Origin: an uncultured Bacteroidota bacterium
Lineage (GTDB): Bacteria; Bacteroidota; Bacteroidia; Flavobacteriales; Flavobacteriaceae
Assembly (NCBI GenBank): GCA_913047695.1
Contig: CAJWUI010000007.1
Coordinates: 1 to 64,000 of the forward strand
Direction: 5' to 3'
Length of the DNA: 64,000 bases
Both the position numbers and the translations under genes were made by a program. The notes beneath the pieces were generated by a model. The model had not been told where the DNA came from. It did not search any database and was given only the letters and a program-made list of their open reading frames with translations. Within the stretch, counting starts at the first letter, position 1. The number at the start of each line of letters is the position of its first letter. This document shows, piece by piece, positions 1 to 64,000 of this stretch.

Positions 1-81
1 CCAAAAATTGACAAAAAATGGTCTTTTTTCATTTTAGTGGTTGATGCAATTTTCAACACGATATCTATGATATACAACTAA
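1..81 (+). CDS. C-terminal end of a CDS truncated by the window edge (…PKIDKKWSFFILVVDAIFNTISMIYN*)
   Basis: Open frame from base 1 to TAA at 79-81; hydrophobic C-terminus; product not identifiable. Confidence 0.45.
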   Translation, partial: PKIDKKWSFFILVVDAIFNTISMIYN

Positions 82-216
82 AATAGTAATATTAAAATTA
101 TCGGCGCTCCACCTTTATAAGGTTTAGTAGTAAATAGGCAGTTTAGATATTTTAATCATCAAAGCTTAACTATTTTAATTTTCATTAATTTCATTAAACG
201 GAAAATTAAAAAACCG

Positions 217-1314
217 ATGCATTCAATACCCCAAAACCGCGTTCGTTCAATAGACATACTTCGGGGTTTTGATATGTTGATGATAGTTTTGGCAGATCAA
301 TTTTTTTCTAAGTTAAATGAGGGTTTAGCCCTAGATATCACCGCATTTCTGTCACTTCAGTTTACACACCCCGAATGGTTTGGATTTAGATTCTATGACA
401 TTATTATGCCCTTGTTTCTTTTTATTGTTGGGTTGGTAATTCCCTTTTCAATGTCAAAATATCTAGAAATCTCTACCAACAAAAAATCTCTTTTCCTAAA
501 ACTAATCAGGAGATTTTTTATCCTTTTTTTGTTAGGATGGATTGTTCAAGGTAACCTTTTGGATTTCGACCTTTCAAAGTTTAAAATATTTAGCAATACA
601 CTTCAGGCCATCGCAGTTGGATATGTTTTTACCACAGTATCATATGTCTATCTCAAACCTACCCAAAGGTATTTTCTTTTTGCGGTTTGTTTGTTAGCAT
701 ATTCCCTTTTATTAACCTTACCAATTATTCCAGGGATTGGTAGGAGTACCCTAAATCCCAATACCAACTTTGCTCTTTACGTAGATAATTTAATTTTCGG
801 TTCTTTTGATGACGGGACGCAATACACTTGGTTTTTATCCAGTATAACTTTTACTGCAACCACCATGTCTGGACTTTTTGCAGGTGAAGTCATTAAAAAC
901 CAAAAAGATAAGTTCAAAGTAGTCAGAATGCTTTTTTCCTTTGGCGCTGTAGCCCTATCAATTGGTCTTTTAGGAAATACTTTTCATCCTATAGTTAAAA
1001 AAATATGGTCTTCTACTTTTGTATTGTTTTCTTCTGGAATTTGCTATTTCCTTATGGCTTTTTTTTATTGGCTCATTGATATAAAAAAGAAATATAAATG
1101 GGCATTTTTCTTAAAAGTTATAGGGATGAACGCAATTACAGCTTATGTAATTTCTCACGTTTTACCTTTTCCCAAAATTGCAGGTTTTTTATTTTACGGT
1201 TTAGCACCTTACACCACAAAATTTTATGATTTGATCACCGTAGTTGGAGGATTTGCTTTACTTTATCTATTACTTTGGTATATGTACAAAAACAAGACTT
1301 TTATTAAGGTTTAA
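217..1314 (+). CDS. DUF5009 / heparan-alpha-glucosaminide N-acetyltransferase-like multi-pass membrane acyltransferase
   Basis: 365-aa ORF; N-terminal RVRSIDILRGFDMLMIV motif typical of this membrane acyltransferase family; many TM segments. Confidence 0.8.
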   Translation: MHSIPQNRVRSIDILRGFDMLMIVLADQFFSKLNEGLALDITAFLSLQFTHPEWFGFRFYDIIMPLFLFIVGLVIPFSMSKYLEISTNKKSLFLKLIRRFFILFLLGWIVQGNLLDFDLSKFKIFSNTLQAIAVGYVFTTVSYVYLKPTQRYFLFAVCLLAYSLLLTLPIIPGIGRSTLNPNTNFALYVDNLIFGSFDDGTQYTWFLSSITFTATTMSGLFAGEVIKNQKDKFKVVRMLFSFGAVALSIGLLGNTFHPIVKKIWSSTFVLFSSGICYFLMAFFYWLIDIKKKYKWAFFLKVIGMNAITAYVISHVLPFPKIAGFLFYGLAPYTTKFYDLITVVGGFALLYLLLWYMYKNKTFIKV

Positions 1315-1497
1315 ACAATAATATAGTTGATTATTCTTACTATTTATCTCCAATGTTCTCAAGAAAATTCCAAATATTCTTACAAAAGCAGAAATGGAAA
1401 TTTCCAAAAATAATTGAATTATCCATTAACTTGGCCTCATAATTCATTTTAAGTACTAAATTGTATATTGAAAATTATAAACTCAAAATCATTAAAT

Positions 1498-1992
1498 ATG
1501 AAAAAGTCTTTAACATTACTCGCTTTCGCGATATTTACTTTTGTTTCAGGACAAAATGATAAAAAAACCTTTCAAGATTTAAAGCAACTAGAGGGTAAAT
1601 GGGTAGGAACTTTAAATCTTTCAAATGGAGAATCTAAGCCAATGAATTTACATTATAGTATCAGATCAAATGGTAGCGCACTTGTGGAGGAAAGCAATGA
1701 GGGAGGAACAGAAATGATGACTATAATAAATCTTCATAACGACAAAATTCTATCAACTCATTATTGTGGGGCAAGAAATAGACCAGTTGCAGAATTAAAG
1801 TCAAATAAGAATGGAATAATAAAATTTGTTACTAACCACAAACGAAGTGGATTAGATGTTAGCAAAGAGTCTTTTGTTGGTTCTTGGGAATTTGTTATAA
1901 CCCCCAATGAAAAAGATAAATTCACTTACAAATACACTTCAATTGGTCCTTATTCTTTTGAAGCTGTAGCAAAAATGAATCGAGTGAAATGA
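1498..1992 (+). CDS. secreted hypothetical protein
   Basis: Signal peptide MKKSLTLLAFAIFTFVSGQ starting at the ATG at 1498; the listed TTG start (1468) lies inside a promoter-like motif. Confidence 0.65.
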   Translation: MKKSLTLLAFAIFTFVSGQNDKKTFQDLKQLEGKWVGTLNLSNGESKPMNLHYSIRSNGSALVEESNEGGTEMMTIINLHNDKILSTHYCGARNRPVAELKSNKNGIIKFVTNHKRSGLDVSKESFVGSWEFVITPNEKDKFTYKYTSIGPYSFEAVAKMNRVK

Positions 1993-3185
1993 AACACCTT
2001 ATTTGTCTCCTATTTTTTATATGCGCATTAAGTTTTTCTCAGTTTGATGATGTCAAACTTTTACAAAAAAAATTTATAAGTGAAGAGATAACAGGAAGTA
2101 ATGTTGCACTTGTTTATAAAGAAGGGAAGGTGGTATATATCAATATTGAAAACTCAGGTAAATTGGGAGACAAAAACATATCAAATAAGAGCTACAAACC
2201 CTATAAGGAAACTATATTTCCAATTTGGTCAATGTCAAAACCAATTACAACAGTAGCCACAATGATTTTATTAGAGAGGGGTTTGATTAAACTTTCAGAC
2301 AATGTTTCAAAATATATTCCATCAATGAGTAAAATGAATTGTGAGACTAATACTGGAATACAACCCTGTAAAAAACAAATTAAAATTTTAGATCTTTTAA
2401 CCCACAGATCAGGGTTTGGCTATTATGGAAATCCAGGATATGGATATGGTTTTACAAGTACCATTAAATATGACAATCTTGAAAGTTTTAGCAATGATTT
2501 ATCGAAAGCTGTTTTGAAATTTGAACCTGGGTCAAAATACTTTTATGGAATAAATCAAGCAGTACTTGGGCGAATTATCGAAGTCGTTTCAAAAAAGAGT
2601 TTTTTTGAATTTTTAAAATATGAGTTGTTTGATCCTCTTGATATGCACGAAACGAAATTTTATTTAACAGAGGAGGAAAAAAGTAGGTTCCAGCCACTTT
2701 TTATAAATACAGGGTTACTTAAAGGGTACACATATGAACTAAACGAACTATCGTATGATGAAAATAATCAAGCTTATTTTGGTGGAGAGGGATTAGTATC
2801 GACACTGGGAGACTATTCAAATTTTTGCAAAATGCTTTTAAATGGAGGTACATACAACGGAAAAAGAATCATAGATCAGAATAGCATCAATTTAATGACT
2901 AGAAAGTATTCACAATCATATCCAGATGAAGAATTTGCTGATACCAGAAAATTAGGTTTTTATTACGGGTTTTCACTTTTTGTTTTAGAAAATCCAGAAA
3001 TAGATGGTACTAATTCATCGAAAGGAATTTATGGATGGTCTGGTTACCACAATACTCATTTTTGGATTGACCCTGAAAAAAAATTATTTGCAATATTTCT
3101 TTCAAGGTCAAGGCAAAGTATATCCAATGTCGACATACAAAAGGAATTTAGGAGAGCTGTTTATATATCCATCAGAAATAAATAA
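1989..3185 (+). CDS. serine hydrolase, beta-lactamase class C / PBP4-like
   Basis: SxxK (SMSKP), YxN (YGIN), signal peptide; start overlaps the upstream stop. Confidence 0.85.
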   Translation: MKHLICLLFFICALSFSQFDDVKLLQKKFISEEITGSNVALVYKEGKVVYINIENSGKLGDKNISNKSYKPYKETIFPIWSMSKPITTVATMILLERGLIKLSDNVSKYIPSMSKMNCETNTGIQPCKKQIKILDLLTHRSGFGYYGNPGYGYGFTSTIKYDNLESFSNDLSKAVLKFEPGSKYFYGINQAVLGRIIEVVSKKSFFEFLKYELFDPLDMHETKFYLTEEEKSRFQPLFINTGLLKGYTYELNELSYDENNQAYFGGEGLVSTLGDYSNFCKMLLNGGTYNGKRIIDQNSINLMTRKYSQSYPDEEFADTRKLGFYYGFSLFVLENPEIDGTNSSKGIYGWSGYHNTHFWIDPEKKLFAIFLSRSRQSISNVDIQKEFRRAVYISIRNK

Positions 3186-3208
3186 TCACTATACTTTTTA
3201 ATATTTAG

Positions 3209-4225
3209 GTGAAGCGTAGGACATTTATGAAAGGAACAACAAGTGCAATTGCAGGAATTGGGTTTCCAGCTATTCACTCTTTTCAAAGTCAATTTAAAAT
3301 AGCACAAAACCCTTTTGAAACATATGTAACTATGGATCAGGAAAAAGTTTGTTTTTATAGTGATGTGATAAGAGAAAAAATTAAAATTATACACATAGCT
3401 GACACTCATCTATACATGGATGACAGTAGGGGTTCGCCATATCAAAATTACAGTAGCCGCATGGCAAATGCTTACAATCAAACAATTCATTTCAAAACAG
3501 GAAAAAAAACAAATCCCGAAAAAGCTTTTGAGGAGGCAATAACATATGCTAAAGAATCAAAGGCTGATATTATTGCACTATTAGGGGATATTTTTAGTTT
3601 TCCATCTGAATTAGCAATTGAATGGGTTTTATTAAAACTGAAGGCTATTGATATTCCATATATTTATATAGCTGGTAACCATGATTGGCATTATGAAGGT
3701 ATGGACGGTGAGCTAGTCTCTCTTCGTGATAAATGGATAAAAAAACGTTTACTCCCCTTATATCAGCGAAAGAATCCTTTAATGGCAGCATATGACATTA
3801 AGGGAATCAGGTTTTTGGCCATTGATAATTCAACTTATGAAATTAATAATGACCAATTAAATTTTTTTAAGGAACAAGTTGCAACAGGTTTACCTCTTGT
3901 TTTATTGATCCACATTCCAATGTATGTTCCTGGGAAAAGCATTTCATTTGGTTGTGGAAATCCATTTTGGGGTGCAAAAACTGATCGAAATTTTAAATTA
4001 GAAAGACGCCCTAAATGGCCTGAAAATGGCCATACAAAAACAACTTTCAAATTTTATAGAGAGGTCTTTCAATCATCGAACCTTATTGGAATATTTGCTG
4101 GTCACATTCACCGCAATTCGATTGAAATTATTAAAGGAAAACCTCAGATAGTTTCAGATGATAATGCCAGTGGAGGGTATCTTGACATCGATTTTATTCC
4201 AATGGAGGACAAGTTTAAAATCTAA
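3209..4225 (+). CDS. Tat-type exported metallophosphoesterase
   Basis: N-term MKRRTFMKGTTSAIAGIGFPA; metallophosphoesterase motifs DTHLY, LLGDIFS, GNHDW, GHIH. GTG start. Confidence 0.85.
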   Translation: MKRRTFMKGTTSAIAGIGFPAIHSFQSQFKIAQNPFETYVTMDQEKVCFYSDVIREKIKIIHIADTHLYMDDSRGSPYQNYSSRMANAYNQTIHFKTGKKTNPEKAFEEAITYAKESKADIIALLGDIFSFPSELAIEWVLLKLKAIDIPYIYIAGNHDWHYEGMDGELVSLRDKWIKKRLLPLYQRKNPLMAAYDIKGIRFLAIDNSTYEINNDQLNFFKEQVATGLPLVLLIHIPMYVPGKSISFGCGNPFWGAKTDRNFKLERRPKWPENGHTKTTFKFYREVFQSSNLIGIFAGHIHRNSIEIIKGKPQIVSDDNASGGYLDIDFIPMEDKFKI

Positions 4226-4246
4226 ACTAAACAATGAAATAAATTT

Positions 4247-4828
4247 TTAGTTTGGTACAAAAAAGGGAAAACTTATTGTTATTTTTTCCCAGCTTAATGA
4301 AATAGTCCCCTGTTGATTAGCAATTTTTTCAATTCTGTATGTCAGATTCTCCATTACTTCTTCTGAAATTTTTGGTTTTACATCGAATCTAAAAACATCA
4401 TCAGCCTGATTGTATTCATCTTTACTGTGTTGTTTCCAATTTTTATTAAATATTAATGTCCAAAATTCTTTATTTGGTATAGTGAAAAAACCATACTTTC
4501 CTGCTTTCAGTAAATTATCATTTATTAATAAGTCTTTGTTGGTAGAAATCCAAGTTGCATTGTGAGCACCTGATTGCCAAATATCTCCGTAAGCCAATAG
4601 GCCTCCGTAAATAATCCTTCCCCTAACAGATGGTGACGAATAATCGATATGAATATGGGCGCCATCAATCATTGTCATTGCATATTTACTTGGGCTTAAT
4701 TTTTCTTTTCTATTCGAAACCACTTCTTCGCCTTTTCGACTTTGATGCTTATGATCTGAATGATTTACTGAGTTATTTTTACAGCAAAGATGTGTAACCA
4801 CAAGAAAGCATAAAATTATTTTTTTCAT
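4247..4828 (-). CDS. DUF2911 domain lipoprotein
   Basis: Lipobox-like LVVTHLCC; DYSSPSVRGRIIYGGLLAYGDIWQSGAHNATWI is the characteristic DUF2911 signature. Confidence 0.8.
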   Translation of the reverse strand: MKKIILCFLVVTHLCCKNNSVNHSDHKHQSRKGEEVVSNRKEKLSPSKYAMTMIDGAHIHIDYSSPSVRGRIIYGGLLAYGDIWQSGAHNATWISTNKDLLINDNLLKAGKYGFFTIPNKEFWTLIFNKNWKQHSKDEYNQADDVFRFDVKPKISEEVMENLTYRIEKIANQQGTISLSWEKITISFPFFVPN

Positions 4829-4902
4829 TAAATATTTTTAATCTCCGAGTTTTTTTATCTAACTCTAATAAAACATTAAATAATTCAATTTCATAAGTTT
4901 TA

Positions 4903-5043
4903 CTATTTAGTAATACTTGAAACGACAAGTTTTATTAATGAAAAATAAATATACAAACCTATTGTTAATGAAATTATAAGTGCTAGAGTAATACAAAATC
5001 TCTGTACTTTATTGTTTTTTTTAACTAGTTTTCCCAAATTCAT
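4903..5043 (-). CDS. candidate small single-TM protein (46 aa): MNLGKLVKKNNKVQRFCITLALIISLTIGLYIYFSLIKLVVSSITK
   Basis: My own reverse-strand translation; basic N-terminus followed by a ~25-residue hydrophobic helix, in an otherwise empty 280-bp gap. Below the ORF-track length cutoff. Confidence 0.45.
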   Translation of the reverse strand: MNLGKLVKKNNKVQRFCITLALIISLTIGLYIYFSLIKLVVSSITK

Positions 5044-5110
5044 ACTGATGTTCTCTTTTGTCTAGTTATTTTTTGTGTGAAATTACAACTTCCATGGGTA
5101 ATATAATTAT

Positions 5111-5359
5111 TTACTTTTTCAATTCCTGATGTTCTAATATTTCCGGAACATTTCCCTCTAGATCATCTATCAAAATATGTGGAGTATATTTTCTAATCCA
5201 TTGATAAATCACGCCTCTTATAAATTCAGTTTGGGAAGGTTGCTTACCAAATTTTTCTTTTGCCTCACTGGAATTTATAGCATGTTTAATGTAGTCAGTA
5301 AATTGCTTCGAAGCATTAAATTTGACTTGATTGTTGTATTGAATTTTAGTTTTTGGCAT
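5111..5359 (-). CDS. hypothetical protein (82 aa, hydrophilic)
   Basis: Intact ORF MPKTKIQYNNQVKFNASKQFTDYIKHAINS…; no family recognised. Confidence 0.5.
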   Translation of the reverse strand: MPKTKIQYNNQVKFNASKQFTDYIKHAINSSEAKEKFGKQPSQTEFIRGVIYQWIRKYTPHILIDDLEGNVPEILEHQELKK

Positions 5360-5729
5360 TTAAGGTTTGATTTGGAACAATAATAATTCGATATTATTTA
5401 TTTAATTATCTCGATCGGTTTATTTTTTTGTAAAAATATCAAATTATTTTTTAAAGGTACCTATTAAAATACCATTAAATATTCAAAATAAAAAAAATAC
5501 AAAAAAATTTTTTCTTTTTTACTATCAAAATTGATTTTTTAGACGTATTCCCTTTTTAAAATTTCTTAATTAGGCTTATTTTATTCAAAATATGCATAAT
5601 TTATCTTAATTTTTTGTGTTTTTTTAAAATAAACGCCCCTTTTTGTTTGATTTTTTATATTCTTATGGAAATACTTTTAAGTTAAATCGAATACTTCTTT
5701 GTATATTGATTAAGCTAAAATTTATTTTT

Positions 5730-6242
5730 ATGAAAACAAACATTTTATTTATTGCAACAATTATGTCTATGCTTTTTCTAGCTTGTAACCCTCAACAAAA
5801 TAGTACACCTCAAAAAGCAGAAAATCAAATAGGTATAATTAAAGGGGATGATTTTCGCTCCAATTCGATGATAACATTTATGGATGCTTATGTTAATAAC
5901 AATCTAAGCAGCGTTGCTGATTTATTTACTCCTGATGCGAAAATAATGATAAATGATGCTGATTTGACCTTTTCTCAAATGACAGAAGGATTTTCAGCAG
6001 GTCATCAATATTTTGAAAATATTCGCCACGAAAATAGAGATGCTTTTACAATGCATTACGAAGATGGTAAACCGGCAGGAAATATTTTTACACATTGCTG
6101 GTATACTTGGAAAGCAACAAGTAAAAAAACAGGTGAAGAACTTTCAATAAGAGGCTATGCTTGGATGAAATGGAAAGATGATAAAGTTGAAACAGTTTAT
6201 AATGCATTTGATCCTACCATGTATAACGCTTCTATGAATTGA
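5730..6242 (+). CDS. lipoprotein with SnoaL/NTF2-like domain
   Basis: ATG at 5730 gives MKTNILFIATIMSMLFLAC (lipobox); remainder is SnoaL-like (MDAYVNNNLSSVADLFTPDAKIMIND… GYAWMKWKDDKV). Confidence 0.65.
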   Translation: MKTNILFIATIMSMLFLACNPQQNSTPQKAENQIGIIKGDDFRSNSMITFMDAYVNNNLSSVADLFTPDAKIMINDADLTFSQMTEGFSAGHQYFENIRHENRDAFTMHYEDGKPAGNIFTHCWYTWKATSKKTGEELSIRGYAWMKWKDDKVETVYNAFDPTMYNASMN

Positions 6243-6410
6243 AATAAGTGAATTTAATAAATTCAAATCTGTCATTTTTTGCGATCATTTTAATGGTTGT
6301 AAGTACTAGTTCAAACTGAACATGAGTTTTATTTATAGGGAATAATTATGCAAAAATAATTTATTGAGTAATTTGTATATTGTGATTTATTAATCATAAA
6401 CTAAAGTAAA

Positions 6411-7178
6411 ATGAAGAAAAAATATTTTTTATTACTCATTCTTTTATTTATTTACACAAATAATTTAATTGCTCAAAGAACTTTTGTTCTTCATGGTGTA
6501 AATGTTCCTTACCAAAATCAAGAAAATTTTGAAAGTCAAGAAATTGAATACAACTCTAAGTTAGCTCAGGACTACGTTGATAGTGGTAAGATGAGAGGAT
6601 GGGCATTATTAAAAAGAGTTCAAGGAATTGGAGATGCAGAGGATTATAAATTCAACTATTTTTGGGTTCATGCTTTTGACAACATTGAACAAATGGTTGC
6701 CCATAAAGAGAGTCCTTTTTGGGAAAAATTTGAAGATAAATTCGGTTTCAAACCAAATAAGCTCAAAGGTAATGGAATCACAAAAAGTGGTATGTATCAT
6801 TTTATGACCCAAGATGAATTCAATAATGGGCAGGGGAAGTATATAATTTTAAACGATGGAAAGGTCAATGATATACAAGCTGCTATTGAACTTGGAAAAA
6901 AGACAGGAAACATTTTCAAGAAAAACTCGAAAAAGACCGGCATGACAGGATGGGGGGTAGCAACAATCATAGCACCTCAAGACAAACACAATGATAGTAA
7001 TATTTTCTATTGGGATATATATGATTCAATGGAAGGTGTGATGAAACATATGGCTAACCAAGGTGCAGTTTCGTATATACCGAATGATATGGTTGAGAAG
7101 TTTTTAAGTAATCTCCCAGATGGTTTCTCACACAGAAACATAACCGAAATTATTATTGGTACTTCTCCCAAACAATAA
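6411..7178 (+). CDS. secreted protein of unknown function, tandem alpha/beta-barrel-like repeats (paralog of 8304..9101)
   Basis: Signal peptide MKKKYFLLLILLFIYTNNLIAQ; GWALLKR… and GWGVATI… half-repeats; resembles the protein at 8304. Confidence 0.7.
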   Translation: MKKKYFLLLILLFIYTNNLIAQRTFVLHGVNVPYQNQENFESQEIEYNSKLAQDYVDSGKMRGWALLKRVQGIGDAEDYKFNYFWVHAFDNIEQMVAHKESPFWEKFEDKFGFKPNKLKGNGITKSGMYHFMTQDEFNNGQGKYIILNDGKVNDIQAAIELGKKTGNIFKKNSKKTGMTGWGVATIIAPQDKHNDSNIFYWDIYDSMEGVMKHMANQGAVSYIPNDMVEKFLSNLPDGFSHRNITEIIIGTSPKQ

Positions 7179-7199
7179 ATCTTTATAAAATTTTGCTAA

Positions 7200-7230
7200 A
7201 GAACCCTCCCGGACAGGGGGGTTCTTTATT
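7200..7230 (+). terminator. Rho-independent terminator
   Basis: GAACCCTCCC-GGACA-GGGGGGTTC hairpin followed by TTTATT, 22 bp after the stop of 6411..7178. Confidence 0.75.
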
Positions 7231-7239
7231 ATCTAATAT

Positions 7240-8178
7240 TTAAATACCAAATTTAGAAAGTGAGGCTCTCACTCTTTTAAGCTTTGCTTTAACCTCCATT
7301 TTGTTAAGTTCTTTATTAAAAGGCTCAACACTTACTGCTCCATTATACCCTTTATTTCTAATTATGTTTAAAAAATTTTCCAAGTCAATTATTCCTGTAT
7401 CACCTGGCAACTCTCTCTCAAGATCCATCTGAGTAGCAATAGTTCTACCTAATACTCCATCGTTTAATTGTACAGAAATAATATCTTCAGCTTTTAAAAA
7501 ATCAAGATCTTCATTTTTATCTTCAGCGCAATAAGTATGGTAGCTATCAAGCAAATAACCAACATTGTTTTTCTCAATGGACTTTATAAGCTCTTTTAAT
7601 CCATTTATGCTATGTAAAAAAGGATATTTATCTCTTGCCATAAGTGTCTTTGGACCAACATATTCTAATCCTAATTTTAGACCTGAATCTTCTAGAACAG
7701 TCGCGACTTTATTTAATCGAGTTCTGTGCTGTTCAAAATTTCTCACATAAGTCAACGTTTTGTGAGTAGGCATGATCCAAGTCACTAAACTTGAAACATT
7801 TAATGAAACAATCGAATTTATATTTTCTACCAGAAAATCATATCCTTCTTTAAACTTCGACTCTGTTGTTCTAAATTCAATAGGTAGGCCTCCAGAGTCA
7901 AAAACAATTTCATTTTCTTTCATTTTTTCTAGATAAGCCATTTTATCACTTTCTTTAAATTGTATAAGTTCTCTCAAAGGTGGACTTATGGCTGAAAACT
8001 TGAACTTAATTGCATAATCTAGTAATTCTTTGGCGGTACATCTGATACCTATAGCTCCGGGACTCAATGATGCTTTTAAGCTTTTTTTAGAATCGATAAA
8101 CTCAAAATAATTAATAAAATGCGGGCTTATTGCGGCGGCTGAAAAAGATTTAATAAAGTTTCTCCTTTTTAACATCAT
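7240..8178 (-). CDS. Tat-signal-like sugar phosphate isomerase/epimerase (AP endonuclease family 2 TIM barrel)
   Basis: MLKRRNFIKSFSAAAISPHF leader; GLKLGLEYVGP, GYLLDSYHTYCAEDKNEDL, ISVQLNDG, YNGAVSVEPFN motifs. Confidence 0.75.
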   Translation of the reverse strand: MMLKRRNFIKSFSAAAISPHFINYFEFIDSKKSLKASLSPGAIGIRCTAKELLDYAIKFKFSAISPPLRELIQFKESDKMAYLEKMKENEIVFDSGGLPIEFRTTESKFKEGYDFLVENINSIVSLNVSSLVTWIMPTHKTLTYVRNFEQHRTRLNKVATVLEDSGLKLGLEYVGPKTLMARDKYPFLHSINGLKELIKSIEKNNVGYLLDSYHTYCAEDKNEDLDFLKAEDIISVQLNDGVLGRTIATQMDLERELPGDTGIIDLENFLNIIRNKGYNGAVSVEPFNKELNKMEVKAKLKRVRASLSKFGI

Positions 8179-8303
8179 ATCATAAATATATGTAAAAGTT
8201 GCTTTCAGTTGAAATAGTTATTTAAATCATATGAACTATTGTAAAAATATTGCACAGAACTTATTTGTATATTGTATCATATTAACCATAAATCACAATT
8301 TAA

Positions 8304-9101
8304 ATGAAAAATTTTTTTACAATCATTTTCTTATCATTCATGACCTTTTCTTTTTCTCAAGATTATTTTACTCATGATTATAGATACATACCTGCGGATA
8401 AGCTTGAACATCATATTAAAATTGAAAAACACTTTTGGAGTAAAGTAGCTCAATTACTTGTCAAAGAAGGTAAGCTTAAGGGATGGGCAATGCTTCAAAG
8501 AGAAGGAGGTTCATCAAATGAACCGAATATTTATTTTTATATTGGAATTGGAGATAAAAATAATCTAGATAATTTCTATGATAATTATGCTAAAGCTAGA
8601 AACTCTGTTTTAAATTCAATTGGGGAAGATGCCGCAGAGCTTGTTAAAATCACTTTAAATGTTGAACCAACAAATATTTTTAATACTATAATGCAGAGAA
8701 CAAATTCAGTATCGACAAAGAAAAATTACGAGTTGAATTATATCAAAATCAACTATGCTAAAGTAAATGGGAATATTGGCCAATTTTCTAACATGCAAAA
8801 AAATATGTGGGGGAGCTTTATAAAAAAAGAGATGGATAAAGGTAATGGAAGTCAAGTAATGTGGGCCACTGCAAGGAAGGTATCTCCAAATGGGAATGGT
8901 TATAATTGGAATTTTATGACTATTGATGGATATGAAACTTTATCTGACGTGTTAGCACCCTCGTGGAATTCTAACACAAAATTTCCTCAAGGATTAGATA
9001 AAATTAATTCAATGATGGAAGGTGGAACTTTCTACAAACAAGTTATTTGGAAAGTTTTAATGTCTGTGGACGGCGAGGGAAACTTTAGAATTCGTAACTA
9101 A
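8304..9101 (+). CDS. secreted protein of unknown function (paralog of 6411..7178)
   Basis: Signal peptide MKNFFTIIFLSFMTFSFSQ; KLKGWAMLQREGG… aligns to KMRGWALLKRVQG… of the upstream paralog. Confidence 0.7.
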   Translation: MKNFFTIIFLSFMTFSFSQDYFTHDYRYIPADKLEHHIKIEKHFWSKVAQLLVKEGKLKGWAMLQREGGSSNEPNIYFYIGIGDKNNLDNFYDNYAKARNSVLNSIGEDAAELVKITLNVEPTNIFNTIMQRTNSVSTKKNYELNYIKINYAKVNGNIGQFSNMQKNMWGSFIKKEMDKGNGSQVMWATARKVSPNGNGYNWNFMTIDGYETLSDVLAPSWNSNTKFPQGLDKINSMMEGGTFYKQVIWKVLMSVDGEGNFRIRN

Positions 9102-9107
9102 ATTAAT

Positions 9108-9132
9108 AACCCTCCACCAGGAGGGTTTTTTA
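9108..9132 (+). terminator. Rho-independent terminator
   Basis: AACCCTCC-ACCA-GGAGGGTT then a T-run, right after the stop at 9101. Confidence 0.8.
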
Positions 9133-9177
9133 TAAAAGTTCGTATTAAGTTAAAATATTATTAGTAATTAAATCAAA

Positions 9178-11355
9178 TTAATTTAAGGAGTAGGCTACGT
9201 AAGAATCTCCAGATTTTGTTCCCATTTTTCCACCTCCACATGCAATAACAATATATTGTTTTCCTTCTAATTCATAAGTCATTGGAGTTGCATAGCCGCC
9301 GGCAGGTAATTTACTTCTCCACAACTCTTCTCCTGTGATTTTATCAAAAGCCCTAAAATATTCATCGTTAGTAGCCCCAATAAAAATTAGTCCACCTGCA
9401 GTAAGAACCGGACCACCATAGTTTTCTGTTCCTGTTTTTGAAAAACCAAGCTTTGTTAATTCATCGTACTCACCAAGTGGAACTTGCCAGACAATTTCAC
9501 CTTTATTTAAATCTATCGCATTTAGTGTTCCCCAGGGGGGTTTAATTGCAGGATATCCATTCTCATCCATAAAACGCCCAAAATAGTTAACTGAATAGGG
9601 TGAAAAATTAGGATCAATTTCTTGTAATGATGTTACTTCAACTTTTATATTGTTGTCTTCTAGAAGGTAAGCGGTTAGTAGATCAATTTGAGTTTTTGAA
9701 ATTTGAGGCATGGGCATCATGCTCCCTTTACCTTTGGAAATTGTAGTTGCTAAATTCAAAGCATTATATCGGTTTTTTAGATTATTTAAACTAGGGATAT
9801 TAGACATTCCATTTAAATCAGCACCATGACATCTTGAGCACTGCTGATTGTAAATAACTTTGCCGTAATCTTTAATCTTATCTCCATTTTCTGAAGATGA
9901 AAAATCTACTTTTTTTGCAATTGATACCCATGGCATTTCGTTTGAGTTTACGTAGAGCCAATTACTATTAGGGTCATATGCTGCACCGCCCCACTCAGCA
10001 CCACCATCTAAACCAGGAAATGTTACTGACCTAATTTTTTCGCTGTGTGGAATAAATTGTCCTTCTGAGTTTAAAGTTTCCCATACCTGTTTAACTGTCT
10101 TATCTAGTATTTTGTCTTTTTGAGTTGGAGTCCAAGCAAGCATAGCTTTTGCATTTGGGAACATGTCGTTAATCTGGTCTTTGGAAAATTCTTGTCTTGC
10201 AAAAGGAGGAATATGTGTTGGTAAAGGTTGGGTCGGCCATGATTTTTCTCCATCAAGTTTTGCTAATTTAACTGGTATTTCTTCTATTGGATATATTGGC
10301 TCCCCTGTTAATCGATCAAAAACAAACAAGTGTCCTGACTTTGTTACCTGTGTTACGGCTTTTATTTTACTTCCATTTCGATTTATTTCAACCAAATTCG
10401 GTGGGGCTGGCAGATCCCTGTCCCACAGATCATGGTGAATGAATTGAAAATGCCATACTCTTTCTCCATTTTTTGCATTTAGTGCGATCAGAGAATTTGC
10501 AAATAAATTTTCTCCTGATCTATTTCCTCCCCAGAAATCATATGATGCTGATCCTGTAGGGATGTAAGCAATACCTGTCGACTCGTCAAGAGTCATTCCA
10601 GCCCATGAATTTGCACCACCCATATGTTTCCAAGCATCTTTCGGCCATGTCTCATAGCCGTATTCTCCAGGATGTGGAATTGTATTAAACCTCCATACTA
10701 ATTCACCAGTATTAAGGTCATAAGCACGAATGTGCCCTGGAGATGCTCCCGGACCCTCATGAACTCTTGAACCTTGAATTAAAATATTGTCATAAACCAC
10801 TCCTGGTGTGTTGGCTATAACAATCATTTCATTGTGAGGGCGGCCTAAGTTTTTTCTAAGATCTACTTTTCCATTTTCACCAAAAGTTTTTTCAGATTTT
10901 CCTGTCAAAGCGTCTACTGCGTATATGTAGCTTCCTGAGGTGTAAACTATCCTTCCATCTTGCCCATCATCCCAATAAATTAATCCTCTATTGACACCCC
11001 ACCAGCCTGGACCAGCATCCTTGCCATGATCAAATTCCCATATTTTTTTTCCAGTTTTTGCATGGATTGCAAAAAGGCTAGTTAAAGGATTTGTACCATA
11101 TAGTATCGTATCAATAACAATGGGACTACATTGTATTTGAGTTGTATTTTTGGAATTTAGAATCCCTCCAGATTTATATTCCCAAATTTTCTTTAAGCTT
11201 TTTACATTTTTTGTATTAACCTGATTTAAACTTGAATAATGACTTCTTGATTTGTCACCTAAATATTCATTCCAGCTTTTAAAATCGTTTTTAACCTCAA
11301 CGGTGTTGCAGTTCATTAATACTAGCAGAATAGGTAGAAAAATTAACTTTCTCAT
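9178..11355 (-). CDS. PQQ-dependent (quinoprotein) dehydrogenase lipoprotein with internal cytochrome c domain
   Basis: Multiple quinoprotein blades (NTGELVWRFN, NAKNGERVWHFQ, DKITGEELWRS); CSRCHG heme-c site; lipobox LVLMNC. Confidence 0.9.
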   Translation of the reverse strand: MRKLIFLPILLVLMNCNTVEVKNDFKSWNEYLGDKSRSHYSSLNQVNTKNVKSLKKIWEYKSGGILNSKNTTQIQCSPIVIDTILYGTNPLTSLFAIHAKTGKKIWEFDHGKDAGPGWWGVNRGLIYWDDGQDGRIVYTSGSYIYAVDALTGKSEKTFGENGKVDLRKNLGRPHNEMIVIANTPGVVYDNILIQGSRVHEGPGASPGHIRAYDLNTGELVWRFNTIPHPGEYGYETWPKDAWKHMGGANSWAGMTLDESTGIAYIPTGSASYDFWGGNRSGENLFANSLIALNAKNGERVWHFQFIHHDLWDRDLPAPPNLVEINRNGSKIKAVTQVTKSGHLFVFDRLTGEPIYPIEEIPVKLAKLDGEKSWPTQPLPTHIPPFARQEFSKDQINDMFPNAKAMLAWTPTQKDKILDKTVKQVWETLNSEGQFIPHSEKIRSVTFPGLDGGAEWGGAAYDPNSNWLYVNSNEMPWVSIAKKVDFSSSENGDKIKDYGKVIYNQQCSRCHGADLNGMSNIPSLNNLKNRYNALNLATTISKGKGSMMPMPQISKTQIDLLTAYLLEDNNIKVEVTSLQEIDPNFSPYSVNYFGRFMDENGYPAIKPPWGTLNAIDLNKGEIVWQVPLGEYDELTKLGFSKTGTENYGGPVLTAGGLIFIGATNDEYFRAFDKITGEELWRSKLPAGGYATPMTYELEGKQYIVIACGGGKMGTKSGDSYVAYSLN

Positions 11356-11408
11356 AACTGTAAATTAATTAATTGAAAAGTAAAATCATAATAATGAAGC
11401 TGATTTAT

Positions 11409-12341
11409 CTAAAATGATCTTTCACCATTTATATCATATCGGGATAAAAAATTCCATACCAATTCTGAGGTGTTTTGCCCTTGGAAAGTAGTCATAAACC
11501 AGACGTGATCTCCACCAATATATTTGTAGTGTTCAACAGAAACCGAGTTATTTCCCTTATCATAAATATAATGCTCGATGGTGATATCTCCACTATTATC
11601 AAAATTTACTATGGGCTCTGGATTTGTTTTATTAAAATTAATCCAGTAGTCTATTGTATTTTGGACTGAATTATAAAAATTATTTCCATTGTAAGGTAAA
11701 TCGAAATCATTTGTTCCGTGTAGATGAATCACTGGCATTGGGTGTGAGGTAGGTCCCATGCAGTCTAACATAGAACCTGATACAGATGCTACTGCAGCAA
11801 TAATTTCACTTTTGTGATTGGCAAGCCCATAAGCCATCATTCCTCCATTAGAATAGCCTACAGCATAAACTCTTTCTAAATCGATATTATAATTAGATGA
11901 AACTTCCTCCACAAGAGTTTCTATAAATCCGAAATCATCAACATCACTCTTATTGTCTTCTCCACTAGGGCATGCATTCCAGTGAGTACTTCCGTCTAGA
12001 TCAAGGCCTTGAGGATAGATTAAAATAAAAGTTTCAGCCTCTGCTAAACGACGCATGTCTGATTCATTCATATATTGATAGGCGTCACCACTAAATCCAT
12101 GAAAATTTAAAACAACCGGAACTGAAAAAGAACCGTCATATGAATCAGGTATATACAAAACATACTCTCTATTTACACCCTGATGAATAATTGTTTGAAA
12201 GTCCGAGGATAAATCATCCGGTTTTGAATAGTTTTTTGTTTCGGTATTAACACAACTATTTATTAAAAAAACTGAAATAACTAAAAAAAATATTTTTTTT
12301 CTTATTGCCAGAAAAACTTTTAGGATCAAATGCATCATCAA
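11409..12341 (-). CDS. PHB depolymerase / LpqC-like esterase (alpha/beta hydrolase)
   Basis: GYSNGGMMAYGLA nucleophile elbow, VVLNFHGFSGD oxyanion region, VIHLHGTNDFDLPY, GGDHVW. Start may be downstream of the listed one. Confidence 0.8.
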   Translation of the reverse strand: MMMHLILKVFLAIRKKIFFLVISVFLINSCVNTETKNYSKPDDLSSDFQTIIHQGVNREYVLYIPDSYDGSFSVPVVLNFHGFSGDAYQYMNESDMRRLAEAETFILIYPQGLDLDGSTHWNACPSGEDNKSDVDDFGFIETLVEEVSSNYNIDLERVYAVGYSNGGMMAYGLANHKSEIIAAVASVSGSMLDCMGPTSHPMPVIHLHGTNDFDLPYNGNNFYNSVQNTIDYWINFNKTNPEPIVNFDNSGDITIEHYIYDKGNNSVSVEHYKYIGGDHVWFMTTFQGQNTSELVWNFLSRYDINGERSF

Positions 12342-12379
12342 TTTATCTGAGTGAATTTTACTGGAAAATTAAAAATAAT

Positions 12380-12387
12380 TATATTTG
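12380..12387 (+). promoter_or_regulatory. Bacteroidota -7-type element TATATTTG (possible sRNA promoter)
   Basis: Exact match to TAnnTTTG; no clear TTG -33 element at standard spacing. Confidence 0.35.
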
Positions 12388-12393
12388 AATTCA

Positions 12394-12480
12394 TCAAAGC
12401 AGCCTGTTAAAAATATTTATCGATGTAGCCGCTACGCTACCATTCTAACCAAAGCCCCTTCCAAAAAGGGGTTTGTTCTT
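12394..12480 (+). ncRNA. candidate small RNA ending at a terminator hairpin upstream of tRNA-Arg
   Basis: Downstream of TATATTTG; contains GTAGC-CGCTAC-GCTAC hairpin (12425-12440) and AAGCCCCTT…AAGGGGTTT hairpin with U-rich tail; no ORF on + strand. Confidence 0.35.
12451..12480 (+). terminator. terminator-like hairpin with no annotated + strand gene upstream
   Basis: AAAGCCCCTT-CCAAA-AAGGGGTTT followed by GTTCTTTT. Confidence 0.55.
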
Positions 12481-12482
12481 TT

Positions 12483-12554
12483 GCCCTCCTAGTTCAACGG
12501 ATAGAACAAGAGTTTCCTAAACTTTAGATCCAAGTTCGATTCTTGGGGAGGGTA
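12483..12554 (+). tRNA. tRNA-Arg (anticodon CCT)
   Basis: Manual cloverleaf: acceptor GCCCTCC/GGAGGGT, D-stem GTTC/GAAC, anticodon arm AGAGT-TTCCTAA-ACTTT, T-arm CCAAG-TTCGATT-CTTGG. Confidence 0.9.
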
Positions 12555-12588
12555 CAAAATCCTCCGATTTAGTTTGTGGTTTTTCTTT

Positions 12589-12596
12589 TATATTTG
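12589..12596 (+). promoter_or_regulatory. Bacteroidota -7 element TATATTTG upstream of the esterase
   Basis: Exact TAnnTTTG match 17 bp before the ATG at 12613; -33 not evident at standard spacing. Confidence 0.35.
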
Positions 12597-12612
12597 ATTA
12601 AAACAAATAACA

Positions 12613-13500
12613 ATGAGAAAACTTTTAATTGGATGTGATGTAATTTTTAAAAAGATGAGAACACCCTACATAGTTCTTCTTTTAATTCCTTTCTTCTCAT
12701 TTTCGCAAAAAACAATTTCTGTAAATTATAAAAAGTGGGATCTTAAATCATTTCCGGAGTCTAAGATAAATATTGGCGGCTCCGAGGGTTATTATTATGA
12801 TAATGTATCTGAGCCTCAAATGGATTTATATCTGCCAAAGGGAAAGGCTGTTACTGATAAAGCCATGATAATTTGTCCAGGCGGAGGACTTTATTTCTTA
12901 TCCTATGTAAAAGAGGGTATAGAGGTAGCTAAAAAGTTAGCTTCAAACGGAATTACAGCAATTGTGTTAAAATATAGAACATACCCGAGAGAAGGCTCTG
13001 TTTTTGAATGGCATAAAACCTTTTGCTGTGATAATAAAATAGCAATAGATAGTGCTAAAACAATATTACCCTACTCATCAAAAGACGCTTTAAGTGCAAT
13101 TGAAATGATAAGAAATAAGGCTAAAAAATATAACATTGACCCAAATAAAATTGGACTTATGGGATTCTCAGCAGGAGGGGCTGTGACAATGGAGGCTACA
13201 TATAAATCAACTCCCAAAAATCAGCCCAACTTTATTGCCCCAATTTATCCATGGATGGATATAGTAGACAAACAAAATGTTCCGCAAAATAAACCACCAG
13301 CTTTTATCTCCTGTGCAAATGATGACCCATTAAAGCTAGCTGCACCAAGCGTACAAATCTATAAAGATTGGATCTCAGCCAATGCGAAGGCAGAGCTTCA
13401 CATGTTTAGTGAGGGCGGACATGGATATGGTATGAATGATTTATCTATACCAGTAGGTAAATGGTCAGACTTACTGGTTGATTGGATATTGAGTTTGTGA
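12613..13500 (+). CDS. secreted alpha/beta hydrolase (acetyl esterase/BD-FAE-like)
   Basis: MIICPGGGLYFLS oxyanion region, GLMGFSAGGAVTMEA nucleophile; likely true start at 12655 (MRTPYIVLLLIPFFSFSQ signal). Confidence 0.8.
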   Translation: MRKLLIGCDVIFKKMRTPYIVLLLIPFFSFSQKTISVNYKKWDLKSFPESKINIGGSEGYYYDNVSEPQMDLYLPKGKAVTDKAMIICPGGGLYFLSYVKEGIEVAKKLASNGITAIVLKYRTYPREGSVFEWHKTFCCDNKIAIDSAKTILPYSSKDALSAIEMIRNKAKKYNIDPNKIGLMGFSAGGAVTMEATYKSTPKNQPNFIAPIYPWMDIVDKQNVPQNKPPAFISCANDDPLKLAAPSVQIYKDWISANAKAELHMFSEGGHGYGMNDLSIPVGKWSDLLVDWILSL

Positions 13501-13566
13501 AAATAATTAACAAACCAGTAGTTTTTTTAGTTTTTTTATTCATTTTTCTAATCATTTGTATATTTA

Positions 13567-16500
13567 ATGACTAAATTTTGTAGCCATCAAACAAGCACTT
13601 AGCCTTTTAGTATTTTTACTTTTTCAGATTTCATTTTCCCAAGGGATTGTTCAGAATGGTAATACTATAGAGTGTGATGGTACTGCTGTCGGTGATAGTG
13701 CTTCAATAGGAGGTAAAACAATCTATGTAGTAGATAGAGATGCACTTATCTCAATTGTAGAAAATGGTGATTTCACTTTCACTCCCTCTGGATCTGCTTC
13801 GTCGACTACAGTTACTCCAACCGATTTAAGTTGTGTTTGTACCTCCAATATAACTGATATGAGTTTTATATTTAAAAGAGACGGAGTTTATGGGAAGTCA
13901 AACTTTAATACAGACATTAACAATTGGGATGTCAGTAATGTAACTAGTATGCAATCAATGTTTGAAGAGGCTAGTAACTTTGACAATCCACTCAATTACT
14001 GGGACGTTAGACTTGTTGAGAACATGCAAGCAATGTTCAAAAATGCAGCATTATTTAATAGAAGTTTAAATGATTGGGATGTATCAAATGTAAAAAACTT
14101 TGCCGCAATGTTTCAATCAGCATCTGTGTTTAATAAATCACTTGATAACTGGGTTTTATCACCACAGCTTACGAATCTAAACTATATGTTTTGGGAGGCT
14201 ACAAGATTTAATCAACCTTTAGATAACTGGGTTACAACTAACATAAAATCACTTCAAGGCACGTTTAGAAAAGCAAGAGATTTTAATCAGGATTTAAGCA
14301 CTTGGGACGTAAGTGAAGTCACCCGTATGGATAAACTTTTTTACGGTGCTGCTTCGTTTAATGGTGATATAGATAATTGGCAAGTGCAGAAAGTAATACG
14401 ATTGTCTGAAACTTTTAGAGATGCAATTAGTTTTAATAGGAATATTTCTGGGTGGCAAACATTAAAGCTACAGTTTATGAATTGGACATTTGCAAATGCT
14501 GAAAGTTTCAATGTAGACATAAATAGTTGGGATGTTGAGGAAGTTGTAAATATGAATTATCTATTCAGAGATACTGACATATTTGACCAACCATTAAATC
14601 TGTGGAAAACATATAAGTTAAAATCGACAGAAGGAACATTTTATAAAGCAATAAAATTCAATAGACCTTTAGATGATTGGGATACAGATGAGGTTACAAA
14701 TATGAAAAATATGTTTTTTGAAGCAGTTGAATTCAACAATGGTCAAAGTGGTGGGGTTTCTAACACATTAAGCTTTAATATGTCTTCGGTCAAAAACACA
14801 CAAAGCATGTTTTGGAAAGCATCTAAATTTAACGCGCATCTTTCAGGTTGGGATTTAGGTGAAGTTACTGAAATGGCGTCAATGTTTCGTGATTCAAATT
14901 GGAATAATGGAGCGAGTGCTGGGGTCTCCACAACATTATCTTGGAATGTTGAAAAAGTTAAAAATATGAGTAATATATTCCTTAATAATGGTGCGTTTAA
15001 TGCTAATATTTCTGCTTGGAACCCTTTAAGTGTTGAAGGCTTAAGCTCAGCTTTCGCAAATGCATCAGCTTTTAATAATGGGTTCCCTCCCGGATCTGCA
15101 GGGACAGCAACTATCTCCAACACATTAGATTGGAATATGCCCCGCTTATATAGTGAGGATACTCGGGCTGCCCGAGGTTTGGGATTAGGGAGTACTTTTT
15201 ATAAAGCCACTGCATTTAATTCGTATGTAAATAATTGGAACGTTTCTTCTATTCATAACATAACCAACATATTTTATGATGCTACTTCTTTTAATCAACC
15301 TTTAGATAATTGGAATGTTGGGAATATAGAGTTTATGGAAAATGCATTTAGAGGTGCCACATCCTTTAATCAGCCCATAGGTAATTGGGATGTTACTTCA
15401 GTAGAAAAATTTAACAATATGTTTCTGGGAGCATCAACATTTGACCAGGATATATCATGTTGGTGTGTTCCTAATAACCCTGAAAGAAACAACTTTAGCA
15501 ACGCCTCTCCTATAGATGCTAAACCAAACTATATACCTCGATGGAATCTGCCCTGTTCTCCCATTTTAACTATGGATGATTCTTTTTCCCTTGCCGGAGA
15601 TGATACTTTGATTGGCCCAGGCGAGAGCATAACATTCACAGCTAGTTTTGACAGGGACATCGCAAGTACGGTATCATACAGCTTGAATGGAAGTTCAATT
15701 TCTTCAATGACTGCTGTAAACTCAACAACCTTCACAGTCTCCATAGCTGCAAATGATTTAGCTGATAATACTTATTTGTTTACAATAGAGACTACCGATT
15801 ATTGTGGAGCTAGTTATAATCCTGCTGATGCTACTTTAAATGGAAGTGAAACAGCTACTGATACCATTGAATTTACTGTCGATAAAACACCTCCAAATGT
15901 TACTCTAACGCATAATCATCCAGACAACATCCTCTCAGGTAGTGATACTGTGGAAATTACCGCAACATTTTCTGAAGGAGTTGTATCTCCTACTTTAAGT
16001 CTTGACGGGTTGTTTGCAAATGCCGCAATGACCGGTTCCACATCCTCTGTTTGGACCTATAATATTGATATTACCACATTAACAGTACCCCCTTCAGGCG
16101 ATGATTACTTTGTAACAATAAATGCCAGTGATCCAGCTGGTAACAACTATACTTCATCTACAGGAATTCAAGATGGTAATGAAACCTCTGTAGATAGTAT
16201 CACTTTTACCATTGATAATACACCACCGACAGTAGTTTTAACAGATAGTGATCTTGATGATATTGTTTATCCAGCAGACTCAATAACAGTTACAGCAACA
16301 TTTTCTGAAGCTATGACAAGCGCACCACAAATTAGTTTTTCAGGTGGCCCACAAGATATAAACATGTCCGCTACAAGCTCCCCATCAGTTTGGACTTTTG
16401 TGTTTGACTTTCCATCATACTCTCTTCCAAGTGGAATTTATACCCTCACAGTAAGTGGCACTGATATTTCAGGAAACCCGTATTCAGGGAGCGAAGATGT

Positions 16501-19500
16501 TGAACTTGATTACCAGTTAACAGCACCAACTCTAACCATTTCAGACACAATACTTGACTATGTTTTTGATCAGACATTTCCTCTAACTGCTACCTCAAGT
16601 GGTTCGGGAGCTTTATCTTTTAGTATTGCAAACCCATCGGTCGCAACTGTCAGTGGGTCTACAGGAACTATTAAAGCAGCAGGCTCAACAATTATAACAG
16701 TAAACCAAGCCGCATCAGGTAATTATGCGGCGGCAACAGCAACAGCAACCCTACTAATTAATAAAGCCGTTCCCTCTATAACCAGTTCAAATGTTCTAAC
16801 AAAAATATACGGAGATCCTGTATTTCCTTTAACAGCCACATCAAGTAGTACCGGAAGTTTTACATATCAAGTCTCAGATACTAATATTGCCAATATTGTG
16901 AGTTCTAATGTGGTATCAATTACAGGTGTTGGAACAACAACAATTATTATTACCCAGGCTGAAGATTCAAATTTCTCAACTACAAGCAAGACTATAACAC
17001 TTTTTGTTGATACAGCAGTACCTGAAATACAGAATCTCCCTTTCATAACTAAGATTTTTGAAGACATCTTTCCCGTATCAGAGATTTCAGCAACCTCGAG
17101 CAGCACAGGAATATTTTCTTATACCGTTTCGGACTCTTTAATAGCAACTGTTTCAAGTAATACGATTGTTACCACAGGGGCTGGAACGACAACAATATTT
17201 ATTACCCAATTAGCCGATGGTTTCTATAAGTCTGCTACATCATCTATAACTTTAATTGTAAATAAGGCAATTCCTACAATAATTTTTAATGATGAGACTG
17301 TTACCTACGACAATAGTAGAGTTTTTGGTATTTCTGCCACCTCAAGTAGTACAGGGAGTTTTACCTATTCAGTAGCAGACACAGATGTTGCAAGAGAATC
17401 TACACAATCACAAGCAGGAACGATAAACCCTACGCCAAACAAATCAACTTTTAGAACCAATATAACTAGCCAAACATTTTCGTTCAAAACACGCAAATCT
17501 GGTCAAACTCAAATTACAGCCTTTCAAGATGAAGACAGTAATTATCTAGCAGCATCTGCTACTATGTCTCTTACTGTACTTAAAAAAGATTTGTCTGGTG
17601 ACTGGTACCCTCCAACTTCAATATTTACAAGAGTTTATGGTATTCCACCTTTTGAAGTAATCCGACCAACTGTTGAATCAGATTACTCAGGGACATTTAA
17701 TTATAGATCAGCAGATGCAAGTATTGCGAGTTTCTCTACATCAACAATTACTATTAGCAGTACGGGAACAGTTGCCCTTTTTGCTGATATATCTGGGGAT
17801 GATAAATATAACGCCAAAACTGTAACAGCCACTCTTATCGTTGAAAAATCAAATCAATCAATAATTGTTGAACCATTACCAAATGAAAAGCCATTAAAAG
17901 ATTTCACGTCCCTTACAGTATCTGCAACATCGACATCTGGTACTCCTGTAACAATTTCACTTGTAAGTGGATCTGCAGCAAGTCTTTCAGGTTCTGTAGG
18001 CAATTATTCATTAAATAACATTAATCAGACAGGCTTAGTAACAATTACCTTTACAGTTCCTGAAAGTCAAAATTATTACTCTGCAACAGTGACTGCAGTA
18101 ATTGATGTTGTAAAAACTAATCAATCAATTACTGTAAGTCCAGTAGCACCTACTTTTATTTACTACCAGGAGAATTTAGTTTACACAATAAATGCCTTTT
18201 CTGACTCTTCATTGGCTGTAACATATGGATTAGTATCAGGCACTAATGCTACACTTTCTGGAAATGTATTAAATATTTCAGATATAGGGGAACTAGTTGT
18301 TGAGATAAATCAACCAGGGAATAATATCTATAATCCTGCAATCACAAAAATAGAAGTTATAAAAGTTATTCAAGGAATAACCAACTTAAGTAATTTTAAT
18401 ATACCGGATAAAAATGTTGATGATCCTGATTTTAGAATTCCACCACCAACTTCAAATAGACCCCCCTTTACTTTTAATTACACCTCCTCTGATCCAAGTG
18501 TAGCTGAAATTTCTGGAGATCAAATAATTATTAGACGCCCTGGTTCAACAGTAATAACTGCAAGACAAAACTCTAATAGCAAATTTAATACAGGATCCAT
18601 TACTACAATATTTAATGTCTTTGACAATGATTGTGATGGTGACGGGATAGGAGATTTTGACGACCCTGATGATGACAATGATGGTATACCGGATGAGAAA
18701 GAGCTACAATATGGTACCGATATTTGTGGTTTCGATCCAGATTGTGATCAAGACGGTATCCCCGATTCATTTGATAATGACGACGATAATGACGGCTGTC
18801 CCGATGAAGAAGATTTTTATCCGTGTGACCCAACTAAGTGTGATGACGACTCCGACAAAGATGGAATATTAGATTCTCAAGATAATTGTATTTTTATATC
18901 CAACCCTGACCAAGAGGATACAGACGGTGATGGAGTAGGTGATACGTGTGATAACTGCCCTTTAGAAGCCAATCCTGACCAGGAGGATACAGATGAGGAT
19001 GGAGTAGGTGATGCTTGTGATAATTGCCTATCAGAAGCTAACCCAGACCAAGAGGATATCGATGGTGATGCAGTTGGAGATGCATGTGACAACTGCCTGT
19101 CAGAAACCAATCCTAACCAAGAGGATTCTGACGGGGACGGTGTAGGTAATGCATGTGATAATTGTGTTGATGCTAGTAATCCATTACAAGTAGATTCAGA
19201 CGGAGATGGTATTGGAGATGAATGTGATAGTGATCCTTTTAATTTAGAAATTAAAATTTCTGAGTTTGTTTCACCTAATGGTGACGGTATAAACGACTTT
19301 TTTGAGATCCAAAACATTGAAAATCACCCAAATAATGAGCTTCTAATATATACCCGATCAGGAGTAGTAATTTTCTCTACAAGAAACTACAGAAACAACT
19401 GGAGTGGCACTACAGACAATGGATTAGTCCCAGAAGGGAGTTATTATTTTACCGTAGATTTAGAAGGCGACGGCACTATAGACAGGCAGGGTTGGATATA

Positions 19501-19513
19501 CATATCAAGATAG
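13567..19513 (+). CDS. giant mosaic surface protein (DUF285/BspA-like repeats, Ig-like domains, TSP3 repeats, T9SS type-B CTD), with an apparent 1-nt frameshift in its signal peptide
   Basis: The ORF track starts at an internal ATG (13859), but the same frame continues upstream to 13571 encoding [34 protein letters not shown]… (signal peptide) without any ATG/GTG/TTG. The ATG at 13567 (MTKF) is one base out of phase across TTTT 13576-13579. Confidence 0.85.
13898..15480 (+). repeat. ~16 DUF285 (BspA-like) ~24-aa repeat units within the giant protein
   Basis: Recurrent FNxxLxxWDVSxVxxMxxMFxxAxx units in the translation. Confidence 0.9.
18881..19225 (+). repeat. five tandem 69-bp units encoding thrombospondin type-3 Ca-binding repeats
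   Basis: DNCxxxxNPxQxDxDGDGVGxxC x5; unit starts at 18881, 18950, 19019, 19088, 19157. Confidence 0.9.
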
Positions 19514-19621
19514 TTTTTCTAAGACTTTAGCAAAAAAGAAAAGATTCAACAAAACCACTATTTTCACATTCTTTTGGTTTTTCTACTTTTTATTTTCATA
19601 ACTTTAATATTGGAAGTATAC

Positions 19622-19714
19622 ATGAAGATGAGAAGTAGACGAAGAAGATACCTGCAAGCAACACCTTATATTAACATGTTGGGCTGCATTTGGTTCACTG
19701 AAAATATGTTTTAG
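19622..19714 (+). CDS. candidate small ORF (30 aa): MKMRSRRRRYLQATPYINMLGCIWFTENMF
   Basis: Own translation; Arg-rich N-terminus then hydrophobic stretch; sits in a 200-bp gap. Below the ORF-track cutoff. Confidence 0.35.
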   Translation: MKMRSRRRRYLQATPYINMLGCIWFTENMF

Positions 19715-19717
19715 ACG

Positions 19718-20032
19718 GTGTCTATTTACATACCTGTAATCATTTTTACGGTTGTGTATTATATAATTTCCATTTCCATTTATAAAGACAACGCCAAGTA
19801 TCTATTATCTCCCTACAACAGTATGTCGCAAGCTCAAAGAAAAAAATTTGGTCTGGATAAATTTCTAATTTTTTTTAAAAATTTTTTTAGACAACAATCT
19901 GCTTACACATTTTTAATTTTCGTAATTTTTAAATGGTTATATAATGATAAAATTGCAATTTCAATTTATTCATTACTTATTACCCTAAGTCTAATTTATC
20001 TTGTTATTAAATCAAATAAATTCTATAGATAA
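19718..20032 (+). CDS. small membrane protein, DUF3784-like
   Basis: Hydrophobic; LLSPYNSMSQAQRKKFGLDKF resembles the GYNTMSKEEKEKYD motif of DUF3784; GTG start. Confidence 0.6.
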   Translation: MSIYIPVIIFTVVYYIISISIYKDNAKYLLSPYNSMSQAQRKKFGLDKFLIFFKNFFRQQSAYTFLIFVIFKWLYNDKIAISIYSLLITLSLIYLVIKSNKFYR

Positions 20033-20051
20033 AATTTTAAAAACCAAAATT

Positions 20052-21107
20052 ATGCCTAAAGCAAAGTTAATTTTACCCATATTAATTTTAGTTGTATTCA
20101 ATTTTAGTTGTTCTAAAGAGGACGATTTTTCATCTGAAATGGCAACTACAACTAACACTACAACTCAAACAGAAAATAGCAGCTCGAGCTCTCTATCCAA
20201 CAGCGACAATAACACAACTAATCCTTTAACAACAATTACCCCTACTTCAACCTTTGCTTTAACAGGGAATATAACTTTCAAAAATTATCTACATGAAAGT
20301 CTTCCAAGTGAATGGATTACAGAATACAACATTATAATGCAAAATATGATTGAATTAGCACCAACATCTGTTGTACCTTGGTTTGAAGAGGAACTCAATA
20401 TTTTTGCTTGGTTGGATGATATTGATAAGCCTTTTACTGTTTCTGTTCAAGACTGGGATGGTACGGAAAAATCGGTTACAGTAGAGGGCCAGTGCATATG
20501 TGGTTACGGTGATAAAAGATGGATGTCATTAGAAATGTTTTCTCCTGAATTTGAAGGTGAATTTCCAAGTAATCACAGATTTTCTGTTATAGTCCATGAG
20601 TACTACCATGTCTATCAATCTACACTTTCTGAAAGTTTTACACAGCCCAACGGTGGAGATACATTAAATCCTGAAGGATTTGACATATTATGGCTGGCTG
20701 AGGGTACTGCAGCTACGATTGAATCATTATACATTCAACAATATTATGGAGTAAATTATTTTGAAGAGGGTTTTGGATGGCTTGATTTTAACCAAGCCAT
20801 TACAAACCCAACTGCTTTTGAATCAAGAGACGTTGAAGATACAAACTATGGTGGAGCAACATTTATGATACTAGCATTGGCGAAAGAAATTGAGGCTACA
20901 GGCAAAACACCCGAAGATGCATTTAATTTAATATTAAAGGAATTTTGGAAAAGTAATGCTAACAATCAAAATTGGAAAGTTAGCTTTGAAAATGTATTTG
21001 GATTGAGTTTAGAAACATTTTATTCAAACCTTTCCGGTTACAGTAATGATATTTCTCTTTATTATCCTCCAAGCGACCTAACACTTAAAAACATATTAAG
21101 AAACTAG
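20052..21107 (+). CDS. putative zinc metalloprotease lipoprotein (HEYYH)
   Basis: ATG at 20052 gives MPKAKLILPILILVVFNFSC lipobox; VIVHEYYHVYQS is an HExxH motif; downstream WLAEGTAATIE supplies a candidate Glu ligand. Confidence 0.65.
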   Translation: MPKAKLILPILILVVFNFSCSKEDDFSSEMATTTNTTTQTENSSSSSLSNSDNNTTNPLTTITPTSTFALTGNITFKNYLHESLPSEWITEYNIIMQNMIELAPTSVVPWFEEELNIFAWLDDIDKPFTVSVQDWDGTEKSVTVEGQCICGYGDKRWMSLEMFSPEFEGEFPSNHRFSVIVHEYYHVYQSTLSESFTQPNGGDTLNPEGFDILWLAEGTAATIESLYIQQYYGVNYFEEGFGWLDFNQAITNPTAFESRDVEDTNYGGATFMILALAKEIEATGKTPEDAFNLILKEFWKSNANNQNWKVSFENVFGLSLETFYSNLSGYSNDISLYYPPSDLTLKNILRN

Positions 21108-21189
21108 GTTTTAATTTATTTAAAAGTAAATACTTACATAAAACTAATATTTATCAAACATAAAAACGGTATTGTAAGAATATCAATTT

Positions 21190-22362
21190 ATGAACAATCA
21201 AATAGAAAAAAACTACGATATTATTGTTTTAGGTATAGGGAGTATGGGATCTTCCTCATGTTACCATCTTTCTAAAAGAGGTTTTAGAACATTAGGGATT
21301 GAACAATTTGATATACCTCACAACTTTGGTTCTCATAATGGGCAAAGCCGAATTATAAGAAAGGCTTATTTTGAACATCCAAGTTATGTGCCTCTACTTG
21401 AAGGAGCTTACAAGAATTGGGAAATCCTTCAAAAAGAATACGGGGAGCAGATATATTTTAAAACAGGACTTCTTTATTTTGGTCAAGAAGATCATTTGTT
21501 AATTAAAGGGTCTAGAAGGTCTGCTAAGCAATATGGTATTGAAATTAACCAATTCACAGCTGAAGAGCAGAAAGAAAAATACCCGCAATTTAAAATTCCT
21601 GAAACTTTTGTTAATATGCTTGAAAAAGATGCGGGTTTTATAACACCAGAAAGGGCAATTATAGCATTTACTAAACTTGCTCAAAATTATGGAGCAAAAA
21701 TTAACACTAACGAAAAAGCAGTCAAGTGGTATAAAAAAGAAGATTCAATTATTGTTAAAACTAACAGGAACACATACCGGTGTAAAAAATTGGTTATTTC
21801 AGTTGGAGCTTGGATGTCAGAACTTTCTAACGTTTCAGATTTTAAGGTCACAAAACAAATTCTTGCTTGGGCAAAACCTAAAAATTGGGAGGACTTTACT
21901 CTAGAATCTTTTCCGTGTTGGACTTATGCTGATAATTCTACAAAAGGCATGTTTTATGGCTTTCCAATTCTACCAAGTTCTATTTCGCATGATGGTTATC
22001 AAGGACTAAAATTTGCGCATCATTTTAAAGGGAAAGAAACCGATCCTAACAATGTCGATAGAAGGGTGTCAAAAAAACAGGAAAAAGAAATTTTAGTGGC
22101 GATACAAAAATTTATTCCTAAGGGTATTGAATCTATCCATACTTCTAAAACATGCCTTTATACTTACAGTAAAGATGACGATTTTATAATTGATCATCAC
22201 CCTACTAATGAAGATGTAATTATCACTGCTGGTTTTAGCGGACATGGTTTTAAGTTTACAAGTGTTGTTGGTGAGATAGTTACTGATCTTGTTGAAAAAG
22301 ACAACTCTGATTATCCTATTGAATTTCTCAAGCTTAAAAGATTTAGCAAAAATTCTACATAA
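21190..22362 (+). CDS. FAD-dependent N-methyl amino acid oxidase (sarcosine / N-methyltryptophan oxidase family)
   Basis: DIIVLGIGSMGSSSCYHLSKRG Rossmann motif; GSHNGQSRIIRKAYFEHPSYVPL and GFSGHGFKF motifs of SoxA/SolA-type oxidases. Confidence 0.85.
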   Translation: MNNQIEKNYDIIVLGIGSMGSSSCYHLSKRGFRTLGIEQFDIPHNFGSHNGQSRIIRKAYFEHPSYVPLLEGAYKNWEILQKEYGEQIYFKTGLLYFGQEDHLLIKGSRRSAKQYGIEINQFTAEEQKEKYPQFKIPETFVNMLEKDAGFITPERAIIAFTKLAQNYGAKINTNEKAVKWYKKEDSIIVKTNRNTYRCKKLVISVGAWMSELSNVSDFKVTKQILAWAKPKNWEDFTLESFPCWTYADNSTKGMFYGFPILPSSISHDGYQGLKFAHHFKGKETDPNNVDRRVSKKQEKEILVAIQKFIPKGIESIHTSKTCLYTYSKDDDFIIDHHPTNEDVIITAGFSGHGFKFTSVVGEIVTDLVEKDNSDYPIEFLKLKRFSKNST

Positions 22363-22368
22363 CAGTTT

Positions 22369-23538
22369 TTAATTTAGAGAGGAGTTCAATTTTAAAGCAG
22401 CATCCATGTAACGGTAAATGTCAGGAGTAAAGTCACTTTTTGAGTCATCTTTAGGACCCTTACTTTTACCTAGGCGAACTAAAATTAAATTTTCATCAGG
22501 GAAAGTTATAACGTATTGACCTAGGTGACCTCGTTCCATAAAAACTTTATGATTTTTATATTCCTCCAACCACCAACCATATCCATATTCGTCACTTTCA
22601 GAAAATCGAGGTCTTAGTGATTTGGCTATAAAGCTTGAATCTAGTAGTACCTCGCCATTCCATCTGCCATGATCTTTATAAAGTTTGGCCAGACGCGCAA
22701 AATTTTTTGCACTAGAAGCAATACAACAAAAAGCTTTTTCAACTCCTTTTTCAGCACTGTCAACTTGCCAATAGCTATCAAATTCGTTACCCATTGGGTT
22801 CCACAGAGTTTCATACAAGTAGTCAGTTAAGTTTTTTCCAGTTGCATTTGCAATGACCATACCTAGCAATTGTGTAGCACCGCTTTTGTAATTAAATTTC
22901 TTTCCAGGTTCTATTTCTATTGGCTGATCTAGCATTAGTTTATTGAGATCTTTAACAAAATATGAGGCTGCAGTAACTGAAAAGGGGGAATAGTAAGCTT
23001 CATCCCAACGAAGACCTGAAGCCATACTTGACAAATCACCGACGGTAACTTGGTCAGAGAAGGGCCCTTTTAGTTCAGGAATAAAATCTTTTGCCTTTTG
23101 ATCCAGATTATTGATGTATCCTTGCATGATAGCCTTGCCAAGTAGTGCAGATACATAACTTTTTGCCATTGAAAACGAATTACTTTTAGAGCTAGGTTTA
23201 TAACCGTCATAATATTTTTCAAAAAATACACTGTCGTTTTTAATTAAAACAAAGGCTACTGTTTTTGTTTCTTTTAAAAAATCTTTGAAATTTTTATCTA
23301 GTAAAATGCTATTAAATTTTTTGTGCTTAGGCCATGGATTGGGGTTTTCTGAAGCAGGCAAAGTATGGTTATCGTATACCTTGTAATCAGATATGTAAGC
23401 GGTAACGTGACCAGTTAAATAAATTTTAGAAACACCACGCAGAATATAATTGTATTTTGAAATATATAGTAGACCTACAAGGATCAATATAATAAACCCT
23501 AAATATGAGAGAATTTTTTTTACCATTTGTTTGTGCAA
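22369..23538 (-). CDS. serine hydrolase (beta-lactamase class C-like), membrane-anchored
   Basis: SMAK (SxxK), YKSG, GHLGQYV; N-terminal TM. Confidence 0.85.
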   Translation of the reverse strand: MHKQMVKKILSYLGFIILILVGLLYISKYNYILRGVSKIYLTGHVTAYISDYKVYDNHTLPASENPNPWPKHKKFNSILLDKNFKDFLKETKTVAFVLIKNDSVFFEKYYDGYKPSSKSNSFSMAKSYVSALLGKAIMQGYINNLDQKAKDFIPELKGPFSDQVTVGDLSSMASGLRWDEAYYSPFSVTAASYFVKDLNKLMLDQPIEIEPGKKFNYKSGATQLLGMVIANATGKNLTDYLYETLWNPMGNEFDSYWQVDSAEKGVEKAFCCIASSAKNFARLAKLYKDHGRWNGEVLLDSSFIAKSLRPRFSESDEYGYGWWLEEYKNHKVFMERGHLGQYVITFPDENLILVRLGKSKGPKDDSKSDFTPDIYRYMDAALKLNSSLN

Positions 23539-23661
23539 ATCTAATATTTTTTTAAAACCTAAATTACCTAACTACAGCTACAAATTTTAATTAAACTGAA
23601 GTCAACTTATTTTTTTAAAAACTTATATTAGTTCTATAGTAATTATTCGAATTCAAAGTAA

Positions 23662-24582
23662 ATGAAACAATTTGACTGGGAAGGCGTAATGCCTGCAATA
23701 ACAACTCAATTTGATAAAAATGGGGTATTGGATTTAAAGGCTTTTAGAAATAATTTGTCTAATCAAATAAAAGCAGGAGTACATGGGATCATACTTGGTG
23801 GTACATTAGGAGAGGCGAGTACACTCAAAGATTTAGAGAAAAAAGAACTTCTAGCAACTACTTTGGATGAAGTAGATGGGAAAATTCCTGTTATAATGAA
23901 TATTGCTGAACAAGCTACCTCAAAAGCAGTAGACTTAGCAAAAGAACTTGAGGCTGAGGGTGCAGATGGATTAATGCTGCTTCCTCCAATGCGCTACAAA
24001 GCAAATGATCAAGAAACAGTAGCATATTTTTCATCAGTTGCATCATCAACAAGTCTGCCGATAATGATATATAATAATCCTGTTGATTATAAAATTGAAG
24101 TAACCTTAGATATGTTTGAGAAACTAAAAGAGCACAAAAATATATCTGCTGTAAAAGAGTCTACCAGAGATGTAACAAATATAACAAGGATGATTAACCG
24201 CTTTGGAGACCGTTTTAAAATCTTATGTGGAGTGGATACAATCGCAATGGAAACCTTACTTATGGGAGCAAGTGGTTGGGTTGCTGGACTAGTTGATGCC
24301 TTTCCTGAAGAAACTGTTGCAATATATACCTATTGTAAAACAGGAGAACTAGATAAAGCACGATCAATTTTTAGGTGGTTTTTACCTTTATTAGAGCTTG
24401 ATATTTCTCCTCAGCTAGTTCAAAATATCAAATTGTGTGAATTGGCAACAGGAATGGGGACAGGTCATGTAAGACCCCCTAGACTTCCTCTTCAAGGAGA
24501 AGAACTTGAAAGGGTTAATAAGATTATTAAAAAAGGTCTTGCAAAAAGGCCTAAAAATTTAGATTACAAAAAGTACTTATGA
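23662..24582 (+). CDS. DapA-family lyase; likely 1-pyrroline-4-hydroxy-2-carboxylate deaminase
   Basis: DHDPS-family motifs GGTLGEASTL, YNNPVDY, AVKEST (Schiff-base Lys); hydroxyproline operon context. Confidence 0.8.
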   Translation: MKQFDWEGVMPAITTQFDKNGVLDLKAFRNNLSNQIKAGVHGIILGGTLGEASTLKDLEKKELLATTLDEVDGKIPVIMNIAEQATSKAVDLAKELEAEGADGLMLLPPMRYKANDQETVAYFSSVASSTSLPIMIYNNPVDYKIEVTLDMFEKLKEHKNISAVKESTRDVTNITRMINRFGDRFKILCGVDTIAMETLLMGASGWVAGLVDAFPEETVAIYTYCKTGELDKARSIFRWFLPLLELDISPQLVQNIKLCELATGMGTGHVRPPRLPLQGEELERVNKIIKKGLAKRPKNLDYKKYL

Positions 24583-26117
24583 TAAAGGTTGGGAACTTGG
24601 TTGGAGGTATTTGGCAAACAAATCCAAAAGCTAAAACATTTCAAACGGCTAATCCAAAAACAAAAAAGTCTATTTTATATCAATTCGAAGAGGCCAATAA
24701 AGATCAAATCGATCAAGCAGTTAAGAAAGCAAGTTCAGTTTTTGAATCTTTTTCTGAAACCTCTTTTTCTAAGAGAATAGAGTTTTTACAAGAAATTCAA
24801 AAACAGCTCAACCAAAAGAAAGGTGAAATTTTAAATATTTATCAGCTGGAATCAGCCTTTTCTGGTGCTCGTGCTGAGGGAGAATTTCAAAGGACTTTAG
24901 GACAAATTCAAGAATTTATCGAGCTCTTGAATCTAGGATCTTTTATTAATCCAATAATAAATACTAATGGACCAGATTTAAGAAAAATGCTTTTCCCCAT
25001 TGGACCCATTGCGGTATTTGGGGCAAGTAATTTCCCACTTGCTTTTTCAACTGCTGGTGGAGATACGATTTCTGCATTTGCAGCTGGATGTCCAGTTATA
25101 GTAAAAGCGCATCCTTTCCATGCAGGGACAAGTGCTCTTGTCGCTGAAGCTATCTTAAATGCAATTGAATATTGCAGCTTACCATTAGAAATATTTTCCC
25201 ACTTAGGTGGAATATCTTATAATGTTGGTAGCGAACTTGTAAATCACTTAGCATTAAAGGGAGTAGGATTTACAGGAAGTTTTGTTGGTGGAAAAGCATT
25301 ATATGATCTGGCCCAAAAAAGGGAAGAGCCTATACCTGTTTTTGCTGAGATGGGAAGTGTAAATCCAATTTTTGTTACTGAAACAAGATTAGAGAACGAC
25401 AAAAATCTTTCAGATACTTTGGCACAATCAATTGTTTTAGGCACAGGTCAGTTTTGTACTAATCCTGGTATAATAATTTTTTGCGATTCTAAAGACAAAA
25501 GTGATATTGTTAAACAGGTGAATCAAAAATTCAAACAAATTGAATTACCTCCGATGGTTCATCTAAATATTGAGAGTAATTATCTAAAAAAAATTGAAGA
25601 TCTAAAAAATATAAAGGGCTTGAAGATTTATAAACAATCAGAAAATATTGCTGCTTTAGGATTAATTTCAGCTTCAGTATTATTAGAAAATAAAGAACTA
25701 GTAGATGAAGTTTTTGGGCCTTTTAGTCTATTTGTAAAATGCAGTTCGATAGAGCAAATGAGTGAATTGGCTAAAATTATCCCTGGTCAACTTACTGGAA
25801 CTGTTTTATCAGATAAAAATGAACAAGTTGGATTAAAAAAATTAGTAAACCAGATTAAAAATAAAGTAGGGAGATTACTTTTTGAAGGTGTTCCTACAGG
25901 TGTTGCTGTTACAAAAGCGATGCAACATGGAGGTCCTTATCCAGCTTCAACAGACGGACGTTTTACTTCAGTAGGTACCGATTCCATTTACCGTTGGCTA
26001 AGACCAATTGTTTTCCAAGATTGTCCTAATGTATTACTTCCATCGGCTTTAAAAGATAAAAACCCCCTTGCTATAGAAAGGTCAGTTAATGGACAAATGA
26101 CTAAAAAGGCAATATGA
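24579..26117 (+). CDS. aldehyde dehydrogenase; likely alpha-ketoglutaric semialdehyde (2,5-dioxovalerate) dehydrogenase
   Basis: FGASNFPLAFSTAGGDTISAFAAGCPVIVKAHP, FAEMGSVNP, GTGQFCTNPG (catalytic Cys); start overlaps upstream stop. Confidence 0.85.
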   Translation: MIKVGNLVGGIWQTNPKAKTFQTANPKTKKSILYQFEEANKDQIDQAVKKASSVFESFSETSFSKRIEFLQEIQKQLNQKKGEILNIYQLESAFSGARAEGEFQRTLGQIQEFIELLNLGSFINPIINTNGPDLRKMLFPIGPIAVFGASNFPLAFSTAGGDTISAFAAGCPVIVKAHPFHAGTSALVAEAILNAIEYCSLPLEIFSHLGGISYNVGSELVNHLALKGVGFTGSFVGGKALYDLAQKREEPIPVFAEMGSVNPIFVTETRLENDKNLSDTLAQSIVLGTGQFCTNPGIIIFCDSKDKSDIVKQVNQKFKQIELPPMVHLNIESNYLKKIEDLKNIKGLKIYKQSENIAALGLISASVLLENKELVDEVFGPFSLFVKCSSIEQMSELAKIIPGQLTGTVLSDKNEQVGLKKLVNQIKNKVGRLLFEGVPTGVAVTKAMQHGGPYPASTDGRFTSVGTDSIYRWLRPIVFQDCPNVLLPSALKDKNPLAIERSVNGQMTKKAI

Positions 26118-27124
26118 ATTCCAAAGAAAGGTTAATTTTTGATTGTATAGATGCCCACACACAAGGCAACCCAGTCCGACTTGTTAAAGGGCCTAAACCA
26201 AAGCTAAAGGGCTCATCTATGGGTGAGAAAAGAATTCATTTTATTAATGAATTCGATTGGATTCGAACTGGATTAATGTTTGAACCCCACGGACATGACA
26301 TGATGAGTGGTTCATTTTTTTATGATCCAGACAACAAAGAGAATGATCTTGCAGTTTTATTTATAGAAACAAGTGGATGCTTACCTATGTGTGGTCATGG
26401 ACTTATAGGTACATTAACAATTTTGTTAGAAGAAAACCTGATCTATCCAAAACAAAAAGGGATATTAAATGTAGAGACTCCTGCTGGACTTGTAAAATGT
26501 ATTTACAAACAAGAGGGTATAAAAATTAGTGAAATAAAATTTAATAATGTACCTGCATTTTTAGCCGCTTCAGATTTGGAAATAGTCTGTTCGGATTTAG
26601 GAGCTCTCAAAATTGATGTTTCCTATGGAGGTAATTTTTATGCTATAATTGATATTCAAGACAATTTTAGAGGTATTTCAAAATATACTGCATCGGATCT
26701 AATCAAATGGAGCAGGGAAATAAGGGGAAAAATAAACAGAGATCACAGTTTTATTCATCCACTGGATAGAAAGATAAATGGATGCAGTCATATCCTTTGG
26801 GCTGGAGAGTCTACAAAAAATTTTTCGACAGCTAGCAATGCGGTATTTTATGGAGATAAAGCTATCGATCGTTCCCCCTGTGGAACGGGTACGTGTGCAC
26901 GAATGGCACAATGGTACAAAAAGGGGAAATTAAAAAAAGGTGAGAAGTTTGTTCACGAAAGTATTATTGGATCCACTTTTATTGGAAGAATTGAAAATGA
27001 GATAAATATTGGGAAATATCAAGGTATTGTTCCTAGTATTCAGGGGAGTGCTCGAATTACGGGATATAATAAACTGATTTTAGATCCAGAAGATCCTTAT
27101 GTTAAAGGATTTCAAGTAGTCTGA
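26114..27124 (+). CDS. proline racemase family, probable 4-hydroxyproline 2-epimerase
   Basis: First catalytic Cys CLPMCGHGLIGT and second DRSPCGTGTCAR both present; overlaps upstream stop. Confidence 0.88.
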   Translation: MNSKERLIFDCIDAHTQGNPVRLVKGPKPKLKGSSMGEKRIHFINEFDWIRTGLMFEPHGHDMMSGSFFYDPDNKENDLAVLFIETSGCLPMCGHGLIGTLTILLEENLIYPKQKGILNVETPAGLVKCIYKQEGIKISEIKFNNVPAFLAASDLEIVCSDLGALKIDVSYGGNFYAIIDIQDNFRGISKYTASDLIKWSREIRGKINRDHSFIHPLDRKINGCSHILWAGESTKNFSTASNAVFYGDKAIDRSPCGTGTCARMAQWYKKGKLKKGEKFVHESIIGSTFIGRIENEINIGKYQGIVPSIQGSARITGYNKLILDPEDPYVKGFQVV

Positions 27125-27125
27125 T

Positions 27126-28373
27126 ATGGTAAAAAAAAAAGTTGTTGTATTAGGGGGTGGCATAGTTGGTTTATCAACTGCTTATTATTTAATCCAGGAA
27201 GGACATGAAGTAACAATTATTGATAAGGGTAGATTAGATTCTGGAGCTTCACATGTAAACGCAGGTTATTTAACTCCCAGCCATATAGTTCCCATGGCTG
27301 CACCAGGTATGGTTTCAAAAGGAATGAAATGGATGTTTAATGCTAAAAGTCCTTTTTACATTAAACCGCGTTTTGATTTAGATCTGATTAGATGGGGCTT
27401 AAAATTTATAAAATCTTGTACAAATGACCATGTCCAAAGCTCAATGAAATCGATCCTTGATATAAATCTTTTGAGTAAAAAGTTGTACTTAGAAATGCTA
27501 AAATCAGAATCATTTGACTTTCACCTCGAAACTAAAGGTCTTCTAATGGCCTATAAAACTTCTCACGCCGAAAAAGAGGAATCAGAGATCTCGAAAAGGG
27601 CAAAAGATTTGGGAATTAAAGTAGAACAATTTTCAAAAGAACAAGTTTTAAAAATACAACCAGACATCGCTATGGATATTGCTGGAGCCTTTTGGTATAA
27701 GAGCGATGCACACTCAACCCCAGAGCTATTTGTTAATAATTTAAAAGATTATCTGATTAAAAAGGGCGTTGGATTTAAATTAGAGACTACAGTACAATAT
27801 TTTCAAAAAAATAACAAACAAATTCAGAAAGTAGTAACAGATAAAGGAATTTTTGAAGCAGATGAATTTGTTTTGTCAACTGGAGCTTGGTCACAACAAA
27901 TTTTAAATGACTTGGGCATCAAATTATTGATTCAACCAGGAAAAGGCTACAGGATAAATGTTTACAAATCTACAGGGATAACACTACCAGCAATTCTTTT
28001 AGAGTCAAAAGTAGCTGTAACACCTATGGACGGTTTTACTCGTTTCGGTGGGACAATGGAAATATCAGGAATAAATGATAGAACCAATATTAAGCGTGTT
28101 CATGCCATTGCAGATTCAGTAACAAAATATTATCCAACTCTAGAAATACCAAAAACTTGTATTAATGAAGTTCAAAGCGGTCTTAGACCACTTTCACCTG
28201 ATGGCCTCCCTTTTATTGGCAGGCACTCAAAAATTAAAAATATGGTTTTAGCTACAGGTCATTCTATGATGGGATGGAGCTTGGGACCAGCAACAGGACG
28301 ACTGGTTACTGAAGTTATCTCAGGTAGAAAAACATCAATGGATTTAAAGCCTTTCTTACCTGAGAGGATCTAA
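27126..28373 (+). CDS. FAD-dependent D-amino acid (D-hydroxyproline) dehydrogenase, DadA family
   Basis: VVVLGGGIVGLSTAYYLIQEGHEVTIID Rossmann motif; DadA-like LRPLSPDGLPFIG. Confidence 0.85.
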   Translation: MVKKKVVVLGGGIVGLSTAYYLIQEGHEVTIIDKGRLDSGASHVNAGYLTPSHIVPMAAPGMVSKGMKWMFNAKSPFYIKPRFDLDLIRWGLKFIKSCTNDHVQSSMKSILDINLLSKKLYLEMLKSESFDFHLETKGLLMAYKTSHAEKEESEISKRAKDLGIKVEQFSKEQVLKIQPDIAMDIAGAFWYKSDAHSTPELFVNNLKDYLIKKGVGFKLETTVQYFQKNNKQIQKVVTDKGIFEADEFVLSTGAWSQQILNDLGIKLLIQPGKGYRINVYKSTGITLPAILLESKVAVTPMDGFTRFGGTMEISGINDRTNIKRVHAIADSVTKYYPTLEIPKTCINEVQSGLRPLSPDGLPFIGRHSKIKNMVLATGHSMMGWSLGPATGRLVTEVISGRKTSMDLKPFLPERI

Positions 28374-28380
28374 TGAATTT

Positions 28381-29352
28381 TTAAATTAATTTTACAGCTT
28401 CTTCGGCAAAATAAGATGCAATCATTGAAGCTCCAGCACGTTTAAAACTTAAAAGTTGTTCCATCATTATTTGATCATGGTCTAACCAACCCCTTTCAGC
28501 TGCGGCTTTGAGCATTGCATATTCCCCACTTACTTGGTATGCAGCAAGAGGAGCAGTGATATTTTCCTTTAGATCTCTAATTATATCTAGATAGGCTATA
28601 CCTGGTTTTATCATAATTATATCTGCACCTTCATCAATATCCCTTTTAGCCTCAACGATTGCCTCTTTTCTGTTTCCAAAGTCCATTTGATAGGTTTTCT
28701 TATCACCAAACCCTGGTGCAGAATCTAAGGCATCCCTAAATGGACCGTAAAAACCGGAAGAATATTTAGCACTATAGCTCATAATTACTGTATCCTGATA
28801 GTTTTCTGATTCCAAGAGTTGCCTTATTTTTAAAATTCTCCCATCCATCATATCGCTCGGGGCAACAACATCGGCACCTACCTCTGCATGTGATAATGCC
28901 ATTTTTGATAAAACAGCAACAGTTTTATCATTAATAATTTTTCCCTTCTCTACAATGCCATCGTGACCATATGAGGAATACGGATCGAGTGCAACATCAG
29001 TCATTACAACCATATCTGGGACAGCATCTTTCACCTTTTTTATAGCGCTGTGCATCAAACCTCCAGAATTTAATGCTTCTGAACCTTTGTTGTCTTTTAA
29101 TTTCTCAGAAATTTTAACAAAAATCAAAACTGATTTTAATCCAAGACTCCAAAGATTTTTAACATGTTCTGGAATTAAATCGAGTGTTATTCTTAAGTAA
29201 CCAGGCATTGAAGGGATTTTTTCCCTTTTTTGTTTTCCTTCAATAATAAATAATGGAACAATAAAATCATCAGCACTTAATTTGTGTTCTTGTACTAATG
29301 CTCTAAGACTAGGACTACTTCTTAATCTTCTATTTCTTTGAATTGGATACAT
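28381..29352 (-). CDS. hemB: porphobilinogen synthase (delta-aminolevulinic acid dehydratase)
   Basis: RRLRSSPSLRALVQE, TDVALDPYSSYGHDG, active-site Lys region YSAKYSSGFYGPFRDA, IMIKPG. Confidence 0.95.
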   Translation of the reverse strand: MYPIQRNRRLRSSPSLRALVQEHKLSADDFIVPLFIIEGKQKREKIPSMPGYLRITLDLIPEHVKNLWSLGLKSVLIFVKISEKLKDNKGSEALNSGGLMHSAIKKVKDAVPDMVVMTDVALDPYSSYGHDGIVEKGKIINDKTVAVLSKMALSHAEVGADVVAPSDMMDGRILKIRQLLESENYQDTVIMSYSAKYSSGFYGPFRDALDSAPGFGDKKTYQMDFGNRKEAIVEAKRDIDEGADIIMIKPGIAYLDIIRDLKENITAPLAAYQVSGEYAMLKAAAERGWLDHDQIMMEQLLSFKRAGASMIASYFAEEAVKLI

Positions 29353-29357
29353 ATTAT

Positions 29358-30683
29358 TTATCGGTTTTCATTATCGTTTTGTTTTGAATAGTTCGGGTCC
29401 AGATCCATTTCTATTGAAACAGAATCTTCTTCATTGAATATAGGTTCTTCGATAGGTTGAGTTTTTTTAATTGTTCCTAATAGCATTACTATCATTGAAG
29501 TTAGGATAACGACAAGTAATACACGCTCATCAATAATACTTTTATCTAAATTGATGAAATTTATATCCTTTAACTGAATAAATAGTAGAATACTAATTAG
29601 ACCTCTTGGTGACATATAGGCAAGTGGACTCGGTTTTAGTTTTAAACTTGTTATGGCAAAATATAAATAGCGAATAAAAATCATTACTATAATTATTAAA
29701 AGACCGTAAAATAGTGGGGCAACACTTAAAAAGTCAATTATTTTGATAGAAAATCCAAAAAACAAAAAGAAAAATGTACGGACTATAAAAGTTGATTCAG
29801 CCGTAAGGGTATGAAATTCATTTAGATCTCTTTCGGAGGCGTCTAGATCAAGGTTTCTTTTTAAGAATTTAGGCAGTAAACTCTTAACATTACTTAAAAA
29901 TATACCAAAAATAAATATAGTTACAAGTGCTGGAAGATGAAATAATTTACCAAAAGCATAAACTAAAATGAGTAGTGCTAGAATTAAAAAGAATTTTACT
30001 TTACTATTTATTTGGCGCATTAATTGAAATAATATGTATGTTATAACAATAGAAATAAATATAACACCCACAATCTGAAGACCAAGTGCGATTAAAGGTT
30101 CAGCCCCTATAAGTGCTTGATTCGATTCGAGTTGGCGAAGAGCATAATTAAAAATCATAATTCCTAAAATATCTGAAAAAGTAGATTCATAAACTACAAA
30201 CTCACGCTCTACTTGCAAGAGACTAGATGCTGAAGGAATAGCAACTGCGCTGCTTATAATCGCAAAGGGTATAGAAAATAGGATAGCACTTGCCGGTTCC
30301 AATTGAAGCACTAATTCGAATATTAGATTCAAGACAAATATATTTGCTATCAGAATAATAAAGGCTGCAAAAAAACCCTTAAGAATTAGCGGTAATTTCT
30401 TAACAGTTATCTCTAATTCAATGGCTCCTTCTAGAACAATTAATATTAACCCTAAGGTACCTAAGACTGGAATTAAATTTTCTAAGAAAGAAAAATTTTC
30501 GTAATCCGTGAATGAAACAAGAATTCGGATAATAATACCAGTTGCCATGAGTAAGATGACAGATGGAAATTTAGTTTTTTTAGCAAATGCATCAAATAAA
30601 TAGGAGAATATTATTAGTAGTGGTAGAACAAATAAAATTGTAAGTGTGCTCATTGAAAACTTAGATAATAAATTAAAATACAA
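29358..30683 (-). CDS. cation:proton antiporter (CPA-type)
   Basis: ~12 TM; ASAILFSIPFAIISSAVAIPSASSL, SPRGLISILLFIQL motifs of Na+/H+ exchangers. Confidence 0.8.
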   Translation of the reverse strand: MYFNLLSKFSMSTLTILFVLPLLIIFSYLFDAFAKKTKFPSVILLMATGIIIRILVSFTDYENFSFLENLIPVLGTLGLILIVLEGAIELEITVKKLPLILKGFFAAFIILIANIFVLNLIFELVLQLEPASAILFSIPFAIISSAVAIPSASSLLQVEREFVVYESTFSDILGIMIFNYALRQLESNQALIGAEPLIALGLQIVGVIFISIVITYILFQLMRQINSKVKFFLILALLILVYAFGKLFHLPALVTIFIFGIFLSNVKSLLPKFLKRNLDLDASERDLNEFHTLTAESTFIVRTFFFLFFGFSIKIIDFLSVAPLFYGLLIIIVMIFIRYLYFAITSLKLKPSPLAYMSPRGLISILLFIQLKDINFINLDKSIIDERVLLVVILTSMIVMLLGTIKKTQPIEEPIFNEEDSVSIEMDLDPNYSKQNDNENR

Positions 30684-30713
30684 AAAATGTATTTATTGTT
30701 TTTTTGTGATTTC

Positions 30714-31616
30714 TCAAACCCAATTTTTTGGTTTTTTAAGTACATCTAAAAGTTTTTTTTCTCCACTTCCTTCTTTAGGTTTATGGTTGTACTGCCATTG
30801 TACTTTTGGAGGTAGACTCATTAAAATACTTTCGATACGTCCATTTGTTTTTAAACCAAAAAGGGTTCCTTTATCATGTATCAAATTAAATTCAACATAG
30901 CGACCCCTTCTTATTTCCTGCCAATTTTTTTGAGCTGGGGTAAAACGATGTTTCATTCTTTTTTTTAAAATTGGCATGTAAGCATCTAAAAAAGATTTTC
31001 CAACCGCCGTTACAAAATCAAAACGATCTTCTAAACTAAAGTCTTTATTTTTTTTTAGATAGTCAAAAAAAAGACCTCCAACACCTCGAGCTTCATTACG
31101 ATGATGATTAAAAAAATAATTATCACACATCGTTTTAAATTCTGAATAATAGTCAGGGTGAAAATGATCACAAACATTTTTGCAGCTTCGGTGAAAATGT
31201 TTCACATCTTCTTCAAAAATGTAATAAGGTGTTAAGTCTTGTCCTCCACCAAACCACTGATCGATTATATTTCCTTTTTTATCATACATTTCAAAATACC
31301 TCCAATTACCGTGAACAGTAGGTATCATGGGGTTAAAAGGATGTATCACTAAACTTAATCCACAAGCAAAAAAATCAACTTCATTAACATTAAAATACTT
31401 TTCCATACTCTTAGGGAGAGGACCGTCAACTGCTGAAATATTAACTCCACCTTTTTCAATTACATTTCCATTTTCGATTATTCTACTCCTACCACCTCCA
31501 CCTTCGGATCTTTCCCATAGATCTTCATTGAACTTTGCTTTACCATCAATAGACTCTAGCTCTTTTGTGATTTTATCTTGTAAGACCCTAATAAAATTGT
31601 AAAACTGATCTTTCAT
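30714..31616 (-). CDS. hemF: oxygen-dependent coproporphyrinogen III oxidase
   Basis: WFGGGQDLTPYYIFEEDVKHFH, RRGRYVEFNLIHDKGTLFGLKTNGRIESILMSLPP. Confidence 0.97.
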   Translation of the reverse strand: MKDQFYNFIRVLQDKITKELESIDGKAKFNEDLWERSEGGGGRSRIIENGNVIEKGGVNISAVDGPLPKSMEKYFNVNEVDFFACGLSLVIHPFNPMIPTVHGNWRYFEMYDKKGNIIDQWFGGGQDLTPYYIFEEDVKHFHRSCKNVCDHFHPDYYSEFKTMCDNYFFNHHRNEARGVGGLFFDYLKKNKDFSLEDRFDFVTAVGKSFLDAYMPILKKRMKHRFTPAQKNWQEIRRGRYVEFNLIHDKGTLFGLKTNGRIESILMSLPPKVQWQYNHKPKEGSGEKKLLDVLKKPKNWV

Positions 31617-31622
31617 TTTATT

Positions 31623-32645
31623 TTAATAATAAGATTTTACAGCATCAACAAAAGCTTTTGCATGATCCACAGGTATATTTGGCAGTATTCCATGTCCAAG
31701 ATTAACTATGTAGCGGTCTTTACCAAATTCATTGATCATTTTATAAACTGCCTCTGTAATTTCTGGAATAGGAGAAAGCAGTCGCGAGGGATCAAAGTTT
31801 CCTTGTAAAGTAACTTGTCCACCCGAAAGATATCGAGCATTCCTTGCCGAACAAGTCCAGTCAACTCCAACTGCAGAAGCACCTGATTTTCCCATATCGT
31901 GTAACGCAAACCAACATCCTTTACCAAAAATTATGACTGGAATTTTATTCTTAATCTCATCAATTATTTGTTGAATGTAAGGCCATGAAAAAATATTATA
32001 ATCTTCTGGAGAGAGAATACCTCCCCACGAATCGAAAATCTGAATTGCGTTTACCCCAGAATTTATTTTTTGTTTGAGATATAAAATGGTAGTAGCTGTT
32101 ATTTTCTGGAGTAAATCATGGGCAAGTTTAGGCTTACTAAAGCAAAATGCTTTTGCTTTATCAAAGGTTTTTGAACCTTGACCTTGAACGGCATAACATA
32201 GTAAAGTCCAAGGCGAACCTGCAAATCCAATCAACGGAACTCTTTGGTTTAATTCTTTTTGTGTTAGTTTGATCGCATCCATTACATAACCAAGATGCTC
32301 CTCGATATCAGGAATTATTAATTTCTCCAAATCAATTTTTGATCTTACTGGATTAGGTATCCACGGGCCTATGTTATCTTTCATTTCAACTTCCAATTGC
32401 ATTGCCTGAAGCACTACTAAAATATCACTAAATAATATAGCAGCATCTGGACCAATTTGATCGATTGGCATAAGGGTAATTTTAGTTGCTAATTCAGGTG
32501 TCTGGCAGCGGGTAAAAAAGTCATACTTTTTCTTAAGAGCCATGAAATCCGGAAGATAACGTCCGGCTTGTCGCATCATCCAAACAGGAGGGCGAGTAAC
32601 GGTTTCACCATTAAGTGCTTTTAGGAAAAGATTATTTTTTAACAT
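31623..32645 (-). CDS. hemE: uroporphyrinogen decarboxylase
   Basis: [54 protein letters not shown]. Confidence 0.97.
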
Positions 32646-33312
32646 AGTGCTTAGAGAAATAATTAATTATTGTCTGTAACAATTGATCTTCGTTTGGATG
32701 TTTTGCTTCACTAAAATTAGTGGTATACTTTCTTAAAGTTTCTGCAGTGCTTTTCCCAATACAAAAACCATGAGAATCTTTTGGCCATTTGTTTTTTTCA
32801 AAAAAACTTAGAACTGCTGAAGGGCTGAAAAAAATAATTCCATCATAAGAACTCTTAAATTTTTTATTTATAAATAATGTATCGTAAAGCTCATGAATTT
32901 CGATAGTCATATTATTTTTCTTAAATAATGACTCAATTTCAGATCTCCTTTTTCTACCACAAAAAAAAGAGAATGAATTTTTATTATATTTTTCAACTAA
33001 AAAATGGGCCAACTCATCAGCATTTTCTTTCATTCCAATAACGCTGTAACCAAACTTTTCTAAAAGTTCTCTTGTTTTTTCACCTACACAAAATGATTTT
33101 TTACCGATAATCTTATTTTTTAAAGCATTGTTTTTATTGGCTAGCCTAACAGCGTTTTGACTCGTAAAAATAAGCATAGACTGAATTTTTTGATTGGATA
33201 GATACAACGGTTGTATCTCAATAAGTGGATATTCTACTATTGAAGTTCCAATCTTTGCTAAATGATCCTTAGTAATAGGACTTAGTGTCTTTGTAGAGAG
33301 AAGTCTCATCAC
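32632..33312 (-). CDS. hemD: uroporphyrinogen-III synthase
   Basis: Divergent Hem[41 protein letters not shown]; position in the hem operon. Confidence 0.85.
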
Positions 33313-34217
33313 AATTGACTTTTAATTTTTTTCATCAATTTTGAGCCTCCTTTTTTCAAAACCTGAAAGGCCAATTTTTCTCCAAGGCCCTTAGCTTTAT
33401 CTAGAGGAATCTCAACTTCTTGAAGGAGAGCCTCTTTACCCTCTATAGAGAAAATACCAGTTTTAAAATGTATTTTTTTGTTTTTAATATGTGCATAAGC
33501 CCCAACTGGAGCTGAACAACCTGCCTGAATGGTTCTAAGAAAATTTCTTTCAATCTCAGCACACAGCATTGTCTCTTCACAATTTAGCTCTTTAATGATA
33601 CTAGCAATTTTTTCATTTTTTTTCATACTAGCTATCCCAATTATCCCTTGCCCAGGAGCCGGTATCATCCATTCTAAAACGGAGTAAGTATTTTCACTTA
33701 GCAGGTTCAAACGTTCTAGTCCAACTTTTGCAAAAATGGCACCGCCCCATTTAGATTTTTTTAGTTTTTTTAACCTTGTCTGGATATTTCCTCTCAAATT
33801 CTCTGTTTTGTGTTTTGGAAACTTTCTCATCCATTGAGCTCTACGCCTTAAGCTTCCCGTACCTACAATATCAGAAACATTCCAATCAACAAATTTTGGA
33901 TTATGCACGACTATATCATAAGGATTATCTCTTTTTAAATAAGCGGAAATTTCAATTTCTTTTGGGAGTATTGTTGGGATGTCTTTTAAGCTGTGTATAG
34001 CAATATCTATTTTTTTGTTTAGAAGAGCAGTATCTAAAGATTTTGTAAAAACACCTTTAATACCCATGGAATAAATAGGCTCCACTAGATTCTTATCCCC
34101 AAAACTCTCAATAACAATTAACCTAGAAGCATAACCAATTTTATTTAATCGATCTCTAACTTGGTTTGCTTGCCATTGAGCTAATGCACTTTTGCGAGTT
34201 CCAATTTGGATCATCAA
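33309..34217 (-). CDS. hemC: hydroxymethylbilane synthase
   Basis: IGTRKSALAQWQANQV, GTGSLRRRAQW, NLRGNIQTRLKKL, cofactor Cys in QAGCSAPVGAYA. Confidence 0.97.
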   Translation of the reverse strand: MMIQIGTRKSALAQWQANQVRDRLNKIGYASRLIVIESFGDKNLVEPIYSMGIKGVFTKSLDTALLNKKIDIAIHSLKDIPTILPKEIEISAYLKRDNPYDIVVHNPKFVDWNVSDIVGTGSLRRRAQWMRKFPKHKTENLRGNIQTRLKKLKKSKWGGAIFAKVGLERLNLLSENTYSVLEWMIPAPGQGIIGIASMKKNEKIASIIKELNCEETMLCAEIERNFLRTIQAGCSAPVGAYAHIKNKKIHFKTGIFSIEGKEALLQEVEIPLDKAKGLGEKLAFQVLKKGGSKLMKKIKSQL

Positions 34218-35443
34218 TCAATTTTTGCAGAATTGAGCTCAAAAACATCTGTAATTAAATCTATTGTCTCTTCAGCTTGATTTGGATTTTCCCTTATGTA
34301 AGCAGCAATTTGTCCTGTAATTTTTTGTGCAATTCTTTGTTTTCTTTGAAATCCAAAACAGTTATTTAGGTACACTTTGACTTCCTCGTCCCTTTTTTCT
34401 GGAGAAATCATTTTTTCTTTTAGAGCATTTAGTGCAGGTATATATTTTCTGTGTTTAAGCCAGTTTAGAAATTCATTTTTGGTTTCGCTTAATATTACCT
34501 CAGCTTTAGGAATATGTTTTTTTCTTTTTTCAATGGTTATATCTGTAATTTGAGAAAGCTCGTCTAAATGAACTACATCAACATTTTCAATTTCACTGAC
34601 TTTGGCATCTACATTCCTAGGAATTGAAAGATCGAGTATAAGCAAAGGCTTACTGTTATGGATTAATTCTTTAGAAATTGTTGAGTTCTGTGCCCCAGTT
34701 GCAACTATAAGTATGTCAGCATTATGAATGCAAGAGGTTAGCTCAGAATAGGGTCTAACAACTACAGGAAATTTATTAGCAATTTTATCTGCTCGAGACT
34801 GGGTTCTATTAATCAATGTGATTTGGTCATTTTGTGTATGTTTTACAAGATTTTTGCATGTGTTAGCACCTATTTTACCTGTACCGAAAAGGAGAATATT
34901 TTTATTTGATATGTTCTGAGTATTTTTAAGAATATACTGTACTGAAGCAAATGCTACAGAAGTTGCTCCACTTGAAATTTTTGTCTCAGTTTTTATTCTT
35001 TTGCTAGCATTTATAACAGCATTTATAAAATGTTCCAAATAGCCTTTGGCTAACCCCATTTTTTTTGAGCGAAAAAAACTTTGCTTTATTTGTCCAATAA
35101 TTTCAAAATCACCGAGTATCTGGCTCTCTAATCCAGTTCCTACACGAAAAACATGATTTATCCCGTCCTCACCTTTAAGTGTATAACCAATTTGTTCAAA
35201 AAACTCTCTATCTCCATCACTATGATTACAAAGTAGGTTTATCAGAATTTCAGAATCAGGCACCCAAGCGTATAGTTCAGTGCGGTTGCATGTATTTACA
35301 ACGATTAAGTCCTTAATTTTTTGTTTTTGAGCTTCTAAGAATAAGGCATGATGTTGGGTGTCATTAAGGCTAAATTTCCCTCTATGATCAATGTTTGCGG
35401 TTTTGTAACTTACCCCTACTACAAAAAAATGGTGCATCTCCAT
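34214..35443 (-). CDS. hemA: glutamyl-tRNA reductase
   Basis: VVNTCNRTELYAW, GLESQILGDFEIIGQIK, LLFGTGKIGANTCKNL, LDLSIPRNVD. Confidence 0.97.
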   Translation of the reverse strand: MEMHHFFVVGVSYKTANIDHRGKFSLNDTQHHALFLEAQKQKIKDLIVVNTCNRTELYAWVPDSEILINLLCNHSDGDREFFEQIGYTLKGEDGINHVFRVGTGLESQILGDFEIIGQIKQSFFRSKKMGLAKGYLEHFINAVINASKRIKTETKISSGATSVAFASVQYILKNTQNISNKNILLFGTGKIGANTCKNLVKHTQNDQITLINRTQSRADKIANKFPVVVRPYSELTSCIHNADILIVATGAQNSTISKELIHNSKPLLILDLSIPRNVDAKVSEIENVDVVHLDELSQITDITIEKRKKHIPKAEVILSETKNEFLNWLKHRKYIPALNALKEKMISPEKRDEEVKVYLNNCFGFQRKQRIAQKITGQIAAYIRENPNQAEETIDLITDVFELNSAKID

Positions 35444-35568
35444 TATTCAATTCTATCAAAATCCATTACAAACTTAAGATACATAAATTAAAAAAAATAA
35501 CGCTAAAAAGTTTTTAAATAGCTTTTTAGGTTTGATACTCTTTTTTATTAAAAATCAAATAAAAACCT

Positions 35569-35576
35569 TAATTTTG
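35569..35576 (+). promoter_or_regulatory. Bacteroidota -7 element TAATTTTG upstream of the AraC gene
   Basis: Exact TAnnTTTG match ~34 bp before the first ATG; no convincing -33. Confidence 0.4.
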
Positions 35577-35609
35577 CTTGGAATCTAGTTAATATTATGC
35601 AGTTGGATT

Positions 35610-36506
35610 ATGAAGGCAATAGATATGAAAAATAACGGTATAAGTTCTTCTTATCACATGGAGATAGAAAGGGGCTTTTATGTCCTTAGATTCAAAAACG
35701 ATACTGAGAGAGTGATAAATGAAATACAGCCTGTTGACCAAGACATAATACAGTTTCATTTTTGTTTAAAAGGTCAAACCAATTTTATATATAACGAGGG
35801 AAATTATACTTTTCAAGTAAGAGAAGAACACTCTATGCTTCTATATAATCCACTTAAATCACTACCTATTAATGTTGAATTGTTACCAGACACATGGATG
35901 GTGAGTATTCTAATTTCAATTTCTAAATTCCATTCTTTATTTTCTAAGGATGCAGATCATATATCTTTTTTAAGTCCTGAAAATAGAGAGAAAAAATTTT
36001 ATAATAGTCAATCATTCAAGTCTTCCATATCTGTAATATTGAGCCAAATTTTGCAATCTAGAATTCATGACAGCATAAAGGGACTCTACATAAAAGGAAA
36101 AGTATACGAACTATTGAGCTTATATTTTAATAAAATTGAAGATCCATCACTTGAAAAATGCCCCTTTTTAATTGATGAGGAAAACGTTCAAAAAATTAGA
36201 GTGGCAAAAGAAATCATTTTAAAAAGAATGACGGATCCTCCAACACTAGATGAATTAGCTATTGAAATTGGACTTTCGCTTAAAAAGTTAAAAGATGGAT
36301 TTAAACAAATTTATGGAGACACCGTGTTTTCATATTTATTAGACTATAAAATGGATGAAGCAAGAAAAATGCTTGAATCACAAAAATACAATGTCAATGA
36401 AGTAGGTTTGAAATTGGGATATAGCACTTCTAGTCACTTCATTAACGCTTTTAAAAAGAAGTACGGAACAACACCAAAGAAATATTTGGGTTCTGTATCT
36501 TCGTAA
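35610..36506 (+). CDS. AraC family transcriptional regulator
   Basis: C-terminal double HTH: PTLDELAIEIGLSLKKLKDGFKQIYGDTVFSYL… YNVNEVGLKLGYSTSSHFINAFKKKYGTTPKKY. Confidence 0.9.
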   Translation: MKAIDMKNNGISSSYHMEIERGFYVLRFKNDTERVINEIQPVDQDIIQFHFCLKGQTNFIYNEGNYTFQVREEHSMLLYNPLKSLPINVELLPDTWMVSILISISKFHSLFSKDADHISFLSPENREKKFYNSQSFKSSISVILSQILQSRIHDSIKGLYIKGKVYELLSLYFNKIEDPSLEKCPFLIDEENVQKIRVAKEIILKRMTDPPTLDELAIEIGLSLKKLKDGFKQIYGDTVFSYLLDYKMDEARKMLESQKYNVNEVGLKLGYSTSSHFINAFKKKYGTTPKKYLGSVSS

Positions 36507-36510
36507 AAAA

Positions 36511-37548
36511 TTGAAAATGAAAGGAGTTCTACTTGTCAATCTGGGTTCGCCAGATAGCACAGAGAGAAATGATGTCAGGGATTATTTAGATGAGTTTTTG
36601 ATGGATGAAAGGGTAATAGATTTACCCAAATGGTTTAGAAGTTTTTTAGTAAAAGGAATAATATTAAAAACCCGTCCAAAAAAATCAGCTGAAGCATACA
36701 AGAAAATTTGGTGGAAAGAAGGGTCTCCTCTGATTGTACTTTCTAAAAGACTAATGGATAAAGTTCAAAGTAAAGTGTCAGTACCTGTAACTCTTGCGAT
36801 GCGATATGGAAATCCTACAATCAAAAAGGGCATGGAGATTTTGGTAAATAAGGGTGTTAAACACATTCTTATTGTCCCACTCTATCCACAGTTTGCAATG
36901 GCAACCACCGAAACAATATTAGTCCTAGCGGAACAAATACAAAATGAATTTTTCCCTGATTTAGAGCTCACCTCACTGCCCCCTTTTTATAATCATCCAG
37001 ACTATATAAAGGTTTTAGGGAACTCAATTCAACAGGCACTCCAAGGAAAAAATTGGGATCATTTATTATTTTCTTATCATGGTGTGCCAAATAGACATAT
37101 TAGAAAATCTGACGTTACAGAATCACATTGTAAAATGAACGGTAAATGTTGCTTTGAGGAATCACCAGCACATAAATATTGTTACAGGCACCAATGTGAG
37201 GTGACTTCTACGAAAGTTGCTGAATTTTTAGAACTCAAAAAAGGGAGTTATTCGACTAGTTTTCAATCTCGTGTTTCGATTTTAGGCACATGGTTAAAAC
37301 CCTACACTGATAAGACTGTCAAAAAATTTGCAAAATCTGGAGTTAAAGAACTAGCGATTGCAACTCCTGCCTTTGTTTCAGATTGCTTAGAAACTTTAGA
37401 AGAAATTGGGATGGAAGCAGCTGAAGATTTTGAAGATAATGGGGGTAAAAAATTACATGTAATACCTTGTATTAATGATAGAGAAGAATGGGTAAATGTG
37501 CTTAGCCGTTGGATCGATGAGTGGGCACATTTGAAGGTTGAAAAATGA
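36511..37548 (+). CDS. hemH: ferrochelatase
   Basis: GVLLVNLGSPDS, LLFSYHGVPNRHI, SFQSRVSILGTWLKPYTD, PAFVSDCLETLEEI. Confidence 0.97.
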   Translation: MKMKGVLLVNLGSPDSTERNDVRDYLDEFLMDERVIDLPKWFRSFLVKGIILKTRPKKSAEAYKKIWWKEGSPLIVLSKRLMDKVQSKVSVPVTLAMRYGNPTIKKGMEILVNKGVKHILIVPLYPQFAMATTETILVLAEQIQNEFFPDLELTSLPPFYNHPDYIKVLGNSIQQALQGKNWDHLLFSYHGVPNRHIRKSDVTESHCKMNGKCCFEESPAHKYCYRHQCEVTSTKVAEFLELKKGSYSTSFQSRVSILGTWLKPYTDKTVKKFAKSGVKELAIATPAFVSDCLETLEEIGMEAAEDFEDNGGKKLHVIPCINDREEWVNVLSRWIDEWAHLKVEK

Positions 37549-38885
37549 GAGGAGTCAATAAACAACCATTAGGATCTCTTCCAATATCTAAACTTTTGAT
37601 TCAGCAGTCAATTCCAGCCTCAATTGGAATTTTGGTTATGTCTTTAAATATTCTGATTGATACAGTTTTTGTTGGTCAGTGGATAGGTTCGGAAGCCATA
37701 GCTGCTATAAATGTAGTTTTACCGGTTTCTTTTTTTATAGCAGCACTAGGGATGTCAATTGGAGTTGGAGGAGGTTCAATTATTTCTAGAAGTCTAGGAG
37801 AAAATAATATTACAAAAGCTGAACAAACTTTTGGTAATCAAATTACTTTAACTTTAATTCTTACAATTTTACTTGTGATTTTTGGTTTGCTATATACAAA
37901 CCAAATTATTCCACTTTTTGGAGGAAAAGGCACATTATTTACTCTAGCAAAAACTTATTATGTTGTTGTTATGTATGGAGTTCCTGTGTTGGCTTTTTGT
38001 ATGATGGCTAATAATACAATAAGAGCTGAGGGTAAACCAAAAAATGCAATGTATGCAATGCTTTTACCTTCAATATCAAATCTTACACTTGACTATGTCT
38101 TTATTAAGATTTTTAATTGGGGTATGATGGGAGCAGCGTGGGCAACTACAATATCATATGGTGTTTGTGCATTGTATATCGTATATTTTTTTATTTCTAA
38201 AAAATCTATTTTAAAAGTAAAACTAAATTGTTTCAAATTAAAGTTGAATTTAGTTACTGAGATCTCCTCCTTAGGCTCAGTTACTTTAATTAGGCAGGCC
38301 ATGGTTAGTGTTACCGTTTTATTAGTAAATAATATACTTTTTGTTCTTGGAGGTGAATCTGCTATTACAGTATATGCAATTATAAGCAGAATGCTAATGT
38401 TTGCCTCTTTCCCAATTTTTGGAATTACACAAGGATTTCTTCCAATTGCAGGATATAACTATGGTGCTAAAAATTGGGAACGTGTTCGCGCATCAATTAA
38501 AACTTCAATAACATATGCTAGCATTTTAGCTACACTTGTTTTAATTCTAATTATATTTTTTTCTGAATCAATACCTGAAGTTTTTTCCGATAATGTAGAT
38601 GTATCACAACAGACTCCAATTGCATTGAGATATGTTTTTATGGCATTGCCGATTGTAGGTATTCAACTAATTGGTTCAGCTTATTTTCAAGCTATTGGAA
38701 AAGCAAAACCTGCTCTATTACTTACATTGAGTCGCCAAGGGTTTTTCTTTATACCACTACTTTTTTCTCTACCCTTATTTTATGGTGTATTTGGAGTTTG
38801 GCTTGCTTTTCCAATAGCAGACTTACTTGCAACTATAGTTACAATCTACTTTCTTAATAAGGCAATTCGAAGAGAATTAATGTAG
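37545..38885 (+). CDS. MATE family efflux transporter
   Basis: 12-TM MatE: NILIDTVFVGQWIGSEAIAAIN, GGGSIISRSLG, GFLPIAGYNYGAKN; ATGA overlap with hemH. Confidence 0.92.
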   Translation: MRGVNKQPLGSLPISKLLIQQSIPASIGILVMSLNILIDTVFVGQWIGSEAIAAINVVLPVSFFIAALGMSIGVGGGSIISRSLGENNITKAEQTFGNQITLTLILTILLVIFGLLYTNQIIPLFGGKGTLFTLAKTYYVVVMYGVPVLAFCMMANNTIRAEGKPKNAMYAMLLPSISNLTLDYVFIKIFNWGMMGAAWATTISYGVCALYIVYFFISKKSILKVKLNCFKLKLNLVTEISSLGSVTLIRQAMVSVTVLLVNNILFVLGGESAITVYAIISRMLMFASFPIFGITQGFLPIAGYNYGAKNWERVRASIKTSITYASILATLVLILIIFFSESIPEVFSDNVDVSQQTPIALRYVFMALPIVGIQLIGSAYFQAIGKAKPALLLTLSRQGFFFIPLLFSLPLFYGVFGVWLAFPIADLLATIVTIYFLNKAIRRELM

Positions 38886-38987
38886 CTCTATTAACCGATA
38901 TTTAATTAAAATAGAATTTTATTTTATAATTTTAAGAAGGTATTAGTTGAATTAAACTTAGTCTATATAACAATAAAGCAAACCGTA

Positions 38988-39524
38988 TTGTATTATAATT
39001 ATATCAAAGCTTTACACTTAATTTTTGTAATTACCTGGTTTGCTGGTTTATTTTACATTCCACGGTTATTTATTTATCATATTGAGGCATCAAAGAAAAC
39101 AAATAGAGATTCAGATATCCTAATTCCTCAATTTAAAATTATGACAAAAAGGCTCTGGTATATCATAACATGGCCATCAGCCATATTAGCAATGACATTT
39201 GGAATTTGGTTATTAGTATTGGTTCCTTCATTTATTTTCCAAGGCTGGATGCATTTGAAAATAACTTTTGTTTCTGTTCTAGTTGCGTATCATATAAAAA
39301 CTCATCAGATGTTTTTAAAACAACAAAATGACAAATTGAATTATACTAGTATATTTATGCGAATATGGAATGAGGGAGCAACTATTTTACTTTTTGCAAT
39401 TGTTTTTTTAGTCATTCTTAAAGATAGTTTACACTGGATTACTGGCCTTGTTGGTTTTTTAGGCTTAATAATTGTCTTGATGTTGGGGATACGTCTTTAC
39501 AAAAAAACTAGAAGAAACGAATGA
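38988..39524 (+). CDS. hemJ: HemJ-type protoporphyrinogen IX oxidase (TTG start)
   Basis: YYNYIKALHLIFVITWFAGLFYIPRLFIYHIEA, RLWYIITWPSAILAMTFG, WMHLKITFV: diagnostic HemJ/UPF0093 motifs. Confidence 0.93.
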   Translation: MYYNYIKALHLIFVITWFAGLFYIPRLFIYHIEASKKTNRDSDILIPQFKIMTKRLWYIITWPSAILAMTFGIWLLVLVPSFIFQGWMHLKITFVSVLVAYHIKTHQMFLKQQNDKLNYTSIFMRIWNEGATILLFAIVFLVILKDSLHWITGLVGFLGLIIVLMLGIRLYKKTRRNE

Positions 39525-40993
39525 TTAATAAATTTAAATTTCCTAAACGGATTTCATTTAGAACACGACTTTTCATAGTAATGATTGGAATGCTAGTTAT
39601 TGCTGGATTAATGATATTGGGAACAACAACAATTCAATATGAATCGCAAAGAGAAAATTATCATTTGGGTCGCCTTACAAGAAAAGAAATTCAGATAAAA
39701 AGACATATTGATTATTTATCTAGCAAACATGATTTGAGTAAAAAATCTGTTAATTATTGGAAAAAATACAGTTCTGATTTTGAAAAAATAAATAGTATCC
39801 ATAATGTTCAATATTCGCTTTTTACAATAGATGGAGATCCGATTTTTATTTATCATTCTCCACTTGAAATTGTAGCTAACAATTACAGACTTGGGGCTGA
39901 TTTACTTAAAAAAATAAGAGCTTCTAAAACGGGAAGTTATATCGAGCACTATAAATCAGAGATTGATAACTTTCATGCTTCTTATAATATATTAAGAGAT
40001 CAACTTAATAATCCTTATGCAATTTTATTCTTTCCTTACTTTGAGGATGTTTCATTTTCAGAAAATGAGCTCAACACATTTATAGAAAATCTGTATCAGA
40101 TATATGTACTTCTTTTAATAGGTGTAATTTTAATTGCATATTTCCTTTCAAGATTTGTAACTAGGTCTTTGGAAACAATTAAAGTAAGGATGGGTCAAAT
40201 GAGACTAGAAAAAAAGAATGAGAAAATTTATTTAAAAAATGCAACTAGAGAAATCAATAGTCTAATTGTTTCCTATAATAAAATGGTTGATGACCTTGCT
40301 GACAGTGCTGAAAAACTCGCTAAGACAGAACGCCAACAAGCATGGCAGGAAATGGCTCGTCAAGTAGCTCACGAAATAAAAAATCCATTGACTCCAATGA
40401 GACTAACAATTCAAAGCTTTCAGAAACAATTTGATCCAAATGATCCTGAAAACAAACAAAAATTAAAAGACTTTTCTAGCTTATTAATTCAACAAATTGA
40501 TACAATGAGTGATGTAGCAGAAGCATTTTCTGATTTTGCTTCCTTACCCAAACCTAAGATGAAAAAAGCGGATCTAGTAGAAGTAACAAAAATGGCGGTA
40601 AGCATTTTTGATAAAAAACATATTATTTTCTCTTCTGATAAATCACAAATTTTTCATAAACTAGACAAAACCCAGTGGATTAGAATTATAACTAATATTG
40701 TTCAAAACGCTCTTCAATCTGTTCCAAAAGAGAGAAACCCAATTATTGGAGTTCAATTGTCAACGGAAACGGATAAAACAGTTCTATCCATTACAGATAA
40801 TGGAGATGGAATACCTGATGATATTAGAGATAAAATTTTTGAACCTAAGTTTACTACAAAAACTTCTGGGATGGGATTAGGTCTCGGTATTGTGAAAAAA
40901 ATTATTGAGTCACACAAAGGATCAATAGAATATATATCCAAAAACAGAAAGGGAACAACTTTTACAATTACCCTTCCAAATTTTGGAGATTAG
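39521..40993 (+). CDS. sensor histidine kinase (NtrY-like architecture)
   Basis: MARQVAHEIKNPLTPMRLTIQSFQ H-box; N, G1 (DNGDGIPDDIRDKIFEPKFTTK) and G2 (GMGLGLGIVKKII) boxes. Confidence 0.92.
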   Translation: MINKFKFPKRISFRTRLFIVMIGMLVIAGLMILGTTTIQYESQRENYHLGRLTRKEIQIKRHIDYLSSKHDLSKKSVNYWKKYSSDFEKINSIHNVQYSLFTIDGDPIFIYHSPLEIVANNYRLGADLLKKIRASKTGSYIEHYKSEIDNFHASYNILRDQLNNPYAILFFPYFEDVSFSENELNTFIENLYQIYVLLLIGVILIAYFLSRFVTRSLETIKVRMGQMRLEKKNEKIYLKNATREINSLIVSYNKMVDDLADSAEKLAKTERQQAWQEMARQVAHEIKNPLTPMRLTIQSFQKQFDPNDPENKQKLKDFSSLLIQQIDTMSDVAEAFSDFASLPKPKMKKADLVEVTKMAVSIFDKKHIIFSSDKSQIFHKLDKTQWIRIITNIVQNALQSVPKERNPIIGVQLSTETDKTVLSITDNGDGIPDDIRDKIFEPKFTTKTSGMGLGLGIVKKIIESHKGSIEYISKNRKGTTFTITLPNFGD

Positions 40994-41174
40994 TTTATAA
41001 TTTGTTTTTGGGTTGTATCTGTTAATGGATCAAAAAATACTACAAATCCTTTGGATCATTTGAAAATCATTTATGAAGATTTACAATTATTTTATTTCCT
41101 GAGAGGCATAGGGGAATAATTTTGGGCAGAAAGTCTCTAAGAACTTTTAGTACTCACGGAAATAATTTTAGAAA

Positions 41175-41600
41175 TCAACAGTGATTATTATAGGCCTCTT
41201 TAAGATTTTCTGCAATGAGTTCCGCTGGTCTTCCCTCAATATGATGCCTTTCGATCATGTGTACTAGAGTCCCATTTTTAAACAAAGCAATACTTGGAGA
41301 GGAGGGAGGGAAAGGGATCATCATCTCTCTTGCACTATTTGTAGCTTCAGTATCAACACCAGCAAAAACTGTGGCCAAATTATCAGGCTTTTTATTATTT
41401 TGAAGAGATAAATGAACTCCAGGCCTTGCATTAGCTGCTGCACAACCGCAGATAGAATTTACAACAATAAGAGTGGTTCCAGGTTTTTCTAAAGCAATAT
41501 TTACATCATCTCGCGTCAAGAGTTCATTGAAACCAATGTTGGTCAACTCCTCTTTCATAGGTCTTACTATTTCCTCAGGATACATATCTTTTTTTTTCAA
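41175..41600 (-). CDS. BrxA/BrxB family bacilliredoxin
   Basis: YPEEIVRPMKEELTNIGF and VVNSICGCAAANARPG (CGC active site). Confidence 0.9.
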   Translation of the reverse strand: MKKKDMYPEEIVRPMKEELTNIGFNELLTRDDVNIALEKPGTTLIVVNSICGCAAANARPGVHLSLQNNKKPDNLATVFAGVDTEATNSAREMMIPFPPSSPSIALFKNGTLVHMIERHHIEGRPAELIAENLKEAYNNHC

Positions 41601-41680
41601 ATATAAGAATTAATGAAATTGTACTGTTTTGCAAGGACAATTTAATTTATCAAATTTGTAGAATAAATGATTACAGATTT

Positions 41681-42406
41681 ATGATTAAATGGTTTGTTGC
41701 TTTTTTAGGATATTATTTTTTTAGATTTCCCGGAGCACTTTTTGGATTTTTCATTGGGAGTCTTATTGATCAACTTAATAAAAACTCAAATTCTTCCTTT
41801 CAGTCATGGGTTTCATACGGTTCCAAAACAAAAACATTTCAACTTAATTTGTTAGCCCTTTCGGCAACTGTCATTAAAGCTGATGGTAAAATTAAAACAG
41901 AAGAGCTTCAATTTGTGAGAAACTTTTTTATTTCAAATTATGGAACTCAACAGGCTTCAATAATATTTGAAACCTTCAATGAGCAAATCAAAAATGAAGT
42001 ACAAAATATTCAAAAATTAGCAAAAATATTTGTTGAAAGTTCTCCTTATGAGACACGTTTACAAGTATTATATTTTCTCTTTGGAGTTGCTAAAGCTGAT
42101 GGTAGTGTTTCTCAGAGTGAATTAAGTAAAATAGATCAGATTGCTTCTGCGCTTGGTATCCGGATTTCAGATTTTGAAAGCATAAAAGCAATGTTTTTTG
42201 AAGACTCTGATAGTGCATATAAGATTTTAGAAATTTCACCTAATGTTTCAGATTCTGAGGTAAAAAAAGCTTATAGAGAAATGGCCAAAAAATATCACCC
42301 TGATAAATTACAATCAAAGGATCCTGCGCTTATCAAGGGGGCTCAAGAAAAATTTCAAGAGGTACAGAAAGCATATGAAACAATTCAAAATGAGAGAGGC
42401 CTATGA
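41681..42406 (+). CDS. TerB-like plus C-terminal J-domain protein (DjlA-like)
   Basis: Two TerB-like segments (VIKADGKIKTEELQFV, GVAKADGSVSQSELSKI) and J domain with YREMAKKYHPDKL. Confidence 0.9.
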   Translation: MIKWFVAFLGYYFFRFPGALFGFFIGSLIDQLNKNSNSSFQSWVSYGSKTKTFQLNLLALSATVIKADGKIKTEELQFVRNFFISNYGTQQASIIFETFNEQIKNEVQNIQKLAKIFVESSPYETRLQVLYFLFGVAKADGSVSQSELSKIDQIASALGIRISDFESIKAMFFEDSDSAYKILEISPNVSDSEVKKAYREMAKKYHPDKLQSKDPALIKGAQEKFQEVQKAYETIQNERGL

Positions 42407-42978
42407 CTGAATATTTTTGGTTTTATACTAAGCTTGGGTTTTGGCATGTTATTGATTGGGAAGGTCTCGACCATTTTTATTTTATAATTACAATGGCAAT
42501 TCCTTTCACATTTCTGCAATGGAGAAAGTTATTGTGGTGGGTAACTATTTTTACCATTGGACATACCCTATCACTAATAGGGAACTTTTATTTAAGAATT
42601 CCCTTTTCAGCATATTGGATAGAATTACTAATACCAATCACGATAGCAATAAATTCCATCTTCCTTTTTTATCCAAGCCAAAATAATTTTTCAAAAAGGA
42701 AATTACTTTATCCACTTTTAACAAGTGTTTTTGGTATAATTCATGGATTGGGTTTTGGAAGGTATTTTAAAATGCTAATTCCAGAAAAAGATGTGAGTAT
42801 ATCACTTTTTTCTTTCGCTCTAGGTGTTGAACTTGCACAGGTCTTAATTGTTATTTTAGTTTTATTAATTTCTTTTATTGTCTTAAAAATACTTAAGCAA
42901 TCAAAAAATAAATGGGAATTTTTGATAGGTGCAATGATATTATCTCAAGCTTTATTCATGATTTTAGACCGAATTTAA
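42403..42978 (+). CDS. HupE/UreJ family membrane protein
   Basis: GLDHFYFIITMA, FTIGHTLSL, FGIIHGLGFGRYF, FALGVELAQ; overlaps upstream stop. Confidence 0.85.
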   Translation: MTEYFWFYTKLGFWHVIDWEGLDHFYFIITMAIPFTFLQWRKLLWWVTIFTIGHTLSLIGNFYLRIPFSAYWIELLIPITIAINSIFLFYPSQNNFSKRKLLYPLLTSVFGIIHGLGFGRYFKMLIPEKDVSISLFSFALGVELAQVLIVILVLLISFIVLKILKQSKNKWEFLIGAMILSQALFMILDRI

Positions 42979-43012
42979 ATTAGATTTCAGACTAAGTGCT
43001 ATATTAGTAGCA

Positions 43013-43432
43013 ATGGTGCAAAAGAAACAAGAAAAGTACGACAGAGCTTATTTAGAGATGGCTAAAATTTGGGGGCAACTTTCATATTGCAAAAGGAAAA
43101 AGGTTGGTGCATTAATTGTAAAAGATAGAATGATTATCTCTGACGGATATAATGGCACACCATCTGGATTTGAAAACATTTGTGAAGATGAAGACAATTA
43201 TACAAAGTGGTATGTTCTACATGCAGAAGCAAATGCAATTTTGAAAGTTGCGGCTTCTACACAATCTTGCAAAGGTGCTACTCTTTATATTACACTATCA
43301 CCATGTAAAGAGTGTAGTAAATTAATACATCAAGCTGGAATCGTTAGGGTAGTCTATTCTATTGCTTATAAAGACTCTTCAGGGCTAAAGTTTTTAAAAA
43401 AAGCAGGTGTTGTTCTAGATCACCTCCCATAA
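43013..43432 (+). CDS. deoxycytidylate (dCMP) deaminase family
   Basis: VLHAEANAIL and SPCKECSKLI zinc motifs; TPSGFENICED. Confidence 0.92.
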   Translation: MVQKKQEKYDRAYLEMAKIWGQLSYCKRKKVGALIVKDRMIISDGYNGTPSGFENICEDEDNYTKWYVLHAEANAILKVAASTQSCKGATLYITLSPCKECSKLIHQAGIVRVVYSIAYKDSSGLKFLKKAGVVLDHLP

Positions 43433-43441
43433 TTATAATCT

Positions 43442-45022
43442 ATGAAAAATAATAATCTTTATTTATTGCTAATAATTATTCTCTCACTTTCCATAGGGTA
43501 TCTTTTGGGATCAAATAATATAATAAATTCTTATTCATCAAATTCAGATAAATCAAGTGTTAAAAAACTCAATAGGTTAATTAAATATCTAACTCAAGAT
43601 TATGTGGATGAGATTAATTCAGATAGCCTAGTAAATGTTGTTATTAAAGATATAGTTGATAAACTGGATCCTCATTCGGTATTCATACCTGCAGTTCAGA
43701 GAGAATCACTATCTGAAAGTATGAAAGGTAATTTTTATGGAATAGGTGTGCAATTTAGAATGTTACAAGACACTGTTGCAGTAAGTAGAGTATTAAAAGG
43801 GGGTCCTAGTGAAAAAGCAGGTTTATTGTCAGGAGACCGGATACTAATGGCCGATGAGGATACTCTTTTTCAAAAAAAATTGAACAGTAATCAAATTATT
43901 TCTAGATTAAAGGGGAACTCAAAAACACCTGTGAGGTTATCAGTTTATAGAAAAAAAGAAGACTCTATTTACAGTTTTGATATTGTTAGAGGTCCAGTAC
44001 CACTTCCAAGTGTTAATGCATTATATATGGTAGATGAAATCACAGGCTACATTAAAATCACCCGTTTTTCACAAACTACTTATCCCGAGTTTAAAAATGC
44101 AATTACTTTTTTGAAGGCTAATAAAATGAAAAGACTCATAATAGATTTAAGAGGAAACCCAGGGGGATATCTTCAACCCGCTAAAAAAATAGCAGATGAC
44201 TTTTTAGAAGCAAAAAAAGGTATAGTAATCGTTGAGGCCAATAATGGAAAAAGAGTGCAAACATTTTCTACATCAGGAGGTCTTTTTGAAAAAGGAGAGC
44301 TTTTAATCTTAGTGGATGAAGATTCTGCTTCTGCAAGCGAGGTTGTTGCTGGTGCTATCCAAGATAACGATAGAGGCTTAATCATAGGAAGAAGAACTTT
44401 TGGAAAAGGTCTTGTTCAGCAACAAATGCCTCTTGGTCAGGGAGACCAAGTTCGACTTACTACAGCCAGATACTACACCCCAACTGGGAGATCTATTCAA
44501 AGACCTTACAACTCTTCAAGTCGAACAGATTATTATGCTGAAGTTCGCAAACGACACCAAACAGGGGAAATGAATGACCCCTCAAAAATACCGATTAATG
44601 ATAGTTTGATTTTTACCACACCTAAAGGGAAAACAGTTTACGGGGGTGGTGGTATTACTCCTGACATTTATGTTTCCGCTCAGGAAACAAAAGATGAGTT
44701 ATGGAACGATTATATAATAAGTTCTAACCTTATTGATCTTTTTGTTTTTTTAGAGTTAGATAAAAATGTAATAAATTTCAACTTTGATAACAAACAAAAA
44801 TTTTTGAATGAAGAGTTGCCGAATCCAAATCGATTTATTGACTCTTTTACAGAATTTTGCAAGAAAAATAATCTTCCTATTAAAGTGACAAAAAAAAATA
44901 AAAAAAACATTTTAAATTCTATAAAAGCCTTTATTGCTCTTCAAGTTTATGACGAAAACACATACTTTAAGATTGCCAACCAAAATGATAAATTTGTGAT
45001 TAGAGCGATGGAGTTAGATTGA
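43442..45022 (+). CDS. S41 family C-terminal processing peptidase (PDZ)
   Basis: PDZ (GGPSEKAGLLSGDRIL), RLIIDLRGNPGGYL, VDEDSASASEVVAGAIQD, GKGLVQ. Confidence 0.95.
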   Translation: MKNNNLYLLLIIILSLSIGYLLGSNNIINSYSSNSDKSSVKKLNRLIKYLTQDYVDEINSDSLVNVVIKDIVDKLDPHSVFIPAVQRESLSESMKGNFYGIGVQFRMLQDTVAVSRVLKGGPSEKAGLLSGDRILMADEDTLFQKKLNSNQIISRLKGNSKTPVRLSVYRKKEDSIYSFDIVRGPVPLPSVNALYMVDEITGYIKITRFSQTTYPEFKNAITFLKANKMKRLIIDLRGNPGGYLQPAKKIADDFLEAKKGIVIVEANNGKRVQTFSTSGGLFEKGELLILVDEDSASASEVVAGAIQDNDRGLIIGRRTFGKGLVQQQMPLGQGDQVRLTTARYYTPTGRSIQRPYNSSSRTDYYAEVRKRHQTGEMNDPSKIPINDSLIFTTPKGKTVYGGGGITPDIYVSAQETKDELWNDYIISSNLIDLFVFLELDKNVINFNFDNKQKFLNEELPNPNRFIDSFTEFCKKNNLPIKVTKKNKKNILNSIKAFIALQVYDENTYFKIANQNDKFVIRAMELD

Positions 45023-45033
45023 TAAATGAAATA

Positions 45034-45234
45034 CTATTTTTTATTCAGTCTTTCAGCGATCTTTTTTGATAGAATGAGAATTATTAATAATAAAATTGCA
45101 CTAGCAGATGCTATAGCACATATGACAGCAACTGCACTTTTTCCAATTGTTGGGTTTGACCAATCCACCTGAAATAAATTAAATATGAAGATGCTTAAAG
45201 CAATTAGAATGAGTGTGTAATATAATACTTTCAT
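45034..45234 (-). CDS. small two-TM hypothetical membrane protein
   Basis: 66-aa ORF with two hydrophobic helices, 4 bp from marC-like gene on the same strand. Confidence 0.6.
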   Translation of the reverse strand: MKVLYYTLILIALSIFIFNLFQVDWSNPTIGKSAVAVICAIASASAILLLIILILSKKIAERLNKK

Positions 45235-45238
45235 GATT

Positions 45239-45808
45239 CTAAAATAGTTGGCTAATATTTGAAGTGAACAATTTTACGGCAATCGCTAGTAGAATAATCC
45301 CAAAAACCTTTCGGATTATGTTGATGCCTGATTTGCCTAAATAATTTTCAATGTATTTTGATGATTTTAAGATTATATAAACAAAAATAATATTTATAAT
45401 GATGGCCAAAATAATATTTAAAACGTGATATTCTGCTCGTAATGAAAGTAAAGATGTCATTGTTCCTGCACCTGCTATCATTGGAAATGCAAGAGGTACA
45501 ATTGAAGATGTTTCAGGAGCATCATTACGAAAAATAGATATCCCGAGTATCATCTCTAGGGCTAGAAAAAAAATAACAAAGGAACCTGCAACTGCAAATG
45601 AATTTATATCAATTCCAATTAGGTTTAGTATCTCTTCACCTACAAATAAAAATCCAATCATAATAATTGCTGCAATTATTGAAGCTTTTTCTGATTGAAT
45701 GTGCCCTACTTTTTCTCTTAATGATATGACCAAAGGAATATTTCCAACTATATCAATTACAGCGAACAAAACCAGACTAGCAGTAAAAATTTCTTTTGCG
45801 TCAATCAC
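45239..45808 (-). CDS. MarC family integral membrane protein
   Basis: DIVGNIPLVISL, VPLAFPMIAGAGTMTSLLSL, multi-TM. Confidence 0.88.
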   Translation of the reverse strand: MIDAKEIFTASLVLFAVIDIVGNIPLVISLREKVGHIQSEKASIIAAIIMIGFLFVGEEILNLIGIDINSFAVAGSFVIFFLALEMILGISIFRNDAPETSSIVPLAFPMIAGAGTMTSLLSLRAEYHVLNIILAIIINIIFVYIILKSSKYIENYLGKSGINIIRKVFGIILLAIAVKLFTSNISQLF

Positions 45809-45886
45809 TTCAATTTTTTTTGCAAATCTAAATCAGATATTCTAATCAAAAAATCAATTATTATATATTTTTACAAAAAAATTCTA

Positions 45887-46453
45887 ATGATTTTAGTTAA
45901 GGATACTCTGATTTCAGACGATGTATTATCTGAAGAATTTGCATGCAATATTTCAAAGTGCAAAGGTCAGTGTTGTGTTGCAGGTGAAGCAGGTGCACCA
46001 TTGGAAAAAGATGAGGTCAAATATCTCCAGAAAAATTATTCAAAAATAAAACCCTATTTAAGTAAAAAGGGGATAGAGACTATTGAAAAACAAGGAGTTT
46101 ATGTAGATGGATTAGATGGTGATTTTGAAACTCCACTTGTTAGCGGAAAAGAATGTGCCTATGCAGTTTTTTCATCTAGCGGTGTTGCCTCTTGTGGCAT
46201 AGAAAATGCTTACAGAAATAAATCAATAGATTTTCAAAAGCCAATATCCTGTCACTTATATCCTTTAAGAATAAACCAATTTAATAAGACATTGGCCGTT
46301 AATTACCATAAGTGGAGTATTTGTTCAGACGCCTGTTCATTAGGTGAGGCTATTAAAGTTCCTGTTTATCAATTTGTAAAAACAGCTTTGATTAGAAAAT
46401 TTGGTAAAGATTGGTTTAATGCATTGCATGCAAGTGCAAAAAAGACCTCTTAA
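45887..46453 (+). CDS. DUF3109 family Cys-rich protein
   Basis: FACNISKCKGQCCVAGEAGAPLEKDEVKYL, ISCHLYPLRI, YHKWSICSDAC. Confidence 0.88.
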   Translation: MILVKDTLISDDVLSEEFACNISKCKGQCCVAGEAGAPLEKDEVKYLQKNYSKIKPYLSKKGIETIEKQGVYVDGLDGDFETPLVSGKECAYAVFSSSGVASCGIENAYRNKSIDFQKPISCHLYPLRINQFNKTLAVNYHKWSICSDACSLGEAIKVPVYQFVKTALIRKFGKDWFNALHASAKKTS

Positions 46454-46676
46454 GAGTTTCCTAGTGTTTTGGGGGGTTGACAGAGACCTACTTTTTTAAT
46501 TAACTGGTATACAATTATTTATAAAAAGATTTTTTTTAGATAAAAATCAAAAAATATAGTTTTTTGTTAAAAACTAAGCTCCATTGTGGAAAAGTTGCTC
46601 TTTCAATTTTGAATACAATTTAGAATCTTTGCTATTCATAATTCAACTTTCTTTAACCTAATTAATAAAACGACAA

Positions 46677-47654
46677 ATGGCAGCAGTAGAACCTATTCTC
46701 CAAGAAAATGAAAATCGCTTTGTAATCTTTCCAATTCAACACCACGATATTTGGGAGTGGTATAAAAAAATGGAGGCAAGTTTTTGGACTGCTGAAGAAA
46801 TTGATTTACACCAAGACCTTTCCGATTGGAATTCTAAACTCAATGATGATGAAAAGTATTTTATCAAGCATATCCTCGCTTTTTTTGCTGCTTCTGATGG
46901 AATTGTAAATGAGAATCTAGCAGAAAACTTTGTTAACGAAGTTCAATATTCTGAAGCTAAGTTTTTTTATGGATTCCAAATTATGATGGAAAATATCCAT
47001 TCAGAAACGTATTCACTACTAATCGATACATATGTAAAAGATGATGCAGAAAAGGATAAACTGTTTAAAGCTATTGAGGTATTTCCAGCTATAAAAAAGA
47101 AAGCAGATTGGGCACTTAGATGGATTGAATCAGATTCTTTTGCTGAAAGACTTATTGCATTTGCTGCAGTAGAGGGTATATTCTTCTCAGGGGCTTTTTG
47201 CTCAATATTTTGGTTAAAGAAACGTGGATTAATGCCAGGACTAACTTTTTCAAATGAATTAATATCTAGAGATGAGGGCGTTCACTGCGACTTTGCTGTC
47301 CATCTACATAACAATCATTTAGTAAATAAAGTATCTCCCAAACGAATTAAGGAAATACTGTTAGATGCCCTAAATATTGAAAGAGAGTTCATTACTGAGT
47401 CCTTACCAATAAGTCTAATTGGAATGAATGCTAAACTGATGACTCAATATCTTGAATTTGTTACAGATCGTCTTTTGGTTGAGCTTGGTATCGAGAAAGA
47501 ATTTAATGTAAGTAATCCATTCGATTTTATGGATATGATTTCTCTACAAGGGAAGACTAATTTCTTTGAAAAACGTGTAGGAGAGTACCAAAAAGCAGGA
47601 GTATTAAATAATGAAAAGAAAGACGAGAAAATAAGTTTTGATGCTGATTTCTAG
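46677..47654 (+). CDS. nrdB: class I ribonucleotide reductase small subunit
   Basis: [47 protein letters not shown] ligands. Confidence 0.97.
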
Positions 47655-47728
47655 TAATTCGTTTTGAAATTTTAAATCAATCTTCTTAATTCTAACCATA
47701 AATTAAAGCAAAACTTAAAATGTAAATT

Positions 47729-50170
47729 ATGTTTGTAGTAAAAAGGGATGGTCGAAAGGAGCCCATCATGTTTGACAAAATCACAGCGAGGATCCGAAAA
47801 TTGAATTATGGTCTAAACCCATTAGTAGATCCTGTTAGAGTTGCTATGCGTGTGATTGAAGGACTTTACGATGGTGTAACTACTTCTGAGCTCGATAATC
47901 TCGCAGCTGAAATCGCTGCAACTATGACTACAACCCATCCTGATTATGCGAAACTAGCTGCGCGTATATCAGTATCGAATTTACATAAAAACACAAAAAA
48001 ATCTTTTTCCGAGACTATGGATGATTTATACAATTATGTCAATCCTAGGACAGGAAAAAAAGCTCCTTTACTCTCAGATGAGGTTTACAAAATAATCAAA
48101 AAAAATTCAGATAAACTTGACTCTAGTATTATTTATAACCGTGATTTTGGTTATGATTTCTTTGGTTTTAAAACCTTAGAACGTTCATACTTATTAAAAC
48201 TTAATGGTAAAATTGTTGAACGCCCCCAGCATATGTTGATGAGAGTCTCGATAGGAATTCATCTTGACGATATTGAATCAGCACTAGAAACATATGAATT
48301 AATGTCTAAGCGGTATTTCACACATGCCACACCTACATTGTTTAACTCTGGAACACCTAAACCACAAATGTCATCTTGTTTTCTTTTGACCATGAAAGAT
48401 GACAGTATTGATGGTATTTATGACACTTTAAAACAGACTGCAAAAATATCTCAGTCTGCTGGAGGGATAGGTTTATCTATACATAACATAAGAGCCACAG
48501 GATCTTATATAGCAGGAACTAACGGTACATCAAATGGAATTGTTCCAATGCTTAGGGTGTTTAATGACACCGCAAGATATGTAGACCAAGGAGGTGGTAA
48601 AAGAAAGGGTTCCTTTGCTATATATGTTGAACCTTGGCATGCTGATATTTTTGATTTTCTTGAGTTAAAAAAGAATCACGGAAAAGAAGAAATGCGTGCT
48701 CGAGACCTATTTTATGCTATGTGGACACCAGACTTGTTTATGAAAAGAGTCGAAGATGACGGCGAATGGACACTTATGTGTCCGAATGAGTGTCCAGGCT
48801 TGTATGATGTTCATGGAGATGATTTTGAAAAATTGTATGAAAAATATGAAGGAGAAGGAAAAGGCAGAAAAACAATTAAAGCTCGCGAGCTATGGGAAAA
48901 AATTCTTGAATCTCAAATAGAAACGGGGACCCCTTATATGCTATACAAGGATTCCGCTAACCGCAAGTCAAATCAAAAAAATCTTGGAACAATACGTTCC
49001 TCAAATCTTTGTACTGAAATACTAGAATATACCTCATCAGACGAGATAGCAGTATGTAATCTTGCATCTATTGCCCTTCCAATGTTCGTTAAGGATGGCA
49101 AGTTCGATCATAAATCACTTTTTGATGTTACAGTAAGAGTTACTAAAAATCTTAATAGGGTAATTGACCGAAATTATTATCCAGTAAAAGAGGCAGAAAA
49201 CTCTAACTTCAGACACCGACCAATTGGATTAGGTGTTCAAGGCCTAGCAGATACCTTTATAATGTTGCGTCTACCATTTACTTCTGAGAAGGCCAAAGAA
49301 TTAAATCAAGAAATTTTTGAAACTCTTTATTTTGCAGCCGTTACCGCATCTGCTGAAGAGGCGAAAAAAGATGGCCCCTATGAAACCTATAAAGATTCAC
49401 CAATTTCTAAAGGTGAGTTCCAACACAACCTTTGGGGAATAAAAGATGAAGAATTAAGCGGCCGTTGGGATTGGGCTGCACTCAGAAAAACAGTAAAAAA
49501 ACAAGGTGTAAGAAACTCACTTTTAGTTGCGCCTATGCCTACGGCTAGTACCTCACAAATTCTTGGCAACAATGAATGTTTTGAGCCTTACACATCAAAT
49601 ATATATACTCGTCGAGTCCTTTCAGGAGAATTCATTGTAGTGAACAAACACTTGCTTGAGGATCTAGTTGAAAGAGGACTTTGGAATGAGGAAATGAAAC
49701 AGGAGTTAATGCGAAATAATGGATCAATTCAAACCATTGAAGCTATTCCAAGTGACATTAAAGAACTTTACAGAACCGTTTGGGAAATGAGTATGAAAGA
49801 TATCATCGACATGTCTAGACATAGAGGATATTTTATTGATCAATCCCAGTCTCTAAATTTATTTATGGAAGGAGCAACTATGGCTAAACTCACTTCGATG
49901 CATTTCTATGGATGGAAATCGGGTCTTAAGACCGGTATGTATTATTTAAGGACAAAATCTGCCGTAGATGCAATTAAGTTTACCCTTGACAATAAGTCTA
50001 AAGAAGAAAAGGTTCCTGTTCAAATACCTGCTACCGCAATAACAGCAAATCAAGCTAATCCAGAATCAGCCCCTCAGCCTGTTGAACCTTTGTCTCCTGA
50101 AGAATTAAAACAGATGCTTTCAAAGGCTAAGGAAAGCGAAGATGATGATTGTTTGATGTGTGGATCCTAG
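47729..50170 (+). CDS. nrdA: class I ribonucleotide reductase large subunit
   Basis: N-terminal ATP cone; [28 protein letters not shown]-terminal CLMC. Confidence 0.97.
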
Positions 50171-50193
50171 ATGATTATAACATAAATTCTGAT

Positions 50194-50220
50194 AAAGCCC
50201 GCTGTCGCGGGCTTTTTATA
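50194..50220 (+). terminator. Rho-independent terminator after nrdA
   Basis: AAAGCCCGC-TGTC-GCGGGCTTTTT. Confidence 0.9.
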
Positions 50221-50296
50221 TTCCTGTAAATCAGTGTGCTGCGATCTAATGTTAAGATAATGTTACTAAAACATTACTTAAATATTTATTTTTTAT

Positions 50297-50304
50297 TAAC
50301 TTTG
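50297..50304 (+). promoter_or_regulatory. Bacteroidota -7 element TAACTTTG upstream of 50333
   Basis: Exact TAnnTTTG match 28 bp before ATG. Confidence 0.4.
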
Positions 50305-50332
50305 TGTTAACAAGGAAGTAACTAGTCTGAAA

Positions 50333-50689
50333 ATGAAACATCTGATTTGTCTTTTTTTATTTACAACCATAGTTTTAAATGCTCAGGAAAATGGGACTAA
50401 ACGAGTGTTTGTTCAAGAAGGTGAATCAGTAAAATTTACAGAATATCATGTAAATGGAAATATTTCACAAACAGGTTATTTTTTAGACGGTAAAAATCAT
50501 GGGGATTGGGTAAGTTATGATCTTAAGGGGAATAAAATTTCGGAAGGAAGTTTTGAAGCGGGGAAAAAAGTTAACCGTTGGCTTTTTTGGAATGGTGATT
50601 CTTTGATCGAAGTCGACTACAAAGACAACAAAATTTTAAGAGCAAAGAAATGGATCAAGCCAGAACTATTGGCATCTAGATCTGATTAG
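50333..50689 (+). CDS. secreted MORN-repeat / YwqK-like protein
   Basis: Signal peptide; VKFTEYHVNGNISQTGYFLDGKNHGDWVSYDLKGNKISEGSFEAGKKVNRW. Confidence 0.8.
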   Translation: MKHLICLFLFTTIVLNAQENGTKRVFVQEGESVKFTEYHVNGNISQTGYFLDGKNHGDWVSYDLKGNKISEGSFEAGKKVNRWLFWNGDSLIEVDYKDNKILRAKKWIKPELLASRSD

Positions 50690-50690
50690 T

Positions 50691-52955
50691 TTAAAGTTTT
50701 TTAACAACACCGTAGTATTTTTCAACCAATTCATATTTGTGTGTAATGAGGTCTTTTGTTCTTATTAAAAAGTTGAAGTATAGAGTAGTATTTTTCGGAC
50801 TCGTCTCCTCACTCCTTGTTCTTTCAATTTGAGTATTTATTTTAGATTCAATAAGTCCAAATGAATTATTTTTCTCAAACAATACCTCTTCAAATTCTTT
50901 TTGATTTTGGATAGAATTAAATGCTTCTTTTCCCTCTTTAAAAATTTTATTTACTGATTCTTCAATCAATAAGAGGTCTTTAATTTGACTAAATGTTAAT
51001 TTACGGTGGTTGTTATTAAGGTGATCATAACTAATTTTTGCCAAATAAGTCAGATCTTCGGATAGATCATGTAAGTAACCCAAAAGTTCAATATAAAATG
51101 TACTAGCTGGCAATGAACTTTCTTCAAGATTTCTAATAAAGTAGAAAAGATTTCCTTTTAAGTCTTCAATACTGTTCTGTAATTTTTTTGAATTCTTTTT
51201 TGCCTTTTCAAGTGGTTCCAAGTCATTTGTTGAGAGCCCTAATATTATTAGTTTATATACTTTGTAACTTTTTTTCAGTACAAGTTCTATTGTTGAACCA
51301 CTTTGATCAATTACACCTTGAAAAGAGTTACTTTCAACAATAAGAGCAATTTCTTCTTCTCTTACGGACTTATTTTCTTTCCTATGATTAACATAATTTT
51401 TTCCTATTATCAATAAAATGATAAACATGATTACTGCGATTACCTGAACCCCTCCAATATTAAGAAGATACACTATAATACCACCAACAATAAATGCACT
51501 AAAAGCAGTTAAAAACCAACCTCCAATTACATTAAGTACTCCTGAGACTCTATAAACTGCACTATCTGAACTCCATGCACGGTCAGCAAGTGAAGTGCCC
51601 ATGGCTACCATAAATGTCACATAGGTTGTTGATAATGGTAATTTAAGTGAGGTTGCAAAAGAAATTAAAACAGAGGCTACTACAAGATTTATACTCGCTC
51701 TAAGCTTATCGAATTCAGGAATATTACTAGCATTAATGTTTCCTTTCGGGTTGATTTGTTTGAAAGAGTTATTTAATACAAGCTGAGTTTTTTCAGGAAT
51801 AGCATTTTTAATAATTTCATTTAGATTGATAAATATTCTAACTAAAATTCTTGATATAAAATTAGGTTTAAATCTTTCACGAGTTCCATATTGATTGGAA
51901 AGATCCAAAGAAGTTTTAACGACTTTTTTTGCTTTTGATGATAACCAAAGAGTTATTATCATTATTGTTCCAGAGACAAATAAAAAAATAGTAGGTGTTT
52001 GAACTTTTTGAGTTAATTGTATCATACTAAAACTCTCTGCTGAAACCCCAGAACCTAACCACGCTTTGTATGATTGAAAAGCAGCAATAGGAACACCTAT
52101 AAAATTTACTAAATCATTACCAGCAAATGCTAGTGCCAAAGCAAAAGTCCCAACCCCAATAATAATTTTGTAAATATCCCATTTGATAAAATTGATTAAT
52201 ACTGAGAAAAAAAACCAAAGAATAAAGCTTATGATTTGAACTGAAAGAAGATTGCCTTCTATAAAAGAGTTTATTGTTTGGGAATTTAAAAGCTCTAGTT
52301 CCATATTTGAATATGGTGTACCTTTTATTCCTTTAATTAATATAAAATTAAAAATAGCAGCTAATGCAACTCCCCCAAAAAGACTATTTAACCAAGATGG
52401 TTTTTTTTCAAAATTAAATGTGTAAATAATTCGGGATATCCATTGTACTAATGCTCCGATAGAGAACGCTATAAATACTGAAAGTAAGATGCCCAAAATA
52501 ATCTGAGTTGCCTTTTCTGTATTTATATAGGTTGATAAATCAGACAGCAGTTGATCAGACTTAGCTATTTTGATTATTGCCATTACAACAGCAGCACCTA
52601 GTAACTCAAAAACAATAGAGACGGTTGTTGAAGTTGGTAGACCGATAGTATTAAAAAAGTCTAATAATAAAATATCTGTCATCATTACAGCCATGAAGAT
52701 GAAGATGATTTCATCAAAAAAGAATGCCCCAGGGTTAAATATTCCCTTTCTTGCAACCTCCATCATACCGCTAGAGGATAGTGCTCCAAAAAGAATGCCT
52801 ACGCTAGCAAAAATCATGATTTTTCTAAACGAGAAAACCTTTGATCCAATAGCAGAGTTTAGAAAATTCACAGCATCGTTACTTACCCCAACTATTAAAT
52901 CACCAATAGCTAATAGACTCAACAGGATAACTATAAATAAATATATGCTGTCCAT
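50691..52955 (-). CDS. inorganic phosphate transporter (PiT family) with C-terminal PhoU-like helical domain
   Basis: DLIVGVSNDAVNFLNSAIGSKV, FNTIGLPTSTTVSIVFELLGAAV, AFAGNDLVNFIGVPIAA (PiT motifs); last ~230 aa soluble and helical. Confidence 0.9.
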   Translation of the reverse strand: MDSIYLFIVILLSLLAIGDLIVGVSNDAVNFLNSAIGSKVFSFRKIMIFASVGILFGALSSSGMMEVARKGIFNPGAFFFDEIIFIFMAVMMTDILLLDFFNTIGLPTSTTVSIVFELLGAAVVMAIIKIAKSDQLLSDLSTYINTEKATQIILGILLSVFIAFSIGALVQWISRIIYTFNFEKKPSWLNSLFGGVALAAIFNFILIKGIKGTPYSNMELELLNSQTINSFIEGNLLSVQIISFILWFFFSVLINFIKWDIYKIIIGVGTFALALAFAGNDLVNFIGVPIAAFQSYKAWLGSGVSAESFSMIQLTQKVQTPTIFLFVSGTIMIITLWLSSKAKKVVKTSLDLSNQYGTRERFKPNFISRILVRIFINLNEIIKNAIPEKTQLVLNNSFKQINPKGNINASNIPEFDKLRASINLVVASVLISFATSLKLPLSTTYVTFMVAMGTSLADRAWSSDSAVYRVSGVLNVIGGWFLTAFSAFIVGGIIVYLLNIGGVQVIAVIMFIILLIIGKNYVNHRKENKSVREEEIALIVESNSFQGVIDQSGSTIELVLKKSYKVYKLIILGLSTNDLEPLEKAKKNSKKLQNSIEDLKGNLFYFIRNLEESSLPASTFYIELLGYLHDLSEDLTYLAKISYDHLNNNHRKLTFSQIKDLLLIEESVNKIFKEGKEAFNSIQNQKEFEEVLFEKNNSFGLIESKINTQIERTRSEETSPKNTTLYFNFLIRTKDLITHKYELVEKYYGVVKKL

Positions 52956-52970
52956 AAGTTTATCAAGGTA

Positions 52971-55808
52971 TTAAAATTTCACAGAGTAGCCTAGAGAATA
53001 AGTCCTTCCAATATTTCTAAATCTAAAATACTCCGTTATCTTGCCATATCCCTCAAATAAACTTTCTCTTTCGTCATTTAGTAAATTTCTTATTCTAAAT
53101 GTTAGATTTGTATTGTTTTTAAATTGTTTGCTTAAATTAAAATTTAAACTGTTAAATGGCATGGTATAAACGTCAGGATAAAATCCATCTCCAACAACTT
53201 CTAAAGTTTTTCCTTGTACGTTAAAATATAAGCTTCCTCGAATTCCTTTTCGTTGATTATTGTAATCAAGTCCAGCATTTATTAAATATGGGGATTGACC
53301 CTGCAATGGTCTTGAGTCGCCTAAAGTTTCACCTTCTCTAAGCCCTAAACTCCTGAGCTTTAGCTCATCATCACTAAATTTTTCATCAGAAATGATGTAA
53401 GAACCATTAAAATTTAAATTTAAATTTTTAATCCCCTTAAACCAATCACTTAATTTTTTTCTTAATTCAACTTCGAAACCAATGACATTCGCATTTTCAA
53501 GATTGAGAGGTTTATAATTTGAAGTAGAAGCTGCTACAAATACAATTTCAATGGGATCGGTTAAATTTTTGTAAAACAGACTCATTGCAAAAAGCTGAGC
53601 ATCCTCACTAAAAGATTCATATCTAAGATCAAAGTTGTCTATGTAAGTAGGTCTGATATTAATATTCCCAATAAAAAATAAATTTGAAAGGGGATCATAA
53701 ATTTCAGCAATTGATGCTTCTTTAAAACTGGGTCTAGCGGTTGTTAATGAATAAGCCAGTCGCAAATTCTTGTTATCTGTTAAACTATAAATAAAATTTG
53801 TTGAAGGGAATAAGTTGTTTTCACTTATAATTTTATTATTGTCAAATACTTGTCCAAGTTGACTATTTTCACCAGTATAAAATACCTGGTAATTTTCAAA
53901 TCGCAATCCAATAATAGACTTCAATTTTGAACTCAAATTAAATTCATTAGAAATATAACCAGCTAAATTTTGTTGTCTTGCATTAAAAATGTTTGCATCT
54001 TGTTTTATTGTTATTTGCGGATTTATATAAGTTCCATCAAGGTTTGTCGATGAGATTAAATTAGTGGGATTAAAAAGTTGATTTGGATCTCCACCATAAT
54101 TTGCCCAATCACTTTCGGATGTAAAATTACTGCTAACTGAATATTGAGCAATCGAGAAGTCGCGTTCTTTGAAAGAACTATATCCACCAAACTTTAATAC
54201 AGCATTTTCTCCAAGAAAGACAAAACGTTTTGTTAAATCAACTTTCCCAACAAGATTATATTCATCAAGTGTTCTCCAAATTCTTTTAGGTTCAGTATTT
54301 TCCTGAAAGCTAAAAATCCCCTCCTCATCTTGAAATGTTGTGTTTCTTACGTCTTTGTCATGCACTTTGGCAACTGTGCCAGAGAATTTCCATTCCAATT
54401 TTAATTTTGATTCATCAAAGTTGTGCAAGCCTGAAAGTATTCCATTTGAAATAGCTCTTTCGTTATATTCCAAATTAAATTTGTTAAAATCAACGAAATC
54501 GGAAAATCGAGTAAGCTGGCGAAAACTACCAGAGGTACTTTCTCCGTTTTGAATATGAATCGCATTAAATCTGAACTTTGAATTATTTGTTTTATAGGTC
54601 GTTCCGAAAAGACCGCTTAATATTATGTTTTCTCCTCCAATGGTACCATATTGAAGTCTATTTTCTTCGAAGTTTAGTTCGGACCTGTCAGGACTAAAAT
54701 TGAAAATATTATCCTGTGAGTTTTCATAGACGGTTTGTTCTCTTCTGTATGATAGTGAGCCTAAATATCCAAAAGAGTGGCCGTTTTCAAAGTTAAATTG
54801 GTTTCCATAGTTGACTGCTAAATTATAATTCATACCACTTAGGTCATTTTTGGGAGCCATTACAGGATTAAATTGATTTGAAACTCTATTGATAGTATTT
54901 AATCCACTAACTGAATTATTTAGTCTAGGATCAAATACATTTCCCAAAAAAGAATTAAAAATTTTATTTTTTCTTGTCCCGTCATCAAACCCTAAAAAAT
55001 CAGTTCTACTCCCTTCATAGGATAGATAATTGTTATTAAAATGCATATCAGGATTAAATGATGTACTAATTGAAATTGAAATTTCTTCTTTAGATGGAAA
55101 GTCTTTAGTTATAATATCAATTACGCCACCTGTAAAATCTGCTGGAAGGTCAGCTCTTGCTGACTTAATAATTAGAACATTTGATAATAAATTGGTTGGG
55201 AACAAATCCATCTGGATTGTATTTCTGTCTGGGTCTAAACCAGGAATGTCTACTCCGTTAAGGATTGATTTCGAATAACGATCACCAAGACCTCTAACAT
55301 AGACATATTTACCTCCTTGAACAGATACTCCAGGTACATTTTTTACAGCACTTGCAATATCATTTGCTCCTATTTTTCTAAATGCTTGAGCTGAAATGCC
55401 ATCTAATAAACTCGCTGATTTTCTTTGAATTTCCAATACAGAAGATTCAGTATTCCTTCTTGCATCTACCGTAACAACAACTTCTTCTAGTCCTTGAGCT
55501 ACTGAGTTTAAAACTACGTCTATATAAGTATAGTCATTATCACCAACATTTATATTATTTAGCTCTTTGGTTTCATATCCAACAAAAGAAAAAATTAGAC
55601 TATAATTTCCTGGAGGTAATTCAATATCGTATTTACCATCAAAATCTGTAGTTACACCATTAGCAGTTTCTTTGACAAGTACATTTGCAAAAGGTAAGGG
55701 TTCATTGAAGTCTCCATCGATTACATTTCCAATAATTCCATACTGACCAAATAATTTAAATGATATAGTAGTAAAAAAAAGTATTAAATATTTTGGCCTG
55801 TATTGCAT
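52971..55808 (-). CDS. TonB-dependent receptor with CarboxypepD_reg-like N-terminal domain
   Basis: GIIGNVIDGDFNEPLPFANVLVKET; plug VKNVPGVSVQGGKYVYVRGLGDRYSKSILNGVDIPGLDP; C-terminal beta-barrel ending YSVKF. Confidence 0.93.
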   Translation of the reverse strand: MQYRPKYLILFFTTISFKLFGQYGIIGNVIDGDFNEPLPFANVLVKETANGVTTDFDGKYDIELPPGNYSLIFSFVGYETKELNNINVGDNDYTYIDVVLNSVAQGLEEVVVTVDARRNTESSVLEIQRKSASLLDGISAQAFRKIGANDIASAVKNVPGVSVQGGKYVYVRGLGDRYSKSILNGVDIPGLDPDRNTIQMDLFPTNLLSNVLIIKSARADLPADFTGGVIDIITKDFPSKEEISISISTSFNPDMHFNNNYLSYEGSRTDFLGFDDGTRKNKIFNSFLGNVFDPRLNNSVSGLNTINRVSNQFNPVMAPKNDLSGMNYNLAVNYGNQFNFENGHSFGYLGSLSYRREQTVYENSQDNIFNFSPDRSELNFEENRLQYGTIGGENIILSGLFGTTYKTNNSKFRFNAIHIQNGESTSGSFRQLTRFSDFVDFNKFNLEYNERAISNGILSGLHNFDESKLKLEWKFSGTVAKVHDKDVRNTTFQDEEGIFSFQENTEPKRIWRTLDEYNLVGKVDLTKRFVFLGENAVLKFGGYSSFKERDFSIAQYSVSSNFTSESDWANYGGDPNQLFNPTNLISSTNLDGTYINPQITIKQDANIFNARQQNLAGYISNEFNLSSKLKSIIGLRFENYQVFYTGENSQLGQVFDNNKIISENNLFPSTNFIYSLTDNKNLRLAYSLTTARPSFKEASIAEIYDPLSNLFFIGNINIRPTYIDNFDLRYESFSEDAQLFAMSLFYKNLTDPIEIVFVAASTSNYKPLNLENANVIGFEVELRKKLSDWFKGIKNLNLNFNGSYIISDEKFSDDELKLRSLGLREGETLGDSRPLQGQSPYLINAGLDYNNQRKGIRGSLYFNVQGKTLEVVGDGFYPDVYTMPFNSLNFNLSKQFKNNTNLTFRIRNLLNDERESLFEGYGKITEYFRFRNIGRTYSLGYSVKF

Positions 55809-55840
55809 AAATTAACTCATTCTTTAAAAATTATTAATAA

Positions 55841-57148
55841 CTATCTCATATAAAAAGTCCATGAAAAAGTAGAATCATCGGATAACCCATTACCCTCTTT
55901 TTGAACTGTAACAATTTCAGCAAAAATAGAGGCGTCTATTTCAAATGTGCTCTCATCGGATTTGTCATCAAAAATTTTATCGACTGATTCTACATCTGAA
56001 CAAATATTTCCATTACCATCTAGTGGATGTAATATATCTATGTTTGCAAAAGTTAGAGTTCCAGCTGTATATGTTAAAGCATCAGCAGAAGCATCTAACT
56101 CCACATCTTTACCACCAGCAAAATCTTTGAGTAAAATGTTTAATATATCACCAGTTGCCCCTTTTCTAAAATCAGCCATCTCACCATCTACACCTTCAGC
56201 ATCACAGTCATCAGTTGCACCAATTACTGTTGCATTTTTAAGGGTAAATCTTCCAGGTGCTGATCCCTCAGGGCCATCAATTTCAAAGCCATGATCTGAG
56301 GCAGCAGTTAAGACAACTAGAGCGCCGTCTATTGTTCCAGCATACCCTTGGTCTATATCTATTGCATCATCGCCTTGCCCCCAGACAAGAAGATTTGTTG
56401 CTTTAACAGTACCACCAAAAAATTCAATTCCATCATCGACATTTCCCAAAACTTCAATTTGATTGACAGTAGTACCAGATCCAACCCCACCTAAAGTCAA
56501 ACCATTAATTTCGTTACCCTCACCAATTTCAGCTCCTCCATGACGGATAGAAATATATTGAAAAGAACCAGAGTTGTCATCAGCTACTGAGCCGCCATAA
56601 AGTCCATTAGTATCTGAGGTTGGTATACCCTCAATTTGAAGTTCAGTTACATCACTTTTAAATGAACAAGGTGCTTTTCCTAATATTAAAAGTCCTCCCC
56701 AAAGACCTCGAGTATCAACTTTTAAAGCCGGACCACTTTCAGGATAAGTACCCCCAACTTCAATGTTGTCAGCTGCGGCAGTCATTATGATTGGATTATC
56801 AGCTGTTCCGTTTGCGATTATTTTTCCGCCTCTGGCAACTATTAATGTTGAGGCATCAGCACCGGTTCCTGGTGCTGCTTTTATAATTGTTCCAGCAGGT
56901 ATGGTCAATGTTATACCATCAGTTACAGAAACTCTCCCTTTAATTAGCCATATCTTTGAAGCATCTAGGGTTTTATTTTCTGTAATGTTACCTTCAAGAG
57001 TTGAATCTGCGAATGGATCTACTTCATCTGTATTTGTTTCAGTTACAGTTTCAGTAACAATAACATATTCAATAACTGGGTCTTCTTCAGAACATGCTAT
57101 AATTAATAAAGTAAATAGATAGAAAAAAGATAGTTTATAGTTTTTCAT
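55841..57148 (-). CDS. right-handed beta-helix-like lipoprotein paired with the TonB receptor
   Basis: Lipobox LLIIACSEED; TLTIPAGTIIKAAPGTGADASTLIVARGGKIIANGTADNPIIMT beta-helix-like repeats. Confidence 0.75.
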   Translation of the reverse strand: MKNYKLSFFYLFTLLIIACSEEDPVIEYVIVTETVTETNTDEVDPFADSTLEGNITENKTLDASKIWLIKGRVSVTDGITLTIPAGTIIKAAPGTGADASTLIVARGGKIIANGTADNPIIMTAAADNIEVGGTYPESGPALKVDTRGLWGGLLILGKAPCSFKSDVTELQIEGIPTSDTNGLYGGSVADDNSGSFQYISIRHGGAEIGEGNEINGLTLGGVGSGTTVNQIEVLGNVDDGIEFFGGTVKATNLLVWGQGDDAIDIDQGYAGTIDGALVVLTAASDHGFEIDGPEGSAPGRFTLKNATVIGATDDCDAEGVDGEMADFRKGATGDILNILLKDFAGGKDVELDASADALTYTAGTLTFANIDILHPLDGNGNICSDVESVDKIFDDKSDESTFEIDASIFAEIVTVQKEGNGLSDDSTFSWTFYMR

Positions 57149-57308
57149 TTATATTGTAATTAATTATATAACAAATTTATTTTACCACCATAATTATTTT
57201 TTTATCAGAAAGTTAACTTTGAGTATCATAGAATTAAATAAATATTAATTAAAATTAATTTTGATAATCTTAAATTAATATAAGGATGATGTTTGGTAAC
57301 TTTACCTT

Positions 57309-58628
57309 ATGATTTGGGAATCACTTCTTTCATTAAAACGTTTTGGAGATACCAACAAGCGCCTTAGAATTGAGCAGGACAATTTGCGTTTGGGATTTGA
57401 AGTAGATTATGACAGAGTAGTTTTTTCAAATGCATTTCGAAGTCTTCAGGATAAAACACAAGTAATACCTTTTTCCAAAACAGATTTTGTTCATACTCGA
57501 CTGACACATAGCCTTGAAGTTTCAGTTGTTGGAAGAAGTTTAGGGCGAATGGCCGGCCATGCCATCTTGCAGAAACACCCACATCTAAAACAATCATTAG
57601 GATATCAATCAAATGATTTTGGTGCTATAACTGCTGCAGCTTCTTTAGCTCATGACATAGGAAATCCCCCATTTGGGCATAGTGGTGAAAAAGCTATTGG
57701 CCACTTTTTTAGTTCAGGAGAGGGTGTAAAGTACAAGAATAAGTTAACTGATAAGGAATATCAAGATTTGTGTGATTTTGAGGGTAATGCTAATGGGTTT
57801 AAAATTTTAACTGAATCAAATCTAGGAACACAAGGTGGACTTAGACTTAGTTATGCCACTTTAGGAGCATTTGTTAAGTATCCAAAAGCTAGTTTACCTG
57901 TAAAACCTACACCCCACGTAGCGAACAAAAAATATGGCTACTTTCAATTACAAAAAACATTTTTCAAAGAAGTAGCAGATGAATTATCATTAATTGATGG
58001 AGAAAAAACTTTTCGTCATCCATTGACCTATTTGGTTGAAGCTGCAGATGATATTTGCTACACGATTATTGACTTTGAAGATGGAATCAACTTAGGATGG
58101 ATATCAGAAGAATTTGCATTAGAATATTTAATCAATCTAGTAAAAGACCAAATTGATTCTAAAAAATATGCACAACTTGCTTTTAAACCGCAAAGATTAG
58201 GTTATTTAAGAGCACTTGCCATAAACAGTATGATCAAAGATGCTGTCGATACATTTGTTAACAATGAACACAGTATACTCTTAGGAACTTTTAGTCAAAG
58301 CCTTTTGGAAAAAAGTAGATTTAAACCTCAGATTGAGGATATTATTAAAATAAGTGTTGAGAATGTTTATCAATCAAAAGAAGTAATTCAAAAAGAGGTC
58401 ATGGGGCATAGGGCTATAACCACATTACTAGAACACTATTGTGAGGCAGCGGTAAGAAGCTTCAACAATAAGGCTAATGTTCATGATAAATTGATCCTTT
58501 CTTTAGTCCCAGAGGGAATTTCAATGGCTGGGAAAACACTATATGAAACTTTATTGAATTCAAGCTGTTTTGTTGCAAGCTTATCTGATGGTAAGGCATT
58601 GAGAATGGCAAAAGATATTGGAGGTTAA
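57309..58628 (+). CDS. dgt: deoxyguanosinetriphosphate triphosphohydrolase (dNTPase)
   Basis: RTRLTHSLEVS-type motif (HTRLTHSLEVS), AAASLAHDIGNPPFGHSGE HD motif. Confidence 0.93.
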   Translation: MIWESLLSLKRFGDTNKRLRIEQDNLRLGFEVDYDRVVFSNAFRSLQDKTQVIPFSKTDFVHTRLTHSLEVSVVGRSLGRMAGHAILQKHPHLKQSLGYQSNDFGAITAAASLAHDIGNPPFGHSGEKAIGHFFSSGEGVKYKNKLTDKEYQDLCDFEGNANGFKILTESNLGTQGGLRLSYATLGAFVKYPKASLPVKPTPHVANKKYGYFQLQKTFFKEVADELSLIDGEKTFRHPLTYLVEAADDICYTIIDFEDGINLGWISEEFALEYLINLVKDQIDSKKYAQLAFKPQRLGYLRALAINSMIKDAVDTFVNNEHSILLGTFSQSLLEKSRFKPQIEDIIKISVENVYQSKEVIQKEVMGHRAITTLLEHYCEAAVRSFNNKANVHDKLILSLVPEGISMAGKTLYETLLNSSCFVASLSDGKALRMAKDIGG

Positions 58629-58678
58629 ATAGATTCGTTAATTATCTTTTTACTGATTACCTTTAACGAAAATTGTAT

Positions 58679-59905
58679 ATGCGCTGGCTAATAACCCTGC
58701 TACTTTTAGTTTTTTTTCAGTGGTATAGCTACCAAGCTTTAAAAACTGCCATATCAAACCGTTGGATACTTTATGGGTATGTATTTTTTACTGTAATCAT
58801 TGTAGGGAACCTTTTATTTTATACTTTGATTTTAGAAAGAAATACAACTAACGAACCCCGCCTTATGTATGCAATTGGTTTTTTTCTTTCTCTTTTAATT
58901 TTTCAACTGCTTGTAAGTGTAATACTTCTAGCTGAGGATGTTTTTAGGATTCCCCAAGCTTTATATAGTTTTTTAAAAAGGGTACCAGAGCAAACAAAAT
59001 TTATTCCTTCTCGCAGAAAAATTATTTCTCAAATTGCACTCGGTCTAGCTTCAATCCCATTCGCATCTCTTTTATACGGCATGTACCGTGGAAAATATAA
59101 TTATAAAGTTTTGTCCTATAAATTAGAATTTGAGGACCTCCCTGATGCATTTGATGGATTCAAGATTACACAAATTTCAGATATACATAGTGGGAGTTTT
59201 GATAATCAAATTAAAGTAAAGTATGGTGTAGATTTAGTAAATAAACAAAAATCAGACTTAGTACTATTCACAGGTGATCTTGTCAACAATCGTGCAGATG
59301 AAATCAAGCCATGGATTAAAATATTTAATAAAATTAAAGCAGAATTTGGTATTTTTTCAATTTTGGGTAACCATGACTATGGTGATTATATGCGCTGGGA
59401 AAGTCCAGCTGCTAAGAGAAAAAATATGGAAGATTTATATGATGCTCACAACGAAATGGGATGGGATTTACTACTTAATGAATCTCGTTTTATAGAAAAA
59501 GATGGAGAGCGATTAGCTATAATTGGAGTTGAAAATTGGGGATCTGGATTTAAAAAAGCGGGAGATCTTAACAAAGCTCTCAATAAGGTTTCCGAAAAAG
59601 ATTTTAAAATTCTGATGACCCACGACCCTTCCCATTGGGAAGCACAAGTTATTCCGCATCCATTTAAAATTCATCTTACTTTAAGCGGGCATACTCACGG
59701 CATGCAATTTGGAATTGAAATACCTGGAATTATCAAATGGAGTCCAGCAAAATGGCGCTATAAACAATGGGCAGGAGTATATGGTGAAAACAAACAGTAT
59801 TTAAATGTCAACAGGGGGTTTGGTTACTTAGCCTACCCTGGGAGAGTCGGAATGTGGCCAGAAGTTTCAGTCATAACTTTATCAAAGTCAAAATCAAGCA
59901 TTTAA
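58679..59905 (+). CDS. membrane-anchored metallophosphoesterase (YkuE-like)
   Basis: QISDIHSGSF, FTGDLVNNRADE, GNHDYGDY, LSGHTHGMQFG; N-terminal TM segments. Confidence 0.88.
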   Translation: MRWLITLLLLVFFQWYSYQALKTAISNRWILYGYVFFTVIIVGNLLFYTLILERNTTNEPRLMYAIGFFLSLLIFQLLVSVILLAEDVFRIPQALYSFLKRVPEQTKFIPSRRKIISQIALGLASIPFASLLYGMYRGKYNYKVLSYKLEFEDLPDAFDGFKITQISDIHSGSFDNQIKVKYGVDLVNKQKSDLVLFTGDLVNNRADEIKPWIKIFNKIKAEFGIFSILGNHDYGDYMRWESPAAKRKNMEDLYDAHNEMGWDLLLNESRFIEKDGERLAIIGVENWGSGFKKAGDLNKALNKVSEKDFKILMTHDPSHWEAQVIPHPFKIHLTLSGHTHGMQFGIEIPGIIKWSPAKWRYKQWAGVYGENKQYLNVNRGFGYLAYPGRVGMWPEVSVITLSKSKSSI

Positions 59906-59942
59906 TTGATTTTTTTACATTTGTTTTAAATTTTTAAAGTGA

Positions 59943-60242
59943 ATGTCAAAATTCGGTGAGCTTTTAGATGAAAAAATTCCAATTCTTCTTGCATTTTTTA
60001 GAAGTCAAGAAGAGGCGTCGCAGGACATGAATCCCATTTTAAAAGATGTGGCTGCTGCCATGGGTGATAAAGGCAAGGTAATTAAAATTGATGTTGATAA
60101 AAATCAACAATTATCAGAGGCATTAAGAGTTAAAGTGCTACCGACACTTATGATATATAAGTTAAGTGAAATGGTCTGGCGTCAAAGTGGTGAACAAGAC
60201 GCTAATACATTAATTAGTCTTCTGAAAGATCATATAGATTAA
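59943..60242 (+). CDS. thioredoxin-fold protein lacking the CxxC active site
   Basis: Thioredoxin pattern with cis-Pro (KVLPTLMIY) and IDVDKNQQLSEALRV, but the CxxC position reads RSQEEAS. Confidence 0.8.
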   Translation: MSKFGELLDEKIPILLAFFRSQEEASQDMNPILKDVAAAMGDKGKVIKIDVDKNQQLSEALRVKVLPTLMIYKLSEMVWRQSGEQDANTLISLLKDHID

Positions 60243-60246
60243 TAAA

Positions 60247-63200
60247 TCATTCTTTTTTATTTTTTTCATTCAATCTAACTACGTTTTGATTGTATTGAGT
60301 TTCTAATTTTTTAAAAAATTCAGAATTATCATACTTATTTACGATTTGAAGAAAATAATTATAGGCAACCCACTCATTTTCAATTCTATCTTTTAGTTGC
60401 GCTCGATTTGAAATGGGGAATTGGGTATACAATTCCATTCTTTCACTATACTCATTAGCGATTTGTATGCTTAAATTTTGTGCTGATTGTATATCACCAA
60501 TAATGAAAAAACCTTCTGCTACATCTACAAGATTTGTATAAAACTCGTAATCTCCATAGAGATATTTAAAAGGACGAATAGCAGTTGTGAAATTATTTAA
60601 AGATGGCTTTAACTCTGATTTGTCAGCGTGTTTTAATTCAGCTTCAATAAGAGATCTGTAACGTTCAATTTCAGTTACAATTTCCTCACCTAACTCATAT
60701 TGTCTTTCTGCGGATAGAGAATTAAAATATTTAAGCCGATCAAAATACTTATAACCAATTTTTTTCGATAAACCTTGTGCAACTTTAACATCATTTATCC
60801 TGTAATAACCATCAACAAAGGGAACAAGTAAACTATAATAACCAAAATAGTCTAAAGGCATTTTTTCGATAGCAAGATCCATTACTTTTTTTGCTTTTTC
60901 AGTTTTATTTTCATTTATCAATTGTTCTGCTAAACGAGCCATATTACTTCTAAATGAAATACTATTTTTTCTTGTTTCAGGATCATGATAGATATCTTCC
61001 CGCTCGGAATTACCCCAATTCCAATTAAGTACAATGTCATACATTAAATCACTATCTATTCTTCCCATTAGGTAGGGATTTTCTTTACCTAGGTTAGTTT
61101 CAATCGGAACCAATTTATAAACTAGTCCTTCCAGTTGGAGATATTTTTTCATCCATATGTATTCAGAATCTGAATAACTACCTCCTGTAAAATAAATAGG
61201 TCTTTCCCAGTCATTATTAGCCAGAATATCTAGCATCATCATTTGGTTTTTCAAAAGAGCTGTTTCTGGAAGATCTATATCTATATGTGACAAAATTTTG
61301 TCAGCATCCTCAGATTTGACAACACCGCTTTTCAAAACATTTTCCTTATTCACCGGAACACGAATTTTTCTTGTGGGATAAAAAACGCCTTCTTGCTGAC
61401 TTTTAGGTAGCTGGTTGGGATCACGACCTGTTTTGGTCAAAAAATCTTTAATCTTAGTGCGTGGGTGATCACTTGAAATCCAATTCATAAAGTCTTTAAT
61501 ATCCCATCTTACTGAATCCAAAACTGGCTGATATCTTATCACATCTCTTACTCCATATGCATACAAGTCATGTGTCATTTGTGAAGGTATAGGTTCACTT
61601 TCATAAGTTTTTCTCTTCATCTGATCTATATACCAATCGGTACCTAATAAACTTGAATTTATAGTACGCACATCGGTTCTGTACCCTTCAATGTCCTGAG
61701 CATACCATAACGCAAAAGTATCGTTATCACCAATTGTAAAAATTATTGCTCCTTTATCTTTTTGAATTGATTGCAAGTATGAGCGCGAAAGCGATTGGGC
61801 GGTGTAACGGTTTGAACGGTCATGGTCGTCCCAGTTTTGAAAAGCCATTAGAAATGGAACAGCTAACAAACATGTCAAGACCATAAGTGGTGAAGCGATA
61901 CGATTTGAAATATATCTACTTATTTTTTTGATTATCCCCATGCATCCCAAACCAATCCAGATGCTGAAAACATAAAAGGAACCTACAAGGGCATAATCTC
62001 GCTCTCTCGGTTCAAATGGTCGCTCATTAAGGTATACTTTCAATGCAACACCAGTAAACAGGAAAAAAAGCATTAGAACCCAAAATCTTTTTGGATCTTG
62101 GTTATACAAAAAATATAATCCAACAAGGCCTAGAAGAAAGGGTAGAAAGAAATATGTATTTCGGGCCTTATTATTTAAAGCATCATCATTTAAATTTTCT
62201 TGATTTCCAAGGCGGATTTTATCGATAAATGGTATTCCACTTATCCAGTTACCATCAAGAATATTATATTCCCCTTGGTTGTCGTTCTGTCTACCTGTGA
62301 AATTCCACATAAAATATCTCCAATACATATAACCTAGTTGATATTCTATGAAAAATCTCAGGTTAGAAAAAAAAGAGGGCTTTTCAATATCTAAATATGG
62401 ACTGAAAGTTTTTAAAAATTCATGAAATTGATCTCCATCAATTGATCCATCTGAAATATCTTCACGGAATTGATCAATCCTATTTTTCAATTGTGTATTA
62501 GAGCGATATTCTTGTTTAATCCTAAATTCTAAAGGTTCTGTAAAATTCATGTAGTTACCCGCGTGTTCACTACTCCAAAGGCGCGGTAGTATTCCATTAT
62601 GAGCGCTATTAGAATTATATCTGGCATCTTTCCAAAAATTAACAATCTTATACCTCCCTGTTTTATAATCTCTTTCATATTTGGGTTTATCGTCTATATA
62701 TGGTCTTTCAGGATCTTGCCCAGCATATACATCAGAAAACATTGGTCCATAAAAAAGTTTAGTTTCGGGATATTGTTCTAAATTATAATAAGCTAAAAGT
62801 AGGCGTGCATCTGATGGAGAATTTTCATTAATTACAGTATTTGCATTAGCACGGATAGGAATCATAATCCATGATGAGAAGCCTAAAAAAACAAATAGTA
62901 TTGCTAAAATTCCAGTATTTAAGTTTACAAGATTACGTTTTTGAGAAAATTTCAAACCAAAATAGAACAATCCAATAAGAATCAAAGCAGCTATTATTGT
63001 ACCACTATTAAATGGAAGCCCCATTGTATTTACAAAAAACACTTCAGCTTTTCCAAAAAATGCTAAAGTTGAGGGGAGTAACAATTTGAAGATGATAAGT
63101 AAAATTGCTGTTGAAATTAGGTTAGCATAAATAAAACCTTTGAGTGTTATCTGTTTGTAATTTTTAAAGTAATAAATCATTCCTAATGCAGGAATAGTTA

Positions 63201-63795
63201 AAAGGCCCATAAAGTGAACACCAAATGAAAGACCTATGACAAAAGCAATCATTAATAGCCATCGGTCTCCCCTTGAAGTATTCATTTCTTCTTCCCATTT
63301 TAATCCCAACCAAAATAATATTGAAAGAATCAGTGTAGCCATTGCATATACTTCAGTCTCAACTGCGTTAAACCAAAAACTGTCAGAAAAGCAAAACGAT
63401 AACGATCCTACTGCCGCACTACCAAAAAAACCTATGTGATCTGGAATTGAATCTAAATTTTTAAAAGAGGGAAGTTTTTTTAATAAAAGTGTTAGTGTCC
63501 AAAAAAGAAATAGAATAGTAAATGCTGATGAAAAAACAGACATATAATTTACCATTAAAGCTATTTTTTCTGGTCCTGAAGAAAATAATGCAAAAAAGGC
63601 ACCCATCATTTGAAAAAATGGGGCCCCAGGGGGATGTCCGACTTGAAGTTTGGCAGAGGTTGAGATATACTCTCCTGCATCCCAAAAACTTGCAGTTGGT
63701 TCAACTGTACTTCCAAATGTAAATAGGGCTATGGCAAAAACTGACCATCCAAAAACCAGATTCAAAATTCGATATGATGCATTTGAGTTTTGCAT
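60247..63795 (-). CDS. DUF2723 family large membrane protein (glycosyltransferase-like)
   Basis: FGSTVEPTASFWDAGEYISTSAKLQVGHPPGAPFFQMMGAFF, NDNDTFALWYAQ-type region (IGDNDTFALWYAQDIEG). Confidence 0.9.
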   Translation of the reverse strand: MQNSNASYRILNLVFGWSVFAIALFTFGSTVEPTASFWDAGEYISTSAKLQVGHPPGAPFFQMMGAFFALFSSGPEKIALMVNYMSVFSSAFTILFLFWTLTLLLKKLPSFKNLDSIPDHIGFFGSAAVGSLSFCFSDSFWFNAVETEVYAMATLILSILFWLGLKWEEEMNTSRGDRWLLMIAFVIGLSFGVHFMGLLTIPALGMIYYFKNYKQITLKGFIYANLISTAILLIIFKLLLPSTLAFFGKAEVFFVNTMGLPFNSGTIIAALILIGLFYFGLKFSQKRNLVNLNTGILAILFVFLGFSSWIMIPIRANANTVINENSPSDARLLLAYYNLEQYPETKLFYGPMFSDVYAGQDPERPYIDDKPKYERDYKTGRYKIVNFWKDARYNSNSAHNGILPRLWSSEHAGNYMNFTEPLEFRIKQEYRSNTQLKNRIDQFREDISDGSIDGDQFHEFLKTFSPYLDIEKPSFFSNLRFFIEYQLGYMYWRYFMWNFTGRQNDNQGEYNILDGNWISGIPFIDKIRLGNQENLNDDALNNKARNTYFFLPFLLGLVGLYFLYNQDPKRFWVLMLFFLFTGVALKVYLNERPFEPRERDYALVGSFYVFSIWIGLGCMGIIKKISRYISNRIASPLMVLTCLLAVPFLMAFQNWDDHDRSNRYTAQSLSRSYLQSIQKDKGAIIFTIGDNDTFALWYAQDIEGYRTDVRTINSSLLGTDWYIDQMKRKTYESEPIPSQMTHDLYAYGVRDVIRYQPVLDSVRWDIKDFMNWISSDHPRTKIKDFLTKTGRDPNQLPKSQQEGVFYPTRKIRVPVNKENVLKSGVVKSEDADKILSHIDIDLPETALLKNQMMMLDILANNDWERPIYFTGGSYSDSEYIWMKKYLQLEGLVYKLVPIETNLGKENPYLMGRIDSDLMYDIVLNWNWGNSEREDIYHDPETRKNSISFRSNMARLAEQLINENKTEKAKKVMDLAIEKMPLDYFGYYSLLVPFVDGYYRINDVKVAQGLSKKIGYKYFDRLKYFNSLSAERQYELGEEIVTEIERYRSLIEAELKHADKSELKPSLNNFTTAIRPFKYLYGDYEFYTNLVDVAEGFFIIGDIQSAQNLSIQIANEYSERMELYTQFPISNRAQLKDRIENEWVAYNYFLQIVNKYDNSEFFKKLETQYNQNVVRLNEKNKKE

Positions 63796-63872
63796 TAATT
63801 TTTTTTACGAATTTAATGATTAATAGAGGAAGAGAAAATGTATTTTGAACTGTATGGTTTTTTTAATAAAAC

Positions 63873-63903
63873 TTGGTGTAAAAAAAACTTTCACATAAAT
63901 TTG
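63873..63903 (+). promoter_or_regulatory. canonical Bacteroidota promoter TTG-N20-TAAATTTG upstream of tRNA-Gln
   Basis: TTG at 63873-63875, TAAATTTG at 63896-63903, spacing 20, 10 nt before the tRNA 5' end. Confidence 0.7.
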
Positions 63904-63912
63904 CAGCTTAAT

Positions 63913-63985
63913 TGGCCTATGGTGTAACTGGCAACACGTCTGATTTTGGTTCAGAAGAGTCTAGGTTCGATCCCTAGTAGGCCAA
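63913..63985 (+). tRNA. tRNA-Gln (anticodon TTG)
   Basis: Acceptor TGGCCTA/TAGGCCA, anticodon arm TCTGA-TTTTGGT-TCAGA, T-arm CTAGG-TTCGATC-CCTAG. Confidence 0.93.
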
Positions 63986-64000
63986 CTACTTTAAGTCCTC

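Follow-up and report, generated by a model that had tools for sequence, protein, structure and literature searches.

The gene considered here lies in contig C7 of the genome of an uncultured flavobacterium from a marine genus (G000; 1.96 Mb in 18 contigs), within the 64,000-nucleotide stretch of DNA that was analysed as a whole and is called the window below. The part of this genome that was read has a G+C content of 31.7%. Translation of the open reading frames reveals a forward-strand frame at 13571-19513 that is open, stop to stop, for 1,980 codons (Table 1). Six stretches of DUF285 are found in the encoded protein, together with TSP3 repeats and a type B sorting domain of the type IX secretion system (T9SS), the last over the cut-off. 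The match to DUF285 (Pfam) reaches 457.8 bits (cut-off 25) and that to the PARCEL repeat TIGR02167 (NCBIfam) 50.5 bits (cut-off 30), while the sorting domain is matched by TIGR04131 with 57.0 bits (cut-off 35) and by CHU_C with 86.2 bits (cut-off 27). Judged by these matches, the giant protein is a DUF285/PARCEL-repeat protein and, by its C-terminal domain, a predicted type B T9SS cargo. A T9SS C-terminal domain requires that the protein first be exported by Sec, and the N-terminus encoded by the long frame appears by eye to be a typical Sec signal peptide, strictly conserved.

Table 1. Features of the giant gene and of the region just upstream (positions in the window)
Feature	Position	Strand	Basis and remarks
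33-nt AT-rich block, probable promoter and/or leader	13536..13568	+	invariant in alignments of five, then six loci
Out-of-frame ATG, not a conserved start	13567..13569	+	ATA in G028, other frame in G031/G010
TTTT tract	13576..13579	+	same in six genomes: neither sequencing error nor variable
Whole gene, AUC start to stop (proposed)	13586..19513	+	1,975 aa, DUF285/PARCEL-repeat surface protein; domain matches and orthologs
ATC, proposed start codon (AUC)	13586..13588	+	invariant in six genomes; placed by the onset of coding constraint
Signal peptide of 19 codons, with cleavage proposed ahead of G at 13643	13586..13642	+	translation; recognised by eye; only synonymous variation among five intact genes
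Best TSP3 repeat stretch	18911..18982	+	domain search, residues 1781-1804
C-terminal type B T9SS sorting domain (CHU_C / TIGR04131)	19250..19504	+	domain search, residues 1894-1978

The difficulty with this gene is its beginning. The frame offers no ATG, GTG or TTG before the ATG at 13859, which is 91 codons past the ATC at 13586, and the resulting front of 96 codons free of canonical starts is the largest among the 1,090 open reading frames of at least 180 aa in the 1.55 Mb read; in that set the distance from the upstream stop to the first canonical start has a median of 4 codons and a 99th percentile of 36. The ATG that precedes the signal peptide is +1 out of phase with the giant frame, a stop closes its own frame after 11 codons, and the TTTT tract lies between it and the signal-peptide codons. 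The initial annotation had described this layout accurately, both the frame open to 13571 with no canonical start before 13859, as the translation confirms, and the ATG one base out of phase beside a TTTT tract, as can be read from the DNA itself. It had interpreted the layout as a signal peptide cut off from its sole ATG by an additional T, and had proposed that orthologs in sister strains be compared.

Such orthologs were found in independently assembled genomes of one genus, intact in G017, G031, G010 and G028, with bodies of 1,995-2,054 codons, and as a remnant in AG-916-A19 (L063). The latter was the only addition from a search of a genome collection, the other four matches being records already counted among the G genomes, and five closely related intact genes (this one included) could be compared. 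The TTTT tract is unchanged in all six genomes. The position of the ATG, on the other hand, reads ATA in G028, and in G031 and G010 an extra A between the ATG and the tract places the ATG in the third frame, where a TAA follows MTKIL and where joining the ATG to the long frame would need a -1 shift instead of the +1 shift needed in the others. Because the ATG is not conserved and its frame differs among species, the arrangement is explained neither by a lost base nor by a single programmed shift. Stops in the giant frame sit immediately upstream in every ortholog, and the five intact genes have their first canonical codon 91-115 codons downstream; G017 lacks the ATG at 13859, and its first canonical codon stands 24 codons further on.

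The ATC at 13586 is invariant in all six genomes and is the sole conserved near-AUG codon before the signal peptide. Among the 20 codons that begin with it, seven vary between the five intact genes, and all seven variable codons are synonymous, with none non-synonymous (p of about 2e-4 if changes are modelled simply as independent); in the next 70 codons the ratio is 16 synonymous to 19 non-synonymous. This pattern shows coding constraint on the stretch that had been read as a signal peptide at the front of the long frame. The two variable codons ahead of the ATC (GTA/ATA and GCC/ACC) both alter the residue. AG-916-A19 retains only about 137 codons of the gene, with other sequence in place of the remainder, and its signal peptide carries a nonsense change (TTA to TAA) and a missense change (CAG to CAT). 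With the peptide decayed where the body is lost, the constraint disappears along with the protein. The RNA around the ATC is unstructured (z +1.5), and every genome compared has purines at -3 and -6, which comes close to the preference for A-3/A-6 described in Flavobacterium johnsoniae (PMC6847099).

The locus combines a conserved frame, a conserved ATC, the lack of any canonical start, purifying selection from the ATC onward and a C-terminal sorting domain. The comparison places a near-AUG codon, the ATC, exactly where coding constraint appears to begin, and by alignment no canonical start precedes the conserved coding in several species, as would be expected of a gene of the non-canonical-start kind. 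We consider it probable that the giant gene is translated from the AUC at 13586. The feature itself is real and not an artefact, with a probable conserved AUC start replacing the earlier interpretation of a broken one. An ATC or ATT start had been listed among the original options and emerges as the best of them, since the ATC is invariant and only synonymous changes follow it; the comparison of sister strains upheld the unusual start and went against the extra T.

The nearest competitor is a start two codons earlier, at 13580, which would yield the same signal peptide with two additional residues. All genomes have this place open and in frame, and the codon there is AUA in G028, G031 and G010; yet it is GTA here, in G017 and in AG-916-A19, and the codon that follows changes its residue, whereas the ATC never varies. 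Furthermore, AUC matches the initiator anticodon better than GUA does: IF3 reportedly accepts no pairs but Watson-Crick ones at the first two bases (PMC10158994). We infer that AUC is chosen over the neighbouring RUA codon, and regard the earlier start as rather unlikely. A canonical internal start, at 13859 or later, would give a cytoplasmic protein without a signal peptide. The ATG at 13859 is indeed the first canonical codon and the one that a gene caller restricted to ATG, GTG and TTG picks, but its absence from G017, the purifying selection on the signal peptide and a C-terminal domain that presupposes Sec export are all at odds with such a product, and this reading seems very improbable.

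Initiation at the ATG at 13567 followed by a frameshift in the TTTT tract, whether programmed or by slippage, is suggested by the single base that separates this ATG from the long frame in the present genome. It fares a little worse still, given the ATA in G028, the opposite shift needed in G031 and G010, where the frame of the ATG ends after five codons, and the constant length of the tract among the six genomes. The same facts dispose of the two earlier proposals of this type: a phase-variable or fixed frameshift is contradicted by the constant tract and the ATA of G028, and a programmed +1 shift by the missing ATG in G028 and the -1 shift required in G031 and G010. Pictures like this one usually come from single-base differences, and an error in sequencing or assembly, or a gene that broke recently, would for that reason be the ordinary suspicion. 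An error had also been proposed at the outset, but the identical TTTT sequence recurs in five other independently assembled genomes, four of them with an intact gene body, and leaves this explanation with almost no credit.

Starting from the AUC at 13586, expression of the giant gene would run as follows. The AUC would be read by initiator fMet-tRNA (two tRNA-Met(CAT) genes were found in a check for the initiator), the signal peptide would route the 1,975-aa protein through Sec, and the C-terminal domain would then route it via the T9SS to the cell surface. By analogy with known systems, such a start is expected to give weak synthesis of the ~1,975-aa protein that depends on the level of IF3: initiation at the AUC is likely to be weak and is possibly IF3-sensitive. 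Weak initiation could keep a costly surface protein low or growth-dependent, as for infC and Streptomyces sigR, and the AUC may be tuned to this end or merely tolerated. The IF3 of the genus was checked as a possible cause, and it shows three private differences only, nothing telling.

The invariant 33-nt block upstream is probably the promoter or leader of the gene, as its conservation suggests; promoter elements sought by eye within it gave no clean match. A distance of 85 nt separates the gene from the end of its upstream neighbour, which varies among the genomes, and for these reasons the giant gene would have no supply of ribosomes from an upstream gene. G017, G010 and G028 (L043, L045, L046) carry about 1 kb of extra sequence after the esterase and ahead of the giant gene; this genome, G031 and AG-916-A19 lack it. 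A search of viral contigs for relatives found none, and a search elsewhere in G000 for a repeated cassette of promoter and signal peptide returned only short AT-rich matches. Another giant protein of this genome (2,204 aa, in C4) and a distant homolog in G011 differ from the gene at 13586 in that each has an ordinary in-frame ATG ahead of its signal peptide.

Starts other than ATG, GTG and TTG are disfavoured by IF3, a property that infC and Streptomyces sigR exploit for control (PMC5472188). The infC gene starts with ATT in E. coli and with ATC in Streptomyces (PMC5472188), and it resembles the giant gene in having an AUH start kept across species at a conserved N-terminus that lacks ATG, GTG and TTG. 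The two differ in that infC is autoregulated by its own product, whereas the product of the giant gene is a predicted exported surface protein; the giant gene moreover sits in a phylum lacking Shine-Dalgarno signals. The GTC start of sigR and its repression by IF3 were demonstrated by mutation and Western blot (PMC5472188). The likeness here is a rare start on a gene whose product may need to be kept low and whose start is misplaced by ordinary annotation, while the experimental basis for sigR contrasts with a start that is comparative only for the giant gene. Two further kinds of gene were considered as counterparts and set aside: phase-variable (slipped-strand) genes, given a TTTT tract that is the same in six genomes and an ATG that is not conserved, and programmed +1 frameshift genes, given that neither the upstream start nor the direction of the shift is common to the orthologs.

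Conserved starts besides ATG, GTG and TTG are very uncommon. Of 61,358 ancestral AUG starts in 36 groups of close genomes, only two had changed to CUG and one to AUU (PMC5622118). With a giant secreted product that depends on its signal peptide, and apparently fixed on AUC in five species, the gene would be a clean natural case of such a start. It also exposes a fault of annotation, in that gene callers limited to three start codons remove the signal peptide and make a surface protein look falsely cytoplasmic. It is probable that the giant gene joins the known class of genes with non-canonical starts; its setting is unusual, and several companions occur in its genus.

These companions came from a survey of 1.55 Mb of G000, read in stretches, in which open reading frames were ranked by the length of their canonical-start-free front. 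Near the top stood further genes whose protein homology clearly begins before the first canonical start, and several genes of the genus besides the giant gene appear, from their alignments, to start at AUC, AUU, AUA or CUG. A PtsI-like gene (G000:C7:68089-68928; L145), outside the window and directly behind an HPr gene, has ATC as its natural start. The PEP-utiliser N-terminal domain is complete from residue 6 in a domain search, the gene begins ATC AAA ACA CTT in the clade, and ATC, ATT or ATA stands at the homologous place in 15 genomes of the genus, a few of which have an upstream TTG as a possible alternative start. The gene for LspA, the lipoprotein signal peptidase (Peptidase_A8; G000:C2:71938-72594, L162, plus L163-L191), begins with CTG in 26 of 30 genomes of the genus, with ATT in two and with TTG in two, while the neighbouring codons vary; most other genera read have ATG at this start, and a few TTG or GTG. 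Nearly fixed on CUG within a genus, in a phylum whose initiation does not use Shine-Dalgarno pairing, LspA would be another clean natural case.

A family-2 glycosyltransferase gene (G000:C5:27105-27803) opens with ATT AAA straight after the stop of the upstream gene and runs for 85 codons without a canonical start. Ribosomes finishing an upstream gene may be used by this gene, PtsI and LspA, a source that the giant gene could not draw on. The infC gene, encoding IF3, has ATA at its conserved N-terminus across the genus and in nearly all members of the family that were read. It is tempting to see in these genes (the adhesin-like giant, PtsI, LspA, the glycosyltransferase, infC and others), kept across many species, a group tuned by IF3 in a phylum devoid of Shine-Dalgarno signals, by which the fidelity of initiation would regulate cell-surface and metabolic genes, but we consider this extension doubtful.

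A comparison with 800 kb of G001 (587 pairs of open reading frames) yielded mostly conserved 5' leaders with an ordinary ATG, plus shadow reading frames; beyond LspA it gave one candidate, a Smr-domain-like gene likely to be started by AUU or AUA. A Mur-ligase-like gene, also a candidate, has TTG in this genome (L121 / G000:C4) and ATA at the same place in G001:C1. A 268-aa secreted-looking protein without a Pfam match, encoded on the minus strand of G000:C2 near 22375, opens with ATT AAA; it has no close upstream gene and forms a second uncoupled case beside the giant gene. The survey also met a split gene, which we take to be that of RF2 (prfB), as expected for a known programmed frameshift.
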